DNA from: Oscillospiraceae bacterium
GTDB taxonomy: Bacteria > Bacillota > Clostridia > Oscillospirales > Oscillospiraceae
Direction: 5' to 3'
Assembly (NCBI GenBank): GCA_017465625.1
Contig: JAFTVV010000013.1
Location: 1 to 64,000, forward strand
DNA: 64,000 bases
Positions within the stretch are counted from its first letter, which is position 1; each line of letters begins with the position of its first letter. Below the pieces are notes generated by a model, which had not been told where the DNA came from, made no database searches, and saw nothing but the letters and a program-made list of their open reading frames with translations. Below are positions 1 to 64,000 of the stretch, in pieces. Both the position numbers and the translations under genes were made by a program.

Positions 1-282
1 CATGGCGGCTGCAACTATGTGATCCTGGAAGACGAGAAGCTGCGGCTCACCGCCGTCAGCCTGGAAGCCTTCAGCTTCAACGCTTCCCACTACACCCAGG
101 AAGAGATGACCGAGAAGGGTCATAACTACGAGCTGGAAGAGTGCGGCAGCACAGTCCTGTGCCTGGACTACCGGCACAACGGTATCGGTTCCGCAAGCTG
201 CGGCCCGGTCCTTCGCAGAGAATACGCCCTCACCGATGAAGTCATCGACTTTGAGATCCGCATCATCCCCGAACTGAAATAA
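1..282 (+). CDS. lacZ: GH2 beta-galactosidase, C-terminal fragment (5' end outside window)
   Basis: The reading frame is open from base 1 and stops at 280-282, so only the last 93 codons are present. The fragment contains the motif CLDYRHNGIGSASCGP followed by a short beta-rich tail, which matches the C-terminal beta-sandwich domain of family GH2 beta-galactosidases (the region ending with the LDYR/K-x-x-GIGSxSCGP signature). The enzyme would hydrolyse lactose or other beta-galactosides to galactose in the cytoplasm. A GPH symporter begins 34 bases later and galK, galT and galE follow, so it is the first visible gene of a galactoside-to-UDP-galactose cluster. The catalytic domain is outside the window, so substrate preference cannot be judged. 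Confidence 0.85.
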   Translation, partial: HGGCNYVILEDEKLRLTAVSLEAFSFNASHYTQEEMTEKGHNYELEECGSTVLCLDYRHNGIGSASCGPVLRREYALTDEVIDFEIRIIPELK

Positions 283-316
283 TCAATCCGACGAAATGAT
301 GTAAAGGAGCATTATT

Positions 317-1678
317 ATGCAAGAAAAGAAATATTTGAAGTGGCACCATAAAATCGGCTACGGCGCCGGTGACATTGCTGGTAACTGCGTATACGCACTG
401 CTGACCGCATTCATGATGATCTACCTGACCGACACCATCGGCATGAGCATGGGTGTTGTCAGTACCCTGATCGCACTTTCTAAGGTATTCGACGGTGTTA
501 CCGACTTCTTCTTCGGAAGAATGATCGACAAGACCAAGACCAAGATGGGTAAGGCCCGCCCCTGGATGCTGTGGCCCTATATCGGCTGTGCAGTTACTCT
601 GGTATGCTGCTTCTCCATCCCCACCAGCTGGGGCCAGACCGCACAGTACATTTTCTTCTTCCTGTCCTACACGCTGCTGAACGCAGTCTTCTTCACCGCT
701 AATAACATCGCTTACGCATCCCTGACCGCCCTGATCACCAAGAACACCAGCGAGCGTGTTCAGATCGGTTCCTTCCGCTTCATCTTCGCTTTCGCAACCA
801 AGATCGTCATTGAGGCCGTTACCATCTTCGCAGTGGGCTGGCTCGGCGGCGGTGTGGTTGGCTGGAGAATGATCGCTATTATCTACGCAATCGTCGGTCT
901 GATCACCAACACCTACTCCGTATTTTCCGTCAAAGAGCTGCCTGAAGCAGATGAGGAAATGGAAGAAGAAAGAGAAGAAGAGCATAAGCTGACCTTCCTG
1001 AAGTCCTTCAAGCTTCTGCTGAAGAACAAGTACTATGTCATCATCTGCTGCAGCTACATCCTGACTCAGCTCTACGCATCTGTTATCGGTATGGGCACCT
1101 ACTATACCAAGTACATCATGGGCAATGAAGAGATCTTCAGCACCATTTCCCTGGCAATCAACATCACCATGGTTGTCGCCCTTACGATTCTTCCCTATGT
1201 GATCAAGAAGATGGGAGGTATGTATAAGCTGAACATCTTTGGCTACATCATTGCCGCTCTGGGCAGAGTCGGTGTTATGGTCGGCGGCTACATGGGTAAT
1301 CTGCCTCTGATGCTGGCCTTCACTGCAGTATCCACCATCGGTATCGCACCTCTGCAGGGCGACCTGAACGCACTGATTGCCTGCTGCTCTGAGCATACTA
1401 CACTCACCACCGGTCACAGACTGGAAGGCATGATGTATTCCTGCTCCTCCCTGGGCATCAAGCTGGGCGGTGCACTGGGTACCGCAATCTGTGGCTGGAT
1501 GTTGGACGCAGCCGGATATATTGAGAACGCTGCTGTTCAGACCGCTTCTACCGTAAGCATGATGCAATTCCTGTACCTGTGGATGCCCATCATCCTCAAC
1601 GCAGCCGTCGGCTTCCTGCTGGTGTTCCTGCGTGTGGAAAAGGCTAACGAGAAGCTGATCGCTCAGAAAAACGCATAA
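317..1678 (+). CDS. GPH-family sugar:cation symporter (MelB/LacS-like galactoside permease)
   Basis: 453-residue protein with about 12 hydrophobic segments. Near residue 60 it has the family signature FDGVTDFFFGRMIDKTKTKMG followed by RPWMLW, typical of the glycoside-pentoside-hexuronide:cation symporters. A strongly acidic and basic stretch around residues 210-225 (EADEEMEEEREEEH) fits the central cytoplasmic loop between the two six-helix halves. No PTS IIA domain is attached, unlike LacS of streptococci. It lies between the beta-galactosidase fragment and galK, so its cargo is inferred to be lactose or another galactoside imported with Na+ or H+. The ribosome binding site AAAGGAG lies 9 bases before the ATG, and the gap to galK is only 17 bases, indicating one transcript. 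Confidence 0.85.
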   Translation: MQEKKYLKWHHKIGYGAGDIAGNCVYALLTAFMMIYLTDTIGMSMGVVSTLIALSKVFDGVTDFFFGRMIDKTKTKMGKARPWMLWPYIGCAVTLVCCFSIPTSWGQTAQYIFFFLSYTLLNAVFFTANNIAYASLTALITKNTSERVQIGSFRFIFAFATKIVIEAVTIFAVGWLGGGVVGWRMIAIIYAIVGLITNTYSVFSVKELPEADEEMEEEREEEHKLTFLKSFKLLLKNKYYVIICCSYILTQLYASVIGMGTYYTKYIMGNEEIFSTISLAINITMVVALTILPYVIKKMGGMYKLNIFGYIIAALGRVGVMVGGYMGNLPLMLAFTAVSTIGIAPLQGDLNALIACCSEHTTLTTGHRLEGMMYSCSSLGIKLGGALGTAICGWMLDAAGYIENAAVQTASTVSMMQFLYLWMPIILNAAVGFLLVFLRVEKANEKLIAQKNA

Positions 1679-1695
1679 TAAGGGGCATAGAGATT

Positions 1696-2829
1696 ATGGA
1701 TCAGCATTATCAGTTTTCCGCTCCCGGCAGAACCGAGATCGGCGGCAACCATACAGATCATCAGCACGGCTGTGTTCTGGCCGCTGCCATAAATTTAGAA
1801 ACTGTTGCAGACGTTACTTTCAACGGAACTGACAAGATCTTCGTTCAGTCTGAAGGATATCCTTCTTTCTATGTGGATCTGACCGACCTTACCGTTCACG
1901 AAGAAGAATCCAACACCACAGCTGCTCTGGTTCGCGGTGTGGTAGCCGCCTTTGTAGAACGGGGTGCCAAGGTAAAAGGCTTTGATATGAAAGTATCCTC
2001 CAATGTTCTGCCCGGCTCCGGTCTTAGCTCCTCTGCAGCATTCGAGGTGCTGGTAGGCACGATCTGCAATGAATTGTTCTTCGACAAGCAGCTCAGTGCG
2101 GTGGAGATCGCCCAGGTCGGCCAGTATGCCGAGAATGTATACTTCGGCAAGCCCTGCGGCCTGATGGACCAGACAGCTTCTTCTGTTGGCAGCATGGTCT
2201 TCATCGACTTCAACGAAACCCAGCAGCCCAAGGTTGAGAAGATCGACTTCGACTTCCAGAAAGCCGGCTACGACCTTTGCATCATCGACAGCGGCGCAGA
2301 TCATGCCGATCTGACTGACGAATATGCCGCCATCACCCGCGAACTGAAAGCACTGTGCGCCTACTTTGGCAAGGAGTACCTGCGCCAGATTCCCGAATTT
2401 GACTTTATGGCCGCACTGCCGGAGCTGCGCAAGCAGGTTTCTGACCGTGCGATCCTCAGAGCAATGCATGTCTACCGTGAAAACGACCGTGTGGTCTCCC
2501 AGGCTATGGCCTTGAAGGCCGGCGCAGTTGATACCTTCCTGCGTCTGGCAAAGGAATCCGGCCACAGCTCCTGGATGTACATGCAGAACATTAACCCCAC
2601 TGGTGCGGTGGATACCCAGCCCGTTGCTTATGCATTAAGTCTTTGCGACACGCTGCTGCGTGGCAGAGGCGCATACCGGGTACACGGCGGCGGCTTTGCC
2701 GGCACCGTCCAGGCATTCGTTTCCCACGATATGCTGGAAACCTTTAAGCAGACAATCGAAGCAAATCTTGGCGAGGGCAGCTGCCACGTCCTGAATGTCC
2801 GTCCTTACGGCGGCATCCGGATTCAGTAA
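1696..2829 (+). CDS. galK: Galactokinase
   Basis: 377-residue GHMP kinase that phosphorylates alpha-D-galactose at C1 with ATP, the first Leloir step. Residues 10-25 (PGRTEIGGNHTDHQHG) are the galactokinase signature that contacts the sugar, in the GNHTDHQHG form seen in clostridia. The ATP-binding GHMP loop GSGLSSSAAFE lies near residue 107, CGLMDQTAS near 153 holds the catalytic aspartate region, and HGGGFAGT near 332 is the C-terminal GHMP motif. Length is normal (about 380-390). It follows the symporter by 17 bases and is separated from galT by 107 bases that hold two overlapping hairpins, so galK and galT may not be expressed equally. Confidence 0.95.
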   Translation: MDQHYQFSAPGRTEIGGNHTDHQHGCVLAAAINLETVADVTFNGTDKIFVQSEGYPSFYVDLTDLTVHEEESNTTAALVRGVVAAFVERGAKVKGFDMKVSSNVLPGSGLSSSAAFEVLVGTICNELFFDKQLSAVEIAQVGQYAENVYFGKPCGLMDQTASSVGSMVFIDFNETQQPKVEKIDFDFQKAGYDLCIIDSGADHADLTDEYAAITRELKALCAYFGKEYLRQIPEFDFMAALPELRKQVSDRAILRAMHVYRENDRVVSQAMALKAGAVDTFLRLAKESGHSSWMYMQNINPTGAVDTQPVAYALSLCDTLLRGRGAYRVHGGGFAGTVQAFVSHDMLETFKQTIEANLGEGSCHVLNVRPYGGIRIQ

Positions 2830-2871
2830 GCTCTCAGGTATAAAAGTTATATCCTATGTGAAACCCGAGCA

Positions 2872-2936
2872 CGGTTCGGAGGGATAAAACACTCCGAACC
2901 GGACGGGTACCCCCGTTTGGTAAGGAGTGTTTTTTT
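2872..2936 (+). promoter_or_regulatory. Overlapping hairpins with U-run at the galT start (candidate attenuator)
   Basis: Hairpin I is a perfect 10-bp stem, CGGTTCGGAG (2872-2881) with CTCCGAACCG (2892-2901). Hairpin II pairs ACACTCC (2889-2895) with GGAGTGT (2924-2930) and, inside a 2x2 internal loop, ACCGGACGGG (2898-2907) with CCCGTTTGGT (2912-2921, two G-U pairs) around the tetraloop TACC. Seven T follow at 2930-2936 and the galT ATG begins at 2937. The two hairpins share 2889-2901 and cannot coexist. Hairpin II looks like an intrinsic terminator and also buries the galT ribosome binding site AAGGAG (2922-2927). An upstream AACC (2862-2865) could pair with GGTT (2873-2876) and break hairpin I. 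The trigger is unknown. Confidence 0.6.
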
Positions 2937-4442
2937 ATGGAAACAATGGAAGTAAATGTGTATATTGCCGCCTTGGCTCAATACGGCATCGACAAGAAGC
3001 TGATTGAGCACTGCGATAAGGCGTTTATCATAAACCAGTTGCTTGCCACTCTGCAGCTGGACAGCTTCTGCCCCGCAGAAGTCCGTTCCATGTCTTTAGA
3101 GCAGATTCTGAAGGGTCTGACGGACTACGCAGTCAGCAAAGGCATCATCTCCGATGACATCACCAGCCGTGACCTGTTCGACACCAAGCTGATGGGCATC
3201 CTGACTCCGCTGCCCAGAGAAGTTCGCAGCAAGTTCGCTGCTCTGTACGAAAAGAGCCCGGAGGAAGCTACCGAATGGTACTACCGCTTCAGCCAGGACA
3301 CCGACTACATCCGCCGCTACCGTGTCCAGAAGGATATGCGCTGGAAGGCTGCGACAGAGTATGGCAATCTGGATATCACAATTAATCTGAGCAAGCCTGA
3401 AAAGGATCCCAAGGCCATCGCTGCCGCAAAGGCAGCTCCCCAGTCCGACTATCCCAAGTGCCTGCTGTGCGTAGAAAACGAGGGCTATGCTGGTCGAATG
3501 AATCATCCTGCCCGGCAGAATCACCGGATCATTCCCATGGAGCTTGCAGGAGAAAACTGGAACCTGCAGTACAGCCCCTATGTGTACTATCCCGAGCACT
3601 GCATCGTATTCAACTCCCAGCACACCCCTATGGTCATCAATAAGGCAACCATTGAAAAGCTGCTGGACTTTGTGACCAAGTTCCCTCACTACTTCATTGG
3701 CTCCAATGCGGACCTGCCCATCGTCGGCGGCAGCATCCTGACCCATGAGCACTTCCAGGGCGGTCACTTCAGCTTTCCCATGGAGCGCGCACCCATTGAG
3801 AGAACCGTGGAATTCAAGGGCTTTGAGAATGTCAAGGCCGGCATCGTCAAGTGGCCTCTGAGCGTCCTTCGTCTGACCAGTCCCGACAGAACTGAGCTTT
3901 GCAATCTGGCAACCAAGATCCTGCTAAGATGGCGGATCTACACCGATAAGGCCGCTTTCATCTATGCGAAGACCGGCGGCGAGCCCCACAACACCATCAC
4001 CCCCATTGCCCGCCGCAGAGGGAAAGATTACGAGTTGGATCTGGTGCTGCGCAACAATATTACAACCGAGGAGCATCCTCTGGGTGTCTACCATCCCCAC
4101 GCAGAGCTGCACCACATCAAGAAGGAAAATATCGGCCTGATTGAAGTCATGGGCCTGGCAGTGCTGCCCGCCAGACTGAAGCAGGAGCTGGCCGGCATTG
4201 AGCATGCCATTCTCGCCGGTGTTCCCCTGATGGGTGAGCTTCAAAAGCACGAAGCTTGGGTCAAGGAACTGATGGATAAGCAGATGTTCACCCCCGAAAC
4301 CACCGCAAGCATTCTGAAAATGGAAGTGGGCAAGGTTTTTGCGCAGGTTCTGGAGCATGCCGGTGTCTATAAGCGAACGCCTGAGGGTGCTGCAGCCTTT
4401 GACCGTTTTATTGAATTTGTAAATCAGGGAGAATGCGTATGA
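2937..4442 (+). CDS. galT: UDP-glucose--hexose-1-phosphate uridylyltransferase, class II
   Basis: 501-residue GalT of the second family (about 490-510 residues, unlike the 350-residue E. coli form). It exchanges galactose-1-phosphate for glucose-1-phosphate on UDP-glucose. Characteristic stretches are RQNHRIIPMELAGENWNLQY near residue 198, the conserved GGSILTHEHFQGGH near 267, and GVYHPHAELHHIKKENIGLI near 383, whose HPH is the candidate nucleophilic histidine. Two ATGs (2937 and 2943) are possible; the first is chosen for its spacing from AAGGAG at 2922-2927. That site sits inside a terminator-like stem (see the hairpin entry). The stop overlaps the galE start in ATGA, implying translational coupling. 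Confidence 0.95.
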   Translation: METMEVNVYIAALAQYGIDKKLIEHCDKAFIINQLLATLQLDSFCPAEVRSMSLEQILKGLTDYAVSKGIISDDITSRDLFDTKLMGILTPLPREVRSKFAALYEKSPEEATEWYYRFSQDTDYIRRYRVQKDMRWKAATEYGNLDITINLSKPEKDPKAIAAAKAAPQSDYPKCLLCVENEGYAGRMNHPARQNHRIIPMELAGENWNLQYSPYVYYPEHCIVFNSQHTPMVINKATIEKLLDFVTKFPHYFIGSNADLPIVGGSILTHEHFQGGHFSFPMERAPIERTVEFKGFENVKAGIVKWPLSVLRLTSPDRTELCNLATKILLRWRIYTDKAAFIYAKTGGEPHNTITPIARRRGKDYELDLVLRNNITTEEHPLGVYHPHAELHHIKKENIGLIEVMGLAVLPARLKQELAGIEHAILAGVPLMGELQKHEAWVKELMDKQMFTPETTASILKMEVGKVFAQVLEHAGVYKRTPEGAAAFDRFIEFVNQGECV

Positions 4443-5440
4443 AAGTTTTAGTTACAGGCGGTGCCGGATATATCGGCAGCCATACCGCTGTGGAATTGCT
4501 GAATGCCGGACATAAGGTTGTCATTGTGGATGACCTGTCCAACGCCAAGGTTGAAGTCATTGACCGCATCAAGGAGATCACCGGAAAAAGTGTCTCCTTC
4601 TACTGGATGGACTGCGCAGACAAAGAAAAGCTCTGGGAGGTCTTCCATGATAATGATATTGACGCTGTAATCCACTTTGCAGGCTTTAAGGCTGTGGGTG
4701 AGAGTGTCAAGAAGCCCCTGCAATACTATCGCAATAACCTGGACACAACGCTGTCCCTTGTAGAAGTAATGGAGGAGTTCGGATGCCGGAAACTGGTGTT
4801 TTCCTCCTCTGCAACAGTGTACGGCCCGAACAATCCCCATCCGTATAAAGAAGAAATGCCCGCCATCCAGTCCACCAGCCCCTACGGCTGGACCAAGGTC
4901 ATGATCGAGCGAATCCTGACGGACTATTGCACTGCCCACCCCGAGTTCTGTGCTGTACTGCTGCGCTACTTCAATCCCATCGGTGCCCACGAGAGCGGTT
5001 TACTGGGCGATGATCCCAACGGCATTCCCAACAACCTGATGCCGTATATCGGCAGAGTGGCTGCCGGTCAGCTGGAAAAGCTGACCATCTTCGGCGGTGA
5101 CTACGACACCCCCGACGGCACTTGCCAGAGAGACTACCTCCATGTAGTAGACCTTGCAATCGGCCACCTGAAGGCTCTGGAGTATGCTGAGAACCACAAC
5201 GGTGTGGAAGCCATCAACCTGGGCACCGGCAACGGCATCTCTGTTCTGGAACTGGTAAACGCCTTTGAAAAGGCTAACAACATGAATCTGCCTTATGTGA
5301 TCGGTCCCCGCCGGGACGGCGATCTGCCTGCCTTCTGGGCTGATGCCACCAAGGCAAAAGAACTCCTCGGCTGGGAAGCAAAATACGGCGTAGAAGAAAT
5401 GTGTAAAAGCAGCTGGAAATTTGCGAAAGGAAGCGTATAA
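4439..5440 (+). CDS. galE: UDP-glucose 4-epimerase
   Basis: 333-residue short-chain dehydrogenase-type epimerase that interconverts UDP-galactose and UDP-glucose, closing the Leloir pathway. The NAD-binding loop is VTGGAGYIGSH at the N terminus. The catalytic serine region is FSSSATVYG near residue 121, with the Tyr-x3-Lys pair in SPYGWTKVMIE near 146. FNPIGAHESG and TCQRDYLHV are standard GalE blocks. An in-frame ATG lies six bases upstream (4433), but the ribosome binding site AGGGAGA (4426-4432) is 6 bases from the ATG at 4439, so that start is preferred; it overlaps the galT stop by 4 bases. Length is normal for GalE (about 330-340). Confidence 0.96.
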   Translation: MKVLVTGGAGYIGSHTAVELLNAGHKVVIVDDLSNAKVEVIDRIKEITGKSVSFYWMDCADKEKLWEVFHDNDIDAVIHFAGFKAVGESVKKPLQYYRNNLDTTLSLVEVMEEFGCRKLVFSSSATVYGPNNPHPYKEEMPAIQSTSPYGWTKVMIERILTDYCTAHPEFCAVLLRYFNPIGAHESGLLGDDPNGIPNNLMPYIGRVAAGQLEKLTIFGGDYDTPDGTCQRDYLHVVDLAIGHLKALEYAENHNGVEAINLGTGNGISVLELVNAFEKANNMNLPYVIGPRRDGDLPAFWADATKAKELLGWEAKYGVEEMCKSSWKFAKGSV

Positions 5441-5446
5441 TAGACC

Positions 5447-6322
5447 ATGGCATTCCTCGCAAAAGAAGAAAAAAATATGAAACTTCGAAATACAATCAAG
5501 GAGTTTGTCATCATCACGGCGGGTACCGCCATCGTCGCCGCAGCTGTATTCTTCTTTATGCTGCCAAGCCACGTTTCCGTGGGCAGCGGTGCCGCTTTGG
5601 CCATGGTGCTGAGCAATTTCATCCCGCTCTCTGTTTCAACCATCACCCTGATCATGAACGTAGGTCTTCTGATCATCGGCTTCATTCTCATTGGTCCGGA
5701 ATTCGGTGTCAAGACGATCTACTGCTCCATTCTGATGCCTCTTATCATGGGTGTTTTTGAATGGATCTTCCCCAACTTCCAATCCATTACCCAGGACCCG
5801 TTGTTGGATGTGATCTGCTACATTCTGGTGGTTGGCGTAGGCCTGGCCATTCTGTTCTCCCGGAACGCTTCTTCCGGCGGTCTGGACATCGTGGCAAAGA
5901 TTTTGAACAAGTACTTGCGGATTGATCTTGGTAAGGCAATGACCTATTCCGGTGTTGCCGTGGCTCTGTCCTCCGCACTGTGCTATGACAGCAAGACCGT
6001 CGTTCTCAGCTTGCTGGGTACATACTTCGGTGGTATGATCGTGGATCATTTCATTTTCGGTATCAACATCAAGCGCAGAGTTTGCGTCATTTCCAAAGAC
6101 CTGGATAATATCGTTGATTATGTTCTGCACACGCTCCACAGCGGAGCAACGCTGAATGAGATCATCGGTGCTTATGATAAGTCTCCCAAGATGGAGATGG
6201 TCACCATCGTTGACAAGCACGAGTACAAGCAGCTGATGGACTACATCCGCAAGGTAGATCCCAAAGCCTTTGTCACCGTCTATTCCGTCAGCGATATGCG
6301 GTATCAGCCTAAAATCAAATAA
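5447..6322 (+). CDS. YitT family membrane protein with DUF2179 domain
   Basis: 291-residue integral membrane protein. The N-terminal 200 residues carry five or six hydrophobic segments typical of YitT (DUF161), and the last 80 residues form the soluble DUF2179 domain (GATLNEIIGAYDKSPKMEM near 215). The biochemical function of the family is not established. It follows galE by 6 bases, so it may be read from the gal transcript without being part of galactose metabolism. The ATG at 5447 has AAAGGAAG 13 bases upstream; an internal ATG at 5477 is possible but lacks a recognisable site. A shared hairpin follows the stop. Confidence 0.85.
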   Translation: MAFLAKEEKNMKLRNTIKEFVIITAGTAIVAAAVFFFMLPSHVSVGSGAALAMVLSNFIPLSVSTITLIMNVGLLIIGFILIGPEFGVKTIYCSILMPLIMGVFEWIFPNFQSITQDPLLDVICYILVVGVGLAILFSRNASSGGLDIVAKILNKYLRIDLGKAMTYSGVAVALSSALCYDSKTVVLSLLGTYFGGMIVDHFIFGINIKRRVCVISKDLDNIVDYVLHTLHSGATLNEIIGAYDKSPKMEMVTIVDKHEYKQLMDYIRKVDPKAFVTVYSVSDMRYQPKIK

Positions 6323-6327
6323 GTTAA

Positions 6328-6350
6328 GCGGCAGCCGAATTGGCTGCCGC
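6328..6350. terminator. Bidirectional terminator, YitT gene / niaR
   Basis: GCGGCAGCC (6328-6336) and GGCTGCCGC (6342-6350) form a perfect 9-bp stem with a 5-base loop, followed by TTTGC on the plus strand and A/T-rich sequence on the other side. It lies between convergent stops at 6322 and 6364. Confidence 0.8.
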
Positions 6351-6363
6351 TTTGCTATATACG

Positions 6364-6876
6364 TTATTCGCCAGGAGCAAGGAAGCCCTTCTCTGAAAGT
6401 GCTTTCTCAATCTGATCCAATACGGATTCGGACTCAGCCCGAATTGTATGGTAGTGATATCCACCGGTAACAGCCATCAGTTCTGTAGACTTGCCTGTGC
6501 GGACACCGTCAATAAACTGCTTGACCTGCGCCCGGGAATAGATGTTTAGTGGCGCATGCATACGACCGTACACCTTATGCCATACGAACACATCCACCAC
6601 GGTACCGCCCAGATCCACAATAAGGTTGAGTTCCTCTTCTGTCCGCTCCGTAGTATGGTAGACCTTAAATACCCGTTCTTTCAGGGGAGTCTTCTGGATC
6701 AGATAGCCATTGTGTGTGGAAATGATATCATATCCGCTACTGCGAAGTGCCGTAATGTCCTGCACGATGATCTGTCTGGAAACGCCAAACTCAGCGGACA
6801 GTGCAGCACCGGATACTGCCTTTTGTTCAGTTGTCAGCAGATTCGCGATCGCTTTTCTTCTTTCGTCCGCCTTCAT
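6364..6876 (-). CDS. niaR: NiaR, niacin-responsive transcriptional repressor of NAD biosynthesis
   Basis: 170-residue regulator. Residues 1-60 form an HTH_11-type winged helix (AALSAEFGVSRQIIVQDITA). The remainder is a 3H domain, named for three conserved histidines, visible here in VYHTTE, GRMHAPL and GGYHYHTI; these bind a metal and nicotinate in the family. Known NiaR proteins use niacin as co-repressor to shut off NAD synthesis and niacin uptake genes. The gene starts 12 bases after nadC and is the last gene of nadA-nadB-nadC-niaR, so it very likely represses its own operon. A candidate operator lies over the nadA promoter at 9964-9991. Confidence 0.92.
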   Translation of the reverse strand: MKADERRKAIANLLTTEQKAVSGAALSAEFGVSRQIIVQDITALRSSGYDIISTHNGYLIQKTPLKERVFKVYHTTERTEEELNLIVDLGGTVVDVFVWHKVYGRMHAPLNIYSRAQVKQFIDGVRTGKSTELMAVTGGYHYHTIRAESESVLDQIEKALSEKGFLAPGE

Positions 6877-6888
6877 GGGGTCACCTCA

Positions 6889-7740
6889 TTATACTGCATG
6901 CAGATTTTTCAGAGACAGATCCAAAATGGGAGAGGAATGGGTCAGTGCTCCGCTTGATATATAGTCTACACCAATATCCACCAGTTTTGCAACATTTTCT
7001 TTTGTAACATTGCCGCTGCACTCTGTCTCAGCCTTACCAGCGCACAATTTGACGGCTTCACGCATATCCTCGACACTCATGTTGTCCAGCATAATAATGT
7101 CTGCGCCGGCCTCCAGCGCCTCACGAAGCATATCCAGGTTTTCAACCTCGATTTCGATCTTCCGGACAAAGGGAGCATACTCCTTTGCCATCTGAACAGC
7201 TTCCCTGACACCGCCGGCTGCGCCGATATGATTATCCTTCAGCAGGATGCCGTCACTGAGGTTGTAACGGTGATTGTATCCGCCGCCAACCTTAACAGCA
7301 TACTTTTCAAAGACACGCATATTGGGAGTCGTCTTGCGGGTATCCAGCAGTTTGGTCTTGGTACCTTCCAAAAGATCAGCAATCTTTCTGGTGTATGTCG
7401 CAATACCGCTCATACGCTGCAGGAAGTTCAGAGCGGTTCTTTCGCCGGACAGCAGTACCCGAATGTCACCACGCACAACGCCCAGTCTTTCACTCTTGCG
7501 GACCCGGTCACCATCCTTGCAGGTAAAGGTGACTTCGGTGCTTTCGTCGAGAAGTGTAAATACTCTCTTAAACACATCCAGGCCGGCAATGACACCGTCT
7601 TCCTTACAGATCAGCTCCACCTCACCCAGCTGGTAATGGGGCATAACGGAATTGGTGGTGATATCCTCGCTGGTGATGTCCTCCTGCAGTGCGCTCAGGA
7701 TCAGAGGATCTGCGTTGAGTTTCATAGAAATATTATTCAT
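6889..7740 (-). CDS. nadC: Nicotinate-nucleotide diphosphorylase (quinolinate phosphoribosyltransferase)
   Basis: 283 residues with the start at 7740 (MNNISMKLN), which has AAGGAG 9 bases upstream; longer upstream readings only run into nadB. The enzyme converts quinolinate and PRPP to nicotinate mononucleotide and CO2. Diagnostic parts are LDTRKTTPNMR near residue 136, HRYNLSDGILLKDNHIG near 160, EIEVENLDMLREAL, and the barrel end AGADIIMLDNM. Length matches the family (about 280). The start overlaps the end of nadB by 8 bases, so the two are translationally coupled, and niaR follows by 12 bases. Confidence 0.95.
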   Translation of the reverse strand: MNNISMKLNADPLILSALQEDITSEDITTNSVMPHYQLGEVELICKEDGVIAGLDVFKRVFTLLDESTEVTFTCKDGDRVRKSERLGVVRGDIRVLLSGERTALNFLQRMSGIATYTRKIADLLEGTKTKLLDTRKTTPNMRVFEKYAVKVGGGYNHRYNLSDGILLKDNHIGAAGGVREAVQMAKEYAPFVRKIEIEVENLDMLREALEAGADIIMLDNMSVEDMREAVKLCAGKAETECSGNVTKENVAKLVDIGVDYISSGALTHSSPILDLSLKNLHAV

Positions 7741-9007
7741 GGCTGTTTTTCTCCTTTTCAATGGCTTCCAAAACGGATAGCTTGTATTTTTCTTGATAAC
7801 CGTCGTATGCAGCAGCATCCACGGTAGGTTCTTGGATTGGTTTCATTGCTTGGTAGGTTGCTGTAATGTCACCGGCAGCTCGCTTGGCAAAGACCAGGCT
7901 CTCCAGAAGGGAGTTGCTGGCCAAACGGTTCCGGCCATGGACACCGTTGCAAGCGGTTTCGCCAACTGCGTACAGCCGATCCATAGAGGTCTTACTGAAG
8001 CAGTTCACATCAATACCGCCCATAAAGTAATGCTGGGAAGGAACAACTGGGATGGGCTCTTTTGTCACATCGTAACCTTCTTCCAGGCAGTGCTGATAAA
8101 TATGCGGGAAGTGGGTCTTGATATGTTCTTCCGGGATCGGTGCCAAAGAAAGCCACACATGCTCGCTGCCTTCCTTCTTCATCTGCTCAAAGATCGCGCC
8201 GGCAACCACATCCCGGGGCAGCAGCTCATTGACAAAGCGTTCTCCTTTGGCATTCAGAAGGATCGCACCCTCGCCGCGCACAGATTCCGAAATCAGGAAT
8301 TCCCTGCCGTCTTTCTTTGTGTACAGTGTGGTGGGGTGGATTTGGATGTAATCGATATGCTGCAGCTTAATGCCATACTTCAGAGCCAGTGCCAAAGCAT
8401 CGCCGGTAAGGTGGGGATAATTGGTGGAATGCTTAAACAGGCCGCCAACGCCACCGGTCGCCAGGACCGTATAATCCGCAACAATGGTGCTGAAATTACC
8501 GCCTGCATCATGACCTACGATACCGCAGCACATGTTGCCATCGCATATTAGGTCTACCATGGTGTAGTTTTCGATCAAGGTAATATTCGCTCTGGAACGG
8601 GCCGTTTCCAGCAGATGCGAGGTGATCTCCTTACCTGTCTCGTCCTCATGGAAAAGGATGCGGGGTTTGGAATGGGCACCCTCCCGGGTGTAATGGAACG
8701 ACTTTCCGTCTTTTTCAAAGTTGACACCGTAGGATACCAGATCCCCAATCACATCCTGAGAGGAACGGATCATGATCTCCACGGACTGGGGATTGTTCTC
8801 ATAGTGTCCGGCCTTCATGGTATCCTCGTAGAAGGCCTGGAAGTCATCTTCATCCCGAAGAACACAGATGCCGCCCTGGGCCAGGAAGGAGTCACTTTTC
8901 GGCGCTTCGTTCTTTGTGATGATGGTGATCTTCTTGTCTTCCGGCAGATTCAGTGCGCAGTACAGGCCCGCCACACCGCAGCCGACAATCAAAATATCTG
9001 TCTTCAT
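7733..9007 (-). CDS. nadB: L-aspartate oxidase (short form)
   Basis: 424-residue FAD enzyme that oxidises L-aspartate to iminoaspartate for quinolinate synthesis. The FAD dinucleotide fold begins ILIVGCGVAGLYCALNLP, SFLAQGGICVLRDEDDF is the conserved FAD/substrate segment near residue 41, and VRGEGAILLNAKGERF and QHYFMGGIDVN match the succinate dehydrogenase/NadB flavoprotein family. The protein ends shortly after RNRLASNSLLESLVFAKRAA, so it lacks the roughly 100-residue C-terminal helical domain of the 530-540-residue E. coli type. The stop is a true TAA overlapping nadC, not a frame break. It begins 2 bases after the nadA stop. As an anaerobe's enzyme it presumably passes electrons to fumarate or another acceptor (inference). 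Confidence 0.93.
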   Translation of the reverse strand: MKTDILIVGCGVAGLYCALNLPEDKKITIITKNEAPKSDSFLAQGGICVLRDEDDFQAFYEDTMKAGHYENNPQSVEIMIRSSQDVIGDLVSYGVNFEKDGKSFHYTREGAHSKPRILFHEDETGKEITSHLLETARSRANITLIENYTMVDLICDGNMCCGIVGHDAGGNFSTIVADYTVLATGGVGGLFKHSTNYPHLTGDALALALKYGIKLQHIDYIQIHPTTLYTKKDGREFLISESVRGEGAILLNAKGERFVNELLPRDVVAGAIFEQMKKEGSEHVWLSLAPIPEEHIKTHFPHIYQHCLEEGYDVTKEPIPVVPSQHYFMGGIDVNCFSKTSMDRLYAVGETACNGVHGRNRLASNSLLESLVFAKRAAGDITATYQAMKPIQEPTVDAAAYDGYQEKYKLSVLEAIEKEKNSHE

Positions 9008-9009
9008 AA

Positions 9010-9909
9010 TTATTTCGCTAACTCCAACATTTTGTCAAGAGGTAATAGTGCTCGCTCCCGGTCCTCATCCGTAACCAGCACTTCGTTTGTTTCATCCCGG
9101 AGGACGGCGTAGAGTCGCTCCAGTGTATTTAACTTCATGCCGGCACAGCACGGAGCTGGGTCTGGGAAGTAGAAACGCTTCTGCGGGTTATCCTGCTGAA
9201 GCTTGTATTCCACCCCATATTCTGTGCACACGATATATTCTCCTGCGGAATCGCTTTTTGCATAGGCAATGATCTCGGCAGTACTGCCTATGTAGTCTGC
9301 GAGTGCCAGTACGGGCGGCTCACATTCCGGATGGGCCAGAACCTTTGCTTCCGGATGTGCAGCAAGCAATTTCAAAACCAGTTTGGGATATATCTGGGCA
9401 TGAATTGGACAGCACCCATCATTGAGAATGATGTTCTTTTCCGGTACCTGCTGTGCGACAAATCTGCCAAGATTCCGGTCAGGAATAAAGAAGATATTCT
9501 TATTGGGAAGTGCCTTTACGATCTTAATGGCATTGGAGGATGTGACACACACATCGCTTTGCGCCTTCAATTCCGCAGTGGAGTTAATATAGCATACAAC
9601 TGCCAGATTCTCATATTCCGCACGCATCTGCGCAATCTTCCCCGGTTTCACCATATGCGCCATAGGGCAATCTGCAGTCAGATCCGGCATCAGCACTTTT
9701 TTATCGGGATTCAAAATCTTGGCGCTTTCGCCCATAAAGGAGACGCCGCAGAAGACGAGCATATCTGCTGACGACTGCTTGGCAACCTTCGCAAGATAGA
9801 AGGAATCTCCTACATAATCCGCCACCGCCTGCACTTCGGCAGGCGCATAATAATGTGCCAGAATGACCGCATTCTTCTGATTCTTTAGCTGTTCGATTTT
9901 CTGTTTCAT
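9010..9909 (-). CDS. nadA: Quinolinate synthase
   Basis: 299-residue [4Fe-4S] enzyme that condenses iminoaspartate with dihydroxyacetone phosphate to quinolinate. The three cluster cysteines fit Cys81 (PDLTADCPM), Cys167 (NDGCCPIH) and Cys254 (PAPCCAGM), spaced as in the short archaeal and Thermotoga NadA proteins of about 300 residues. Other family blocks are NAVILAHYYAPAEVQ near residue 12, VTSSNAIKI near 122 and AHPECEPPV near 192. The start has GGAAAGG just upstream, and a consensus promoter lies 40-70 bases upstream. First gene of nadA-nadB-nadC-niaR. Confidence 0.95.
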   Translation of the reverse strand: MKQKIEQLKNQKNAVILAHYYAPAEVQAVADYVGDSFYLAKVAKQSSADMLVFCGVSFMGESAKILNPDKKVLMPDLTADCPMAHMVKPGKIAQMRAEYENLAVVCYINSTAELKAQSDVCVTSSNAIKIVKALPNKNIFFIPDRNLGRFVAQQVPEKNIILNDGCCPIHAQIYPKLVLKLLAAHPEAKVLAHPECEPPVLALADYIGSTAEIIAYAKSDSAGEYIVCTEYGVEYKLQQDNPQKRFYFPDPAPCCAGMKLNTLERLYAVLRDETNEVLVTDEDRERALLPLDKMLELAK

Positions 9910-9949
9910 ACGTACCTTTCCTTACGGCATGAGCATTTACATCCCCCGT

Positions 9950-9978
9950 ATTATACAGATTTACTTTACAGATGTCAA
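9950..9978 (-). promoter_or_regulatory. Consensus sigma-A promoter of nadABC-niaR
   Basis: On the minus strand, TTGACA (9978-9973) and TATAAT (9955-9950) are separated by exactly 17 bases, a perfect match to the vegetative consensus. The nadA ATG is 41 bases downstream of the -10 box. Confidence 0.85.
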
Positions 9979-9991
9979 TAGAACTGTAAAG
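9964..9991. promoter_or_regulatory. Candidate NiaR operator palindrome
   Basis: CTTTACAG (9964-9971) and CTGTAAAG (9984-9991) are a perfect 8-bp inverted repeat with a 12-base spacer. It spans the -35 box of the nadA promoter and half of the spacer, a position where a bound repressor would block RNA polymerase. Assignment to NiaR is inferred from location and from niaR closing this operon; I did not compare it with a published matrix. Confidence 0.55.
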
Positions 9992-10000
9992 TTTTCTTGA

Positions 10001-10189
10001 AACTCGATTTTAACTCTCATATATTCTCTGACCGTCAAGAAGGCAGCCGCATACAGCAACATCGGAATGAATCTAATCGATAAGCTGTTGCGTACTCCCA
10101 ACTGTCCGTTTGTGTTGTTTGTGGGGAAAAAGAAATTGGTAAAGCGCAAGGAATTCGAAGAATACATTAGTAAGACTTTAATTTTCTAA
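10001..10189 (+). pseudogene. Excisionase (Xis)-like remnant without a start codon
   Basis: An open frame from just after TGA (9998-10000) to TAA (10187-10189) encodes 62 residues containing LTVKKAAAYSNIG, LLRTPNCPFVLFVGKKKL and VKRKEFEEYI. This is the compact winged-helix layout of excisionases of Tn916-like integrative elements (residues x-LTVKEAAxYxNIG, then CPFVLxVGxKxLIKRxxFExYI). No ATG, GTG or TTG starts the frame upstream of the helix-turn-helix; the first ATG is internal at the Met of NIGMN. No integrase or att site is visible nearby. I read it as the decayed tail of an integrative element, or less likely a small gene with a rare start codon. Confidence 0.6.
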
Positions 10190-10234
10190 AATTTTGAAAA
10201 AAGTGAAACAACGATAGATATTCAACGATTCCTA

Positions 10235-10263
10235 TTGAAATAACGACGAAAATATACTATAAT
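10235..10263 (+). promoter_or_regulatory. Promoter of ychF
   Basis: TTGAAA (10235-10240) and TATAAT (10258-10263) with a 17-base spacer, 35 bases before the ychF start codon. Confidence 0.75.
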
Positions 10264-10297
10264 GTGGATATTACATTGTTCCTTAAGGAGATAGAAT

Positions 10298-11395
10298 ATG
10301 AAATTAGGTATCGTTGGACTGCCCAATGTAGGCAAGTCCACTCTGTTTAACGCTATTACCAATGCAGGTGTTCCTGCTGACAACTATGCATTTTGCACCA
10401 TTGACCCCAATGTGGGTGTTGTAAGCGTGCCCGACGAACGGCTCCAATGGCTGTCCGATTTCCACAACCCCAAGAAGACCACTCCTGCCGTTATTGAATT
10501 TGTGGACATTGCAGGTCTTGTAAAGGGTGCTTCCAAGGGCGAGGGTCTGGGCAACAAATTCCTCAGCAACATCCGTACCACCGATGCGATTGTGCACGTT
10601 GTGCGCTGCTTTGAGGATTCCAACGTTACCCACGTGGAGGGCAGCACCGATCCCCTGCGTGATATTGAAATCATCAACTTAGAGCTGGTTATGGCCGACA
10701 TTGAAATGGTGGAACGCCGTATTGATAAGGCACAAAAGGCCGCTAAGGGTGGCGACAAGAAATTCCTGCGGGAAGCCGACCTCTTCAGTGACCTGCTGAA
10801 GCATCTGAATGAAGGCAAGCTGGCACGTACCTTCGACGGTGACGAAGAAGATATGGCACTGATTGCCACCAGCGACCTGCTCACTCTGAAAAAGACCATT
10901 TATGTAGGCAATTTGGCAGAAAACGAGATCAACGAGCCGGAGCAGAACCGTCACTATATGGCTGTAAAGGCCCTTGCCGACACCGAAGGCAGTCAGCTCA
11001 TTCCCATCTGTGCAAAATTGGAGGCCGATATTGCCGAGCTGGATGATCCGGACGAAAAGGCAATGTTTATGGAAGAGCTGGGTGTCAACGAATCCGGTCT
11101 GGATAAGCTGATTCGTTCCTCCTATGCACTGCTGGGTCTGATCTCCTTCCTCACTGCCGGCTCCGATGAATGCCGCGCCTGGACCATCAAGAAGGGTACA
11201 AAAGCACCTCAGGCCGCCGGCAAGATTCATACCGACTTTGAACGGGGCTTTATCCGTGCCGAGGTCATTGCCTTTGAGGATATGAAGCAATGCGGCACCA
11301 TGGCAAACGCCAAGGCCAAGGGTCTGGTACGAAGCGAAGGCAAGGAATATGTAATGAAGGATGGCGACATCGTCAACTTCCTGTTTAACGTATGA
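10298..11395 (+). CDS. ychF: Redox-regulated ATPase YchF (Obg-like)
   Basis: 365-residue TRAFAC-class P-loop protein of the Obg family, known to prefer ATP to GTP and to bind ribosomes. The P-loop is GLPNVGKSTLFNAIT near residue 7, the G3 region is FVDIAGLVKGASKGEGLGNKF, and the C-terminal TGS-like domain contains FLTAGSDECRAWTIKKG and the terminal motif KEYVMKDGDIVNFLFNV. Length is standard (363-367). It is monocistronic, with its own promoter and AAGGAG 8 bases before the ATG, and ends at a strong shared terminator facing sigE. Confidence 0.96.
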   Translation: MKLGIVGLPNVGKSTLFNAITNAGVPADNYAFCTIDPNVGVVSVPDERLQWLSDFHNPKKTTPAVIEFVDIAGLVKGASKGEGLGNKFLSNIRTTDAIVHVVRCFEDSNVTHVEGSTDPLRDIEIINLELVMADIEMVERRIDKAQKAAKGGDKKFLREADLFSDLLKHLNEGKLARTFDGDEEDMALIATSDLLTLKKTIYVGNLAENEINEPEQNRHYMAVKALADTEGSQLIPICAKLEADIAELDDPDEKAMFMEELGVNESGLDKLIRSSYALLGLISFLTAGSDECRAWTIKKGTKAPQAAGKIHTDFERGFIRAEVIAFEDMKQCGTMANAKAKGLVRSEGKEYVMKDGDIVNFLFNV

Positions 11396-11399
11396 TACA

Positions 11400-11436
11400 A
11401 AATCCCCTCTGCGCTCATTATGCGCAGAGGGGATTT
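11400..11436. terminator. Bidirectional terminator, ychF / sigE
   Basis: A perfect 15-bp stem: AAATCCCCTCTGCGC (11400-11414) and its complement (11422-11436) with a 7-base loop. The A and T ends provide U-runs in both directions between the convergent ychF and sigE stops. Confidence 0.9.
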
Positions 11437-11440
11437 ATTG

Positions 11441-12148
11441 TTATACATATCCGGTTTGGCGCAGAATTTCCTTTTTCAGCCGCAGCATTATTTTCTTCTC
11501 CAGACGAGAGATATAGGACTGGGAAATTTTCATTTTTTGTGCCACTTCCTTTTGAGTCAGTTCCTGATGCCCCTCCAATCCATAACGCATAACGATGATT
11601 TCTTTCTCCCGTACCGGCAGTTCCTCCACCGCACGACGGAGTAAATACAAATCCACCTCATCCTCCAACGGACGCATAATGGTATCCTCATCTGTACCTA
11701 AAATATCCGAAAGCAACAATTCATTTCCGTCATAATCCATATTAATCGGCTCATCCAGTGACACTTCGTTTTTCTGATTGGCGATCTTTCGGATGTGCAT
11801 TAAAATTTCGTTTTCAATACATCGGGACGCATAGGTTGCCAGCTTTATATTTTTATCCCTTCTATAGGTGTTAATAGCCTTAATCAGTCCAATCGTACCA
11901 ATGGAAATTAAGTCCTCGATATAGACACCCGTATTTTCAAAACGACGGGCAATAAATACCACCAAACGCAAATTCCGTTCAATGAGCAGCTTTTTAGCAT
12001 CATCACTGCCCCTTTCCAATTCCTCCAGTGCCTGCTGTTCCTGCGTCCCCTTCAGGGGTGCAGGCAGCACATCTGTGCCGCCGATATAATAGACTGCATG
12101 GTCTGCACGCCCCAAAATTGCCATTATAAATTTCTGCCATTTTTTCAT
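11441..12148 (-). CDS. sigE: RNA polymerase sporulation sigma factor SigE (pro-sigma-E)
   Basis: 235-residue sigma-70 family factor that directs mother-cell gene expression early in sporulation. The first 25 residues form a hydrophobic, basic pro-sequence ending near HAVYYIGG, the segment removed by SpoIIGA in bacilli and clostridia. Region 2 is [20 protein letters not shown] followed by [18 protein letters not shown]; region 2.4 is [20 protein letters not shown]; region 4 is [20 protein letters not shown]. It overlaps spoIIGA by 4 bases, the classic spoIIG arrangement. Confidence 0.97.
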
Positions 12149-12900
12149 ACCATTCCTCCAATCAACGCCTGAAACAACCCTTTTTCGTCCAATTTTTCCG
12201 ATGAAAATGCCACTAAAAGCCGCTGTTTTCTACCTGCAACGGTGGCTTTTGGTATAGAAATTGCCAGCATCATTTGTCCGCTGCCCGAAACGGTTTTATA
12301 GGGAATCAGCTGTAAGCCCTGCATCAAGCCGATTGCTTCCACCGGTCTGCGCAGTTGCTGTGCAGTCAAGCCCAAAAGGCGCTGTGCCACATCCGCATCC
12401 GCCACCAAAACACCCCGGCCCGTCATGGGGTCTTTCAGGGTATTCCCCGTATCCCGCAGTGCCACACACTGCACCGTTTTTCCGCCGTAGTGCAGTTCTA
12501 CCGGCACATAACGTCCTTTATGCCGTCCGTACACTGCATACAGGCACACGCCCATCAGTAAGAATGCCCAGAGCGTTTGGGTGAACTGGCCATAATCCCC
12601 CGTCAGTCCGTCCATCGCCATACGCAGAAGGGCATAGAAAATTCCGGGACGCACAGCATCTTTGGATAGTCCAAAGGTGGCCAACGCGGTGATCGTCACA
12701 AACACCGTCCGCCACAGGAGATTGCTCAAAAACCACAGCGACGGCACAAAGCAAAGCATCCCGTACACTGTACCCACTAAACTACCCAACGCACATCGGA
12801 AGAATCGGCAAAAACTGCCGGACATTCGCGCGGAAGCCAACAGCAGCAACAGATTTACAATATAATCGAGCATCAATGCCAACGCAATATAGGTTCTCAT
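12145..12900 (-). CDS. spoIIGA: Sigma-E processing peptidase SpoIIGA
   Basis: 251-residue membrane aspartic protease that cleaves pro-sigma-E at the sporulation septum. The first 130 residues contain five hydrophobic segments, and the cytoplasmic half carries [17 protein letters not shown] near residue 168, the DTGN aspartic-protease motif (the family dimerises to form the active site). The protein is somewhat shorter than the roughly 300-residue B. subtilis homologue. It is directly upstream of and overlapping sigE. Confidence 0.93.
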
Positions 12901-13039
12901 CCTTCACGCCCCTTCCTTTGATGGCTTTAGTATAGAGGCTTGGCCGGATAAAATTCGTCGCAAGGATGACGCTGACATCCTCCCCTTTTCGCCTGCTCCC
13001 TACCTTCCTTCCACGGCAAAAGGGCAGGAAACAAAAATT

Positions 13040-13066
13040 CCGGCAGCTGATTCACTCAGCTGCCGG
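13040..13066 (-). terminator. Terminator of rarA-DUF951
   Basis: CCGGCAGCTGA (13040-13050) pairs with TCAGCTGCCGG (13056-13066) around a 5-base loop, followed on the minus strand by AATTTTTGT. The distal arm overlaps the last codons of the DUF951 gene. Confidence 0.8.
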
Positions 13067-13265
13067 ATGTATCTGTCGATATGTTTTCTTCACGGATTAT
13101 TTGGCGAATATTCTTCTCTGCCTTGTGCCGCGGGGTCATTACCTCGTGACCACAGCCTAAGCATTTCAGCCGAAAATCCGCACCGGTACGCAAGACGCGC
13201 CACCTTTTTTCACCACAGGGATGGGGCTTTTTCATTGTCAGGATATCCCCTAAACGCACGTCCAT
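13056..13265 (-). CDS. DUF951 family protein (YyzM-like)
   Basis: 69-residue protein of a small conserved Firmicutes family of unknown function. The diagnostic pattern is present: GDILTMKKPHPCGEKRWRV, then RTGADFRLKCLGCGHEVM. The cysteines (one in HPCG, two in CLGC) suggest a metal site (inference). The ATG overlaps the rarA stop by one base (TAATG), so it is probably translated by coupling. A terminator follows immediately, making it the end of the unit. Confidence 0.85.
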   Translation of the reverse strand: MDVRLGDILTMKKPHPCGEKRWRVLRTGADFRLKCLGCGHEVMTPRHKAEKNIRQIIREENISTDTSGS

Positions 13266-14530
13266 TACCCTTCCCCCTTTACCGCATCCCAGTACTGCTT
13301 TGCCGCCTGCTCTACCTTGTTTGAACCATAGGTATAGTAACGGGTATTCTTCAGTTCATCGGGTAAATACTGCTGTTTTACCCAGTGATTGGGATAGTCA
13401 TGGGGGTAAAGATACCCCTGTTCACGCTCCATCGTATAACTGTCTGCGTGCATATTTTGCAAATGACGGGGAAAATCACCGGTTTTACCCTTGCGAATAT
13501 CCGCAAGTGCCGTATCCAGTGCAATATGACCAGTATTGGATTTGGGAGAGGTGGCCATCAGCACTGCCGCATCCCCCAGGGGAATCCGCGCTTCCGGCAT
13601 ACCCAGCATCAGCGCCATATCCACACAGGATTTGACAATGGGCAGAATCATCGGATAAGCAAGGCCGATATCCTCCGCGGCAATCACCATCAAACGGCGG
13701 CAGGCAGACTGCATCTGCCCCACCTCCAGCAGCCGGGCCAAATAGTGGCACGCCGCATCCGGGTCAGAGCCACGGATGGATTTTTGCAGTGCAGAGAGCA
13801 GATCGTAGTGATTGTCACCGTCACGGTCGGCACGCATTGCACTTTTTTGGGATACCATTTTGGCATCCTCCAAGGTAATGGTGATTACGCCATCCACAGG
13901 AGGACAGGCAGAAAACAGCACCTCGACTGCATTCATGGCCTTACGCAGGTCGCCGCCGCAAGCACCGGCAATGTATTCCAGTGCCCCTTCCTCGGCTGTT
14001 GCCTTCAGTGCCGTGCGCTTTTCCATAAAGGACACAGCCCGCTTCGTGGCCTTTAAGGCGGCTTCTGCAGAAATCTGCTTAAATTCAAACACGGTGGAAC
14101 GGCTTAAAATTGCGTTGAATACATAAAAATAGGGGTTTTCTGTCGTGGAGGCAATCAGGGTGATTTTACCGCTTTCAATGTACTCCAGCAAAGATTGCTG
14201 CTGCTTTTTATTAAAGGACTGAATCTCGTCCAAATACAGCAATATGCCGTTGGGTGCCATCAGTGTATCCAACTGTGCCGCAATATTTTTAATGTCAGCG
14301 GTGGAAGCAGTGGTGGCGTTCAGCTGATACAAGGTGCGATTGGTCTGCTTGGCAATGATTTTGGCAACAGTGGTCTTCCCGGTGCCGCTGGGACCGTAAA
14401 AAATCATATTGGGCACATTTCCGGAATCCACCATACGACGCAAAATGCCCTTCTCGCCTAAAATATGCTCTTGACCGAAGACCTCATCCAGAGACTCCGG
14501 GCGCAGAATGTCTGCCAGTGGCTGATACAT
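13265..14530 (-). CDS. rarA: Replication-associated recombination protein A (RarA/MgsA AAA+ ATPase)
   Basis: 421 residues with the start at 14530, chosen because AAAGGAGGAAGTACG precedes that ATG and family members begin with LAxxLRPxxLxEVxGQ, here PLADILRPESLDEVFGQEH. Walker A is GPSGTGKTT near residue 47 and Walker B ILLYLDEIQSFNKKQQ near 100. The C-terminal part has LLEVGQMQSACRRLMVIAAEDIGLAYP and RIPLGDAAVLMA, the tetramerisation/clamp-loader-like domain of the MgsA family. RarA acts at stalled replication forks. It is coupled to the DUF951 gene. Confidence 0.94.
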   Translation of the reverse strand: MYQPLADILRPESLDEVFGQEHILGEKGILRRMVDSGNVPNMIFYGPSGTGKTTVAKIIAKQTNRTLYQLNATTASTADIKNIAAQLDTLMAPNGILLYLDEIQSFNKKQQQSLLEYIESGKITLIASTTENPYFYVFNAILSRSTVFEFKQISAEAALKATKRAVSFMEKRTALKATAEEGALEYIAGACGGDLRKAMNAVEVLFSACPPVDGVITITLEDAKMVSQKSAMRADRDGDNHYDLLSALQKSIRGSDPDAACHYLARLLEVGQMQSACRRLMVIAAEDIGLAYPMILPIVKSCVDMALMLGMPEARIPLGDAAVLMATSPKSNTGHIALDTALADIRKGKTGDFPRHLQNMHADSYTMEREQGYLYPHDYPNHWVKQQYLPDELKNTRYYTYGSNKVEQAAKQYWDAVKGEG

Positions 14531-14612
14531 CGTACTTCCTCCTTTCACCGTTTTATCCATTATAGCACAGATGTTCTCAAATTGCACTCATTATTTTACT
14601 TTTATGCAAAGA

Positions 14613-14641
14613 AACGGCACAGCGGAAACCGCTGTGCCGTT
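14613..14641 (-). terminator. Terminator after the acidic zinc-ribbon gene
   Basis: A 13-bp perfect stem (14613-14625 with 14629-14641, sequence AACGGCACAGCGG) and a 3-base loop, followed by T-rich sequence on the minus strand. It ends the efp-side transcription unit and separates it from rarA. Confidence 0.85.
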
Positions 14642-14650
14642 TTTCAGCAA

Positions 14651-15154
14651 TTAGAAGCTCAGAGTGTCCTCGTCGTCCTCATCTTCATCGTCTTCCACGA
14701 CGAACTCCAGAGTCTCGCCACAGTTGGGGCAAGTCATAGAGCCTTTTTCCAGTGTCTCCTCGTCGAAGTCGATCACTTCGCCGCAGGCACACTTTACCTC
14801 GTAGATGGTGGTCTCTTCGTCGCCGAAGTCAAAGCCCTCGTCCTCGAAGTCATCATCATCGAAATACTCCTCGTCGTCATCGTCGCAATCGCAATCACAA
14901 TCGCAGTCGCAATCACAATCATCATAGTCGTCTTCGTCCATAATGAAGTCTTCGATGGCGTCCAGATCCTCTTCAATTTCGTCCAGCTCATCGGAGATGG
15001 CGATGGTGGTCTCCTCCACGTCGGTCAGGCGGCGGGTTACATCGCCCAGCAAATCCACGATCGCGGAAATCATCTGACCTTCAGGCTTCTCGGTGTCCAG
15101 CTTCAGACCGTCCATCAAGCCCTTCAGGTAGGCTGCCTTTTCGGAAATCGTCAT
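14651..15154 (-). CDS. Acidic CD1247 N-terminal-domain-like protein with zinc ribbon
   Basis: 167 residues, extremely acidic. Residues 1-60 (KAAYLKGLMDGLKLDTEKPEG) match a short helical domain that I recall as the CD1247 N-terminal domain of clostridial proteins. Residues 72-100 are almost only Asp, Glu and Cys, including DCDCDCDCDCDC. A four-cysteine ribbon follows: KCACGEVI near 122 and TCPNCGETLEF near 143. The last residues are again acidic. Function is unknown; a metal-binding or RNA polymerase/ribosome-associated role is conceivable. It starts 10 bases after efp and probably shares its transcript. Confidence 0.75.
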   Translation of the reverse strand: MTISEKAAYLKGLMDGLKLDTEKPEGQMISAIVDLLGDVTRRLTDVEETTIAISDELDEIEEDLDAIEDFIMDEDDYDDCDCDCDCDCDCDDDDEEYFDDDDFEDEGFDFGDEETTIYEVKCACGEVIDFDEETLEKGSMTCPNCGETLEFVVEDDEDEDDEDTLSF

Positions 15155-15164
15155 AGCTTACTCC

Positions 15165-15725
15165 TTATTTTGCACGACCCAGATATTCACCGGTGGTGGT
15201 GTCGATCTGAATCTTCTCGCCCTCGTTGATGAACAGGGGCACCTTCACCTCTGCGCCGGTCTCAACGGTAGCAGGCTTCAGGGTATTGGTAGCGGTGTTG
15301 CCTGCGAAGCCGGGCTCGGTAGCGGTAACAACCAGGTCTACAAAACGGGGTGCTTCAATGCCGAACACCTTGCCCTTGTAGCTCATAATGGTGCAGGTGT
15401 CGTTCTCCTTCACGAAGCGGAAGCTGTCGTCCAGAACGTCCTTCTCGATGGGCTCCATCTCGTAGGTCTCGTTATCCATGAAGTAGTACAGGTCACCGTC
15501 GTTGTAGGAATACTCCATCTTACGTCTCTCGATATATGCGGTGGGGTACTTGTCGCTGGGGTTGAAGGTGGTTTCAGTCACGCCGCCGGTGATGACGTTC
15601 TTCATCTTTACGCGGACGAATGCAGCACCCTTACCGGGCTTTACGTGCTGGAACTCGATGATCTGCATAACCTTACCGTCCATATCGAAGGTAATGCCGT
15701 TTCTAAAATCGCTTACGGAAATCAT
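15165..15725 (-). CDS. efp: Elongation factor P
   Basis: 186-residue translation factor that relieves ribosome stalling at polyproline. Three OB/KOW-like domains are present: the N-terminal KOW with the tip PGKGAAF, where Lys32 is the residue modified in other bacteria, then the central FMDNETYEMEPIEKD, and the C-terminal GAEVKVPLFINEGEKIQIDT. Length matches the family (185-188). A good GGAGGAT site precedes the ATG. No modification enzyme is recognisable in the window. Confidence 0.97.
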   Translation of the reverse strand: MISVSDFRNGITFDMDGKVMQIIEFQHVKPGKGAAFVRVKMKNVITGGVTETTFNPSDKYPTAYIERRKMEYSYNDGDLYYFMDNETYEMEPIEKDVLDDSFRFVKENDTCTIMSYKGKVFGIEAPRFVDLVVTATEPGFAGNTATNTLKPATVETGAEVKVPLFINEGEKIQIDTTTGEYLGRAK

Positions 15726-15863
15726 ATTTTTATCCTCCTAAGAATATACCTTTTACAAGGTTTGTTTATATGCACAAAGTTCGCGCCAATATTTTAACCG
15801 ATAAATTCGCAAAATGCAATAGGAAAAAACGCTTTTTTTACAGAAACATCCTGTTTATTCCCG

Positions 15864-16934
15864 TTATCCTTCCACGATGATCAGGTTTTTGGGGCTGTGG
15901 GTGATATTTTCGCAACCGTCTGCTGTAAAAATCACCACGTCTTCAATACGGACGCCAAACTTGCCGGGCAGATAAATGCCCGGTTCTGCGGAACAAATCA
16001 TCCCTGCTTCCATAGGCACTGTACCGGCCACACTGCATCCGGGTGCTTCATGCACCTCCATACCCAGACAGTGACCGTAGCTGTGACCAAAGTAAGGACC
16101 ATAGCCTGCATCGGTAATCACCTGACGGGCCGCACCGTCCACGTCCTTACCCAAGACACCCGCCTTGGATACTGCAATGCCTGCTTCCTGCGCCTTCAGC
16201 ACCGTGTCGTAAACTTTTTGCATTTCCTCGGTGGCAAACTGAACTGCCACGGTACGGGTCATATCGGCACAATAGCCGTTATACAGTGCGCCGAAGTCCA
16301 TGGTGATGAAGTCACCGGCTTGAATTTTACGGTCACCGGGAACACCGTGGGGCATAGAGGAATTGGGGCCGGAAACCACAATGGGGTCGAAAGACATATT
16401 ATCTGCACCGTTTTTGTACAGGCAGTAAATCAGCTCTGCGGCAAGCTCCTTTTCGGTCATACCGATTTTGATGCGGGGCAAAACTTCCGCAAAGGCCTTG
16501 TCGGTAATCTCCTGGGCCTTGCGCATAATGTCCAGCTCCCAGGGCTCTTTTACAGAACGGAAGCCGTAAATTTTGCTGTTATAGGGCACAAGCTTCGCAT
16601 TGAGCTTTTCCTCATAGGATCGCAGCTCTCTGACGGTGAGATAGTCCTCTTCGTAGCCCAAGGTTTGCACGCCAAAATCGGCAATGGCATCGTTGAGCCG
16701 CTTTATGAAGGGAAACTCCCGATTGACTTCCAGTACCTGGAAGCCCTGAATGCCGTTTTCTGCGGATTCGATATAGCGGCTGTCGGTAAAATAGCGGCAG
16801 CCGTTCTTTGTGACGATGGCCACGCCCTCGGCAATGTCGAACTCCGCACCGTACATACGGCTGTAGCGGCTGGTCAGCAGCAGGCCGTCTACCTCATCGG
16901 TGAGCACACTTAAATACTTTTCAATGTTTTTCAT
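15864..16934 (-). CDS. pepP: M24 family Xaa-Pro aminopeptidase
   Basis: 356-residue metallopeptidase of the prolidase/aminopeptidase P family that releases an N-terminal residue before proline. The N-terminal creatinase-like domain covers residues 1-125. In the pita-bread domain the metal ligands lie in TMDFGALYNGYCADMTRT near 215, HSYGHCLGMEVHEAPG near 283, MICSAEPGIY near 315 and GVRIEDVV near 333. Length is typical of the short Firmicutes type. It overlaps yqeG by 4 bases and lies 138 bases upstream of efp, a pairing common in Firmicutes. Confidence 0.93.
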   Translation of the reverse strand: MKNIEKYLSVLTDEVDGLLLTSRYSRMYGAEFDIAEGVAIVTKNGCRYFTDSRYIESAENGIQGFQVLEVNREFPFIKRLNDAIADFGVQTLGYEEDYLTVRELRSYEEKLNAKLVPYNSKIYGFRSVKEPWELDIMRKAQEITDKAFAEVLPRIKIGMTEKELAAELIYCLYKNGADNMSFDPIVVSGPNSSMPHGVPGDRKIQAGDFITMDFGALYNGYCADMTRTVAVQFATEEMQKVYDTVLKAQEAGIAVSKAGVLGKDVDGAARQVITDAGYGPYFGHSYGHCLGMEVHEAPGCSVAGTVPMEAGMICSAEPGIYLPGKFGVRIEDVVIFTADGCENITHSPKNLIIVEG

Positions 16935-17434
16935 TTTGAAATCCTCCTGTTTTTAGAAATAAAACGCATCGGCAATTCCAGCACATAACGGGCCTTCAGG
17001 GGCAGGTTGTGGTTATGGATGGGCTGCACCAAGATCGACGTCACCTTACAGCCGTTGCCGCCTAGGGTGTCGGTAAAGATCTGGTCGCCCACAATTGCGG
17101 CGTTTTTAGGGTCGATATTATATTTTTGCAAGCACTGCCGAATTCCTTTGGGAAAGGGTTTTTTGGAGTGGGTGATGCAATCCAGTCCGTTTTCCTTACA
17201 GAAAAACGGCACTCTTTGCTTTTTACTGTTGGATACCACGCAAAGCTTTACCCCGGCGTTTTGCAGGTCCTTCATCCACTGCATCACCTCCTGGGTGGGT
17301 GTATTGGTGGTATAAGGCACAATGGTATTGTCAAAATCCATCATCAATAGCTCTATATTCTGACTTTTTAAAAAGGCAGGTGTAATCTCCAAAACCGACT
17401 CGGCACGCCACTTTGGCAAAAAGGATAAAGACAT
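16931..17434 (-). CDS. yqeG: YqeG family HAD phosphatase
   Basis: 167-residue haloacid-dehalogenase-type phosphatase. Motif I is LLMMDFDNTIVPY near residue 31, motif II is LCVVSNSKKQR near 65, Lys of motif III is in SKKPFPKG near 94, and motif IV is AAIVGDQIFTDTLGGN near 112. It belongs to the YqeG (TIGR01668) group, homologous to mitochondrial phosphatidylglycerophosphate phosphatase, but the physiological substrate in Firmicutes is not settled. First gene of yqeG-pepP, divergent from the spoIVA unit. Confidence 0.88.
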   Translation of the reverse strand: MSLSFLPKWRAESVLEITPAFLKSQNIELLMMDFDNTIVPYTTNTPTQEVMQWMKDLQNAGVKLCVVSNSKKQRVPFFCKENGLDCITHSKKPFPKGIRQCLQKYNIDPKNAAIVGDQIFTDTLGGNGCKVTSILVQPIHNHNLPLKARYVLELPMRFISKNRRISK

Positions 17435-17458
17435 ATTATTCTTCCTCTTTCATAGTAT
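17433..17458 (+). promoter_or_regulatory. Candidate sigma-E-type promoter for the unknown gene and spoIVA
   Basis: ATATT (17433-17437) and CATAGTAT (17451-17458) are separated by 13 bases, resembling the Bacillus sigma-E elements (ATATT and CATACA-T, spacer 13-15). It precedes the start at 17499 by about 40 bases. spoIVA is sigma-E-dependent in other spore formers. The match is visual and not scored. Confidence 0.4.
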
Positions 17459-17498
17459 ACATACATAACAACTATACCACAGAAGGGAGCATTTGTCT

Positions 17499-18212
17499 AT
17501 GGCTTTTCCCATTTATCTTGCCATGACCGGGGCAGAACTTTCTGCCGCATCCGGCAATCCGTACGGCTGTGGCGTTATGGCTTGCTGTTTCTCCTCCCGA
17601 AACAGCGGAATCGGGCATTTGCCGGAAGCACTGCCCGATGATTCTGTTCTTTTGCTCAATGACCGTATTCCCTACGACGGACACGAAATTTTTCTGATTG
17701 GCAGTCAGCTTGCACAGTACTGTGAACGAGAAAACCCAAAGGCTGTTCTTTTGGATTTTCAACGTCCCTATACGCCCTGTCTGCAGGAACTCACCACCCA
17801 TTTGCGTACCTGCCTGTCTGTGCCGGTAGTCTCTCCCCCATCGTACTGCGACAACGGAGCAGTATTTCTGCCCCCTGTGCCGACCAATAAAAGCCCGGAA
17901 AAAATCTTAGCGCCCTGGAAAGGGCGGGAAATCTGGCTGGAGCTGGCGTTTTTAGGGCAGCAGTTTTCTGTGACCGAGACCGGATGCAGCATCACTTCCC
18001 TGTCCTCCCCTCTTAAAAACGCGCCTTTTTATGATCACAAAGCATTTTGCCATTATCACATTGAAGAAAGCGAAGACGGGGTGCTTTTTCGTTTACACAG
18101 GACGCAGGAGGATTACATCCTTTTCCTGCAGGAAGCGGCCAAAATGGGTGTTTGCGGTGCAATTGGTCTTTTTCAGGAATACAGCTTGTGCCGCGCGCAT
18201 ACATTCAAGTAG
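17499..18212 (+). CDS. Unknown protein upstream of spoIVA
   Basis: 237 residues, no family I can name. Start at 17499 (MAFPIYLAMTGAE) is chosen because GAAGGGAG lies 9 bases upstream; a TTG six bases earlier is possible. No signal peptide or convincing transmembrane segment. The N-terminal part has SVLLLNDRIPYDGHE and AVLLDFQRPYTP, strand-like segments ending in acidic residues that recall TIM-barrel enzymes (weak inference). Cysteines are numerous (about 11). It lies 20 bases before spoIVA on the same strand with no terminator between them, and a possible sigma-E promoter lies upstream, so a sporulation role is likely. Confidence 0.7.
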   Translation: MAFPIYLAMTGAELSAASGNPYGCGVMACCFSSRNSGIGHLPEALPDDSVLLLNDRIPYDGHEIFLIGSQLAQYCERENPKAVLLDFQRPYTPCLQELTTHLRTCLSVPVVSPPSYCDNGAVFLPPVPTNKSPEKILAPWKGREIWLELAFLGQQFSVTETGCSITSLSSPLKNAPFYDHKAFCHYHIEESEDGVLFRLHRTQEDYILFLQEAAKMGVCGAIGLFQEYSLCRAHTFK

Positions 18213-18232
18213 ACCAATCAAGGAGGCAGGCT

Positions 18233-19696
18233 ATGGAACATATTTATCAGGATATTGCCGCCCGTACACAGGGCAATATTTATATCGGTGTTGTCGGCCC
18301 GGTCAGAACCGGCAAATCCACCTTTATTAAGCGTGTTATGGAGGAAATGGTGATCCCCAACATTGAAGAGCCATACCGTCGGGAACGGGCAAAGGATGAG
18401 CTTCCCCAAAGCGGCTCGGGCAAAACCATTATGACCAGCGAGCCGAAATTCATCCCTGAGGAGGCGGTGGAAATCTCCCCGGACGGCACTGCCACGATGC
18501 GGATCCGGATGATTGACTCTGTGGGGTATATGGTAGATGGGGCTGTAGGCGCGGAGGAGGACGGTGTGCCGCGGATGGTGGCTACCCCTTGGTATGACTA
18601 CGAAATTCCTATGCCGGAGGCGGCGGAAATTGGCACCCGGAAGGTGATGCAGGAGCACTGCTCCATTGGGCTGGTCATCACCACGGACGGCAGTATTACG
18701 GACATTCCGCGGAAGGATTATCTGGACGCGGAGGGGCGTGCCATTACGGATATGAAGGCCACAGGAAAGCCCTTTTTGGTCATCATCAACAGCCGCAATC
18801 CCAATTCCGACGAGGCACTTTCGGTGCAGAAGTATATTCGGGAGCATTTCGATGTAGAGCCTGCTGTTGCAGACTGTCAGGCGCTCAGCGGCGAGGGCAT
18901 CAATGGGCTGCTGAAATCCCTTTTGTACGCCTTCCCTATGACACAGCTGCAGGTGCATCTTCCCCGATGGATGGATGCTTTGGAGTGCTCTCACCCCATT
19001 AAAGCTGCACTGTATGAAGCTTTGATTACAAGAGTTCAGCAAATCGAAACACTGGCGCAGGCCGCGCCCACACTTCAGAAGCTAAAAGAACTGGAAAATG
19101 TTTTAGACTTCTCTGTGCAGAACGTCGATCTGGCAACCGGCACTGTTTGCTGCACCGTCACCTTCCCGGAAAAGCTGTTTTATGAGATTTTAAGCAAGCG
19201 CACCGGTATGGACATCGGCAGTGACGGGGAACTGATGCAGATTTTGATCCAGTTGGCACAAATAAAAAAGGAATACGACAAAATTTCCGATGCAATGGCA
19301 CAGGTGCAGGCTACCGGATATGGCGTTGTAATGCCCACTGCGCAGGAAATGAAGCTGGAAAAACCGGAATTGGTGCGCAAAAACGGCAGTTTCGGTGTCA
19401 AATTAAAGGCCGGTGCGCCCTCCATTCACATGATTCGCGTGGATGTGGATACGGAGATCAGTCCCATGGTGGGAGACGAGAAGCAATCCAAGGATTTGGT
19501 GGACTTTTTGACCAGTGAAGAGCCTGAAAAGCTTTGGGAGAGCAACATTTTCGGAAAATCTGTGGGCTCGATGATTCAGGAGGGTCTGACCTCCAAGCTG
19601 CTGCGCACACCGGAAGAAGTGCGTGGACGTTTCCGCGGTACACTTTCACGGGTGGTCAATGAAGGGGCAAACGGCCTGATCTGCCTGATTTTATAA
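18233..19696 (+). CDS. spoIVA: Stage IV sporulation protein A (spore coat ATPase)
   Basis: 487 residues, close to the 492 of B. subtilis SpoIVA, which polymerises with ATP on the forespore to form the coat basement layer. Walker A is GVVGPVRTGKSTF near residue 18. MTSEPKFIPEEAVEI, RMIDSVGYMVDGA and VITTDGSITDIPR are SpoIVA-specific blocks of the GTPase-like domain, and the C-terminal tail ends in NEGANGLICLIL. Start at 18233 is chosen from AGGAGG at 18221-18226; the open frame extends further upstream without a better site. It ends at a 14-bp terminator. Confidence 0.96.
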   Translation: MEHIYQDIAARTQGNIYIGVVGPVRTGKSTFIKRVMEEMVIPNIEEPYRRERAKDELPQSGSGKTIMTSEPKFIPEEAVEISPDGTATMRIRMIDSVGYMVDGAVGAEEDGVPRMVATPWYDYEIPMPEAAEIGTRKVMQEHCSIGLVITTDGSITDIPRKDYLDAEGRAITDMKATGKPFLVIINSRNPNSDEALSVQKYIREHFDVEPAVADCQALSGEGINGLLKSLLYAFPMTQLQVHLPRWMDALECSHPIKAALYEALITRVQQIETLAQAAPTLQKLKELENVLDFSVQNVDLATGTVCCTVTFPEKLFYEILSKRTGMDIGSDGELMQILIQLAQIKKEYDKISDAMAQVQATGYGVVMPTAQEMKLEKPELVRKNGSFGVKLKAGAPSIHMIRVDVDTEISPMVGDEKQSKDLVDFLTSEEPEKLWESNIFGKSVGSMIQEGLTSKLLRTPEEVRGRFRGTLSRVVNEGANGLICLIL

Positions 19697-19730
19697 CCTG
19701 CAACGCAGTGCAAAATCTATTTGGGAGCAC

Positions 19731-19762
19731 AAAAACAGGGAGCCGTGTGGCTCCCTGTTTTT
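19731..19762. terminator. Terminator, spoIVA / acetyltransferase
   Basis: A 14-bp stem (19731-19744 with 19749-19762) with core AACAGGGAGCC, loop GTGT and a run of eight T. Located between convergent stops at 19696 and 19763. The same 11-bp core recurs at 21787-21812. Confidence 0.88.
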
Positions 19763-20182
19763 TTAGCAGTTATAAGCAAGCATATTACCTAAAGGAATAT
19801 CAAATCCAAGTGCGTTATACATCCCAATATCACAATCAGCACATCCTACACTTAGGGAACTCACTCCACTATTAGCATAGGCGAACATTACAAGTTTTCT
19901 TGCTATCCCCTTATGGCGATACGCAGGCAAAATATAAAAGTCTTCAAACACACCTGCGGTATCATAATTGAAGGTGGAATAAGTAAGGCATATTGAGCAA
20001 CAGGCAACTAATTTACCACCACATACGCAACCATAGAAGTTGATTTTTTCTTGCTCTATTGCGTGCTTCAAGCTCTCAAAATCGTTTTTGCTTGGACAAT
20101 CTTCGCCTATCTCAGTTTTATAGGCAATTTGTAAATTCAACAATTCTTGAAATCGTTCTGTTTTGACTAACACAAAATCCAT
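19763..20182 (-). CDS. GNAT family N-acetyltransferase
   Basis: 139-residue GCN5-related acetyltransferase. The acetyl-CoA-binding motif A is DFYILPAYRHKGIARKLV near residue 80, matching Q/R-x-x-G-x-A. Upstream strands (FYGCVCGGKLVACCSICL) and the C-terminal MYNALGF fit the GNAT fold. The substrate is unknown. Codon choice is more A/T-rich than in the neighbouring housekeeping genes, suggesting more recent acquisition. The 5' leader contains three mutually complementary segments, one of them the ribosome binding site. Confidence 0.8.
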   Translation of the reverse strand: MDFVLVKTERFQELLNLQIAYKTEIGEDCPSKNDFESLKHAIEQEKINFYGCVCGGKLVACCSICLTYSTFNYDTAGVFEDFYILPAYRHKGIARKLVMFAYANSGVSSLSVGCADCDIGMYNALGFDIPLGNMLAYNC

Positions 20183-20507
20183 GTCAAGTCCTCCATAATG
20201 TAATGTTTTGGAGGATTATTTCAGGTGCATCCTCCCATCACACCGCAAAATTTTCTTCATAAAAGACCAACCCTTTCGTGGCAAAATTCAATCACAATGT
20301 ATGATGCGGTTATATTGCATTGTGACCGAGGTTAGTATATCACACCCTCAAAAATAATGCTACTATTCGATTTGAAAAGAATCTTTCCTCTTTTCTATTG
20401 GTATGTTATAATATCAAAAAACGGGTCGATGTAGGCATCGCCCCCTACGAACACGGATGTAAGGGAAAATGCCCAAATTCGCCCACAAACATAAATGAGG
20501 ATACAAT
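20183..20507. other. 325-base intergenic region: GNAT leader and one REP-like palindrome
   Basis: No gene seen. On the minus strand, three segments lie before the GNAT start: GGAGGAT (20235-20229), ATCCTCC (20216-20210) and GGAGGA (20194-20189, the ribosome binding site, 6 bases from the ATG). The middle one can pair with either of the others, so it could hide or free the site. An 8-bp inverted repeat, TCACAATG (20292-20299) and CATTGTGA (20318-20325), lies further upstream. Near the right end is GGTATGTTATAATA (20400-20413), repeated almost exactly at 22750-22763, then REP-like unit 1. Confidence 0.5.
20423..20448 (-). repeat. REP-like GTAG palindrome, unit 1
   Basis: Minus-strand reading starts GTAG, then GGGGCGATG, loop CCTA, and CATCGACCC (one mismatch in the stem). 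The GTAG foot next to a hairpin is the hallmark of REP elements recognised by RAYT transposases. It lies 60 bases before the RAYT gene. Confidence 0.65.
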
Positions 20508-20990
20508 ATGGAATTACCGAAACGAAAAATAAATCGGCTGGCAGACTATGATTACAATCAAAATGGTGCGTATTTTATAACCATCTGCACCCAAGACAGA
20601 AAACCTATTTTGTCACAAATCGTAGGGGACGGGTCTCCCGTCCCGAAAACTGCCGGATTGATTGCAGAAAAAACGATTATGCAGATCACAGAAAAATATC
20701 CTTCGGTATCGGTGGAAAAACATGTGATTATGCCGGATCATATACATATCCTGTTACGGATAGACAACGGGACGGGAAACCCGTCCCCTACATTGGGAAA
20801 TATTATTGGTTGGTATAAATATCAGGTTACGAAAGAGGTAAACAGGCAGAACTACACCGCAGGTGAAAAACTGTTCCAACGTTCCTATTATGACCATGTG
20901 ATTCGTAATCAGCAGGATTACAATGCGGTGTGGGAATATATTGAGCAAAATCCGAGAAAAAGGATGATGCAAAATAATCGGTATAAATAA
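20508..20990 (+). CDS. REP-associated tyrosine transposase (RAYT, Y1/HUH family)
   Basis: 160-residue single-domain Y1-type transposase. N-terminal RLADYDYNQNGAYFITICTQ is typical of the RAYT group. The metal-binding HUH motif is HVIMPDHIHILLRI near residue 74, the candidate nucleophilic tyrosine is in FQRSYYDHVIRNQQDY near 125, and WEYIEQNPRK near 146 is the conserved C-terminal helix. Such enzymes act on REP palindromes with a GTAG foot. Two such palindromes sit in frame inside the gene, encoding VGDGSPVP and NGTGNPSPT, and four more lie within 5.5 kb. No second domain or partner gene. Two hairpins follow the stop. Confidence 0.88.
   Translation: MELPKRKINRLADYDYNQNGAYFITICTQDRKPILSQIVGDGSPVPKTAGLIAEKTIMQITEKYPSVSVEKHVIMPDHIHILLRIDNGTGNPSPTLGNIIGWYKYQVTKEVNRQNYTAGEKLFQRSYYDHVIRNQQDYNAVWEYIEQNPRKRMMQNNRYK
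20622..20644 (+). repeat. REP-like GTAG palindrome, unit 2 (inside RAYT gene)
   Basis: GTAG then GGGACGGG, loop TCT, CCCGTCCC. 23 bases, the only unit with its GTAG foot on the plus strand. It is in frame and encodes the insert GDGSPVP. Confidence 0.8.
20769..20791 (-). repeat. REP-like GTAG palindrome, unit 3 (inside RAYT gene)
   Basis: GGGACGGG, loop AAA, CCCGTCCC, then CTAC. Inverted relative to unit 2, so GTAGGGGACGGG at 20622-20633 and CCCGTCCCCTAC at 20780-20791 are a perfect 12-bp inverted pair 146 bases apart, flanking the HUH codons. Confidence 0.8.
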
Positions 20991-21025
20991 TACCGCAGGG
21001 ACAGGTGTTTGTCTCTGCGGTCGGT

Positions 21026-21047
21026 GCGGTACAGAAAACTGTACCGC
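21026..21047 (+). terminator. Terminator after RAYT gene
   Basis: GCGGTACAG (21026-21034) and CTGTACCGC (21039-21047) with loop AAAA, followed by TTTTCTTTT. A second stem, ACCGCAGGGACA (20992-21003) with TGTCTCTGCGGT (about 21010-21021, one G-U pair), lies just before it. Confidence 0.75.
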
Positions 21048-21063
21048 TTTTCTTTTGGGGTGT

Positions 21064-21576
21064 TCAAAGCACCAGAGACGGTGCGGTATAAACTCTCGCC
21101 GCCAGCTCCTGATTGAGCATATAAAGTCTATTGGGATCAGAGCCAAACAATTCCATCTTGGTAATCAGATTGTTGGCGTTGGTTTCTTCTTCGCCCTGCT
21201 CCTTCACAAACCAGTCCAAAAACTGCATGGTGCGGAAATCCTTTACCTCGTATGCCGCCGCATAGATCTCATTAATCAGAGAGGTTACATATTCCTCGTG
21301 CTCAAGGCCTGCTTTGAGCACATCCAGATGGCAGGTAAAAACCTTATCCGGCTTCGGGATGGCTTCCAGTGTCACCTTCTGATTTTCATTCTGGAGGTAC
21401 TGATAAAACAGCATTGCGTGGTCGCGCTCCTCCTGCGCCTGAATCTTATACCAGTTGGCAAATCCATCCAGCCCGGCATCCTCAAAATAGTTGGAAAAAT
21501 CCAAATAAAGATAAGCGGAATAAAATTCCTTGTTGATTTGCTGATTTAACAGTTCATGTACTTTTGCTTTCATCAT
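21064..21576 (-). CDS. ftnA: Ferritin
   Basis: 170-residue non-haem ferritin that oxidises and stores iron in a 24-subunit shell. Ferroxidase-centre residues are visible: Glu in INKEFYSAYLYLDFSNYF near residue 17, the E-x-x-H pair in QAQEERDHAMLFYQYL near 48, Glu in EHEEYVTSLINEIY near 92, and FLDWFVKEQGEEE near 123. Length and helix pattern match bacterial FtnA rather than haem bacterioferritin. Start MMK at 21576 has GGGAGAAAA upstream. It stands alone in the accessory zone. Confidence 0.93.
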   Translation of the reverse strand: MMKAKVHELLNQQINKEFYSAYLYLDFSNYFEDAGLDGFANWYKIQAQEERDHAMLFYQYLQNENQKVTLEAIPKPDKVFTCHLDVLKAGLEHEEYVTSLINEIYAAAYEVKDFRTMQFLDWFVKEQGEEETNANNLITKMELFGSDPNRLYMLNQELAARVYTAPSLVL

Positions 21577-21786
21577 TTTTCTCCCTTATTCAAATATCAA
21601 TTTTCCGTAAATAACGGAAATTTTAGTGTCTTTATTATACCATCTATTTGTGAACAATTCAAGAGATTTGACCCGGTTGTTTCAAAATGCGAACATAATG
21701 GGAGACTGCGCATCAGGCAATTGACAAGGGTCTGCCACATCAGCCGCACCACCGCTTGCAATACAAGAGCCCTTTGGAAGCGTGAA

Positions 21787-21812
21787 AACAGGGAGCCAGT
21801 CGGCTCCCTGTT
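21787..21812. terminator. Hairpin terminator near the membrane-protein gene
   Basis: AACAGGGAGCC (21787-21797), loop AGTC, GGCTCCCTGTT (21802-21812), then ATAATTTTTTATT. Same 11-bp core as the spoIVA terminator. It lies 8 bases from the minus-strand stop at 21821. Confidence 0.7.
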
Positions 21813-21820
21813 ATAATTTT

Positions 21821-22669
21821 TTATTGGAACAACTCTTGAAGCAGTTGTGTTTGCTCGTCGTTTAGACCCAAGTAATCAACAACTTCCTTGATGTTCTGTT
21901 CACCTTTGATTGTTATCAAATCCGAAGCAAAGAAAGATTTTATTTCAAGCATCTTTTCCAGACACAATTCTCGAGAATTGTCCTTTCGCCAATCAAAATC
22001 ACGATTTGAAAATGTAAAAGACTTCCCATCCTTCATTTCAATTTTGATTTCATATTTCCAGTAATCAGCTAACCGATAGCTCGATACATGCTTTGCTTGA
22101 ATCGTAAGATTAGAAAATTCGTCTGTTGTATATGGACTGGAATCCTCTTGGTTCAACACATTATAGGAGATTATACAGTTGTCAGTAGTCAGACAATCAC
22201 GACCGAAGAAGCCAAATGGTGCGAATAAAGAACACACGAACAATCCTACTATCCACACAATCATCATATCTCGACGAAAGCGCTTTTTAGATGGCTTTAC
22301 ATAAATGTTTTTCCTTCTTGAATCAAATAAGGGAAAACAGTCTTTTGCCCAAGGTGTTTCTCCATATCGGACTTTTCTGTTTCCGAAAATCGGTTTTTTC
22401 CCTTCTAAGGCCACTATACAAAACACCAACGCACTTATCTCTACATATAACAGTAGGGGCATCACAAAGAGAAGACTTGCGTGGCTGTTGTATGCGACAA
22501 CCAAGGAATCTCTGAACGCAATTGCGTTTGTAATGTCTTCAAAGCAAAATACAAACAGAAGGGCAAAGATAACTGACAGCAATAGCCCGAGCCAGTAGAT
22601 ACTTTTGTCCAGAAGCGAAAGTGGAGGTCGGCAACTTCTATTTTTCTTTTTAGACTTTTTGCTCATCAT
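21821..22669 (-). CDS. Hypothetical membrane protein
   Basis: 282 residues, no family recognised. A basic N terminus (MMSKKSKKKNR) is followed by hydrophobic segments at about 23-48 and 64-90, a cytosolic basic stretch (KPSKKRFRRD near 127) and a third segment near 134-155 (MIVWIVGLFVCSLFAPFGFF). The C-terminal 125 residues are soluble and contain YWKYEIKIEMKDGKSFTFSN. Two cysteines after the third segment (CLTTDNC) could form a disulfide if extracytoplasmic. A GGGGGGTGAA site precedes the start. Base composition is more A/T-rich than the housekeeping genes. The neighbours give no functional clue. Confidence 0.7.
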   Translation of the reverse strand: MMSKKSKKKNRSCRPPLSLLDKSIYWLGLLLSVIFALLFVFCFEDITNAIAFRDSLVVAYNSHASLLFVMPLLLYVEISALVFCIVALEGKKPIFGNRKVRYGETPWAKDCFPLFDSRRKNIYVKPSKKRFRRDMMIVWIVGLFVCSLFAPFGFFGRDCLTTDNCIISYNVLNQEDSSPYTTDEFSNLTIQAKHVSSYRLADYWKYEIKIEMKDGKSFTFSNRDFDWRKDNSRELCLEKMLEIKSFFASDLITIKGEQNIKEVVDYLGLNDEQTQLLQELFQ

Positions 22670-22773
22670 TTCACCCCCCTAATGAAGTATCGAGTATATT
22701 TTATCATCGCCTTTCTTACTTTTCAATCCCCTCTTTCTTCCTTCCTTTTGGTATGTTATACTAATAGGAAAGC

Positions 22774-22796
22774 GGGACGGGAAGCCCGTCCCCTAC
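22774..22796 (-). repeat. REP-like GTAG palindrome, unit 4
   Basis: GGGACGGG, loop AAG, CCCGTCCC, CTAC. Nearly identical to unit 3. It is preceded by GGTATGTTATACTA (22750-22763), which also precedes unit 1, so the duplicated segment is longer than the palindrome. Confidence 0.78.
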
Positions 22797-22942
22797 AAGC
22801 CGCAAATGATGGGGATGGGGCGATGTTCAGAAAAGTGATTCTTGAATGCGAAAACAGACCGCATTCTTTCGCGAAAATGGTGCAAAAGGATGCGGTCCGT
22901 TTATTATAAGGTGGCTGCCAATGGCTGAAAAAACTGGCAGGA

Positions 22943-23293
22943 TCATTTGTTGTTCTTAGCAGTTTTAATGGAGGCGATTAAAAGAATACGAATTGTACTG
23001 CAAGTCTTGTCCAATGCTTTATACATAGGTTGATCAATATATCCTGTTTTTAAAAGCATTTCAAGCCATTTCCCTGTTTCGCTCGCCTCTTTTAAGGCTA
23101 TTTCAAGTTTAGCAATGAAATCTGCTCGGCTATGACCATATTTACTTTCCGCAATATTCGCACAAATGCTGGTCGCACTTCTTCCAATTTGATTGGAAAT
23201 AATTGTTTCGTGCTTGCTGTGCAGTTCTTTTACCAAAGCAAGGATATCCACAGATAACTGCATAGAAAGTGTTCCAAGCTTATCTTCCTTCAT
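22943..23293 (-). CDS. Four-helix-bundle protein (S23/IVP-Avd family)
   Basis: 116 residues with the start at 23293 (MKEDKLGTL), chosen from the AGAGGTGAT site upstream; the open frame extends into the hairpin array but without a site. The pattern SNQIGRSATSICANIAES near residue 40, then FIAKLEIALKEASETGKWLEML and a C-terminal helix, matches the family first seen in 23S rRNA intervening sequences and related to Avd, the accessory protein of diversity-generating retroelements. Family members form pentameric barrels, and Avd binds nucleic acid. The role of free-standing copies is unknown. The gene lies directly downstream of the array of ten hairpins at 23327-23545. Confidence 0.85.
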   Translation of the reverse strand: MKEDKLGTLSMQLSVDILALVKELHSKHETIISNQIGRSATSICANIAESKYGHSRADFIAKLEIALKEASETGKWLEMLLKTGYIDQPMYKALDKTCSTIRILLIASIKTAKNNK

Positions 23294-23326
23294 TAAAATC
23301 ACCTCTGTGCCGATATTAGCATAAAT

Positions 23327-23545
23327 TTGCGTAAAGCGCAACATCTCACGCGCAAGCGTGTGTTTGCATTGCAGACGCAACATCGTTTACACCGCAAGGT
23401 GTAACATCGTTGATGCGAAGCATTACATCGTTTTTGACAAAGTCAAAACATCGTTTTGTGTCCGCTTTCGCGGAATGATGTTATCCTTCGAATAAATGAT
23501 GTTGACCGTAAACGGTCAAACGATGTTGTGTCCTTGCGGACACAA
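23327..23545. repeat. Array of about ten short hairpins with conserved ACATCGT separators
   Basis: Stems: TTGCG/CGCAA 23327-23341; CACGC/GCGTG 23347-23360; GTTTGC/GCAGAC 23362-23376; TTACACC/GGTGTAA 23387-23404; TGATGC/GCATTA 23411-23425; TTTTGAC/GTCAAAA 23432-23448; TCCGC/GCGGA 23461-23474; a degenerate TTAT/ATAA 23481-23495; TTGACCG/CGGTCAA 23502-23519; TTGTGTCC/GGACACAA 23526-23545. Loops are mostly 3-5 bases (GCAA twice). ACATCGT separates them at 23380, 23404, 23425 and 23448 (ACATCTC at 23341). The separators then invert to ATGATGTT at 23475 and 23496 and ACGATGTT at 23520. The stem sequences are unrelated to each other; the period is 21-27 bases. Confidence 0.85.
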
Positions 23546-23550
23546 ACACA

Positions 23551-23584
23551 AAAAAATTCCAAGTCTTACGACTTGGAATTTTTT
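23551..23584 (-). terminator. Terminator of tRNA-Thr
   Basis: A 15-bp stem, 23551-23565 with 23570-23584, loop TTAC, with A/T-rich outer ends giving a U-run immediately after the tRNA on the minus strand. Confidence 0.88.
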
Positions 23585-23660
<76 letters not shown>

Positions 23661-23778
23661 ATATGCACTTGAACAGCTTCGCCATTATACCGCACACGGC
23701 AGGAATTGTCAAGGGGTTTTTCTGAAAAACAAAAATATTTCTTTATTTCCCTTTCTCTGCATATTTCTTCCTTATTCC

Positions 23779-23807
23779 TTGCTTTTTTTAATTGTATATG
23801 TTATGCT
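23779..23807 (+). promoter_or_regulatory. Promoter of the L,D-transpeptidase gene
   Basis: TTGCTT (23779-23784), 17-base spacer, TATGCT (23802-23807), 29 bases before the GTG start. Confidence 0.5.
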
Positions 23808-23836
23808 ATTTTATATTTTACAAAGAGGTGACCATC

Positions 23837-25720
23837 GTGCGTAAATGCCTGATTTTACTGCTTTGCGTGCTGCTCAGCCTGCTGATCGTCGGCTGTAACA
23901 GCAAAAAGAACGTTACGCAGCAAACCACTGCGACTCCCACAACCGAACCTGCCACCGTCCCCGACACAACGGAGGCACCTACTACCCCTCCCGGCACGAT
24001 TCCTGCCGACACCGCACTGGCCGGTGTACAGCTGGACGGTATGACCGCAGAGGAAGCCCTGGATGCTGTGAAGGCGGCTATGGAAAGCTACACTATACGG
24101 GTTTATGCCTTAGACAGCTATGTGGATATTCCTGCGTCCTCCCTTTCCGTAACCTTAAACGAGGAGCATCTTGCTGCATATCTTTTGGCACTGGCAAACG
24201 GTGAACCGCTTCCCGACGCACCCCTGGCACAGTGCGACACCTCCGGTGCGAAAAAGCTTATGGAGGAGGGCATCAATCACGGGCCTAAAAATCCCGTTGT
24301 AAAGTTCAGTTCCGACAAGAAGCAGTTTGTCGTGGCGGATGGCGTTCGCGGTGTCAAGATTGACGCCACCGGCGTAAACTCCGCATTGGAGCTTCCCGTT
24401 TCTATGCTGCAAAGTAGCGCCACCGCTCAGGTAAATGCCACATACACCTATCCCCAATTTACCTCGGAAGAGCCTGCCATTGTTGCCGCCGCCGAGGAGG
24501 CAAATAAGTATTTAACCCCCAAGATCACCCTCCAGTTTATGCGTGCCACGGTGACCCTCTCCCCCGCAGATCTTTCCAAATTTGTGAAAATCAGTGAGGA
24601 TTATGCCGTCAGCGTAAATGAGGAGGCCATCTCCGAATACGTGCGCAATGCCACCTCCAAATATTCCGGCAAGAGAATGAAAGGGCAATTCGTCACCACC
24701 TACGGCACAACCCTTTCCGGCTCTCGCTACGAAGTAGATTATTACGGTGCAGACCTGGATTCCGCTGCCCTGAAAGCCGAACTGATTGACTACGTTACCA
24801 ATATGCGTTCCGCTACATACGCCGCCGTTTATGACGAAGAAGCTGATCCCCTGCCCTTTGGCGGCAACTATGTGGAGGTCAATCTGACCAGCCAATGTCT
24901 GTGGGTGTACAGAGACGGCGTTATTGTAACCCAGTCGGATATTGTTTCCGGCAGTGTTGCCGGCTTCACGCACACCGATCCCGGCGTGTTTAAAATCTTC
25001 GGAAAGGTGCGCCAATGCACCCTGATCGGCCCTACCTGGAGCAGCTATGTGGAATACTGGGTCCCCTATAACGGCGGCGAGGGTCTTCACGATGCGTCCT
25101 GGAGAACGGATGACGAATTTGGCGGAGATACTTACCTGTATGAAGGCTCTCACGGCTGTGTCAACATCCCGCCTGCAAATATGCCTGCAATTTACGACAA
25201 CGTTTCCATCGGTACGGCCGTGATCGTTTATGGCGGCTGCTTCTCCATCAAGCCTCTGCCCCAGGTGCTGACCGGTACAGACAGCTACACCTGCACCACA
25301 GCAGATGCCCCCTTTAAGCTGGATGTAACCGTGAAGTATGATTACGGTGATCCGCTGGTTTACACCTCCTCCGACACCAATGTTGTTACGGTGGATGAAA
25401 ACGGCAATGTGACCATCGTCGGTGCAGGTGATGCAGAAATCACTGTGCTTTCCCCCGAGTGCAACTTGCTTTTGGAATCGTCCTTTACTGTAACCATTCA
25501 CGTAGAGGAAGCCGAGGAAACCACCGACCCGGAGACAACCGTACCGGAGACGACTGTACCGGAGACTTCTGAACCGGAGACTACCGTTCCCGAGACAACC
25601 GTTCCTGAAACGACAGTACCTGAGACTACCGTGCCTGAGACCACCGTTCCCGAGACTACCGTTCCGGAAACCACCGTGCCGGAAACGACCGTGTCGGAAA
25701 CCGCTGTGCCGGAGACTTAA
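23837..25720 (+). CDS. L,D-transpeptidase (YkuD) lipoprotein with C-terminal PETT repeats
   Basis: 627 residues. The GTG start at 23837 is chosen over upstream codons because AAAGAGGTG lies 6 bases before it and it gives a lipoprotein signal, LLSLLIVGC, with lipidated Cys20. A Thr/Pro-rich linker follows, then two PG_binding_4-like repeats (about 60-330). The YkuD domain has the catalytic motif SHGCVNIP with Cys441 and HDASWR upstream. Next comes a Big_2-like domain (VYTSSDTNVVTVDENGNVTI near 512). The last 65 residues are about a dozen P-E-T-T-V repeats. It forms 3-3 cross-links in peptidoglycan. No LPXTG follows the repeats. Confidence 0.9.
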   Translation: MRKCLILLLCVLLSLLIVGCNSKKNVTQQTTATPTTEPATVPDTTEAPTTPPGTIPADTALAGVQLDGMTAEEALDAVKAAMESYTIRVYALDSYVDIPASSLSVTLNEEHLAAYLLALANGEPLPDAPLAQCDTSGAKKLMEEGINHGPKNPVVKFSSDKKQFVVADGVRGVKIDATGVNSALELPVSMLQSSATAQVNATYTYPQFTSEEPAIVAAAEEANKYLTPKITLQFMRATVTLSPADLSKFVKISEDYAVSVNEEAISEYVRNATSKYSGKRMKGQFVTTYGTTLSGSRYEVDYYGADLDSAALKAELIDYVTNMRSATYAAVYDEEADPLPFGGNYVEVNLTSQCLWVYRDGVIVTQSDIVSGSVAGFTHTDPGVFKIFGKVRQCTLIGPTWSSYVEYWVPYNGGEGLHDASWRTDDEFGGDTYLYEGSHGCVNIPPANMPAIYDNVSIGTAVIVYGGCFSIKPLPQVLTGTDSYTCTTADAPFKLDVTVKYDYGDPLVYTSSDTNVVTVDENGNVTIVGAGDAEITVLSPECNLLLESSFTVTIHVEEAEETTDPETTVPETTVPETSEPETTVPETTVPETTVPETTVPETTVPETTVPETTVPETTVSETAVPET

Positions 25721-25744
25721 TGCTGAAGCACAGCAAAAAACAGC

Positions 25745-25767
25745 GGGCAGATGATATCTGCCCCTAC
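25745..25767 (-). repeat. REP-like GTAG palindrome, unit 5
   Basis: GGGCAGAT, loop GAT, ATCTGCCC, CTAC. Same 8-3-8-4 layout as units 2-4 but with a different stem sequence. Confidence 0.72.
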
Positions 25768-25832
25768 GGCGCTGTACATACCAATCTTAATTTATAGGGT
25801 TGCCTCCCCTGAGGCAACCACAGTTAATACAT

Positions 25833-25881
25833 AAAAACAGTACAAAACCTGCGCAAATCGCATAGGTTTTGTACTGTTTTT
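25833..25881. terminator. Bidirectional terminator, L,D-transpeptidase / glycerol-1-phosphate dehydrogenase
   Basis: An 18-bp perfect stem (25833-25850 with 25864-25881, core ACAGTACAAAACCT) capped by an inner GCG/CGC stem. A5 and T5 ends serve both directions. Confidence 0.9.
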
Positions 25882-25888
25882 GTATCCC

Positions 25889-25914
25889 GGGCACCCGAGG
25901 ACGGGTGCCCCTAC
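25889..25914 (-). repeat. REP-like GTAG palindrome, unit 6
   Basis: GGGCACCC, loop GAGGAC, GGGTGCCC, CTAC. The longer loop and distinct stem mark it as a diverged member. Confidence 0.68.
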
Positions 25915-25957
25915 AGTTTAAGATCAAGACTTTCGCCTTTGTATGACTGTTTCATTT

Positions 25958-27265
25958 TTAAATTTGAATATCTTCCAATATGCCCAAGTCCCAGCACAAA
26001 CGGGACAGCACGTACTTATCCCGGATGTCCTTTGTGGCTTCAAAAGTGAGCCGCAGAATATCTGCGCTTAGTCCAATCTCCTCTACACTGCAAGGCGCAC
26101 CGATGGCTTTGAGCAGCCTTTCAAGCTCAGCCGCGGCAGGCAGCTCTTGCTCCATAATTTGCACAAGCTCCTGCCAATGCTCTGCAATATAGGCAATGCG
26201 GCTGTGATGCTTCACAGGGTCATACTTTCCTTCTTTTTCTTCAAGCGCCAGCATACTTTCCGCACTGCGACCCAAAAAGTCTTTCAGGAATTGATTGTAG
26301 GATGGATGGTCAAAAGCGGAAACCTTTTGCTCTGCCAACGCCACGTCCGGTGTGTATTTTTTCACCTGTTCGTAAATTCGCAGGGCATACAACGTTCCAA
26401 GGGCGCACTGGATGCCGTGGGTAGATGCCGGCATTCCGAATTCCAGTGCACGCATATCCCACACGTGTGAAAAATAGTGCTCCACGCCGGACGCCGGTCT
26501 GGAAAGCCCTGCATAGTTCATCGCCACGCCGCCAATGATCAGTCCCTCAAACACCGCACGAACGGCCTCTTCCTCCCGATTCAGCAACCCCTCTGCGTGA
26601 TCCACGCATTTTTTTAACGCCTTGCGAATATACTCCGCTACCGTGGGACAATAGTATTCCCCGGTAATCAGATGGGCGATCCGCCACTCACAAATGCTGA
26701 CGTATTTTGCAAGCATATCCCCCAGTCCCGAAACCAGCATTTGCACCGGCGCTTGCCGAAGCACGTCCAGATCGCCCACGATCACATTGGCGCATCGGCT
26801 GGGCACAGAGGTTTTTAAGCCGTCCACGTCCATGGACGAGGTTGCAGAGGCATAGCCGTCCATAGAGGGTGCAGTTGCCACGATGATATAAGGGGTTTTG
26901 GTGAGTTTGGAAATCAATTTGCCAATGTCGTTGATTACCCCGGAGCCGATGCCAATCACCATATCACAGCTTACGTCATAGTGCATTGCCGCACTGCCCA
27001 CAGCTTCCTCATTGGGGTGAATCGTCTCCTGAGAAAACACGTACAGGCTATAGGGAATGTTGTGCGCATCCAAAACCTTGCAAACCTGTTTTCCTGCCGC
27101 CTGATAAGTGTTGCGGTCGGCAATCAGGTAGGGCTTGGTCGCTCCGTAACGGGCCATAAGCGATGCAATTTCTCGAATTGCACCCTTCCCCACAATGTAG
27201 TCATCCAACAGCGCATTATGCACTTTTCCGCAGCTACAGGTAAAAAATTTCTGAAAATCTGCCAT
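25958..27265 (-). CDS. egsA: sn-glycerol-1-phosphate dehydrogenase (AraM/EgsA family)
   Basis: 435-residue iron-alcohol-dehydrogenase-like enzyme of the bacterial AraM/EgsA family, which reduces dihydroxyacetone phosphate to sn-glycerol-1-phosphate with NAD(P)H. Diagnostic stretches are MVIGIGSGVINDIGKLIS near residue 102, IIVATAPSMDGYASATSSM near 127, SGLGDMLAKYVSICEWRI near 180, and metal-binding histidines in SGVEHYFSHVWD and ASTHGIQCALGT. The C-terminal GLSADILRLTFEATKDIRDKY is also typical. The glycerol-1-phosphate product is characteristic of archaeal lipids; B. subtilis uses it for heptaprenylglyceryl phosphate. No PcrB homologue is in the window. It diverges from a lipid kinase gene. 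Confidence 0.9.
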   Translation of the reverse strand: MADFQKFFTCSCGKVHNALLDDYIVGKGAIREIASLMARYGATKPYLIADRNTYQAAGKQVCKVLDAHNIPYSLYVFSQETIHPNEEAVGSAAMHYDVSCDMVIGIGSGVINDIGKLISKLTKTPYIIVATAPSMDGYASATSSMDVDGLKTSVPSRCANVIVGDLDVLRQAPVQMLVSGLGDMLAKYVSICEWRIAHLITGEYYCPTVAEYIRKALKKCVDHAEGLLNREEEAVRAVFEGLIIGGVAMNYAGLSRPASGVEHYFSHVWDMRALEFGMPASTHGIQCALGTLYALRIYEQVKKYTPDVALAEQKVSAFDHPSYNQFLKDFLGRSAESMLALEEKEGKYDPVKHHSRIAYIAEHWQELVQIMEQELPAAAELERLLKAIGAPCSVEEIGLSADILRLTFEATKDIRDKYVLSRLCWDLGILEDIQI

Positions 27266-27282
27266 TTTTTTGCCTCCAACGG

Positions 27283-27310
27283 TTGTAAAACGATTATTTT
27301 ATGATATGAT
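27283..27310 (+). promoter_or_regulatory. Candidate promoter of the lipid kinase gene
   Basis: TTGTAA (27283-27288), 16-base spacer, TATGAT (27305-27310), about 65 bases before the kinase start. Confidence 0.45.
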
Positions 27311-27376
27311 TATAGGAGCTTTTCAATCATCCGTCAAGGAAAAATCATTTGGGCGATTGCCCATCGTGAGGTATTT

Positions 27377-28282
27377 ATGGTAGAGAAAAAATTACTGCTT
27401 GTGATCAATCCCTGCGCCGGCAAAAAGAAAATTCAGGGCAAACTAACACAAGTAATCGATCGATTTAATCGCGCCAATTTCCTGGTGACCACCTACATTA
27501 CCGCCGCCCCCGGAGACGGCTTGGAAGCAGTCGCAAGACTTGCCAAGGAGATGGATTTGGTGGTCTGCTGCGGCGGTGACGGCACGTTCAACGAGACTCT
27601 CTCCGGTGTGCTTAAAAGCGGTGTATCCGTTCCTGTGGGCTATATACCTGCAGGCTCCACCAACGATTTTGCATCCAGTCTGCATTTGAGCAGTGACATT
27701 ATGGAGGCGGTGCAGGACATTATTGACGGCACACCCGTCAAAATGGATGCCGGCTCTTTTAACGACCAGTTTTACTCCTATATTGCCTCCTTCGGCGCGT
27801 TTACCAGAACCAGCTACGCCACCTCTCAGGCTCTTAAAAACACCTTGGGACACGCAGCTTATCTGCTCAGTGGTATTAAGGAAATTACCCACATTAAGCC
27901 ATACAACTTAAAGCTCACTCTTCCTACAGAGGAAATTATTGAGGGTGATTTCATTTTTGGCGCAATCAGCAACTCCACCAGTGTGGGCGGAATTCTGACA
28001 CTGGACGAAAAGCTTGTCAGCTTGAGTGACGGTCAATTTGAACTGCTCCTGATCCGCAAGCCGAAAAGTATGTTCCAGCTGACCGGCTGCATCACCGCCC
28101 TTAAAAAGAAAACATACGACCATCCCCTGATCGTATTTCATAATATTTCAAGCGTTTCCATTGAAGCACCGAAGGATATGTGTTGGACCTTGGACGGAGA
28201 AAACGGTGGGGCCCACGAGCACTTACAGGTTAAGTGCCTGCATCACGGCATCCAGGTCATTCAAAATCTGAATAAGAAATAA
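27377..28282 (+). CDS. Diacylglycerol kinase family lipid kinase (DgkB/YegS type)
   Basis: 301-residue DAGK_cat protein. The nucleotide-binding motif VVCCGGDGTFNETLSG lies near residue 60, with INPCAGKKK at the N terminus and GYIPAGSTNDFASSL near 92. These are the GGDGT and G-x-x-N-DFA blocks of soluble lipid kinases, which phosphorylate diacylglycerol, undecaprenol or similar. The C-terminal half is the usual beta-sandwich with MCWTLDGENGG near the end. Exact substrate unknown. The divergent glycerol-1-phosphate dehydrogenase suggests, weakly, a link through lipid head-group metabolism. Followed by a 15-bp terminator. Confidence 0.88.
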   Translation: MVEKKLLLVINPCAGKKKIQGKLTQVIDRFNRANFLVTTYITAAPGDGLEAVARLAKEMDLVVCCGGDGTFNETLSGVLKSGVSVPVGYIPAGSTNDFASSLHLSSDIMEAVQDIIDGTPVKMDAGSFNDQFYSYIASFGAFTRTSYATSQALKNTLGHAAYLLSGIKEITHIKPYNLKLTLPTEEIIEGDFIFGAISNSTSVGGILTLDEKLVSLSDGQFELLLIRKPKSMFQLTGCITALKKKTYDHPLIVFHNISSVSIEAPKDMCWTLDGENGGAHEHLQVKCLHHGIQVIQNLNKK

Positions 28283-28284
28283 GC

Positions 28285-28320
28285 AAAGCCCCTGTGCAAT
28301 TCATTTTGCACAGGGGCTTT
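28285..28320. terminator. Bidirectional terminator, lipid kinase / lysozyme
   Basis: AAAGCCCCTGTGCAA (28285-28299) with its complement at 28306-28320, 6-base loop. Lies between convergent stops at 28282 and 28350. Confidence 0.88.
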
Positions 28321-28349
28321 CATTATTAGAGGAGTGATTACCCCCCTGT

Positions 28350-30560
28350 TTATTTCAGGTAGTCCATACAGACCCAGCCGTTGGAGATTTTGCCCCACTC
28401 CACACCGCCTACAGTTTTGGTCTCAGTGACCGTCACCTTTGCGCCTCTGTACAGATAGCCAGCCAAGCTATAGCTTGTTCCGGCACCGCTGCGGACACAC
28501 AGGCAGCTGCAGTCCACCGTCTTGGTGACTGCCGTAGGTGTTTCAGGCTTGCCAGTGGCTGTATCATTGCTGTCCAGCTTGACGTAATCTAAGCTGATCC
28601 AGCCCTGTGCAATCTTGCCCCAGGTTGTTCCGCCAATTACTTTTTTCTCCGAAATCGTAACCTTTGCACCGTTGGACAGGAAGCCTACAATGCTGTAGGA
28701 TGTGCCTGCACCGCTGCGGATGCGCAGATCATCCTTACTGGTTACAATGCCGGTAATCTGATCCGGCTCAGGAGATACAGTGGGTGTATCAGGCTCAGTA
28801 GGCTCAGGGGGATTGCCGGTCACAGGAGGTGCTTCTTCTGCCTGGTCAAATGCCACGTAATCCATACTGATCCAACCCTTGGAGGTTTTGCCCCAAACAG
28901 TGGTATCCACTTTCTTCTCTTCCAGAATGGTGACCTTGTCACCCTTGTAGTACCAGCCTGCTACACCGTAGTTGACGCCTGCACCGCTGCGGATGCGCAG
29001 TTCAGAACAGGTTACCGTACCCATCTTGCCAGTGGTATTTTCAGGCTTGGTTTCAGGCTTTGTTGCAGGCTTCTCAGGCACAGGTTCTTCCAGAATGCGG
29101 ACATAGCTCATACTGATCCAGCCGTTGGAAACCTTGCCCCAAACCATAGAGCCTACGTTCTTTTGTTCTGTAATGGTCACTTTTGCACCGGTTACCAGGG
29201 TGTCCACCGTGGCATAACCTGTTCCGGGACCCTGACGCACACACAGGTAGGGGTCTGCATTGACATAGCCCTCTACAGCGGCCGGCTTCTCCGGATCGGT
29301 TGCAGGAGGTTCTGTTGCTTCCGGTTCGGTTGTAGGAGGCTCTGTTGCCTCCGGCTCGGTGGTTTCCGGCTCAGTTACTTCCGGCTCTGTTGCCTCCGGC
29401 TCGGTCTCCTCCGGCTCGGTTGTGTTGGGTGTTTCAGGCAGTTCTTCCTTTGCCACTTCATCATAATTGGTATACTGCAGAACCATCCAGCCACCGCTGA
29501 ACTGACCCCACAGGAAGCCGCCATTTTCCACTACATTGGTAATTGTATAGGTTTGACCATAACGGGCACTGCCCACAATGGCGTAATTCGTGCCGGGACC
29601 TTTGCGAACATTTACAATGTCGCTTTTCAGGGTAATGGTGACCGTTACGCCCTCTTCATCGGTAACGTCGTCACCGCCGCCCAGCTCTGCCCAGTGGGCA
29701 TACAGCACTTTACCGTGATGCTCTGCAGTCAGGCTTTCCACCTTGGTGCCGCCGACCTGAGCAGTGTACCAGCCGGCAAATGTATAATTGCCATTGGTGG
29801 CAGTTACAGCGGGTGCTGCTTCAAAGTTGCAATCATAACCTTGTGCACGGTGGCTGATTGAGCCGCCGTTTCCGTTATATGTAACATAACAGTAGTTATC
29901 CGGTTTGGAATGTTCGTAAATTCCGTTAAGGTACATATTGGCTTCAGACAGACGACGACGCAGAAGCACATAGTTCACCACGCCGCCTGCATTACACCAA
30001 CGGGCAAATGCATCAATCAGATCGTTTCCGGTTGCACCGTTGACCACCTTCAGGAAAATGTTGCTGGTCGTATCACTCATCCAGCCGGTGCCCAGATTAT
30101 AGGAGAAGGAAACCAAGGCATCGAACTGACCCTGATTCAGCTTCAGGTCATACTTTTCGATCAAATTTCTGCGAATTGAATTTTCAGTATTATTTAAATA
30201 GTTGCGCAGTAAAAGCTCTGCTTCAGATTCCGTTATGCCGTGGGCCTTATAGTAGTCCACCATATCGTTGGGGCAGCGAGTGCCGTATCCCACAGTATAC
30301 TGACTGTAGTCCCATACCGGATACTTTACGAAACCTTCCTCATATTTCAGCAGCTTAATCAGCGCATCACTGGCCTTGAGCTGTTCCGGCTCGACCGGAT
30401 CAACAGGCTCTGCAGGCTCTGTCGGCTCTGCCGGTGCTTCTGTCTGTGTGCCTTGGGCAGGATCTGCCGTTTCACCCGTAGCAACTACTGTTTGAACATT
30501 GGGAAAAACGACTCCAAGCAATAGCACAAAAAACAGTGCCAAAGAGATAATCCGTTTCAT
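28350..30560 (-). CDS. Secreted GH24-type lysozyme with InlB-like repeat and five SH3b domains
   Basis: 736 residues from the ATG at 30560 (MKRIISLALFF), which opens a clean signal peptide; a longer start at 30584 adds eight residues but lacks a site. Residues about 65-215 match phage-type muramidase: LLKYEEGFVKYPVWDYSQYT with the Glu and Asp/Thr catalytic set, GYGTRCPND and FDALVSFSYNLGTGW. A Listeria-Bacteroides repeat (VTYNGNGGSISHRAQGY, FAGWYT) follows near 230-290. Five SH3b wall-binding domains (RKGPGTNY, RQGPGTGY, RSGAGVNY and RSGAGTSY twice) are joined by Thr/Pro/Glu linkers. No holin or other phage gene is near, so it is probably a cellular autolysin or interbacterial lysozyme. Confidence 0.87.
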   Translation of the reverse strand: MKRIISLALFFVLLLGVVFPNVQTVVATGETADPAQGTQTEAPAEPTEPAEPVDPVEPEQLKASDALIKLLKYEEGFVKYPVWDYSQYTVGYGTRCPNDMVDYYKAHGITESEAELLLRNYLNNTENSIRRNLIEKYDLKLNQGQFDALVSFSYNLGTGWMSDTTSNIFLKVVNGATGNDLIDAFARWCNAGGVVNYVLLRRRLSEANMYLNGIYEHSKPDNYCYVTYNGNGGSISHRAQGYDCNFEAAPAVTATNGNYTFAGWYTAQVGGTKVESLTAEHHGKVLYAHWAELGGGDDVTDEEGVTVTITLKSDIVNVRKGPGTNYAIVGSARYGQTYTITNVVENGGFLWGQFSGGWMVLQYTNYDEVAKEELPETPNTTEPEETEPEATEPEVTEPETTEPEATEPPTTEPEATEPPATDPEKPAAVEGYVNADPYLCVRQGPGTGYATVDTLVTGAKVTITEQKNVGSMVWGKVSNGWISMSYVRILEEPVPEKPATKPETKPENTTGKMGTVTCSELRIRSGAGVNYGVAGWYYKGDKVTILEEKKVDTTVWGKTSKGWISMDYVAFDQAEEAPPVTGNPPEPTEPDTPTVSPEPDQITGIVTSKDDLRIRSGAGTSYSIVGFLSNGAKVTISEKKVIGGTTWGKIAQGWISLDYVKLDSNDTATGKPETPTAVTKTVDCSCLCVRSGAGTSYSLAGYLYRGAKVTVTETKTVGGVEWGKISNGWVCMDYLK

Positions 30561-30793
30561 TTGTGGCTTCTTGCTCCTTTCCATTTATTCCATATTTCTC
30601 GGCCATTATAACAGATGGAAACAGAAATTGCAACCCCTAAAAGCAATTTTATTACATCTTTGTTACTTTTTTCGACAAGAAATTATCATTTGATTGTTTA
30701 TCTTTTTCTTGTTTTTGGTCGTTTTTCTAACTTTTTCCATTTTTTGGAGTTTACATAATAACAAATTTGTGACACTTTTGTAAGCAAATTCCG

Positions 30794-30822
30794 TTGCTTT
30801 TTTACGCTTTATATGATAGGAT
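30794..30822 (+). promoter_or_regulatory. Candidate promoter of mnmA
   Basis: TTGCTT (30794-30799), 17-base spacer, TAGGAT (30817-30822), 32 bases before the ATG. Confidence 0.5.
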
Positions 30823-30854
30823 ATTTTCACAATTTTGAAAGGAGGTTTCTGCGG

Positions 30855-31892
30855 ATGAAAAAGGCGCTGATCGCAATGAGTGGTGGTGTAGACAGTTCTG
30901 TAGCGGCATATATTGCGGTGGAGCAGGGTTACCTCTGCGGCGGTGCGATGATGCATTTATGGAGTGAAAACGGCGTTGTGGACAGCCGGGATGCGGAATC
31001 TGTTGCACAAAAGCTGAAAATCCCTTTTCATATTTTTGAGGCAAAAAACGATTTTTGCAAAAATGTGATCGAACCATTCATTTCTGACTACGAAAATGGC
31101 CTTACTCCCAACCCCTGTATCCGCTGTAACCGCACTTTGAAGTTCGGATTCTTTGCGGATGAGGGAAAAAAATTAGGTTACGACTACACCGTTACCGGTC
31201 ACTATGCCCGTATTCGTTTTGACGAAGCATCCGGCAGATACCTTTTGTACAAGGCATTGGACAGCAGTAAAGATCAGAGTTATTTTTTGGCCTTTATGAC
31301 GCAAAAGCAGCTCTCCTCTACCCTGTTCCCTTTGGGGGAGCTCACCAAGGAGCAGGTGCGGCAGATCGCCCAAGAGCAGGGCTTTATTAACGCACAGAAA
31401 AAGGATTCTCAGGACATTTGCTTTGTTCCCGACGGAGATTACAAAGCCTTTATGCAGCGATACACCGGCAAGCTCTACCCCTGTGGAAACTTTTTGGATC
31501 TAAACGGCACAATTGTAGGCACCCATCAGGGGGCTGTAGGCTACACCTTAGGGCAGCGTAAAGGCTTAGGTCTTGCAATGGGTGAGCCTGTATATGTCTG
31601 TGGCAAGGATATGAGGGCCAATACGGTTACTGTGGGCAAGGAATCCCATCTTTTTACCTCCACCCTGTACGCCCGCGATTGCGTTTTTATTCCCTTTGAG
31701 CAGCTGAATGCACCTATGGAGGTTACGGTAAAAGCACGTTCGCGCCATAAAGAACAGCCTGCCACCGTGTATCCTATGGAAAACGGTGAAATCAAGGTGG
31801 TTTTTGAACAACCGCAACGGGCCATTACACCCGGTCAGGCCGTTGTGCTGTATCAGGGTGATCTGGTAATCGGTGCAGGCATCATTCAATAA
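30855..31892 (+). CDS. mnmA: tRNA-specific 2-thiouridylase MnmA
   Basis: 345-residue ATP pyrophosphatase that thiolates U34 of tRNA-Lys, tRNA-Glu and tRNA-Gln. The PP-loop is AMSGGVDSSVAA at residue 7. The two catalytic cysteines are in TPNPCIRCNRTLKFG near 85 and DSQDICFVPDGDY near 184. DSSKDQSYFLAFM and GYTLGQRKGLGLA are further family blocks. Start at 30855 follows AAAGGAGGT. An in-frame ATG at 30813 has no site. Ends at a 13-bp terminator. Confidence 0.95.
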   Translation: MKKALIAMSGGVDSSVAAYIAVEQGYLCGGAMMHLWSENGVVDSRDAESVAQKLKIPFHIFEAKNDFCKNVIEPFISDYENGLTPNPCIRCNRTLKFGFFADEGKKLGYDYTVTGHYARIRFDEASGRYLLYKALDSSKDQSYFLAFMTQKQLSSTLFPLGELTKEQVRQIAQEQGFINAQKKDSQDICFVPDGDYKAFMQRYTGKLYPCGNFLDLNGTIVGTHQGAVGYTLGQRKGLGLAMGEPVYVCGKDMRANTVTVGKESHLFTSTLYARDCVFIPFEQLNAPMEVTVKARSRHKEQPATVYPMENGEIKVVFEQPQRAITPGQAVVLYQGDLVIGAGIIQ

Positions 31893-31894
31893 AC

Positions 31895-31924
31895 GAAGTC
31901 CGGAGGGAACGCCCTCCGGACTTC
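31895..31924. terminator. Bidirectional terminator, mnmA / rluA-type gene
   Basis: GAAGTCCGGAGGG (31895-31907), loop AACG, and complement (31912-31924): 13 bp between stops at 31892 and 31930. Confidence 0.85.
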
Positions 31925-31929
31925 TTACA

Positions 31930-32892
31930 TTATTTATAATTGGGAAAATACTCCCCTACAAAGTCCACCTGCTCCACCTGAAAGGATTTGCCGTTCAAAT
32001 AAGAAAGCCCTTCCGCATCGGTTGTGAACGCAAAAGTCAGCTTGTAGGAATAAAGTGCCTGATAGTTGCGCTCATAGTTTTTATTCAGCTTGCCGTATTT
32101 GCCGTCCCCCAAAAGCGGATGACCTGCGTGGGCAAACTGGGCACGGATCTGATGGGTACGCCCGGTAATGAGCTTACATTCCACAAGAGAAAGTCCCTTT
32201 TCCGTGGTCAACACCCTGTAATCGGTTTGACAGGATTTTGAACCCGGTTGGGGCGTGTCGGTGACAAAAACCCGATTCTTTTTGGCATCCTTAAATAAAT
32301 ACCCCTTCAGGCTTCCCTCTTTTTTCTTCGGTGTGCCTTCCACGATCGCCAGATACCGCTTGTCCATCTCCCGATCCTTGATCTTCTGATTCATCACACG
32401 CAAGGCCTCTGCCGTCTTTGCCGCGATTACAATACCGCCGGTATTACGGTCGATGCGGTTACACAGTGCCGGGGTGAAGGAATGCTCCTCCCGTGGACGC
32501 CATTCCCGTTTTTGGTATAGATAGGCCTGAATATGATCAATCAGCGTTCTGCCGTACTCCGCACCGTCGTGGGGATGCACCGCTAAACCGGGACGCTTAT
32601 CCACAAGCAGAATGTTTGCATCCTCATAGACAATGTGCAGCTTGGGCACCGCCACGGTCAAAAACGCATTATCCTCCCGGGGTGCTTCAAAAAACTCATC
32701 ATTAATATATAATTGTAAGACGTCCCCTTTTTGCAAACGGCTATCCCGTTCCGCGCGACCACCGTTGAGCTTGATGCGCTTGATACGGATGTACTTCTGT
32801 GCCAAAGATGCAGGAAGCAAGGGGACACTTTTGGCTAAAAAACGGTCCAGCCGCTGACCGGCATCATTCTGACCGATTACAAACTCTTTCAT
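31930..32892 (-). CDS. RluA family pseudouridine synthase
   Basis: 320 residues: an N-terminal S4 RNA-binding domain (GQRLDRFLAKSV, then SLAQKYIRIKRIKLNGGRA) and a pseudouridine synthase domain. The catalytic aspartate is in NRIDRNTGGIVIAAKT near residue 145; LITGRTHQIRAQFAHAGHPLLG near 243 is the second signature. The RluC/RluD subgroup isomerises uridines in 23S rRNA; which position cannot be read here. Its start overlaps hprK by 4 bases, so it is read from the hprK promoter. Confidence 0.9.
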   Translation of the reverse strand: MKEFVIGQNDAGQRLDRFLAKSVPLLPASLAQKYIRIKRIKLNGGRAERDSRLQKGDVLQLYINDEFFEAPREDNAFLTVAVPKLHIVYEDANILLVDKRPGLAVHPHDGAEYGRTLIDHIQAYLYQKREWRPREEHSFTPALCNRIDRNTGGIVIAAKTAEALRVMNQKIKDREMDKRYLAIVEGTPKKKEGSLKGYLFKDAKKNRVFVTDTPQPGSKSCQTDYRVLTTEKGLSLVECKLITGRTHQIRAQFAHAGHPLLGDGKYGKLNKNYERNYQALYSYKLTFAFTTDAEGLSYLNGKSFQVEQVDFVGEYFPNYK

Positions 32893-33842
32893 TGTTTACC
32901 TACAGTTTCCTCAAAATGGCGGTCGATCTGCTGTGTAAATTCCAGCGCCGGGTTATAACCCATCTTGCGCTGACGGTTGTTCATTGCCGCAACCTCCAAA
33001 ATCACAGCAAGATTACGACCGGGTGTGATGGGAATGGTATTCATCGGCACGTTTACGCCCAGAATTTCCATATACTGATCTTCCAGTCCCAAACGGTCGT
33101 AAACCGCCTGATTGTTCCAAGGTACGATATTGACAACCAGATCGATGTTATTTTCCGAACGAATCGCACTCATACCGTAGAGCTTTGCCACGTTGATGAT
33201 GCCAATGCCCCGCAATTCCACATAGTTGCGAATCAGGTTGGGTGCAGTGCCTACCAGCGTGTTTTCCGCAACCTTGCGGATATCCACCGCATCGTCCGCA
33301 ATCAGACGGTGACCGCGCTTAAGCAGCTCCACAGCGGCTTCACTTTTACCGATGCCGCTTTCACCGATGAGCAGCAAACCCTCACCGTAAATCTCCATCA
33401 GCACACCGTGACGGGTGATGGAAGGTGCCAGCGCAACCTTTAAAAAGGCTGTAACTTCCGTAACAATCTGACCGGTGGCCGCATCGGTACGCAAAATGCT
33501 GACATCGTACTTCTTCGCCACTGCCAGACATTCATCATCCACAGGCAGATCACGGGCCACCAGCATTGCAGGAAATCTTTGCGCAAAGATGCGGCTGTAG
33601 CTTTCAATACGCTCCTCCGGCGTCAGATTGGCAATATAGCAGGACTCCGCGTTGCCGATCACCTGCAGACGCAGAGGCTCAAAGTGCTCCATAAAGCCGG
33701 CAAGCTGCAAGCCGGGACGGGAGATATCCGCAACAGTGAGGTGCACCTGCTCATAGTCCGTCGCCTGATAAGCGATCTCCAAATGCAGGTGCTCTACCAG
33801 TGTTTTCAGTGAAATACCCTCGTGCTCTGGCATATATGCCAC
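32889..33842 (-). CDS. hprK: HPr kinase/phosphorylase
   Basis: 317-residue bifunctional sensor that phosphorylates and dephosphorylates HPr at Ser46, controlling carbon catabolite repression. The Walker A is LLLIGESGIGKSEAAVELLK near residue 153, followed by GHRLIADDAVDI. ELRGIGIINVAKLYG near 204 and the C-terminal signature ITPGRNLAVILEVAAMNNR near 268 are HprK-specific. It is consistent with control of the sugar genes at the left of the window (inference). Consensus promoter at 33866-33894. Confidence 0.96.
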   Translation of the reverse strand: MAYMPEHEGISLKTLVEHLHLEIAYQATDYEQVHLTVADISRPGLQLAGFMEHFEPLRLQVIGNAESCYIANLTPEERIESYSRIFAQRFPAMLVARDLPVDDECLAVAKKYDVSILRTDAATGQIVTEVTAFLKVALAPSITRHGVLMEIYGEGLLLIGESGIGKSEAAVELLKRGHRLIADDAVDIRKVAENTLVGTAPNLIRNYVELRGIGIINVAKLYGMSAIRSENNIDLVVNIVPWNNQAVYDRLGLEDQYMEILGVNVPMNTIPITPGRNLAVILEVAAMNNRQRKMGYNPALEFTQQIDRHFEETVGKQ

Positions 33843-33865
33843 CTCTTTCTTTCGATTTTATAAGT

Positions 33866-33894
33866 ATTATAGCGGTCAACCACTGGAATATCAA
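33866..33894 (-). promoter_or_regulatory. Promoter of hprK
   Basis: Minus strand TTGATA (33894-33889), 17-base spacer, TATAAT (33871-33866), 24 bases from the ATG. Confidence 0.75.
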
Positions 33895-33933
33895 TAATAT
33901 TTTCAAAAATCTAAAAAAAATATGAAAAAACAC

Positions 33934-33962
33934 TTGCATTTTTTTCATTTCTCTGCTATCAT
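33934..33962 (+). promoter_or_regulatory. Promoter of rpmB
   Basis: TTGCAT (33934-33939), 17-base spacer, TATCAT (33957-33962). A 55-base leader precedes the ATG. Confidence 0.6.
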
Positions 33963-34024
33963 ATCAAAGCGTCTTGTAAGAGGCGTGATTTAGTGAGCCA
34001 TCTACGGATAGGAGGTGCAGAGAA

Positions 34025-34213
34025 ATGGCGAAGTGTGATTACTGCGGTAAGGGCGTTACCTTTGGTATTAAGGTTTCCCACTCCCACAGACGTTCCAATC
34101 GGACATGGAAGCCCAACGTGAAGCGAGTGAAGGCCATTGTGAACGGTACGCCGTGCCACGTGTATGCCTGTACCAGATGCCTGCGTTCCAACAAGGTCGA
34201 ACGGGCTGTCTGA
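34025..34213 (+). CDS. rpmB: 50S ribosomal protein L28
   Basis: 62-residue large-subunit protein. It begins MAKCDYCGKGVTFGIKVSHS and has RTWKPNVKRVKA in the middle. Two CxxC pairs, CDYC and CTRC, mark the zinc-binding form of L28 rather than the cysteine-free form. AGGAGGTG precedes the ATG. A 12-bp terminator follows, so it is monocistronic. Confidence 0.97.
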   Translation: MAKCDYCGKGVTFGIKVSHSHRRSNRTWKPNVKRVKAIVNGTPCHVYACTRCLRSNKVERAV

Positions 34214-34231
34214 TTTATCCGCGTCATATTG

Positions 34232-34258
34232 AAGGAGAGTTGCATTGCAGCTCTCCTT
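34232..34258 (+). terminator. Terminator of rpmB
   Basis: AAGGAGAGTTGC (34232-34243) with GCAGCTCTCCTT (34247-34258, one G-U pair), 3-base loop, then TTATTTTTAT. Confidence 0.85.
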
Positions 34259-34274
34259 TTATTTTTATCTATTC

Positions 34275-34303
34275 TTTACCTTTTGGAAAATATGTGGTAT
34301 AAT
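34275..34303 (+). promoter_or_regulatory. Promoter of the yfhO-like gene
   Basis: TTTACC (34275-34280), 17-base spacer ending in an extended TGG, TATAAT (34298-34303), 31 bases before the TTG start. Confidence 0.65.
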
Positions 34304-34333
34304 TATAGTAATTATAATGTAGGAGTGTTTGCT

Positions 34334-37174
34334 TTGAATATCTCTTCTGTTCTATCCAAGCTGAAGCCACGGCGTCTGACGTGTAAATTTCGGCAGCAAG
34401 AAACCAACTACGCCCTGATTGCATTTTTGATCACCTTTGTGGGTATGGGCGTCGTGATGCTGGTCAAGGCATCCGTAATGCGGGCGCAGGATCCCAATTT
34501 CATATACTCCACAATGAAATCCGATGCCTATCACCAGTACTTTCCCTTTTTCAAGGCCTACAGAAGAGCCCTTTTAAGCGGTGACAGTCTGCTGTTTTCC
34601 TGGGATGTGGGTATGGGACTTGACTACCTGGGACTGATTGCCTATTATTTAGGCTCTCCTTTAAACCTGCTCAGCATCCTTGTTCCCGAAAGCTGGCTTA
34701 CCACCTACTTTACCATCCTCAACCCTCTGCGTATGGGCTTGGCCGCCATGTTCTTTACCCTGTTTCTGAACAAGGTATTTGGGCACAGCGATTTTACAAC
34801 CGCCCTGTTTGGCTGTTTCTATGCCACTTGCGCCTGGGTGATGGGCTATCTGTGGAACTCCATGTGGGTGGATACCTTTGCACTGCTGCCCCTCGTTCTG
34901 ATGGGTATGGTCAGTCTGCTCCGGGAGCGCAAGTTCATCCTGTACACCGTTTTCCTGTTTCTGTCGGTCTTCATCAATTACTATATCGGTCTGTTTACCT
35001 GTATTTTCACACTACTGGCATTTATTTGTTACGAGATCTGCCATTTCACAACGCTGAAGCGGTTTTGGGAAGATTTGAGCCTTATGGCGCTTTTCACCGT
35101 TTTGGCAATCGGTATGACCGCCATTTTGTCACTGCCCACTTTGGCATCTCTGCAGACTACTTCCTCCGGCAACAACGTGTTCCCCAAAAAATTTGAACTG
35201 AACATTGTGGATAAGGACAATTTCCTGGGCCTTTTGGAGGGTATGAAGCAGGTTGCCACCAACACCTTCAGTATGGTCGAGCCCAATTACGTGGCCACGG
35301 AGGGTCTGCCCAACATTTACTGCGGTGTGTTCGCCAACATCTTTATTGTGCTGCTGCTCACCACCAGGGATGTCCATTGGAGAGATCGGATCTGCAGTGT
35401 ACTGCTGCTGCTGTTTGTCAACGCCAGCTTTGTCATTCGGCAGCTGGATTACATCTGGCACGGCTTCCATTTCACCAATATGATCCCCTACCGCTTCAGC
35501 TTTGTTTACAGCTTTATTATGCTGTATCTGGCCTATCGGGCCTGGCATCTGCGGGACAAGCTTCGCTTCTGGCAGATTCCCACCGCTGCAGCATTTACCC
35601 TTTTGATGTATTTCACCTCCAACGCCCACAAGGATGCTGTAGCCGCCTTTAAAAGCAGTGCCGCGTCGAAGGACTTCAGCATTGATACGATTATTCCCTT
35701 TGTAAATCTTCTGCTGATCGCGCTATATTGTACCGCGCTGACGCTATTGACTTTGCGCGCAAAAATCAAAGATGATTCACGGAAACGGTCCAACAAGGAA
35801 AACGCCCTGCATCAGCAGAAATTCCAGAAAAGAAAAGCCTTTGCCGCCATATCCCTGACGGTAATCATTGCCGCAGAGTTGGTGCTGAACATCATATCCT
35901 TTGGCATTTTTTACGGTCCTACAAACCTCTACGGTTATCCCCGTGGCGGTAAGGATGCCGCCCTGGTCCTTTCGATGATGAAGGAATTGGAGGACGACAC
36001 CCTCTTCTACCGCACCGAGGTAACATCCACCCAAACCTTCAATGACGGTGCGCTGAACGGCTACAACGGCATTACCACCTTCACAAGCTCTGCAAACGCC
36101 AAAATGGCAACCTTCATGAGCACCCTGGGATACGGTGGCGCACCGACCTGGAACAGATACGCATTTAAAAACAGCTCCCCAGTTTGCAATCTGTTTTTTA
36201 ATCTGAAATATATGATTGAACGAAACGGAAAGGTGGTAAATAACCCCTACTTTGAGGATATTTACAGCTCCGGTGCTGTGCATCTGCTGAAAAACAATTA
36301 CTATCTGCCGTTGGGCTTTATGACTGCCGAAAGCTTATCAGAGCTGAACTTTGCAAATGGGGACACAGGCAACAAGTTCGGTTTCCAAAACGATCTGATG
36401 TCTGCGGCACTGGGTGAAAAGCTGGAGCCCTGGAACATTCTCACCGGTGAGAACATTGCCATCACCACCTCCGGTGGTGCTACAGAAGCAGGATTAAATT
36501 ATTCCACCATTTCCTCCTATTCCGGGTATGACTATATTATGGGCAGCGCTTCAGGCGGTACTGCCACTTATCAATTCACCGCCCCCAGTGACGGCTTGTC
36601 CTGCCTGTATTTCTACACATACCCGAACAAAGCATCCATCACCATCAGTCACAGTTCTGACGGCGAAAACTTCACGCATATCAGCACCGAGAGCGAATCT
36701 CTGGCATTTTCCCGTTCCGTATGCGACGTCAAAGCCGGTGATATCATCAAGGTAAGCGTAGCCTGTGCCGCCAACAAAAAGAATTATTTGCGGATACAGT
36801 GCGCCATATTGGATCAGGAGATAATGGATTATGCGCTGGAACGGCTCAGCCAGTCCACACTGGAGCTGACCACCTTTAAAAACACCTTCATTGAGGGCAC
36901 TGTCCATTGCAAGCAGGACGGCCTGCTGTACACCTCCATCCCCCAGGCCGGCACCAACTGGCACGTATATGTAGACGGCAAAGAGGAAGCCGTTTCGCTG
37001 ATTGGCGAAGCAATGGTCGGTGTCAAGCTGACGAAAGGCACCCACACCGTCACCTTCCGCTACGAAAACGGGGCTTACGAGACCGGTCGCATCATTACAC
37101 TTCTTTCAATACTCGCCTTTGCGGCTCTGATCGGACTGCATCGCTACTACAAGAAAAAACATCTCGAAGCATAA
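34334..37174 (+). CDS. YfhO family membrane protein
   Basis: 946 residues with a TTG start at 34334, chosen because AGGAG (34321-34325) lies 8 bases upstream; upstream in-frame ATGs would fall before the promoter's -10 box. About a dozen hydrophobic segments fill residues 25-510, with GMGLDYLGLIAYYLGSPLNL near 95 and the short block ATCAWVMGYLWNSMWVD near 155. The C-terminal 400 residues are largely extracytoplasmic with a beta-sandwich-like region and a last helix near 920. YfhO proteins resemble GT-C glycosyltransferases; B. subtilis YfhO is linked to lipoteichoic acid glycosylation. The exact substrate here is unknown. Confidence 0.87.
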   Translation: MNISSVLSKLKPRRLTCKFRQQETNYALIAFLITFVGMGVVMLVKASVMRAQDPNFIYSTMKSDAYHQYFPFFKAYRRALLSGDSLLFSWDVGMGLDYLGLIAYYLGSPLNLLSILVPESWLTTYFTILNPLRMGLAAMFFTLFLNKVFGHSDFTTALFGCFYATCAWVMGYLWNSMWVDTFALLPLVLMGMVSLLRERKFILYTVFLFLSVFINYYIGLFTCIFTLLAFICYEICHFTTLKRFWEDLSLMALFTVLAIGMTAILSLPTLASLQTTSSGNNVFPKKFELNIVDKDNFLGLLEGMKQVATNTFSMVEPNYVATEGLPNIYCGVFANIFIVLLLTTRDVHWRDRICSVLLLLFVNASFVIRQLDYIWHGFHFTNMIPYRFSFVYSFIMLYLAYRAWHLRDKLRFWQIPTAAAFTLLMYFTSNAHKDAVAAFKSSAASKDFSIDTIIPFVNLLLIALYCTALTLLTLRAKIKDDSRKRSNKENALHQQKFQKRKAFAAISLTVIIAAELVLNIISFGIFYGPTNLYGYPRGGKDAALVLSMMKELEDDTLFYRTEVTSTQTFNDGALNGYNGITTFTSSANAKMATFMSTLGYGGAPTWNRYAFKNSSPVCNLFFNLKYMIERNGKVVNNPYFEDIYSSGAVHLLKNNYYLPLGFMTAESLSELNFANGDTGNKFGFQNDLMSAALGEKLEPWNILTGENIAITTSGGATEAGLNYSTISSYSGYDYIMGSASGGTATYQFTAPSDGLSCLYFYTYPNKASITISHSSDGENFTHISTESESLAFSRSVCDVKAGDIIKVSVACAANKKNYLRIQCAILDQEIMDYALERLSQSTLELTTFKNTFIEGTVHCKQDGLLYTSIPQAGTNWHVYVDGKEEAVSLIGEAMVGVKLTKGTHTVTFRYENGAYETGRIITLLSILAFAALIGLHRYYKKKHLEA

Positions 37175-37178
37175 AAAG

Positions 37179-37209
37179 ACATCCACCGGCCAAATGTGCC
37201 GGTGGATGT
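37179..37209. terminator. Bidirectional terminator, yfhO / lysine ABC operon
   Basis: ACATCCACCGGC (37179-37190) with GCCGGTGGATGT (37198-37209), 7-base loop, A/T-rich on both sides, between stops at 37174 and 37214. Confidence 0.85.
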
Positions 37210-37213
37210 TTTC

Positions 37214-37945
37214 TTATGCATTGATAAAGCGGGACAAAAATTCTTTCGTCTCCTGTTTTTGGGGGTTGCCGAAAATGTCTTCCGGTGTTCCCTGCTCGCA
37301 AATCACGCCTTCGTTCATATAGACGACCCGATTGCTGACTTCACGGGCAAAACCCATCTCGTGGGTCACCACCAGCATGGTCAGTCCCTCGGTGGCAAGC
37401 TGCTTCATAACCGCAAGCACCTCACCCACCATTTCCGGATCCAGCGCAGAGGTTGGCTCGTCAAAGAGCAGAACCTCCGGATTCATGGAAAGGGCACGGG
37501 CAATGGCTACGCGCTGCTTCTGACCGCCGGAAAGCTGACGGGGACGGGCGTTAATATAGGGCGTCATCCCCACCTTCTCCAGGTAGAACATCGCTGTCTC
37601 CGCAGCTTCCGCCTTGGAGCGCTTGAGCACGTCCGTCTGACCGACGATGCAGTTTTGCAGAACGGTCATATTGTTGAACAAATTGAAGTTCTGAAATACC
37701 ATACCAACCTTGGCGCGATACTTGGGTGCGTTCACACCCCGGGCAAGTATATTTTCATCCCGATAGTAGATCTCACCGGAAGAAGGCATTTCCAACAGAT
37801 TCAGACAGCGCAGCAGTGTGGACTTGCCGGAGCCGGAAGCGCCAATCACAGAAATGACATCTCCTGTGTGTACCTCAAAGTCAATGTCCTTGAGCACCTC
37901 GTGGTTACCGAAGCTCTTGGAAAGGTGTTTAATATCAATAATCAT
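37214..37945 (-). CDS. Amino acid ABC transporter ATP-binding protein (lysine uptake)
   Basis: 243 residues from ATG 37945, which has GGAGGG upstream; the open frame extends further but into the permease gene. Walker A is [17 protein letters not shown], the Q-loop [12 protein letters not shown], the ABC signature [17 protein letters not shown] and Walker [17 protein letters not shown], the polar amino acid (GlnQ-like) subfamily. It powers import with the permease (37947-38786) and binding lipoprotein (38805-39665). Specificity for lysine is inferred from the lysine riboswitch in the operon leader. Confidence 0.93.
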
Positions 37946-37946
37946 A

Positions 37947-38786
37947 TTATTTCCCTCCCTTTTCCAGCTTATCGGCATATTCCTTGCTGTGCTCATCGTA
38001 ATTACTGCCTCTTTTGGGATGGCTGTAAGTACCGGCGGTCATCGTCAGGCTGTCGTCCTGCACCAGTTCGTAGTTTGCATTACCGTCCAGCTTCCGTTCA
38101 ATAAAACGAAGCAGGAAGGAAAACAGCAGGGTTAAGGTCAGATAACCAACCATTTCAATCACGGCAGAGGGGAAATATTTGCTGTTCAGACCCACAATAT
38201 TCCGGTGGGTCGCAAAGAAATCCACAAAACCAATGACAAACATTACAGAAGTATCTTTAATGTTGATAATCAAATTGTTGCCGATTTGGGGAATGATGTT
38301 GCGCAACACCTGAGGCATAATCACCCGACGCATCGTTTGCACGTGGGTCATACCAATGGCCTTTGCGCCTTCCGTCTGACCGGGGTCAATGGAAATAATG
38401 CCGCCACGCACGGACTCCGCCATATATGCGCCGGTATTGATGGACACCACGATGATCGCCGCAGTCCAAATATCCGCCACACTGTAGGTAAAACCGCAGC
38501 CGTAGAAAATCAGCACTGCCTGCAGCACCATCGGCGTACCGCGGAACACTTCCACATAAATGCGGACAATCACCCTGATCAGCTTCAGGATAAAACGCTT
38601 GAATATACTGTCGTTTTTGGTGCTGGGAATGGTATTAAGCACACCGCACACAAGGCCGATCACACAGCCGGCAATGGTGGCAACCACAGCCAGAATCAGG
38701 GTATTCATCACACCGCGCAGGTAGGCTTCGCCGTATACCGACCAAAGCCGGCCTACATCGTCAAACAATTTGCTAAAACCGGTCAT
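37947..38786 (-). CDS. Amino acid ABC transporter permease (lysine uptake)
   Basis: 279-residue inner-membrane subunit of the His/Glu/Gln/Arg permease family (HEQRo type). Five hydrophobic segments are visible. [15 protein letters not shown] near residue 83 and the EAA loop, [26 protein letters not shown], match the family (the latter quoted in two overlapping parts: [11 protein letters not shown] and [13 protein letters not shown]). A hydrophilic 45-residue tail rich in Lys, Asp and Ser follows the last helix, which is longer than usual. One base separates it from the ATPase gene. Confidence 0.92.
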
Positions 38787-38804
38787 AAAATCTACAGTCC
38801 TCTA

Positions 38805-39665
38805 TCAAATCTCAGGCTGAACAGCAATGGCATCGTTCATCAGGTTATTGAAGTCCTCAACTGTCATATCCTTCAGAACCTCGTCCATCATATCCTTCAG
38901 GGCAGTGTTGCCCAGCTTGACGGAAATGCCGATATTGATATCGCCTTCGCTGGCGGCAAAATCGTCATCCGTGCTGCTGAAGTCCAGAATCATCAGGTTA
39001 TCATAAGTAGCGCAAGCACCCATTGCAGTGGGCATATCGGTGCAGATGAAGTCCACGCGGCTCTCTGCTACTGCCATAATCATCGCATTGGCTGTCTCGG
39101 CAGCGCTGGTCTTGGTTGCGCCGGGAATCTGATCGATGAAGGAATTGTACCAAACCGTGCCGGTCTGTGCAGTGCAGGTGCCGGTGAGGTTGGAAATGCC
39201 GGTAGCCGCTGCCTGTGCTGTATCCTTACGGGCTACACAGACGATGTTCGCATAGAAATAAGGACCTGCCATCTCTACTTCTTCCAGGCGCTCCTCTGTC
39301 ATAGACTGACCTGCGATAACCGCATCCAGCTTGCCCTCATCCAGTGCAGGATTCAGGCCGTCCCAGCCGATTGCCATAACTTCCAGTGTAACATCATAGT
39401 GCTCTGCGATCTTCTTTGCGATCATCACGTCGTAACCGTTGGCATAAGTGCCGGGGTTGTTGGCGATGGGCACAGCGCCGTTGGAATCGTCCATCTGCGT
39501 CCAGTTGTAGGGGGCGTATGCGCACTCCATACCAACCGTCAGGATGCCGTCTTCCAAACCGGGAACATCTGCGTAGGTCTTGCCGGACTCAGTCTTGCTG
39601 CCGCCACAGGCGCACAGGCTCACCGTGAGCATCAGGGACAGTACAATTGCAATTAACTTCTTCAT
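38805..39665 (-). CDS. Amino acid ABC transporter substrate-binding lipoprotein (lysine uptake)
   Basis: 286-residue SBP_bac_3 lipoprotein. The signal peptide ends in a lipobox SLCACGG with the lipidated Cys20 region. The ligand-binding core has GMECAYAPYNWTQ near 50, GYDVMIAKKIAEH near 78, WDGLNPALDEGKLDAVIAG near 100 and TGTVWYNSF near 170. The acidic N-terminal lobe fits a cationic ligand, and the lysine riboswitch 98 bases upstream points to lysine. First gene of the three-gene operon. Confidence 0.92.
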   Translation of the reverse strand: MKKLIAIVLSLMLTVSLCACGGSKTESGKTYADVPGLEDGILTVGMECAYAPYNWTQMDDSNGAVPIANNPGTYANGYDVMIAKKIAEHYDVTLEVMAIGWDGLNPALDEGKLDAVIAGQSMTEERLEEVEMAGPYFYANIVCVARKDTAQAAATGISNLTGTCTAQTGTVWYNSFIDQIPGATKTSAAETANAMIMAVAESRVDFICTDMPTAMGACATYDNLMILDFSSTDDDFAASEGDINIGISVKLGNTALKDMMDEVLKDMTVEDFNNLMNDAIAVQPEI

Positions 39666-39700
39666 TTTGTTTTTCCTCGCTTTTTTCTAAAATTAAAAAA

Positions 39701-39723
39701 CGGATCGCCTGCAAAGCGATCCG
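39701..39723 (-). terminator. Riboswitch-controlled terminator of the lysine ABC operon
   Basis: On the minus strand CGGATCGC (39723-39716), 7-base loop, GCGATCCG (39708-39701), then TTTTTTAATTTT. It lies between the lysine aptamer and the first gene, 36 bases before its ATG. Confidence 0.85.
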
Positions 39724-39762
39724 ACAGCTGTTACAAAAATAATAGATCTGCAACAATACTGC

Positions 39763-39930
39763 ATCGATAGCGCTTCACAAAATACATTGTGACAGTTCGG
39801 CAGATATTCTCTGACGACCCAGCACCGCACATTCAGGCATCTGCGGCACTTCGGCGGTATCCCCTTTCCTCTTCTGCGGTTGCCTGACCTTGCAGAAAAG
39901 TACTGATGAATCCCGCGCCTCTATCAAGGC
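39763..39930 (-). ncRNA. Lysine riboswitch (L box)
   Basis: Minus-strand leader with the conserved lysine-aptamer pieces in order: GATAGAGGCGC (39925-39915), TCAGTA, AAAGGGGATACCGCCGAAG (near 39867-39849), GCTGGGTCGTC, and the closing CTATCGA (39770-39764) that pairs with TTGATAG (39927-39921) as P1. A P5-like hairpin TCACAA/TTTGTGA lies before the P1 closure. Lysine binding would favour the terminator at 39701-39723 and switch the transporter off. The GGGG/GCCGAAG core and five-helix order distinguish it from a T-box, which I considered first. Confidence 0.88.
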
Positions 39931-39945
39931 GATTAGTTTTTCCAT

Positions 39946-39974
39946 ATACTATCACGCCTCAATCCATCTGTCAA
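39946..39974 (-). promoter_or_regulatory. Promoter of the lysine ABC operon
   Basis: Minus strand TTGACA (39974-39969), 17-base spacer, TAGTAT (39951-39946). Transcription would begin just before the lysine aptamer. Confidence 0.8.
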
Positions 39975-40166
39975 CCGATCTTTAAACTTTTTAGCGCATT
40001 TTACAGGTTTTTGCCCATTCCGCGGCCCTTTTTACAGCAAATAACACAAGAATCCAAGGACATTTGTATTTACTGCAAAAACACACCCATTAGAAGGGTG
40101 TGCATTTTGCACAATTGCACCGCGTTATTTTTGTATGTTTTCTCATTTCATTTGTGCACTTTTACC

Positions 40167-40194
40167 TTGACGATTCATAAAACTGTGCTATAAT
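40167..40194 (+). promoter_or_regulatory. Promoter of the tandem aldolase gene
   Basis: TTGACG (40167-40172), 16-base spacer, TATAAT (40189-40194), 44 bases before the ATG; AAAGGAG lies 9 bases before the ATG. Confidence 0.7.
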
Positions 40195-40238
40195 GAATGT
40201 AGAGTGAGTATAAAAATCAAGTAAAGGAGTAGATATTT

Positions 40239-41531
40239 ATGAATATTCAATACATTCATCCCGCAGACCAACTAGTTATGTTTATGCAGCGTATATACGA
40301 TAAAGGCCTGACCACCACTTCCGGCGGCAACCTATCTATTTTAGACAATGACGGCAATATTTGGATTACCCCTGCCGGTGTAGACAAGGGTACTCTGACC
40401 CGCAACGACATCGTCTGCGTAAAGCCTGACGGTTCTACCGTTGGCCCTCACAAGCCCTCTTCCGAGCTTCCCTTCCATCAGTCTGTTTACAAGATGCGTC
40501 CGGATTTGAAGGCCGTGCTTCACGCCCATCCCCCTGCACTGGTGGCGTTTTCCATTGTGCGCCGCTGTCCGAATCTGGATCTGGTTCCCTCTGTGCGGAA
40601 GGTCTGCTCCAATGTGCAGATTGCTAAATACGATGTTCCCGGCAGTGAAGCTTTGGGCGAAAAAATCGGTCGGGTTTTTGCCGACGGCTGTGATATTGCC
40701 ATTTTGGAAAATCACGGCGTATGTATCGGTGCACCGGATATGTTTACCGCTTTCCAGCGCTTTGAGACCCTGAACTACACCGCTCAGCTGGAAGGTGTCG
40801 CCAAGAAGATCGGCAACATTCACGCACTGGCACCTGAGGCTTATCGCATCAGCCAGACCCAATTCCACACCAAAATGGATGATTTTATTCCCCACAGCCG
40901 TTCCTCCGAGGAGCTGGCGGCTCGCCGTGATATGATCACCCTCATCAAGCGCTCTTACAAAATGAATCTGTTTACAGCTACCCACGGTACATATTCCGTG
41001 CGCCTGGCTGACGGCAGTTTCCTGATCACCCCCTACAACTTTGACCGTGCATACCTGCAGGAGGACGATCTTGTACGGGTGAAGGCCGGTATGAAGGAGC
41101 AGGGCAAAATCCCCTCCCGTGCTGTGGTATTCCACGAAAAGATTTATCAGAAGCATCCGGAGATTAAAGCTATTTTGCAGGCACATCCTGTCCACGCAAT
41201 GGCTTTTGCTGTCACCGATGCAGACTTTGACCCCCGCACCATCCCCGAAAGCTATATTCTGCTGCGGGATATCAAGACCCTCCCCTACGAATCCATTTAC
41301 GAAAGACCTGACGAGGTTGCCGCAGAATTTGCACCCAACTGCCCCGCACTGATGATCGAAAACAGCTGTGTGGTGCTTACCGGTGAAAGTCTGCTGAAGG
41401 CCTTTGACCGTTTGGAGGTTATGGAATCCACCGCCCATTCCATTATTCTGTCCAAGGAAGTTGGCAACATTGTTCACATTACCGACGAAGAGGTACAAGA
41501 TCTGAAGGTTGCCTTTAACCTGGAAGGCTAA
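40239..41531 (+). CDS. Tandem class II aldolase/adducin domain protein
   Basis: 430 residues made of two class II aldolase/adducin domains. The first (about 5-200) has TTTSGGNLSI near 25, the zinc histidines in AVLHAHPPALVAFS near 93 and ENHGVCIG near 156. The second (about 225-420) repeats the plan with AILQAHPVHAMAF near 313 but has lost the SGGN phosphate loop (ATHGTYSVR instead) and the ENHG histidine (ENSCVVL). So the second copy is probably non-catalytic. The family includes fuculose- and ribulose-phosphate aldolases/epimerases; the substrate is not deducible. Monocistronic, with its own promoter and terminator. Confidence 0.85.
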   Translation: MNIQYIHPADQLVMFMQRIYDKGLTTTSGGNLSILDNDGNIWITPAGVDKGTLTRNDIVCVKPDGSTVGPHKPSSELPFHQSVYKMRPDLKAVLHAHPPALVAFSIVRRCPNLDLVPSVRKVCSNVQIAKYDVPGSEALGEKIGRVFADGCDIAILENHGVCIGAPDMFTAFQRFETLNYTAQLEGVAKKIGNIHALAPEAYRISQTQFHTKMDDFIPHSRSSEELAARRDMITLIKRSYKMNLFTATHGTYSVRLADGSFLITPYNFDRAYLQEDDLVRVKAGMKEQGKIPSRAVVFHEKIYQKHPEIKAILQAHPVHAMAFAVTDADFDPRTIPESYILLRDIKTLPYESIYERPDEVAAEFAPNCPALMIENSCVVLTGESLLKAFDRLEVMESTAHSIILSKEVGNIVHITDEEVQDLKVAFNLEG

Positions 41532-41550
41532 TTCTATGCAGCGCAAACGT

Positions 41551-41582
41551 CCTGCCGCATTCAAAATGCGGCAGGATTTTTT
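41551..41582 (+). terminator. Terminator of the tandem aldolase gene
   Basis: CCTGCCGCATT (41551-41561), loop CAA, AATGCGGCAGG (41565-41575), then ATTTTTT. Confidence 0.9.
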
Positions 41583-41613
41583 AAGATTATAGGCACTTTG
41601 CGGTATTTTCCTC

Positions 41614-41642
41614 TTGTAACGGATGGATTTTTGTGGTAAACT
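41614..41642 (+). promoter_or_regulatory. Candidate promoter of prfC
   Basis: TTGTAA (41614-41619), 17-base spacer ending in TGG, TAAACT (41637-41642). Confidence 0.5.
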
Positions 41643-41707
41643 AAATTGATTTTTTATGACCTTTCAGAAATAGATTCGCTATTGCCTGCGATATTTGGAG
41701 GAACGCA

Positions 41708-43300
41708 ATGTCTACATTACACGAAGAAATCAGCCGCCGTCGTACATTTGCCATCATTTCCCACCCCGACGCCGGTAAAACCACCTTAACCGAAAAATTT
41801 CTGCTGTACGGCGGAGCCATCGCCCAGGCCGGTGTGGTCAAGGGCAAAAAGAATTCCCGTTCTGCCACCTCCGACTGGATGGAAATTGAAAAGCAGCGTG
41901 GTATCTCTGTCACATCCTCTGTTATGCAGTTCCAGTATGACGGCTTCTGCATCAACATTCTGGACACACCGGGACACCAGGACTTCTCCGAGGATACCTA
42001 CCGCACCCTGATGGCCGCCGACTCTGCCGTGATGGTCATTGACGGTGCAAAAGGTGTTGAACCGCAGACGCGCAAGCTGTTCAAGGTCTGTGCGATGCGC
42101 CATATTCCCATCTTTACTTTTATTAATAAAATGGACCGGGAAACCAGAGACCCCTTTGATCTTTTGGATGAGGTGGAACGGGAGCTTGGCATCGAGACCT
42201 ACGCAATGAACTGGCCTATTGGCTCCGGCAAGGATTTTCAGGGCGTTTACGACCGGGAAAAGAGTCAGCTTCTTTTCTTCTCCGGTCACGGTGGAAAATC
42301 CAAGGCCGAGACGCAGGCCATTGACCTGTATGACAGTCAGGTTGCCACCCTTTTGGACAGTGAGAAAAAGCATCAGCAGCTGATTGACGATGTGGAGCTG
42401 CTGTCCGCAGGACGGGAGATGGATTTGCAGGCTGTTCAGCACGGTCAGCTCTCCCCGGTGTTCTTTGGCTCTGCGCTGACCAACTTTGGCATTGAACCTT
42501 TCCTGGAAAACTTTTTAAAGCTGACCCCTCCCCCTCTGCCCCGTGTTGCAGATTGCGGTGAGATTGATACGTTCTCCCCCGATTTTTCCGCCTTTGTCTT
42601 TAAAATTCAGGCCAATATGAACAAGGCACACCGTGACCGACTGGCCTTTATGCGCATCTGCTCCGGCAAATTCCAGCGGGACACCGAATACTACCATATG
42701 CAGGGCGGACGTAAAATGCGTCTTTCTCAGCCCCAGCAATTGATGGCCGCTGAGCGTGAGATTGTGGAAGAGGCTTATGCAGGTGACGTCATCGGCGTGT
42801 TTGACCCCGGCATTTTCTCCATTGGCGACACCATCACCATCCCCTCGAAGAAATTTTTATATTCCGGCATCCCCACCTTTGCGCCTGAACACTTCTGCCG
42901 TGTTTCCGCCAAGGACTCTATGAAGCGCAAGCAATTTGTCAAGGGTACGGAGCAGATTGCTCAGGAGGGTGCAATTCAGATTTTCAAAGTGCCCAATTCC
43001 GGTATGGAAGAAGTCATCGTGGGCGTAGTCGGTACGCTGCAGCTTGATGTATTCCAGTACCGTATGAAAAACGAATACGGTGTGGATCTGAGAATGGAGA
43101 TGCTCCCCTACGAGGAAATCCGCCTGATTGATTCTGCACCCTGTGCGCTGTCGGATCTGAATTTGGGATCTGACGCTGAGCTTCTGGAAGATTACCGGGG
43201 CAGAAATCTGCTGGTATTCTCCAGCTATTGGGCGATCGACTTTACCGTCCGCCGTAACCCGGGTTTGGTGGTCAAGGAAATCGTTGTAAACGAAGGATAA
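41708..43300 (+). CDS. prfC: Peptide chain release factor 3
   Basis: 530-residue translational GTPase that recycles RF1 and RF2 after termination. G1 is ISHPDAGKTTLTEK near residue 17, the switch II G3 is ILDTPGHQDFSEDTYR near 83 and G4 is FINKMDRE near 140. EIEKQRGISVTSSVMQF is the RF3-specific switch I block. The C-terminal domains contain VVGTLQLDVFQYRMKNEYG. Length is standard (about 525-530). AGGAACGC precedes the ATG. It is flanked by its own promoter and a hairpin terminator. Confidence 0.96.
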   Translation: MSTLHEEISRRRTFAIISHPDAGKTTLTEKFLLYGGAIAQAGVVKGKKNSRSATSDWMEIEKQRGISVTSSVMQFQYDGFCINILDTPGHQDFSEDTYRTLMAADSAVMVIDGAKGVEPQTRKLFKVCAMRHIPIFTFINKMDRETRDPFDLLDEVERELGIETYAMNWPIGSGKDFQGVYDREKSQLLFFSGHGGKSKAETQAIDLYDSQVATLLDSEKKHQQLIDDVELLSAGREMDLQAVQHGQLSPVFFGSALTNFGIEPFLENFLKLTPPPLPRVADCGEIDTFSPDFSAFVFKIQANMNKAHRDRLAFMRICSGKFQRDTEYYHMQGGRKMRLSQPQQLMAAEREIVEEAYAGDVIGVFDPGIFSIGDTITIPSKKFLYSGIPTFAPEHFCRVSAKDSMKRKQFVKGTEQIAQEGAIQIFKVPNSGMEEVIVGVVGTLQLDVFQYRMKNEYGVDLRMEMLPYEEIRLIDSAPCALSDLNLGSDAELLEDYRGRNLLVFSSYWAIDFTVRRNPGLVVKEIVVNEG

Positions 43301-43318
43301 CGAAAGAACGTCGGCATC

Positions 43319-43355
43319 ATTGCTCCGGTGGAAAATTCCTGCCGGAGCAATGCTT
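43319..43355 (+). terminator. Terminator of prfC
   Basis: ATTGCTCCGG (43319-43328), 13-base loop, CCGGAGCAAT (43342-43351), then GCTTTTG. Confidence 0.7.
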
Positions 43356-43404
43356 TTGTCCCCTTTCCGGTGCGCAAAAATATGCAAAAACAGGCTCAAT
43401 TTTA

Positions 43405-43433
43405 TTGACAAGAACAGTATACTATGGTATAAT
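43405..43433 (+). promoter_or_regulatory. Consensus promoter of the pyr operon
   Basis: TTGACA (43405-43410), 17-base spacer ending in TGG, TATAAT (43428-43433). The pyrC ATG is only 31 bases downstream, leaving a leader of about 25 bases with no room for a PyrR-type attenuator. Confidence 0.85.
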
Positions 43434-43464
43434 CGCAAGGATTATGATACAGGAGGGATGCACA

Positions 43465-44682
43465 ATGACGAATCACCAGTTCTGCTATGTTGGTTGTTCC
43501 CGTGAGGATGTTCATTCTCTCAGTGTTCCTGTTTCCGCTTGTTTATCCGATTTGTTCTCTGATGAAAATAATTATTTTGTTTTTCCTGGCTTTTGTGATG
43601 TGCATGTGCACTTCCGAGAGCCGGGATTTTCTTATAAAGAGACCATTTCTACCGGCTGCAAAGCCGCAGCCGCCGGCGGCTACACCGCTGTATGCACTAT
43701 GCCCAATTTAAATCCCGTGCCGGACAGCCGGGAGCATCTGGATATGCAGCTTCAGCTCATCCGGGAGCAGGCTACCATCCACGTATATCCATACGGCGCA
43801 ATTACCGTCAATCAGCAAGGGCAGGCACTTGCCGCTATGCGTGATATGGCAGATGCGGTCATCGCCTTTTCCGATGACGGTAGAGGTGTTCAGCAAGAAC
43901 AGATGATGCGGCAGGCAATGGAAGAAGCCAAAAAATTGGGTAAAATCATAGTGGCCCATTGCGAGGACAACAGCCTGCTTTTCGGCGGCTATATCCACGA
44001 TGGGGCGTATGCGAAAGCACACGGGCACAAGGGGATTTGTTCCGCCAGCGAATATAAGCAGATTGAACGTGACTTGCGTCTTGTAGGGCAGATCGGCTGC
44101 AGCTACCATATTTGTCACATCTCCACCAAGGAAAGTGTGGAGCTGATTCGGCAGGCAAAAGCCAAGGGCTTGGATGTAACCTGCGAGACCGCCCCCCACT
44201 ATCTGGTGCTGACGGATGCGGATTTGCAGGAGGACGGACGTTTCAAAATGAATCCGCCTCTGCGAAGCGCGCAAGACCGACAGGCGCTCATCGAGGGTCT
44301 GCAGGACGGTACGATTGATATGATCGCCACCGACCACGCCCCCCACAGTGCGGAGGAAAAAAGTAAAGGTCTGGCAGGAAGCGCCTTTGGCATTGTGGGA
44401 CTGGAAACAGCTTTCCCGTTGCTTTACACCCACCTGGTAAAGCCCGGAATTATTGGGCTTGAACAGCTCATCCGGCTTCTGTCGGAAAATCCGCGGAAAC
44501 GTTTCGGCATCCCTATGAACCGGGACTACACTGTGTGGGATTTAAATGCAGTACAGCAAATCCGTCCGGAGGCATTTTTGTCCAAGGGCAAAGCCACGCC
44601 TTTTGCAGGTCATACTGTAAACGGAAAATGTATTGCAACAATATGTAACGGAAAAATCGTATATCAAACAACAGAGCAGTGA
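43465..44682 (+). CDS. pyrC: Dihydroorotase
   Basis: 405 residues from ATG 43465, chosen because AGGAGG lies at 43451-43456; upstream in-frame ATGs lie inside the promoter. It cyclises carbamoyl-aspartate to dihydroorotate. The zinc motif is GFCDVHVHFREPGFSYKE near residue 40; further ligands are in VAHCEDNSLL near 160 and CHISTKESVELI near 210, with the catalytic IATDHAPHSAEEK near 284. Length and motifs match the class I type (about 420). It opens the seven-gene pyr operon. The carB start is 14 bases after its stop. Confidence 0.95.
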   Translation: MTNHQFCYVGCSREDVHSLSVPVSACLSDLFSDENNYFVFPGFCDVHVHFREPGFSYKETISTGCKAAAAGGYTAVCTMPNLNPVPDSREHLDMQLQLIREQATIHVYPYGAITVNQQGQALAAMRDMADAVIAFSDDGRGVQQEQMMRQAMEEAKKLGKIIVAHCEDNSLLFGGYIHDGAYAKAHGHKGICSASEYKQIERDLRLVGQIGCSYHICHISTKESVELIRQAKAKGLDVTCETAPHYLVLTDADLQEDGRFKMNPPLRSAQDRQALIEGLQDGTIDMIATDHAPHSAEEKSKGLAGSAFGIVGLETAFPLLYTHLVKPGIIGLEQLIRLLSENPRKRFGIPMNRDYTVWDLNAVQQIRPEAFLSKGKATPFAGHTVNGKCIATICNGKIVYQTTEQ

Positions 44683-44696
44683 TAATGGAGGATTAT

Positions 44697-47600
44697 ATGG
44701 CAAAGCGTACAGACATTAAGAAAATACTGATTTTAGGTTCCGGTCCGATTGTGATTGGTCAGGCCGCGGAATTTGACTATGCAGGCACCCAGGCCTGTCT
44801 GGCTTTGAAGGAAGAAGGATACGAGGTTGTGCTGTGCAACTCCAATCCGGCAACCATTATGACCGATACTTCCATTGCAGACAAGGTTTATATGGAGCCT
44901 CTGACCCTGGAATATATTGCCAAAATCCTGCGTTATGAACGTCCTGATGCCATTTTGCCCGGCATCGGCGGTCAGACCGGCCTGAATCTTGCCATGCAAT
45001 TGGAGAAAAAAGGCGTTCTGAAGGAGTGCAACGTTCAATTGTTGGGCACAGGCAGTGCATCCATTGAACGGGCAGAGGATCGGGATCTGTTTAAGCAGCT
45101 GTGCCAATCCATTGGCGAGCCCACCATCCCCTCCGAGATCACCTACAATTTAGAAGAAGCAAAGCAGGCCGCGCAGCGAATCGGTTATCCTGTTGTTTTG
45201 CGCCCTGCCTTTACCTTGGGCGGCACCGGCGGCGGTTTTGCAGACAACGAAGAGGAACTGGTTGAATTGGGCATTAACGCATTCAAGCTGTCCCCTGTAC
45301 ATCAGGTGCTGATTGAAAAAAGCGTAAAAGGCTACAAAGAAATCGAATTTGAAGTAATGCGGGACTCTACCGACCACGCCATCACCATCTGCGGTATGGA
45401 AAATATCGATCCGGTAGGCGTACACACCGGTGACTCTATGGTGGTTGCCCCCATTATGACTCTGAGCAAGGAAGACGAAAAGAAGCTCAACGACAGCGCC
45501 ATTAAAATCATCCGCGAACTGAAAATCGAAGGCGGCTGTAATGTGCAGTTTGCCCTGAATCCTGAAAACGGGGACTATTACCTGATTGAAGTTAATCCCC
45601 GTGTCTCCCGTTCTTCCGCACTGGCATCCAAAGCCAGTGGCTATCCCATTGCCCGTGTGACCGCAAAAATTGCGGTTGGTATGAAGCTGGAGGAAATCGC
45701 CATTGCCAATACCAACGCATCCTTTGAGCCGAAGCTGGACTATGTGATTGCCAAGCTGCCCCGTTTCCCCTTTGATAAATTCACCTCTGCCGCCAACACA
45801 CTGGGTACGCAGATGAAAGCCACCGGTGAGGTTATGGGCATTGGCTCCAGCTTGGAGGAATGTCTGCTCAAGGCTGTTCGTTCCCTGGAAATCGGCGTCA
45901 GCCACTTCTATATGCCTAAATTTGACAGCTGGGAAAGCGACCGGTTGCTCTCCTACATTGAGACCTTCCAGGATGACAACATTTTTGCCATTGCAGAATT
46001 GATGCGCAGAGGCTTCGGTGTGGCACAGCTGCACGATATCACCAAAATCACCGCCTATTTCCTGGAGGCTGTGCAAAACATCGTGGCCATGGAAACGGAG
46101 GTAAAGGCACATCCCCTTTGTGTGGACACCCTGAAAAAAGCAAAAACGCTGGGCTTCAGCGATGCCTTCATTGCAAAGCTGTGGAGCAAGCCGGAAATTG
46201 AAGTTTACAATCTGCGGAAAGAGCAAGGGTTATTCCCCGTGTTCCGGATGGTGGACACCTGCCATACCGGTGCTTATATCCCCTATTTCTATTCTTCCTA
46301 CACCGGTCAGAACGTCTCCAGGCTGACAGACAAGAAGAAAATTGTTGTATTGGGTGCAGGTCCGATCCGTATCGGACAGGGTGTGGAGTTTGACTATTCC
46401 ACCGTTCACGCTGTGGCAACCATTAAAAATGCAGGCTATGAAGCCATCATTATCAACAATAACCCGGAAACGGTTTCTACGGATTACACCACTGCCGACA
46501 AGCTTTATTTTGAGCCGCTGACTACCGAGGATGTGATGAACATCATCGCATTTGAAAATCCGGAGGGCGTTATTGCTTCTCTGGGTGGTCAAACCGCCAT
46601 TAATCTGGCACAGCCGCTGATGGAGCGTGGCGTCAAAATCATCGGTACCGACTGTGCCGCCATCGAGAAGGCTGAAAATCGGGATTCCTTTGAGAAAATC
46701 CTGGAGCAGCTGCAGATTCCTCAACCCAAGGGCAAGGCGGTTACAAAAATACAGGATGGCATTGATGCCGCCAACGAAATCGGATACCCTGTATTGGTAC
46801 GCCCCAGCTTTGTGCTTGGCGGACGGGCTATGCAGATCGTCGCCAACGAAAATCAGCTGCGCCACTACCTGAAAACGGCCGTTGAAATCGACGAGGACAA
46901 GCCTGTTCTGGTAGATAAGTATATTGAGGGTCGGGAGGTCGAGGTGGACGCCATTTGCGACGGCACCAACGTGTTTATTCCCGGCATTATGGAGCTGGTA
47001 GAGCGTACCGGTGTGCACAGCGGTGACTCCATCAGCGTTTACCCCTCCTTCAGTATTTCCGACAAGGTTAAGGGCACAATTTTGCAGTATGCGAAAAAGC
47101 TTGGCTTGGGCATTGGCATTGTGGGTCTTTACAATATTCAGTTCATTGTGGACAACGATGATCACGTGTATATCATTGAAGTAAATCCCCGTTCCTCCCG
47201 TACCGTTCCCTTCCTGAGCAAGGCCACCGGCTTCAGTCTGGCAGATATTGCCACAGAAGTCATTTTAGGAAAGTCTCTGAAAGAACAGGGCATCTTTGAC
47301 ATTTATCCGGAGGAACGGAAGCGCTGGTACGTGAAAGTGCCGGTATTCTCCTTCAATAAAATCCGTGGTCTGGATGCTTACCTCTCCCCTGAGATGAAGT
47401 CCACCGGTGAGGCCATCGGTTATGATGACAAGCTGAACCGTGCCCTGTATAAGGCACTTCAGGCTTCCGGTATGCATCTGCAAAATTACGGAACGGTGCT
47501 TGCTACCATTGCAGACAAGGACAAGCAGGAGGCTCTGCCGCTGATCCGTCGTTTCTACAATTTGGGCTTTAACATTCAGGCCACCTACGGCACTGCAATG

Positions 47601-47870
47601 TTCTTAAAGCGCAACGGCATTCGTACCCACATTTTAGAGAAAATCAGCACCGGCAGTCACGAAATTCCCGATGCTCTGCGGCAAGGCCATATTGCCTATG
47701 TGATCAACACGAAAGAGCCCGGCTCTGAAGGCTCTAACAACGACGGCCACCAAATCCGCAAGGTTGCCACAGAGAACAATGTGACCATCTTTACTGCACT
47801 GGATACGGTGCGTGTGCTTTTGGACGTTCTGGAAGAAACCACGCTGACCATTTCCACCATTGATGCCTGA
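44697..47870 (+). CDS. carB: Carbamoyl-phosphate synthase large subunit
   Basis: 1057 residues from ATG 44697 (GGAGG five bases upstream). It makes carbamoyl phosphate from ammonia, bicarbonate and 2 ATP. Two homologous halves are visible: ILILGSGPIVIGQAAEFDYA near residue 9 and VVLGAGPIRIGQGVEFDYS near 548, each with an ATP-grasp domain (RPAFTLGGTGGG, RPSFVLGGRAMQ). The C-terminal MGS-like regulatory domain ends the protein. No carA (glutaminase subunit) is in this operon or window, so it must be elsewhere, or ammonia is used directly. The stop overlaps or abuts pyrK. Confidence 0.96.
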   Translation: MAKRTDIKKILILGSGPIVIGQAAEFDYAGTQACLALKEEGYEVVLCNSNPATIMTDTSIADKVYMEPLTLEYIAKILRYERPDAILPGIGGQTGLNLAMQLEKKGVLKECNVQLLGTGSASIERAEDRDLFKQLCQSIGEPTIPSEITYNLEEAKQAAQRIGYPVVLRPAFTLGGTGGGFADNEEELVELGINAFKLSPVHQVLIEKSVKGYKEIEFEVMRDSTDHAITICGMENIDPVGVHTGDSMVVAPIMTLSKEDEKKLNDSAIKIIRELKIEGGCNVQFALNPENGDYYLIEVNPRVSRSSALASKASGYPIARVTAKIAVGMKLEEIAIANTNASFEPKLDYVIAKLPRFPFDKFTSAANTLGTQMKATGEVMGIGSSLEECLLKAVRSLEIGVSHFYMPKFDSWESDRLLSYIETFQDDNIFAIAELMRRGFGVAQLHDITKITAYFLEAVQNIVAMETEVKAHPLCVDTLKKAKTLGFSDAFIAKLWSKPEIEVYNLRKEQGLFPVFRMVDTCHTGAYIPYFYSSYTGQNVSRLTDKKKIVVLGAGPIRIGQGVEFDYSTVHAVATIKNAGYEAIIINNNPETVSTDYTTADKLYFEPLTTEDVMNIIAFENPEGVIASLGGQTAINLAQPLMERGVKIIGTDCAAIEKAENRDSFEKILEQLQIPQPKGKAVTKIQDGIDAANEIGYPVLVRPSFVLGGRAMQIVANENQLRHYLKTAVEIDEDKPVLVDKYIEGREVEVDAICDGTNVFIPGIMELVERTGVHSGDSISVYPSFSISDKVKGTILQYAKKLGLGIGIVGLYNIQFIVDNDDHVYIIEVNPRSSRTVPFLSKATGFSLADIATEVILGKSLKEQGIFDIYPEERKRWYVKVPVFSFNKIRGLDAYLSPEMKSTGEAIGYDDKLNRALYKALQASGMHLQNYGTVLATIADKDKQEALPLIRRFYNLGFNIQATYGTAMFLKRNGIRTHILEKISTGSHEIPDALRQGHIAYVINTKEPGSEGSNNDGHQIRKVATENNVTIFTALDTVRVLLDVLEETTLTISTIDA

Positions 47871-47881
47871 TGGAGAAGAAA

Positions 47882-48616
47882 ATGAAACAAGGGATATTTG
47901 AAATCGTCGAAAATCTGCCCCTTACGGAAAATGTGTACAAAATGACCCTTCGGGGAGATACCTCTGCCATCACTGCCCCCGGACAGTTTGTAAACATCAA
48001 GCTGGACGGACTGTATTTGCGGCGTCCCATCTCCGTTTGCGATTTACAGGGAGATTTTCTGACCATCATTTATAAAGTTGTGGGAAAAGGAACTGCACAG
48101 CTTTCCGAAATGAGAACAGGGACATTGGATTTGCTTACAGGGCTTGGAAATGGCTATGACCTTGCAAAGTCCGGTGCATCCCCTGTTTTGCTGGGCGGCG
48201 GTGTCGGTGTTCCCCCCATGTATCTGCTGTGCAAAACGCTTCTTGCACAGGGAAAGTCCGTGCAGGTCATTTTAGGCTTCAATACCAAAAATGAGGTGTT
48301 TTTTGAGCAGGAATTTAAAGATTTAGGTGCAAACGTCACGGTCACCACCGTTGACGGCACTTACGGACTGAAAGGCTTTGTAACCGATGCGCTGGCCGGC
48401 TGCGATTACAGCTACTTTTACACCTGCGGCCCTGAACCGATGCTCAAAGCAGTGTACCGTGCAAGCCGCACTTCCGGTCAGCTCAGCTTTGAAAAGCGGA
48501 TGGGCTGCGGCTTTGGTGCCTGTATGGGCTGCTCCTGCAAAACCGTTACAGGCTATAAACGGATCTGCAAGGAAGGACCTGTACTTCAAAAGGAGGAGAT
48601 TTTATGGGAGAGCTAA
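47882..48616 (+). CDS. pyrK: Dihydroorotate dehydrogenase electron transfer subunit PyrK
   Basis: 244 residues from ATG 47882, preferred because GGAGAAG lies just upstream; an ATG at 47870 overlaps the carB stop but has no site. PyrK carries FAD and a [2Fe-2S] cluster and passes electrons from PyrD to NAD. The FAD site is YLRRPISVCD near residue 44, the NAD-binding LGGGVGVPPMYLLCK near 104, and the cluster cysteines lie in CGFGACMGCSCKT near 214 and RICKEGPV. It overlaps pyrD by 13 bases, fitting the PyrK-PyrD complex of class 1B enzymes. Confidence 0.94.
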   Translation: MKQGIFEIVENLPLTENVYKMTLRGDTSAITAPGQFVNIKLDGLYLRRPISVCDLQGDFLTIIYKVVGKGTAQLSEMRTGTLDLLTGLGNGYDLAKSGASPVLLGGGVGVPPMYLLCKTLLAQGKSVQVILGFNTKNEVFFEQEFKDLGANVTVTTVDGTYGLKGFVTDALAGCDYSYFYTCGPEPMLKAVYRASRTSGQLSFEKRMGCGFGACMGCSCKTVTGYKRICKEGPVLQKEEILWES

Positions 48617-49515
48617 GCGTAAACTTATGCGGAATTCAGCTGGATAATCCCATCATCCCTGCCTCCGGTACATTTGGCTACGGATATGAATATGCCGAGC
48701 TTTTTGACATTAACTGTCTGGGTACATTTTCCTTCAAGGGCACAACCAAAGACCCCCGTTTTGGCAATCCCACACCCAGAATTGCAGAGTGTACTGCCGG
48801 TATGATTAACGCAGTCGGTTTGCAGAATCCCGGTGTAGAGCAAGTGATTCAAACAGAGCTTCCCAAACTGAAAGCCTGTTTCCAAAAGCCTGTAATGGCC
48901 AATGTCAGCGGTTTTTCCGTGGAGGATTACGCCTACACCTGCCGTATGCTGGATGCACAGGAACAGGTCGGTTGGCTGGAAGTGAATATCAGCTGTCCCA
49001 ATGTGCACGGCGGTGGAATGAGCTTCGGCACAGACCCCAAAGCCGCCGCAGAAGTGACAAAAGCGGTAAAGTCTGTGACCACAAAGCCTGTGATTATGAA
49101 GCTGACGCCCAATGTGACAGATATTGTCACCATTGCCAAAGCCTGCGCCGATGCAGGTGCTGACGGCATCAGCCTGATTAACACGATGCTGGGTATGCGT
49201 ATAGATCTGCGCACCAAAAAGCCGGTAATTGCCAACAAAATGGGTGGTTTTTCCGGTCCTGCCATCTTCCCTGTTGCACTGCGTATGGTGTATCAGGTGG
49301 CACAGGCGGTAGATGTGCCCATCATCGGTATGGGTGGCGTCAGCAGTGCCGAGGATGTATTGGAAATGATGCTTGCAGGCGCTACCGCTGTGGAGGTGGG
49401 TGCTGCCAATTTGGTTGACCCCTTGATCTGTCCCAAGATCATTGAAGATTTACCCAATGTGATGAAAAAATACAACATACAGTCGTTACAAGAAATTATA
49501 GGAGGCGCAAAATAA
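48604..49515 (+). CDS. pyrD: Dihydroorotate dehydrogenase, class 1B catalytic subunit
   Basis: 303-residue FMN protein that oxidises dihydroorotate to orotate with NAD via PyrK. IPASGTFGYGYE near residue 19 and TPRIAECTAGMINAVGLQNP near 56 match class 1B; the catalytic cysteine is in VNISCPNVHGGG near 128. IGMGGVSSAEDVLEMMLAGA near 241 is the FMN phosphate site. AAAGGAGGAG precedes the ATG. The neighbouring pyrK confirms class 1B rather than the fumarate-using class 1A. It overlaps pyrF by one base (TAATG). Confidence 0.95.
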   Translation: MGELSVNLCGIQLDNPIIPASGTFGYGYEYAELFDINCLGTFSFKGTTKDPRFGNPTPRIAECTAGMINAVGLQNPGVEQVIQTELPKLKACFQKPVMANVSGFSVEDYAYTCRMLDAQEQVGWLEVNISCPNVHGGGMSFGTDPKAAAEVTKAVKSVTTKPVIMKLTPNVTDIVTIAKACADAGADGISLINTMLGMRIDLRTKKPVIANKMGGFSGPAIFPVALRMVYQVAQAVDVPIIGMGGVSSAEDVLEMMLAGATAVEVGAANLVDPLICPKIIEDLPNVMKKYNIQSLQEIIGGAK

Positions 49516-50213
49516 TGGGCAAGGACGTGATTATTGCCTGCGATTTTTCAAACGCAGAGCAGGCATTGGCTTTTCTGGACAAATTCACAGGCAGAAAGCC
49601 TTTTGTTAAAATCGGAATGGAGCTGTTTTACAGTGCCGGTCCGGAAATTGTGAAACAAATTAAAGCCCGTGGACACAAGATCTTTTTGGACTTAAAGCTC
49701 CACGATATCCCCAATACCGTCAAAAAGGCAATGCACGTACTGTCTGATCTGGATGTGGACATCTGTAACCTCCACGCCGCAGGCACAACCGCTATGATGG
49801 AGGCGGCTTTGGAGGGTCTGACAAGAGCAGACGGCACAAGACCTTTGCTGATTGCTGTCACACAGCTGACTTCCACAGATCAGCAGGCTATGGAACGTGA
49901 TCTGCTCATCGAAAAGCCCATTGATCAGGTAGTCATGCACTACGCACAAACCGCCAAAAATGCCGGTCTGGACGGCATCGTCTGCTCTCCTTTGGAGGCA
50001 GGCAAGGTGCACAGCCTCTGCGGTGCAGACTTCTTGACCGTCACTCCCGGTGTTCGTTTTGCTGACGGTGAAAAGGGCGACCAAAAACGGGTGATGACCC
50101 CGGCTCAGGCCAAGGAAATCGGCTCGGATTATATCGTGGTGGGTCGTCCCATCACTGCCGCGGCTGATCCTGTAGAGGCCTATATGCGCTGTGTGAATGA
50201 GTTTTGCGATTAA
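49515..50213 (+). CDS. pyrF: Orotidine 5'-phosphate decarboxylase
   Basis: 232 residues. It decarboxylates OMP to UMP. The catalytic Asp-Lys-Asp network is in IFLDLKLHDIPNTVKKAMH near residue 56, the N-terminal substrate Asp in IIACDFSNAEQ at 8, and the phosphate-binding VTPGVRF near 177 and IVVGRPITAA near 204. Length matches the bacterial short form (about 230). The ATG overlaps the pyrD stop, with AGGAGGCG upstream. Confidence 0.95.
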   Translation: MGKDVIIACDFSNAEQALAFLDKFTGRKPFVKIGMELFYSAGPEIVKQIKARGHKIFLDLKLHDIPNTVKKAMHVLSDLDVDICNLHAAGTTAMMEAALEGLTRADGTRPLLIAVTQLTSTDQQAMERDLLIEKPIDQVVMHYAQTAKNAGLDGIVCSPLEAGKVHSLCGADFLTVTPGVRFADGEKGDQKRVMTPAQAKEIGSDYIVVGRPITAAADPVEAYMRCVNEFCD

Positions 50214-50225
50214 GGGAGTTTAAAA

Positions 50226-50882
50226 ATGGAACAGTACAAAAGAGAATTTATCTCCTTCCTGCAGGATGCAGGTGTTTTGAAGTTCGGTGATTTTACCGCA
50301 AAAAGCGGCCGCAAGATTCCCTACTTTATCAATGCTGGAGAAATTAAAACCGGTGCGCAAATCGCAAAGCTGGGCAAATTCTATGCCAAGGCCTATGCAG
50401 AAAAGATTGGAAGCAAAAAGACCGTTCTCTACGGTCCTGCCTACAAGGGTATTTCCATTGCTGTGTCTGCCGCTGTTGCACTGTCTGAAGAAGGCTTAGA
50501 CGTTCCGTTCTTCTTCAACCGCAAGGAAGCCAAAGATCACGGTGAGGGCGGCGTATTCGTCGGTTATGTGCCCAAGGCCGGTGAAGAAATCGTCATTGTA
50601 GAAGATGTGATCACCGCAGGTACTGCCATCCGTGAGAGTATGTCTATTCTCTCCGGCTTGCAGGATACACGGGTGGTTGCCACCTTTGTGATGGTCGATC
50701 GCAAGGAAAAGGGCCAGACGGAAAAGTCCGCCATGGCAGAGGTCGGTGAGGAATTTGGCTTCCCCGTGTACTCTGTTGTGGATGTGTACGATATTATCGA
50801 ATACTTGGAGGAAAACCCCTCCAATGCCGAAAACGTGGCTCGCATTAAAGCATATTTGGAAGTAAACGGAGCTGCACGATGA
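50226..50882 (+). CDS. pyrE: Orotate phosphoribosyltransferase
   Basis: 218 residues. It couples orotate to PRPP to form OMP. The PRPP-binding motif is [18 protein letters not shown] near residue 120; [19 protein letters not shown] near 66 and [15 protein letters not shown] near 97 are standard PyrE blocks, the latter the flexible catalytic loop. It lies 12 bases after pyrF, and its stop overlaps the pyrB start (ATGA). Confidence 0.95.
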
Positions 50883-51967
50883 GAAGCCTGATTGATATTA
50901 CCGATTTTTCTGCCGAAGAATTGCAGGAGCTGATGGACACCGCCTGCGATATCATTGCCCATCCTGAAAAATATCAGGAGTGCTGTCGCCATAAGAAGCT
51001 GGCCACCTTATTCTTTGAACCCTCCACCCGTACACGTCTCAGCTTTGAGGCCGCCATGCTGGAATTGGGCGGCAGTGTACTGGGCTTTAGCGAAGCATCC
51101 TCTTCCTCTGTATCCAAGGGCGAAAGTATGGCAGACACCTCCAAAATTCTCTCCTGCTATGCAGACATTATGGCCATTCGTCACCCCAAAGAGGGCGCGC
51201 CCTATGTTGCCGCCTGCAACGCCTCTATTCCGGTCATCAATGCCGGTGACGGCGGTCACTGCCACCCCACCCAAACAATGGCCGATTTGCTGACCATCTA
51301 CAGAGAATGTGGGCGCATTGATCAGTTAACCATCGGCTGCTGCGGCGACCTGAAATACGGCAGAACCGTGCACTCTCTGCTTTCTGCGGTAAGCCGTTAC
51401 AAAAACATCAAGGTCATCCTGATCTCCCCGGAGGAATTGCAGCTGCCGGAATATATGAAGCAGGATGTACTGGACAAAAACGGCATCGACTATGTGGAAA
51501 TCACCTCTTTGGAAGAAGCACTGCCCAAGCTGGATGTGCTTTATATGACCCGAATTCAACGGGAACGATTCGACGATGCTGCAGTATATGAACGGCTCAA
51601 GGACAGCTATATCCTTACCCCTGAAAAGCTGGCATCTGCCAAGGAGACGATGCGGATTTTGCATCCCCTGCCCCGGGTTAACGAGATCAGCGTCAAGGTG
51701 GATGACGACCCCCGTGCGGCCTATTTCCGTCAGGCTCTGAACGGAAAATATATGCGGATGGCTCTGATCTTAAAGCTTTTACGGGATGCCGAGGCTGGTT
51801 TGCAAATGCCCCGGGAGGATACCTTGGACGATGTGCTGTACTGCGACAACCCCAACTGTATCTCTTCCGTGGAACAGGAATTGCCCCATCGGTTCCGGCC
51901 CACAAACCCCGCTACCGGTGAATACCGCTGTATTTACTGCGAAACAAAGAAACACAAAAAGAATTAA
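50879..51967 (+). CDS. pyrB: Aspartate carbamoyltransferase with fused PyrI-like zinc tail
   Basis: 362 residues. Residues 1-305 are a catalytic chain: [15 protein letters not shown] near 46 binds carbamoyl phosphate, SVSKGES near 78 is the mobile loop, and [12 protein letters not shown] near 126 is standard. The C-terminal 45 residues contain Cys322-x4-Cys327-x23-Cys351-x2-Cys354 in [19 protein letters not shown] and YRCIYCE. This has the same spacing as the zinc domain of the E. coli regulatory chain PyrI, but the allosteric nucleotide-binding domain is absent and no pyrI gene follows. Start overlaps pyrE by 4 bases. Last gene of the operon. Confidence 0.95.
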
Positions 51968-51988
51968 GCTTTTCCATAGTAAAAACTG

Positions 51989-52030
51989 AAAACCCGACTC
52001 GATTGGCCAATGCCCCCGAGTCGGGTTTTT
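51989..52030. terminator. Bidirectional terminator between pyr and pur operons
   Basis: AAAACCCGACTCG (51989-52001), 15-base loop, CGAGTCGGGTTTT (52017-52029): 13 bp, with T-run and A-run. It ends both nucleotide operons, whose stops are at 51967 and 52034. Confidence 0.9.
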
Positions 52031-52033
52031 GCA

Positions 52034-55000
52034 TTATTTAAAGTATTTTACCGCGGATTCAAACATCCGAATGTCGTAATTGCCCGGTACATTCTTATAC
52101 AGACCGTAACCAATACGTTCACTGTGACCCATTTTACCGAACACCCGTCCATCCGGAGAGGTGATGCCCTCAATGGCGTACAGGCTGTTATTGGGATTAC
52201 AGCTTACTTCTGCAGTAGCCTCTCCGTTCAGGTCTACGTACTGAGTCGCAATCTGCCCGTTGGCGGCCAGTTGGCGAATCAGTGCTTCATCTGCCAGGAA
52301 TCGGCCTTCACCGTGGGAGATGGGTACGTTATAAATATCGCCTACATTGGTCAGTGCCAGCCAGGGAGACTTGTTGGATGCAACCCTTGTGCGCACGATT
52401 CTGGACTGGTGGCGTGCAATGGTATTATAGGTCAGCGTGGGACAACTTGCATCGGTGTCGATGATTTTGCCGTAGGGCACCAAGCCCAGCTTGATCAGTG
52501 CCTGGAAGCCGTTACAGATGCCGCACATCAGACCGTCCCGTTGCTCCAACAGTTCCGTGACGCCTTCCTTCACCGCACCGTTGCGGAAGAAAGCGGTAAT
52601 GAATTTACCGGAGCCGTCCGGCTCGTCACCACCGGAGAAGCCGCCGGGGATAAACACCATTTGGCTCTCTTTCAGCAGCTTTGCAAATTCGTCCACACTG
52701 CGGCGAATACCATCGGCAGAACGGTTGTTGATGACCAGAATTTCTGCCTTTGCACCGGCTTCCTCTACCGCACGGGCAGAGTCATATTCACAGTTTGTGC
52801 CGGGGAATGCAGGAATCAGCACCCGTGGCTGTGCAACACGAATTGCAGGAGCAGGTACAGCGCCCTGATGGGTATAAGAGAAGGTCTCCATATTCTGCTT
52901 CTGGGCAGGAATATTACAGCTGTAAACCGGCTCTAATTTCTCTTCGTACAGGTTTTGAAGCTGATGTAAATTCAGCTGTTCCGCACCCTTGGTCAGCATC
53001 TGCTGTTGTGCGGTGACACCTACAGGAACGCCCACTGCCACATCTTCTATCAGTTCCAACAGGAAACTGCCGTAGCCATAACCAAAGAGCTGGGCATCCG
53101 CAATGTTGTCATTGAAAGTCAGGCCAATGCCATTGCCGATGGCCATTTTCAGCACCGCCTCCGCAATGCCGCCCATACCCAAGGTATAACAGCTTACTGC
53201 CTTGCCGGTATGCAGCAATTGGGTGACGGTCTCAAACACTTTCAGCAGAGAATCTGTCTGCGGCAGACCGTTTTCATCCTGCTCCGGGGCAATCAGCACA
53301 ACCGTATGACCCGGTGCTTTAAATTCGGGAGAGACCACCTGCTGTACCTTGCCGGTTGTTACCGCAAAGCTTACCAAAGTAGGCGGCACATCCAGATTTT
53401 CAAAAGAGCCGGACATAGAGTCCTTACCGCCAATGGCACCGATTCCCAATTCCATTTGGGCTTTGAATGCGCCCAAAAGCGCCGCCATAGGTTTTCCCCA
53501 ACGGCTTGCGTCCTTGCCGGGCTTTTCAAAATACTCCTGGAAGGTCAGGTATACATCCTTAAAGGATGCACCGGAAGCGATCAGCTTGCTGACCGACTCT
53601 ACCACCGCCAAATACGCACCGTGGTAGGGACTTTGCTCGGTAATGAAGGGATTGTAACCCCACGACATAAAGGAGCAATCGTCTGTGTGTCCCTTTTCCA
53701 GTGAAATTTTCTGCACCATCGCCTGCACCGGTGTTTGCTGATATTTACCGCCAAAGGGCATCAGCACCGTACCCGCACCAATGGTGGAATCGAAGCGTTC
53801 GGAAAGGCCGCGCTTGGAGCAGATATTCAGATCCTCTGCCAGTGCCTTGTAGTTTTCGGTAAAGCTTCCGCTGAAGGGTTTTTGCGTATACATTGCGGCG
53901 GCAGGAGCAACTGTAATGTGCTTCTCGGCACCGTTGGAATTTAAGAATGCACGACTGATATCCACAATGGTATTGCCGTTCCACTTCATCACCAAACGCG
54001 GCTCGGCAGTCACGGTCGCCACAGGACAGGCCTGCAGATTCTCCCGATCTGCCAACTCCAAAAAGCGCTGAACATCCTTGCTCTCCACCACAACAGCCAT
54101 ACGTTCCTGAGATTCGCTGATGGCCAGCTCTGTACCGTCCAGTCCCTCATACTTCTTGGGCACAGCGTTTAAATCAATCATCAAGCCGTCTGCCAATTCA
54201 CCGATTGCCACACTGACGCCGCCGGCACCAAAGTCGTTACAGCGCTTAATCATTTGGGTGGCTTCTTTATTACGGAACAGGCGTTGCAGCTTCCGTTCCT
54301 CCGGTGCATTGCCTTTTTGGACCTGTGCACCGCAGGTTTCTACAGACTGCATATCGTGGGCCTTGGAAGATCCGGTAGCACCACCGATGCCGTCACGGCC
54401 TGTAGAGCCGCCCAGCAAGATCACCACGTCTCCCTCAGCAGGCACTTCCCGACGGACATTTTCTGCCGGTGTTGCGGCAATCACCGCACCGATTTCCATA
54501 CGCTTTGCGGCGTAGCCGGGGTGGTAAATCTCATCCACAATACCGGTTGCCAGGCCGATCTGGTTGCCGTAGGAGGAATAACCTGCGGCGGCAGTGGTGA
54601 CGATTTTACGCTGCGGCAGTTTGCCCGGAATGGTTTCACTGACCGGTTTCAGGGGGTCTGCCGCACCGGTGACACGCATTGCGCCATACACATAGGAACG
54701 ACCGGAAAGGGGGTCACGAATTGCACCGCCAATACAGGTTGCCGCACCGCCGAACGGCTCGATTTCCGTGGGGTGATTGTGGGTTTCATTCTTAAACAGC
54801 AACAGCCAGGGCTGTGCCTGTCCGTCTACCTCCACTGTAATTTTTACAGTGCAGGCATTGATTTCTTCGGATTCATCCAGTTTGTCCAGCATCCCGTTTT
54901 TACGCAAGTGCTTGACGGCAACAGTTGCCAAATCCATCAGGCAGATGGGCTTTGTACGACCCAAATCCCGACGCACCTGCAAATACTGTTCGTAAGTATT

Positions 55001-55726
55001 TTGCAGCAGCTTGTCGGCAAAGGTCACCTGATCAATGATCGTACCAAATGTGGTATGGCGGCAGTGGTCAGACCAATAAGTATCAATCATTCGGATTTCC
55101 GTAATGGTCGGCTCACGCCCCTCGGTTTTAAAATAGTCCTGACAGAATGCAATATCATCCCCGTCCATCGCCAAACCGTACTGCTTCACAAAAGCCGCCA
55201 AACCATCCCGATCCAGCTTTGTAAAGCCTTGCAGTGTTTCCACCGTGGTGGGAATATCGTATGCCATCTCTAAGGTTTCAGGCATTTCCAGTGCAGCTTC
55301 TCTGGACTCCACCGGATTGATCACATATTTTTTGATCTCCGCAATCTGCTCCTGAGTCAGTGCGCCGTACAAGCCGTAGACCTTGGCTGTGCGAATCACA
55401 GGACGCTCACCCTGAGAGATGATCTGAATACATTGGGCGGCTGAATCCGCGCGCTGGTCAAACTGACCGGGCAAAAATTCCACCGCAAACACGGTTGCAC
55501 CATCCAGTTCTGCCTGGGCAGTTGCAATATCCAGCTGGGGTTCTGAAAACACCGTTGCAACAGCATAGTCAAAAAGCTCCTTGGAAATACACTGCGCATC
55601 ATAACGGTTCAGCACCCGTACCTGCTCCAATGCAGAGATGCCCAGCAAATTCCGCGCGTCATTGAGCAATGCCCGGGCTTCATTGTCTAAGCCCGGCTTT
55701 TTTTCTACAAATACACGGTAAACCAT
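52034..55726 (-). CDS. purL: Phosphoribosylformylglycinamidine synthase, single-chain
   Basis: 1230-residue enzyme converting FGAR to FGAM with ATP and glutamine. It unites the PurS-like N terminus, PurL core and PurQ glutaminase in one chain, as in E. coli (1295) but in the clostridial form. The core has TYWSDHCRHTTFGT near residue 218 and NETHNHPTEIEPFGGAATC near 307. The C-terminal glutaminase holds FPGTNCEYDSARAVEEAG near 985, the nucleophile in LMCGICNGFQALIKLG near 1085, and a late His in SHGEGRF. It starts 3 bases after purD ends and is the last gene of the pur operon. Confidence 0.96.
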   Translation of the reverse strand: MVYRVFVEKKPGLDNEARALLNDARNLLGISALEQVRVLNRYDAQCISKELFDYAVATVFSEPQLDIATAQAELDGATVFAVEFLPGQFDQRADSAAQCIQIISQGERPVIRTAKVYGLYGALTQEQIAEIKKYVINPVESREAALEMPETLEMAYDIPTTVETLQGFTKLDRDGLAAFVKQYGLAMDGDDIAFCQDYFKTEGREPTITEIRMIDTYWSDHCRHTTFGTIIDQVTFADKLLQNTYEQYLQVRRDLGRTKPICLMDLATVAVKHLRKNGMLDKLDESEEINACTVKITVEVDGQAQPWLLLFKNETHNHPTEIEPFGGAATCIGGAIRDPLSGRSYVYGAMRVTGAADPLKPVSETIPGKLPQRKIVTTAAAGYSSYGNQIGLATGIVDEIYHPGYAAKRMEIGAVIAATPAENVRREVPAEGDVVILLGGSTGRDGIGGATGSSKAHDMQSVETCGAQVQKGNAPEERKLQRLFRNKEATQMIKRCNDFGAGGVSVAIGELADGLMIDLNAVPKKYEGLDGTELAISESQERMAVVVESKDVQRFLELADRENLQACPVATVTAEPRLVMKWNGNTIVDISRAFLNSNGAEKHITVAPAAAMYTQKPFSGSFTENYKALAEDLNICSKRGLSERFDSTIGAGTVLMPFGGKYQQTPVQAMVQKISLEKGHTDDCSFMSWGYNPFITEQSPYHGAYLAVVESVSKLIASGASFKDVYLTFQEYFEKPGKDASRWGKPMAALLGAFKAQMELGIGAIGGKDSMSGSFENLDVPPTLVSFAVTTGKVQQVVSPEFKAPGHTVVLIAPEQDENGLPQTDSLLKVFETVTQLLHTGKAVSCYTLGMGGIAEAVLKMAIGNGIGLTFNDNIADAQLFGYGYGSFLLELIEDVAVGVPVGVTAQQQMLTKGAEQLNLHQLQNLYEEKLEPVYSCNIPAQKQNMETFSYTHQGAVPAPAIRVAQPRVLIPAFPGTNCEYDSARAVEEAGAKAEILVINNRSADGIRRSVDEFAKLLKESQMVFIPGGFSGGDEPDGSGKFITAFFRNGAVKEGVTELLEQRDGLMCGICNGFQALIKLGLVPYGKIIDTDASCPTLTYNTIARHQSRIVRTRVASNKSPWLALTNVGDIYNVPISHGEGRFLADEALIRQLAANGQIATQYVDLNGEATAEVSCNPNNSLYAIEGITSPDGRVFGKMGHSERIGYGLYKNVPGNYDIRMFESAVKYFK

Positions 55727-55729
55727 CCG

Positions 55730-56998
55730 TTAAACCTCCTTCGCCGCCAGAGCCTTCGCTCCGATATCCCGACGATAATACGCGTTTTCAAAGGTAATTT
55801 GCGCTACCAGATCATAGGCGGACTGTACAGCCTTCTCAAGGCTGTCTGCCACTGCGGTCGCGCCCAACACTCTGCCGCCGGCAGTCACCAACGCTCCATC
55901 CTGCACCGAAGCGCCTGCCACATATACGTTTTGGGCAACCTGATGGGGAATGTGGATGGGATAGCCTTTTTCGTAATGCTCCGGATAACCGTTCGAAGCC
56001 ATAATGACACAGCAGGCGTTGGCATCACGGAAGCTTACCGGGGTCTGCGCCAGTGTGCCGTTTGTGGTTGCCTGCATCACAGTCAGCAAATCACTTTCCA
56101 GCAAGGGCAAAACCACCTGCGTCTCCGGATCACCAAAGCGGCAATTATACTCAATCACCTTGGGGCCCTGCGGTGTCAGCATCAAGCCAAAGTACAGACA
56201 CCCCTTGAAGGGACGTCCCTCCGCCTCCATTGCACGAATTGTCGGCAGAAAAATCTCCTGCATACACTGTGCCGCGACAGCAGGTGTGTAATACGGATTG
56301 GGCGCTACCGTGCCCATACCGCCGGTGTTCAGTCCCTGATCACCGGCCAAGGCACGCTTATGATCCATAGAGGACACCATCGGCTTCACGGTCTTTCCGT
56401 CGGTAAATGCCAACACAGAGACCTCCGGACCGGTGAGAAATTCTTCAATGACAATCTGCTCACCGCTTTTTCCGAACTGCTTGTCCTGCATCATTGCAAC
56501 CACCGCATTTTTGGCTTCCTGACGGGTTTGTGCAATAATCACGCCCTTGCCCAGTGCCAGACCGTCCGCCTTTACCACCGTGGGAATGGGGGCACTGTCC
56601 AAATATTCCAGTGCCGCCTGCATATTGTCAAAAACCTCATAGCAGGCAGTGGGAATACCGTATTTCTTCATCAGGTTTTTAGAAAAAACCTTACTGACCT
56701 CGATGATTGCCTCATTGGCATTGTGCCCAAAACAGGCAATGCACTTTTCATTCAGTTCATACACACAGCCCAGCACCAGCGGATCATCCGGTGCTACCAC
56801 CGCATAGTCTATCTGCTGCTGCACTGCAAATTCCACAATGGCAGGAATGTCCTTCGCACCGATGGGCACGCACACCGCATCTGCGGCCATACCGCCATTT
56901 CCGGGTAATGCGTAAATTTTTTCGATTGTCGGATTTTCTTTCAGTTTTTTGATGATGGCATGCTCTCTGCCGCCACCACCTACAACCATTATGTTCAT
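55730..56998 (-). CDS. purD: Phosphoribosylamine--glycine ligase
   Basis: 422-residue ATP-grasp enzyme that joins glycine to phosphoribosylamine. The N-terminal GGGGREHAI loop at residue 8, VVKADGLALGKGVIIAQT near 141, GPEVSVLAFTDG near 189, and the ATP-grasp block YNCRFGDPETQVVLPLL near 282 are diagnostic. Length is normal (about 420-430). It lies 9 bases after purH and 3 before purL. Confidence 0.96.
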   Translation of the reverse strand: MNIMVVGGGGREHAIIKKLKENPTIEKIYALPGNGGMAADAVCVPIGAKDIPAIVEFAVQQQIDYAVVAPDDPLVLGCVYELNEKCIACFGHNANEAIIEVSKVFSKNLMKKYGIPTACYEVFDNMQAALEYLDSAPIPTVVKADGLALGKGVIIAQTRQEAKNAVVAMMQDKQFGKSGEQIVIEEFLTGPEVSVLAFTDGKTVKPMVSSMDHKRALAGDQGLNTGGMGTVAPNPYYTPAVAAQCMQEIFLPTIRAMEAEGRPFKGCLYFGLMLTPQGPKVIEYNCRFGDPETQVVLPLLESDLLTVMQATTNGTLAQTPVSFRDANACCVIMASNGYPEHYEKGYPIHIPHQVAQNVYVAGASVQDGALVTAGGRVLGATAVADSLEKAVQSAYDLVAQITFENAYYRRDIGAKALAAKEV

Positions 56999-57007
56999 AC
57001 GTCCTCC

Positions 57008-58201
57008 TTAGTGGTGGAACAACCGCATACCGGTAAAGGCCATCACCATCTTCTTCTCATCGCACTGGGCAATGACAAGATCATCACGGATAGAGCCGCC
57101 GGGCTCAGCCACATAGCTGACACCGGATGCGGCGGCACGCTTGATGCTGTCTGCAAAGGGGAAGAACGCATCAGAGCCTAAGGATACACCGCTTTTGCTG
57201 TCTAAGAACGCACGTTTTTCAGCATCTGTCAGCGGTTCAGGACGGCAGGTAAAATAGTTCTGCCAAATACCCTCGGCACAAACATCCTCTTCATTTCCGT
57301 TGATGTAACCGTCGATCACGTTGTCACGACCGGGACGACCCAAATCCTCACGGAAAGGCAGTGCCAAAGTCTTGGGATGCTGGCGCAAGAACCAGGTGTC
57401 TGCCTTCGAGCCTGCCAAACGGGTGCAGTGCACACGGCTCTGCTGACCTGCACCTACACCGATTGCCTGCCCGTCATAGGCAAAGCACACGGAGTTGGAT
57501 TGGGTGTATTTCAGGGTGATCAGAGAGATGATCAGGTCAACCTTTGCATCCTGAGGCAGATCCTTATTGGCAGTGACGATGTTTTCCAGTAAATGGGCGC
57601 CAATTTTAAAGTTGTTTCTGCCCTGCTGGAAAGTAATGCCAAAGACCTGCTTAATCTCCTGTTCCTCAGGCACATAGTTCGGGTCGATTTGTACCACATT
57701 ATAGCTGCCCTTGCGCTTTGTTTTCAAAATTTCCAATGCCTTTTCGGTATAACCGGGGGCAATCACGCCATCGGACACTTCACGTGCAATCAGTGCTGCA
57801 GTCAGCTCATCGCACACATCAGACAGTGCAACCCAGTCACCAAAGGAGCACAGACGGTCTGCACCACGGGCACGGGTATAAGCACAGGCTAAGGGATTTT
57901 CGTCCAAGCCTTCCACGTCTTCCACAAAGCAAGCCTTCTTCAGTTCCGCAGGCAGCTTTTTGCCCACGGCAGCAGAGGTGGGAGAGACGTGCTTAAAAGA
58001 GGTGGCGGCGCACAGACCTGTGGCCTCCTTCAGCTCTTTTACCAACTGCCATGCATTAAAGGCATCTAAAAAGTTAATATAACCGGGGCGTCCGTTTAAC
58101 ACGGTAATGGGCAAATCACTGCCGTCTGCCATATAAATGCGGGAAGGCTTCTGATTCGGATTACAACCGTATTTTAATTCCAACTGATTCATTTGCGCCA
58201 C
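57008..58201 (-). CDS. purH: AICAR formyltransferase (PurH C-terminal domain as a separate protein)
   Basis: 397 residues corresponding to the transformylase half of PurH; it transfers a formyl group from 10-formyl-THF to AICAR. ELKYGCNPNQKPSRIY near residue 8, TSFKHVSPTSAAVG near 68 (the Lys-His catalytic pair) and VGAGQQSRVHCTRLAGSKAD near 250 are transformylase blocks. FFPFADSIKRAAASGVSYV and AFTGMRLFHH end the protein. The N-terminal IMP cyclohydrolase domain of bifunctional PurH is missing; a separate PurO gene precedes it by 3 bases. Confidence 0.93.
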   Translation of the reverse strand: MAQMNQLELKYGCNPNQKPSRIYMADGSDLPITVLNGRPGYINFLDAFNAWQLVKELKEATGLCAATSFKHVSPTSAAVGKKLPAELKKACFVEDVEGLDENPLACAYTRARGADRLCSFGDWVALSDVCDELTAALIAREVSDGVIAPGYTEKALEILKTKRKGSYNVVQIDPNYVPEEQEIKQVFGITFQQGRNNFKIGAHLLENIVTANKDLPQDAKVDLIISLITLKYTQSNSVCFAYDGQAIGVGAGQQSRVHCTRLAGSKADTWFLRQHPKTLALPFREDLGRPGRDNVIDGYINGNEEDVCAEGIWQNYFTCRPEPLTDAEKRAFLDSKSGVSLGSDAFFPFADSIKRAAASGVSYVAEPGGSIRDDLVIAQCDEKKMVMAFTGMRLFHH

Positions 58202-58204
58202 TCC

Positions 58205-58924
58205 TTAAACATTCTTATTGATGATGATTTGGGTGGGCGCACTGCCATCCAGAGGCACGCACCGCACAAAAAGAGACACCTTATTGCTCTCGTTCAGGTT
58301 TTCCCACACCATATCTGCCAGCTCCTGCGCTGTGTTGGGCAGCATGACCTCCTCCGGTTCTCCGTAGAAGGAGGGAATAGGATTTCCGTCACACTTATAG
58401 GTGTGAATAAAGTGACCGATGCCTGCCATCGGCGCATACTCATAGAAAAAGCGCTGGCAAACACTGGGGTTGCCTCCTGCGCTCTTCAAAATAGAGAGCT
58501 TATAATTAAAATTCTGCTGTGCAAAATCATAGTCCAGCACACCGGAGATACGGGGTGTATAGTTGGGCTCGTCCGGCTCAAAGCAACGGGTACGCAGAGC
58601 GCTTTCAAAGCTTCCGCCGGCTACAAGATGGTCATACACCGTATTGGTCTGATCGCCGTTTGTAATGATGTCTGTGTGATTTTCCACCGCAAGATAGGGA
58701 TTGTAGATAATGAGGCTGGGATCGGACAGCTTGCTTTCATCGAACGCCTTAGTGCGCATACCACCGGGGAATGCTTCAAAAACACGGTTGCGGCTGTTGA
58801 CGCTGCGTCCCATAATGAAATAGGCAATCATCGCACTCTTGCCGTCTGCAGATTGACCTACCACAATGCCCCGTCCGGGATATGAATTTTCAGATAATAA
58901 CGTTTTTAAATCAAACAAGGCCAT
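58205..58924 (-). CDS. purO: IMP cyclohydrolase, PurO family
   Basis: 239 residues of the PurO type, first known from archaea, which closes the purine ring (FAICAR to IMP). YPGRGIVVGQSADGKSAMIAY near residue 15 (opening GRGIVVG), YFIMGRSVNSRNRVF near 35, DPSLIIYNPYLA near 68 and TNGDQTNTVYDHL near 88 are the conserved Ntn-fold blocks of this family. It starts 1 base after the purN stop and ends 3 bases before purH, exactly replacing the missing cyclohydrolase domain. Not homologous to the PurH N-terminal domain. Confidence 0.87.
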   Translation of the reverse strand: MALFDLKTLLSENSYPGRGIVVGQSADGKSAMIAYFIMGRSVNSRNRVFEAFPGGMRTKAFDESKLSDPSLIIYNPYLAVENHTDIITNGDQTNTVYDHLVAGGSFESALRTRCFEPDEPNYTPRISGVLDYDFAQQNFNYKLSILKSAGGNPSVCQRFFYEYAPMAGIGHFIHTYKCDGNPIPSFYGEPEEVMLPNTAQELADMVWENLNESNKVSLFVRCVPLDGSAPTQIIINKNV

Positions 58925-58925
58925 T

Positions 58926-59537
58926 TCAGAACCCTTCCTTACATAATTTTTCTGCTACCATTTCTGCAGCCTTGGGGAGCAAATGCCATTCCGCCTGCTC
59001 CATTACCCGTTTTTGCAGAATCTCGGGCGTATCACCCGGTAAAATATCTACTGCCTTCTGCATCAGGATTTCACCGCCATCGGGAATTTCATTAACATAG
59101 TGCACCGTTGCACCGGTCACTTTTACACCCTTTTCCAGTGCCGCCTGATGAACCTTCAGTCCGTAATAGCCGGCACCGCAGAAGGAGGGAATCAGTGAAG
59201 GATGGATATTGATGATCCGATTGGGATATTGATCTGTAAAATCCTTGCTTAAAATTGCCATAAATCCTGCCAAAATCACCAGATCGATACCATAAAGGCA
59301 CAATCTGTGGGCAATGGCCTCTTCAAAAGCCTGCTGACTTCCCTGCTCCTTTTTCGTCACAACCGTGGCAGGAATGCCGGCTTTCCTGGCCCTTGTCAAG
59401 GCGTATGCGTCTTCCTTGTTAGACAGCACCAGTGCAATTTCTCCGTGGGGAATCTCCCCCCGATTTTGGGCATCCATCAACGCCTGCAGGTTGGTGCCGC
59501 CTCCGGAAACCAGAACGGCAATTCGGATCTTGTTCAC
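58926..59537 (-). CDS. purN: Phosphoribosylglycinamide formyltransferase
   Basis: 203 residues. It formylates GAR using 10-formyl-THF. LVSGGGTNLQALMDA near residue 9, the catalytic Asn-His-Asp set in IINIHPSLIPSFCGAGYYG near 107 (NIHPSL), and ATVHYVNEIPDGGEIL near 142 are diagnostic. Its start overlaps the purM stop by 4 bases. Length is usual (about 200). Confidence 0.95.
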   Translation of the reverse strand: MNKIRIAVLVSGGGTNLQALMDAQNRGEIPHGEIALVLSNKEDAYALTRARKAGIPATVVTKKEQGSQQAFEEAIAHRLCLYGIDLVILAGFMAILSKDFTDQYPNRIINIHPSLIPSFCGAGYYGLKVHQAALEKGVKVTGATVHYVNEIPDGGEILMQKAVDILPGDTPEILQKRVMEQAEWHLLPKAAEMVAEKLCKEGF

Positions 59538-60583
59538 AGAATCACCTTCTCTTCCGACGGAACAATCTGTCCGATCACGTAAGCATCCTCTCCGTGAGCT
59601 TTCAGAATTTCCAGCGCCTGCGCTGTCTGCTCCTTCGGTACTACAACAGACATACCCACACCCATATTGAAGGTATTGAACATATCGCGCTCCGGAATAT
59701 TGCCCCAGGAGGCAATCAAATCGAAAATCGGCAGAACGCGAACCGCCTCACGGTCGATTTTTGCGCCCAAGCCATCGGGAATACTACGGGGAATGTTTTC
59801 ATAGAAGCCGCCGCCTGTGATGTGGCTGATGCCCTTTACATCCACCTGCTCCAACAGCGCCAAAATGGACTTTACATAGATGCGTGTGGGGGTCAGCAAT
59901 GCCTGGGCAATGGTCTGTCCGTTCAGCTCCTGCCGGGGCACGTAAAGCTCCGGATTATTATGATCAATGTCGAATACCTTGCGGCACAGAGAAAAACCAT
60001 TGGAATGAATACCGGTAGAAGGAAGCGCAATCACCACGTCTCCGGCCTGCATTTTTTTGTTGTCAATGATCCGCTTTTTATCGACGATGCCTACTGCAAA
60101 GCCTGCCAGATCGTAATCCTCCAAAGGCATCAGTCCCGGATGCTCTGCAGTTTCGCCGCCAATCAGTGCCGCACCGGACTGCACACAGCCCTCTGCAACA
60201 CCGCTGACGATGGACGCAATCTTCTCCGGATAATTCTTGCCGCAGGCAATATAATCCAGGAAGAACAGCGGTCTTGCGCCGCAGCAAATAATATCATTGA
60301 CGCACATTGCCACCGCATCAATACCGATGGTATCGTGCTTGTCCATCAGCACTGCCAGCTTGACCTTTGTGCCGCAGCCATCCGTGCCGGAAACCAGCAC
60401 CGGCTCTTCCATTCCGGCAATGGGCAGACCGAAGCAGCCGCCAAAACCGCCCACATCATCCAAACACAGGCTGTTTTTCGTTCTGGCAATATGTTTTTTC
60501 ATCAGCTCTACTGCCTGATAACCGGCAGTGATGTCCACACCGGCGGCAGCATAGCTGGCAGATTGAGAATTCTTATGTTCCAT
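59534..60583 (-). CDS. purM: Phosphoribosylformylglycinamidine cyclo-ligase (AIR synthetase)
   Basis: 349 residues. ATP-dependent closure of FGAM to AIR. SYAAAGVDITAGYQAVELMK near residue 9, LVSGTDGCGTKVKLA near 62, GIDAVAMCVNDIICCGARP near 84, GETAEHPG near 143 and HITGGGFYENIPR near 251 match PurM. It lies 10 bases after purF and overlaps purN. Confidence 0.96.
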   Translation of the reverse strand: MEHKNSQSASYAAAGVDITAGYQAVELMKKHIARTKNSLCLDDVGGFGGCFGLPIAGMEEPVLVSGTDGCGTKVKLAVLMDKHDTIGIDAVAMCVNDIICCGARPLFFLDYIACGKNYPEKIASIVSGVAEGCVQSGAALIGGETAEHPGLMPLEDYDLAGFAVGIVDKKRIIDNKKMQAGDVVIALPSTGIHSNGFSLCRKVFDIDHNNPELYVPRQELNGQTIAQALLTPTRIYVKSILALLEQVDVKGISHITGGGFYENIPRSIPDGLGAKIDREAVRVLPIFDLIASWGNIPERDMFNTFNMGVGMSVVVPKEQTAQALEILKAHGEDAYVIGQIVPSEEKVIL

Positions 60584-60593
60584 CTTTTTCTCC

Positions 60594-62018
60594 TTATTCC
60601 TTGCCGTTCCAGCAATAAGTACAAAGCTTACAGGGCTCTATGCCAATGGCACGGATGACCCCCTCCAGAGACTGAAATTCCAAGGATGCAAAATTGAATT
60701 TTTCACAAATGGCCTGACGAAGCTTCTGTCCACGCTGAGTATTGGAGTCGGCATATTCTTCAATATGATTGAAGCTTTCCTCCCCCTCCAGTTCCAGCAT
60801 CACCTTGCGTGCAATGAGATCCAGATCATTGGTTGCTCTGGAGAAATTCAGATACTTACAGCCATACATAATGGGAGGACAGGCAGAGCGCATATGCACC
60901 GCTTTCGCGCCATTTTCATAGAGAAAATCCACAGTTTCCTTTAACTGTGTTCCCCGTACAATGGAATCATCCACAAACAGCAGATTCTTGTCGTGAATCA
61001 AATCCACAACGGGAATTTGCTTCATTTTCGCCACCCGTTTAGAGTCACTTTGCTTGGGCGCAGTAAAGCTTCTTGCCCAGGTAGGGGTGTATTTGATAAA
61101 AGCACGGGCAAAAGGAATGCCGCTTTTATTGGCGTAGCCAATGGCGTGGGGGGTGCCGGAATCCGGTACGCCGCCAATATAGTCAATATCCTGCGCAATG
61201 TTTTTCTCTTTGTCTGCTTCAGCTAAAATTGCACCGTTGCGATAGCGCATCATCTCCACGTTCACGCCTTCATAGGTAGACGTGGGATAGCCGTAGTAGC
61301 TCCAAAGAAAGGCGCACATACGCATCTCTTCTCTGGGGGGTGCAAGCTGACGGATTTCGTTTACTGTCAGCTCCACAATCTCACCGGGTCCCAGTTCTTT
61401 CACGTGCTCAAAACCCAGCTTGGTATAGGCAAAAGCTTCAAAAGAAGCGCAGTGACCATCCGCCCGTTTGCCAATTTGCATAGGCAGACGTCCAACCTTG
61501 TCCCGTGCGGCAATCAAAGCACCGTTATCACGCAAAATCAGAATGGAAGCCGTGCCCTCCACCGCATCCTGTGCAAAGCGAATACCGCTTACAAAATCCT
61601 CTTTCAGGTCGATCAGTGCCGCAACCAGCTCCGTGGTATTGACCCGTCCACCGGTCATTGCGTCAAAGTGACCGCCACTGTGCTGAAAGTACTGCTCAAT
61701 CAGGCTGTCGGCATTATTGACAATGCCGGTGGTGCAGATGGCATACGTACCCAGATGCGACCGAATGAGCATCGGCTGAGGGTCGGTGTCGCTGATACAG
61801 CCGATGGCAGATGTGCCCTTCATTTCATCAAAAATCGTGGCAAACTTGGTGCGGAACGGGCTGTTTTCAATGTTGTGTATTTTACGCTGTAAGCCGATCT
61901 CAGGATCATAAGCGGCCAAACCGCCCCGACGTGCGCTCAGGTGCGTATGGTAATCCACGCCGAAAAATACATCCTCCAGACATTCCTGCCGGGAGACAAT
62001 GCCAAAAAATCCTCCCAT
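60594..62018 (-). CDS. purF: Amidophosphoribosyltransferase-like protein lacking the N-terminal cysteine
   Basis: 474 residues. The C-terminal half is a normal PRTase with the PRPP motif LLFVDDSIVRGTQLKETV near 346 and YIGGVPDSGTPHAIGYA near 274. The N-terminal half aligns with the Ntn glutaminase but begins MGGFFGIVS instead of MCGIxGI, so the nucleophilic Cys1 is a glycine; no Cys occurs before residue 13. The start is firm: AAAGGAG precedes the ATG, and the upstream frame offers no alternative. It would make phosphoribosylamine from PRPP but with free ammonia or another nitrogen donor (inference). I recall similar MGGFFG-type homologues in other gut anaerobes. Third gene of the operon. Confidence 0.88.
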   Translation of the reverse strand: MGGFFGIVSRQECLEDVFFGVDYHTHLSARRGGLAAYDPEIGLQRKIHNIENSPFRTKFATIFDEMKGTSAIGCISDTDPQPMLIRSHLGTYAICTTGIVNNADSLIEQYFQHSGGHFDAMTGGRVNTTELVAALIDLKEDFVSGIRFAQDAVEGTASILILRDNGALIAARDKVGRLPMQIGKRADGHCASFEAFAYTKLGFEHVKELGPGEIVELTVNEIRQLAPPREEMRMCAFLWSYYGYPTSTYEGVNVEMMRYRNGAILAEADKEKNIAQDIDYIGGVPDSGTPHAIGYANKSGIPFARAFIKYTPTWARSFTAPKQSDSKRVAKMKQIPVVDLIHDKNLLFVDDSIVRGTQLKETVDFLYENGAKAVHMRSACPPIMYGCKYLNFSRATNDLDLIARKVMLELEGEESFNHIEEYADSNTQRGQKLRQAICEKFNFASLEFQSLEGVIRAIGIEPCKLCTYCWNGKE

Positions 62019-62029
62019 AAAAGGCTCCT

Positions 62030-62716
62030 TTATGCAAAGAACAGCTTGTTCAGGGTCATCGGATCCACGTAAACCCCATCCTTATATACACGCATATTGC
62101 CGGATGCGATTTCATCAATCAGCATCACATTGCCCTCGGGATCATAGCCGAATTCAAACTTGATATCGTACATATCCAAGCCCTTTTCCTTCAAATCGTC
62201 TGCAACGATTTTGGTAATGGCCTGTGTCATAGCCTTCAGGTCATCATACTGCTTGCCGGTCATCACGCCCAGATCCACCAGACCGTCCTTGGTCACCAGC
62301 GGATCGCCCTTTTCGTCATTTTTAAAGGTGGTTTCCACGTAGGCAGGCAGATCCTGACCCTCTGTGCAGTAATCACTGTAGCGGCGGTAGAAAGAGCCTA
62401 CTGCCTTATAGCGGCAAATCACTTCCAGACCTTTGCCGAACACCTTGGCAGGAAGCACCTCCATGGTGGTATTGTTAAGATCTGCAGATACGTAGTGGGT
62501 ACGAATACCTGCCGCATTGATCTTCTCGAAGAAGTAAATGGACATCCGCAGGTTCACGTCACCTACGCCATCGATCGTCAGTCCAACCGCATTTTCGCCG
62601 GGGTCAAACACACCGTCCTTGCCGGTGCAATCATCCTTGAACTTCAGCAGGAAATTGCCGTTGTCCAGTGCAAATACGTCCTTGGTCTTTCCGGTGTAAA
62701 CAAGTTTCTTTTCCAT
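62030..62716 (-). CDS. purC: Phosphoribosylaminoimidazole-succinocarboxamide synthase
   Basis: 228 residues from ATG 62716 (GGAGG 8 bases upstream); the frame extends upstream into purE. It adds aspartate to CAIR with [23 protein letters not shown] near residue 6 is the glycine-rich SAICAR synthetase loop, [16 protein letters not shown] near 92 and [20 protein letters not shown] near 181 are the signatures. Length matches bacterial PurC (about 235). Confidence 0.95.
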
Positions 62717-62742
62717 TTTATTGTCCTCCAATAATGATTTTA

Positions 62743-63240
62743 TCAATTCAGGTTCAGCTGTTGGGCAATTTCCCAATCCTTTTTCAGCACGTCTGCTTCG
62801 TCCATTTTCCGCTTGGCGTCCAGCTTTTCTGCCAAGGCGGCATCCTCCACCGCCAAGATCTGCGCCGCCAGCAGTGCGGCATTTGCGCCGCCGTTAATGG
62901 CCACTGTGGCAACCGGTATGCCTGTGGGCATTTGCACGGTGGAAAGCAGGGCATCCATTCCTTCCAGCATCGGTCCTTTACAGGGGATTCCAATGACAGG
63001 CAGTGTGGTGTTGGCGGCAATCGCACCTGCCAGGTGTGCCGCCATACCGGCAGCAGCAATCAAAACACCGTATCCCTTCTTTCGGGCGTTCACCGCAAAA
63101 TCTCTGGCTTGCTCCGGAGTGCGGTGCGCAGAATAGATGTGCACCTCATAGGGAATGTCAAAGCGTGCTAAAACATCCACAGCTTTTTGAACCACAGGCA
63201 GGTCGCTGGCACTGCCCATTACGATACCAACTTTTTTCAT
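62743..63240 (-). CDS. purE: 5-(carboxyamino)imidazole ribonucleotide mutase / AIR carboxylase
   Basis: 165 residues from ATG 63240 with AAAGGAGAGAG upstream. [15 protein letters not shown] near residue 5, [18 protein letters not shown] near 35 (catalytic His-Arg) and [23 protein letters not shown] are PurE blocks. No purK is in the operon, so it may be a class II PurE using CO2 directly, or PurK lies elsewhere; sequence alone does not decide. First gene of the pur operon, preceded by a structured leader. Confidence 0.95.
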
Positions 63241-63266
63241 ATTCTCTCTCCTTTTGAAGTAAAACA

Positions 63267-63382
63267 GGCACACCAAGCTCGCACGAGTTCAGTGTGCCCA
63301 GACGGTCGGCATAAGTCGGCTTTTTACGATCTCCTGTTCCTTTGTGGTGCTCCACATCTTTCGATTTCCGTCAGTAGCAGGA
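63267..63382 (-). ncRNA. Probable ZTP (pfl) riboswitch and terminator of the pur operon
   Basis: The minus-strand leader between guaB and purE contains a 6-bp hairpin ATTTCC/GGAAAT, then GATGTGGAGCACCAC, GGAACAGG and GCCGACCGTCTGGGCA (63310-63295). The last element and the order resemble the pfl/ZTP aptamer that turns on purine and one-carbon genes when ZMP/ZTP accumulates. The terminator-like stem GGCACAC (63298-63292) with GTGTGCC (63273-63267), enclosing CTCG/CGAG and followed by TGTTTT, shares its 5' arm with the aptamer's UGGGCA end, so the two folds exclude each other. Assigned by memory of the motif, not by a covariance search. Confidence 0.65.
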
Positions 63383-63389
63383 AATGCTG

Positions 63390-63418
63390 TTGTAAAAAAC
63401 CGATATTGAGCCTGTCAA
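63390..63418 (-). promoter_or_regulatory. Candidate promoter of the pur operon leader
   Basis: Minus strand TTGACA (63418-63413), 17-base spacer, TTACAA (63395-63390). The -35 is perfect and the -10 weak. A 7-bp inverted repeat CTGTCAA/TTGACAG (63412-63438) covers the -35 box and the guaB stop codon. Confidence 0.5.
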
Positions 63419-63427
63419 AGCACATTT

Positions 63428-64000
63428 TTACTTGACAGACAGACTCTTTTCCTTCTGAATCACATCGTGGGCACCGCCCTCTGTAATGCTGGTGGCGGAT
63501 ACCAAGGTGATTTTTGCTTTCTGTTGCAGTTCGGGAATAGTCAGTGCGCCACAGTTGCACATTGTGGAACGCACCTTGCTCAGGGAGAGCTCCACGTTGT
63601 CCTTCAGCGAACCTGCATAGGGTACGTAGGAATCCACGCCCTCTTCAAAGGACAGCTTCTTATCACCGCCCAAATCGTACCGCATCCAGTTACGGGCACG
63701 GTTGGAGCCTTCGCCCCAGTATTCATTATAATATGTACCACCGATGTTGACCTTGTTGGTGGGACTCTCGTCAAAACGGGCGAAATAACGACCCAGCATT
63801 ACAAAATCTGCCCCCATTGCCAGTGCCAGTGTAATGTGATGATCATACACAATGCCGCCATCGGAGCAGACCGGTACGTAAATGCCGGTCTCCGCAAAGT
63901 ACTCATCCCGGGCCTTGCAGACCTCGATCAGCGCAGTAGCCTGACCGCGGCCAATGCCCTTTGTCTCCCGTGTGATGCAGATCGAGCCGCCGCCAATGCC
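63428..64000 (-). CDS. guaB: IMP dehydrogenase, C-terminal part (5' end outside window)
   Basis: The frame enters from the right edge and stops at 63430-63428, giving 190 codons. [17 protein letters not shown] holds the active-site loop with the catalytic cysteine (GGGSICITR). [20 protein letters not shown] follows (quoted in parts: [16 protein letters not shown]), then [15 protein letters not shown] and the flap region [16 protein letters not shown]. These match IMPDH, which oxidises IMP to XMP for GMP synthesis; GMP reductase is a less likely alternative. It precedes the pur operon on the same strand, with a separate leader between. Confidence 0.9.

Follow-up and report, generated by a model that had tools for sequence, protein, structure and literature searches.

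A tRNA-linked hairpin array with fixed separators and its neighbouring IVP gene as probable parts of one small, likely mobile element

The window, a 64,000-nucleotide stretch of an Oscillospiraceae contig (JAFTVV010000013.1), carries a compact series of features on its minus strand. In minus-strand order, a tRNA-Thr gene with CCA is followed by a terminator-like hairpin, about ten further hairpins, promoter-like sequence and a PF05635 gene. The tRNA-Thr (GGT) gene, identified by ARAGORN and Rfam, occupies 23585..23660 (-), its CCA end directly before the unit, and the terminator-like hairpin, with 17-bp arms, occupies 23549..23586 (-). Both are part of the layout and had been omitted from the stretch described by an earlier, sequence-only reading. 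Elsewhere in the window, Rfam marks a lysine riboswitch (39760-39931, -) and a ZMP/ZTP riboswitch (63289-63388, -), and an IS200-like Y1 transposase of RAYT-like size (Y1_Tnp, PF01797) lies at 20508-20990 (+), 2 kb from the array.

The hairpin array, delimited with a chain finder, shuffles and folding, extends over 23327..23546 (-), and its separators run in one orientation and then inverted. The first-half separators on the minus strand are ACATCGT (23520-23526) and ACATCAT (23496-23502 and 23475-23481); the inverted second-half separators lie at 23448-23455, 23425-23432, 23404-23411, 23380-23387 and 23341-23346 (-). The minus strand thus reads ACATCGT/ACATCAT three times, then the inverted AACGATGT four times and AGATGT once. 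On the plus strand these are ACATCGT four times (within 23380-23387, 23404-23411, 23425-23432 and 23448-23455) and ACATCTC once (23341-23347), with the inverted word as ATGATGT twice (23475-23481 and 23496-23502) and ACGATGT once (23520-23526). The sequence-only reading had described ACATCGT separators followed by inverted words, with about ten hairpins; this description was confirmed, and the chain finder returned ten hairpins between 23327 and 23545.

The IVP gene (PF05635/TIGR02436; 22943..23293, -) encodes a four-helix bundle of 116 aa. Translation probably begins at the ATG at 23293, which a ribosome-binding site at 23299-23306 precedes; a 146-aa ORF running into the array was rejected as too long. 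The protein matches the PF05635 and TIGR02436 profiles with 88.3 bits (cut-off 33.8) and 97 bits (cut-off 24), and its structure model (mean pLDDT 96.7) has the fold of the solved family members 2rld and 2gsc, structures of five chains each. To our knowledge, IVP proteins have no known catalytic domain. Between array and gene, a sigma-70-like promoter was read by eye at 23313..23341 (-), with TTGCGC (23336-23341) and TAATAT (23313-23318) separated by 17 nt; its -35 box sits under the last hairpin of the array. Similar -10 boxes, also read by eye, follow most printed arrays of other loci. This placement indicates that the array probably lies outside the leader of this mRNA.

The array folds far better than its composition predicts. 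Its hairpin score is 27.4, whereas 500 dinucleotide shuffles averaged 4.4 (sd 2.1) and never exceeded 14.9, and its folding energy has a z-score of -9.0 as RNA and -8.2 as DNA, with none of 200 shuffles as low. The fold of lowest energy pairs the separators of the first half with those of the second, and the hairpins protrude on both sides. The stems drift through paired, compensatory changes, seen at 19 of 57 and 16 of 40 predicted pairs. Wobble pairs show no strand bias (G-T 7 versus A-C 3 in arrays, 28 versus 25 in tract pairs), so a sense-RNA target is not supported, and RNA and single-stranded DNA are both possible. The earlier suggestion that the array is a processed small-RNA precursor is neither supported nor contradicted.

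To place the locus within its family, 61 genomes from its genus were searched with PF05635; matches occurred in 41 of them, and 95 of the 97 matches were examined. A second set comprised the best 80 of 577 matches in named genome contigs, ranked by similarity to the window's protein and therefore weighted towards its subclade. The resulting 175 IVP genes include some loci counted twice (L068 = L018, L102 = L252, perhaps L258/L263 = L095/L118). A same-strand tRNA gene ends less than 700 nt upstream of 85 of the 175, compared with 5 of 678 control ORFs; one tRNA gene lies upstream on the opposite strand, four lie downstream on the same strand and none downstream on the opposite strand. An order-level set, ranked by Pfam-profile score rather than likeness to the window, has an upstream same-strand tRNA gene in 8 of 29 cases. 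At one locus (L177), the array unit lies directly behind a tmRNA gene instead.

Sixty-seven tRNA-linked loci, at least one of them counted twice, were analysed (match of at least 90 residues without a stop, at least 170 nt after the tRNA gene); they represent 14 tRNA isotypes. At least five copies of one 6-7-mer occur in 60/67 (17/1340 shuffles), a single orientation switch in 56/67 (713/1340) and both features in 49/67 (5/1340). Exact separators, as counted, usually number 3-5 per half and not always five. From the tRNA 3' end onward, the unit generally runs through a terminator-like hairpin, a set of separators in a single orientation, the switch to inverted ones, a promoter and lastly the IVP gene. 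At L269, the native terminator is retained upstream of the element's own terminator-like hairpin, and on this basis the latter counts as part of the inserted unit at comparable loci. Arrays are strongly enriched beside other four-helix-bundle genes, the comparison by which the sequence-only reading had proposed to judge itself.

The first hairpin (23527..23546, -) raises a different explanation. Its 5' strand, TTTGTGTCCGC (23536-23546), has two potential partners, one nearby (23527-23533) and one a distant complementary copy in mid-array, GCGGACACAAA (23455..23465, -), which offers a possible alternative pairing; in related arrays this long-range helix varies by paired changes. The array could thus be a structured RNA device, in which read-through from the tRNA gene makes array RNA, alternative pairings control termination or IVP expression, the protein binds that RNA to autoregulate, and the whole spreads passively by recombination. 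Such a device would fit the near and far complements, the far one backed by paired changes, the compensatory stems in general, and the same-strand orientation of 85 of the 86 upstream tRNA genes. Some heptad-type loci behind tRNA genes (such as L097 and L105) have no promoter visible by eye and may need read-through. However, a promoter-like -10 box follows the end of most printed arrays, as read by eye, and a terminator-like hairpin stands ahead of the array; wobble pairs are unbiased, and bracketed and plasmid forms of the element occur without a tRNA gene. We consider this explanation unlikely.

The separator word follows the protein. Separator similarity correlates with IVP identity (Mantel r 0.64; 0/2000 permutations), and when two genomes contribute IVPs that are 65% or more identical, a repeated 6-mer is common to 272 of 403 such pairs, including 233 of the 356 in which tRNA isotype differs. 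Below 50% identity, 62 of 606 pairs share one. Separator similarity in eight same-genome pairs is only 0 to 0.24. The separator had been expected to be genome-specific; instead it tracks the IVP subclade, and units within one genome carry different separators. Array and IVP protein are jointly inherited as one unit. Their co-variation makes "binding target or mobilised partner" the best-supported of the roles suggested earlier, binding itself being predicted: contact between protein and separators is what we infer, and co-inheritance alone would give the same correlation without contact.

Close comparisons point to gain, loss and movement. A near-identical locus in genome G104 (L359; 99% over 173 of 229 bases) lacks 39 nt holding two hairpins between 9-nt direct repeats; the missing stretch corresponds to 23342..23380 (-), its placement ambiguous within the repeat. 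Hairpin gain or loss between strains, a comparison proposed at the outset, was thereby found. Among relatives of the window's array, L363 lies behind tRNA-Cys with an IVP gene, and L361 (tRNA-Cys), L362 (tRNA-Thr) and L364 (tRNA-Gln) have none in the fetched stretch. The possibility that such arrays occur without relation to these genes thus holds in part: gene-less arrays exist at L269, L361, L362 and L364, but all lie beside tRNA genes and appear to be relics of the element or copies that lack its gene. One tRNA-Gly locus differs among genomes: array and IVP gene are both present in G009 and both absent from G053 (flank 95% identical), whereas G131 has the array alone, after a second CCA; in G030 the unit is accompanied by another array, 94% identical to that of G009, with flanks 86% identical. 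Orthologous sites therefore differ in the presence of the element, and array and IVP gene are likely a small mobile element.

Behind the tRNA genes of L126, L133, L134, L265, L267, L269, L270, L280, L281 and L284, a stretch of ~100-200 nt with about three conserved hairpins begins with a complement of the T-arm and closes on another copy of the tRNA 3' end, CCA included; at L270 the terminator is duplicated too, and similar stretches occur at L085, L091 and L110. The stretch resembles an independent small element that has inserted where tRNA genes end.

The units could also be read as a cassette system, the arrays being folded recombination sites of cargo-bearing cassettes that stack behind tRNA genes, with a recombinase acting in trans and IVP as an accessory. 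Stacking is seen at L074, where tRNA-Leu is followed by two complete units and a degenerate third in a row, every one having separators of its own. Counting the second IVP gene of L074, there are 68 tRNA-linked genes, and an ORF of at least 70 aa starts near the IVP stop in 44 of them (a raw count, chance neighbours included), 13 at a -1 overlap with the stop (two of the 13 being one locus). Varied Pfam matches were obtained for 8 of 10 scanned downstream ORFs: three GNAT, DUF4279, nucleotidyltransferase, methyltransferase, HAD and AAA (below cut-off). However, 24 of the 68 have no such ORF, and no cargo ORF closely follows the IVP gene of the window. This reading appears improbable. At a locus of the window's own genome away from tRNA genes (L005, contig C9), ATATCGA-type arrays flank the IVP gene on both sides, and an incomplete duplicate of the gene start plus array stands in tandem.

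Away from tRNA genes, period-7 repeats often flank the IVP gene, either on a single side or on both, where they are mutually complementary. Lag-7 tracts were detected in 120 of 369 IVP flanks, compared with 8 of 346 distant chunks; any other lag gave 0 to 2 of 369. Five units are the commonest length (60 of the 120 tracts), followed by four (26), six (16) and longer (18). Among 187 loci, 39 have tracts on both sides, 42 on one and 106, including the array type, on neither, while 464 kb of other sequence gave 7 tracts and one inverted pair at a lower threshold. The order-level set has lag-7 tracts in 17 of 57 flanks and no other lag (0/57). Of its ten loci without tract or tRNA gene, nine were inspected by eye: eight have arrays, and L163 has a weak repeat only. 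In twelve plasmid loci that we picked from 32 records hit (Cyanobacteriota, Spirochaetota, Bacteroidota, Chloroflexota and Bacillota), seven is the best of lags 5-10 in 24/24 flanks. Heptad tracts span six phyla, the sixth through one contig titled Verrucomicrobia (L248). Overall, 172 of the 187 loci show a tract, a same-strand tRNA gene or at least five separators; the 15 with none of these include L198 (titled Lentisphaerae) and L212 (Acholeplasmataceae), and five have less than 150 nt of upstream sequence.

On Nostoc and Anabaena plasmids (L318, L319), a bracketed IVP gene lies between cas1 and cas2, which in the relatives L368 and L369 are 2 bp apart or overlapping. A heptad-bracketed IVP gene also lies beside or between cas1 and cas2 on a Pseudanabaena plasmid (L324), and at L318 the cas1 reading frame ends within repeat sequence. 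Where heptad loci follow tRNA genes, the loop separating the two tracts contains a perfect complement, 11-18 nt long, of the CCA end and terminator arm; it reaches CCA with at least 11 nt in 7 of 16 loci (L095, L100, L104, L114, L220, L233 and L243) and is possibly a guide or target copy.

Heptad tracts also occur without the gene. A query with a purD-linked IVP locus gave many short matches to its two tracts elsewhere in related genomes, and at L341-L352 inverted tract pairs surround loops of mostly ~10-30 nt in gaps between coding sequence. The pattern AGATACNAGATACNAGATA was counted by hand in 24 of 136 genomes, which are incomplete, with a backward control of 0. Among the 61 IVP-searched genomes, likewise incomplete and counted by hand, AGATAC tracts were found in 5/5 with an AGATAC-type IVP and in 6/56 others. 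The dispersed pairs hold for this heptad type; the window's own array type has few relatives. Relatives lacking IVP at the purD site carry other heptad hairpins, so there is no clean empty site there. At L354, L355 and L357, a longer dispersed repeat (of the GTCATTGCGA type) or another palindrome is nested in the loop of a heptad hairpin. The window's genome itself has two heptad-hairpin elements, behind tRNA-Arg and tRNA-Ala, at L299 (C32:1-20000), where no IVP match was found; the second is nearly identical to that of L004, behind tRNA-Ser.

It might be argued that tracts and arrays are passive repeats, slippage- or folding-prone DNA that accumulates near IVP genes without interaction. The 39-nt difference between 9-nt direct repeats is a slippage-type product, and slippage has already been proposed for heptamers (PMC4679880). 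However, enrichment occurs at lag 7 only and near IVP genes only, complementary tracts stand on both sides of the gene, separator identity tracks the protein, and stems vary by paired changes. This explanation is very improbable.

The reading we favour, and judge probable, joins array and IVP gene into a single small and likely mobile element that sits behind a tRNA gene, with separators as predicted IVP contact sites and hairpins as folded spacers. The IVP protein is predicted to read the repeated separators, while the hairpins would fold the spacers away and keep the contact sites in register; folded spacers would explain why stems drift by paired changes while separators stay. The heptad form, in which some five cores spaced by seven bases flank the gene on one side and a complementary tract on the other, would be the same design without hairpins. 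Its presence at IVP loci off tRNA genes suggests that a single recognition structure takes two forms, heptad tract and hairpin array, and the predominance of five cores suggests a five-subunit ring reading a single strand, one core per subunit. More tentatively, IVP/S23 proteins in general may consist of five subunits that read nucleic-acid tracts of five cores, and may act in trans for a cross-phylum class of mobile elements that has no known transposase (comprising dispersed heptad hairpins, bracketed IVP copies and tRNA-linked array cassettes with cargo), which would explain both orphan heptanucleotide repeats and the origin of 23S IVSs.

A tight cross-phylum link between IVP and heptamers merges two questions, the origin and function of IVS/S23 and the binder of heptamers, into a single binding question, and would supply a protein partner for the orphan seven-letter repeats known from many bacteria. 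Any movement of the elements would have to proceed with no recognised transposase, and in the tRNA-linked form they would then represent a structured site of a new kind at the 3' ends of tRNA genes. The plan of variable hairpins and fixed separators would be a natural example of folded-away spacers for a ring protein reading fixed contacts.

Orphan heptamer repeats (TAACTGA and others) have been described in Beggiatoaceae, Cyanobacteria and Bacteroidetes as direct repeats without a known binder, for which S1, Csp and Csr proteins were proposed (PMC4679880); the terms "four helix" and "S23" are absent from the main text of that paper. No paper linking IVP to heptamer repeats was found in the literature searched, subscription papers lying outside it. 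The 23S rRNA IVS carries an S23p/IVP gene inside inverted, complementary terminal repeats, and has been called selfish, its function and origin being unclear (PMC4990558). The likeness lies in the same protein family and in a gene within complementary terminal repeats, a layout seen here in bracketed relatives but not in the window, where both array halves are upstream of the gene. In contrast to the IVS, the present elements stand beside tRNA genes or between protein genes, carry heptads or separator-hairpin arrays, and have dispersed gene-less copies. Insertion into rRNA was seen at no locus read, and Rfam finds no rRNA in the window, where the unit follows tRNA-Thr; an IVS, by contrast, sits in a helix of 23S rRNA, from which RNase III cuts out its RNA. 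The novelty therefore rests on the combination, since protein and inverted ends are already shared with IVS elements.

Avd of diversity-generating retroelements (4dwl, 8ub7) has 8% identity to the protein, and fold similarity alone does not establish membership in a group defined by a reverse transcriptase together with its template and variable repeats; no template or variable repeat was seen in the loci read. The layout is not that of CRISPR: the separators switch orientation once and the inserts are hairpins, not spacers between uniform one-orientation repeats. RAYTs are Y1 transposases, and REPINs are GTAG-tagged palindromes, dispersed short inverted pairs of which some lie beside a matching protein gene. 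The present system resembles them in its dispersed short inverted pairs, only some with a protein gene of matching type, but co-variation pairs the array with IVP, which is a four-helix bundle and has no known catalytic activity, and the repeats are five-core heptads rather than GTAG-tagged palindromes. Integron gene cassettes, marked by an attC site and an integron integrase, place a foldable site next to a small cargo gene, a likeness that extends to the stacked units of L074; here, in contrast, the site has multiple hairpins and each unit has its own promoter and IVP gene.
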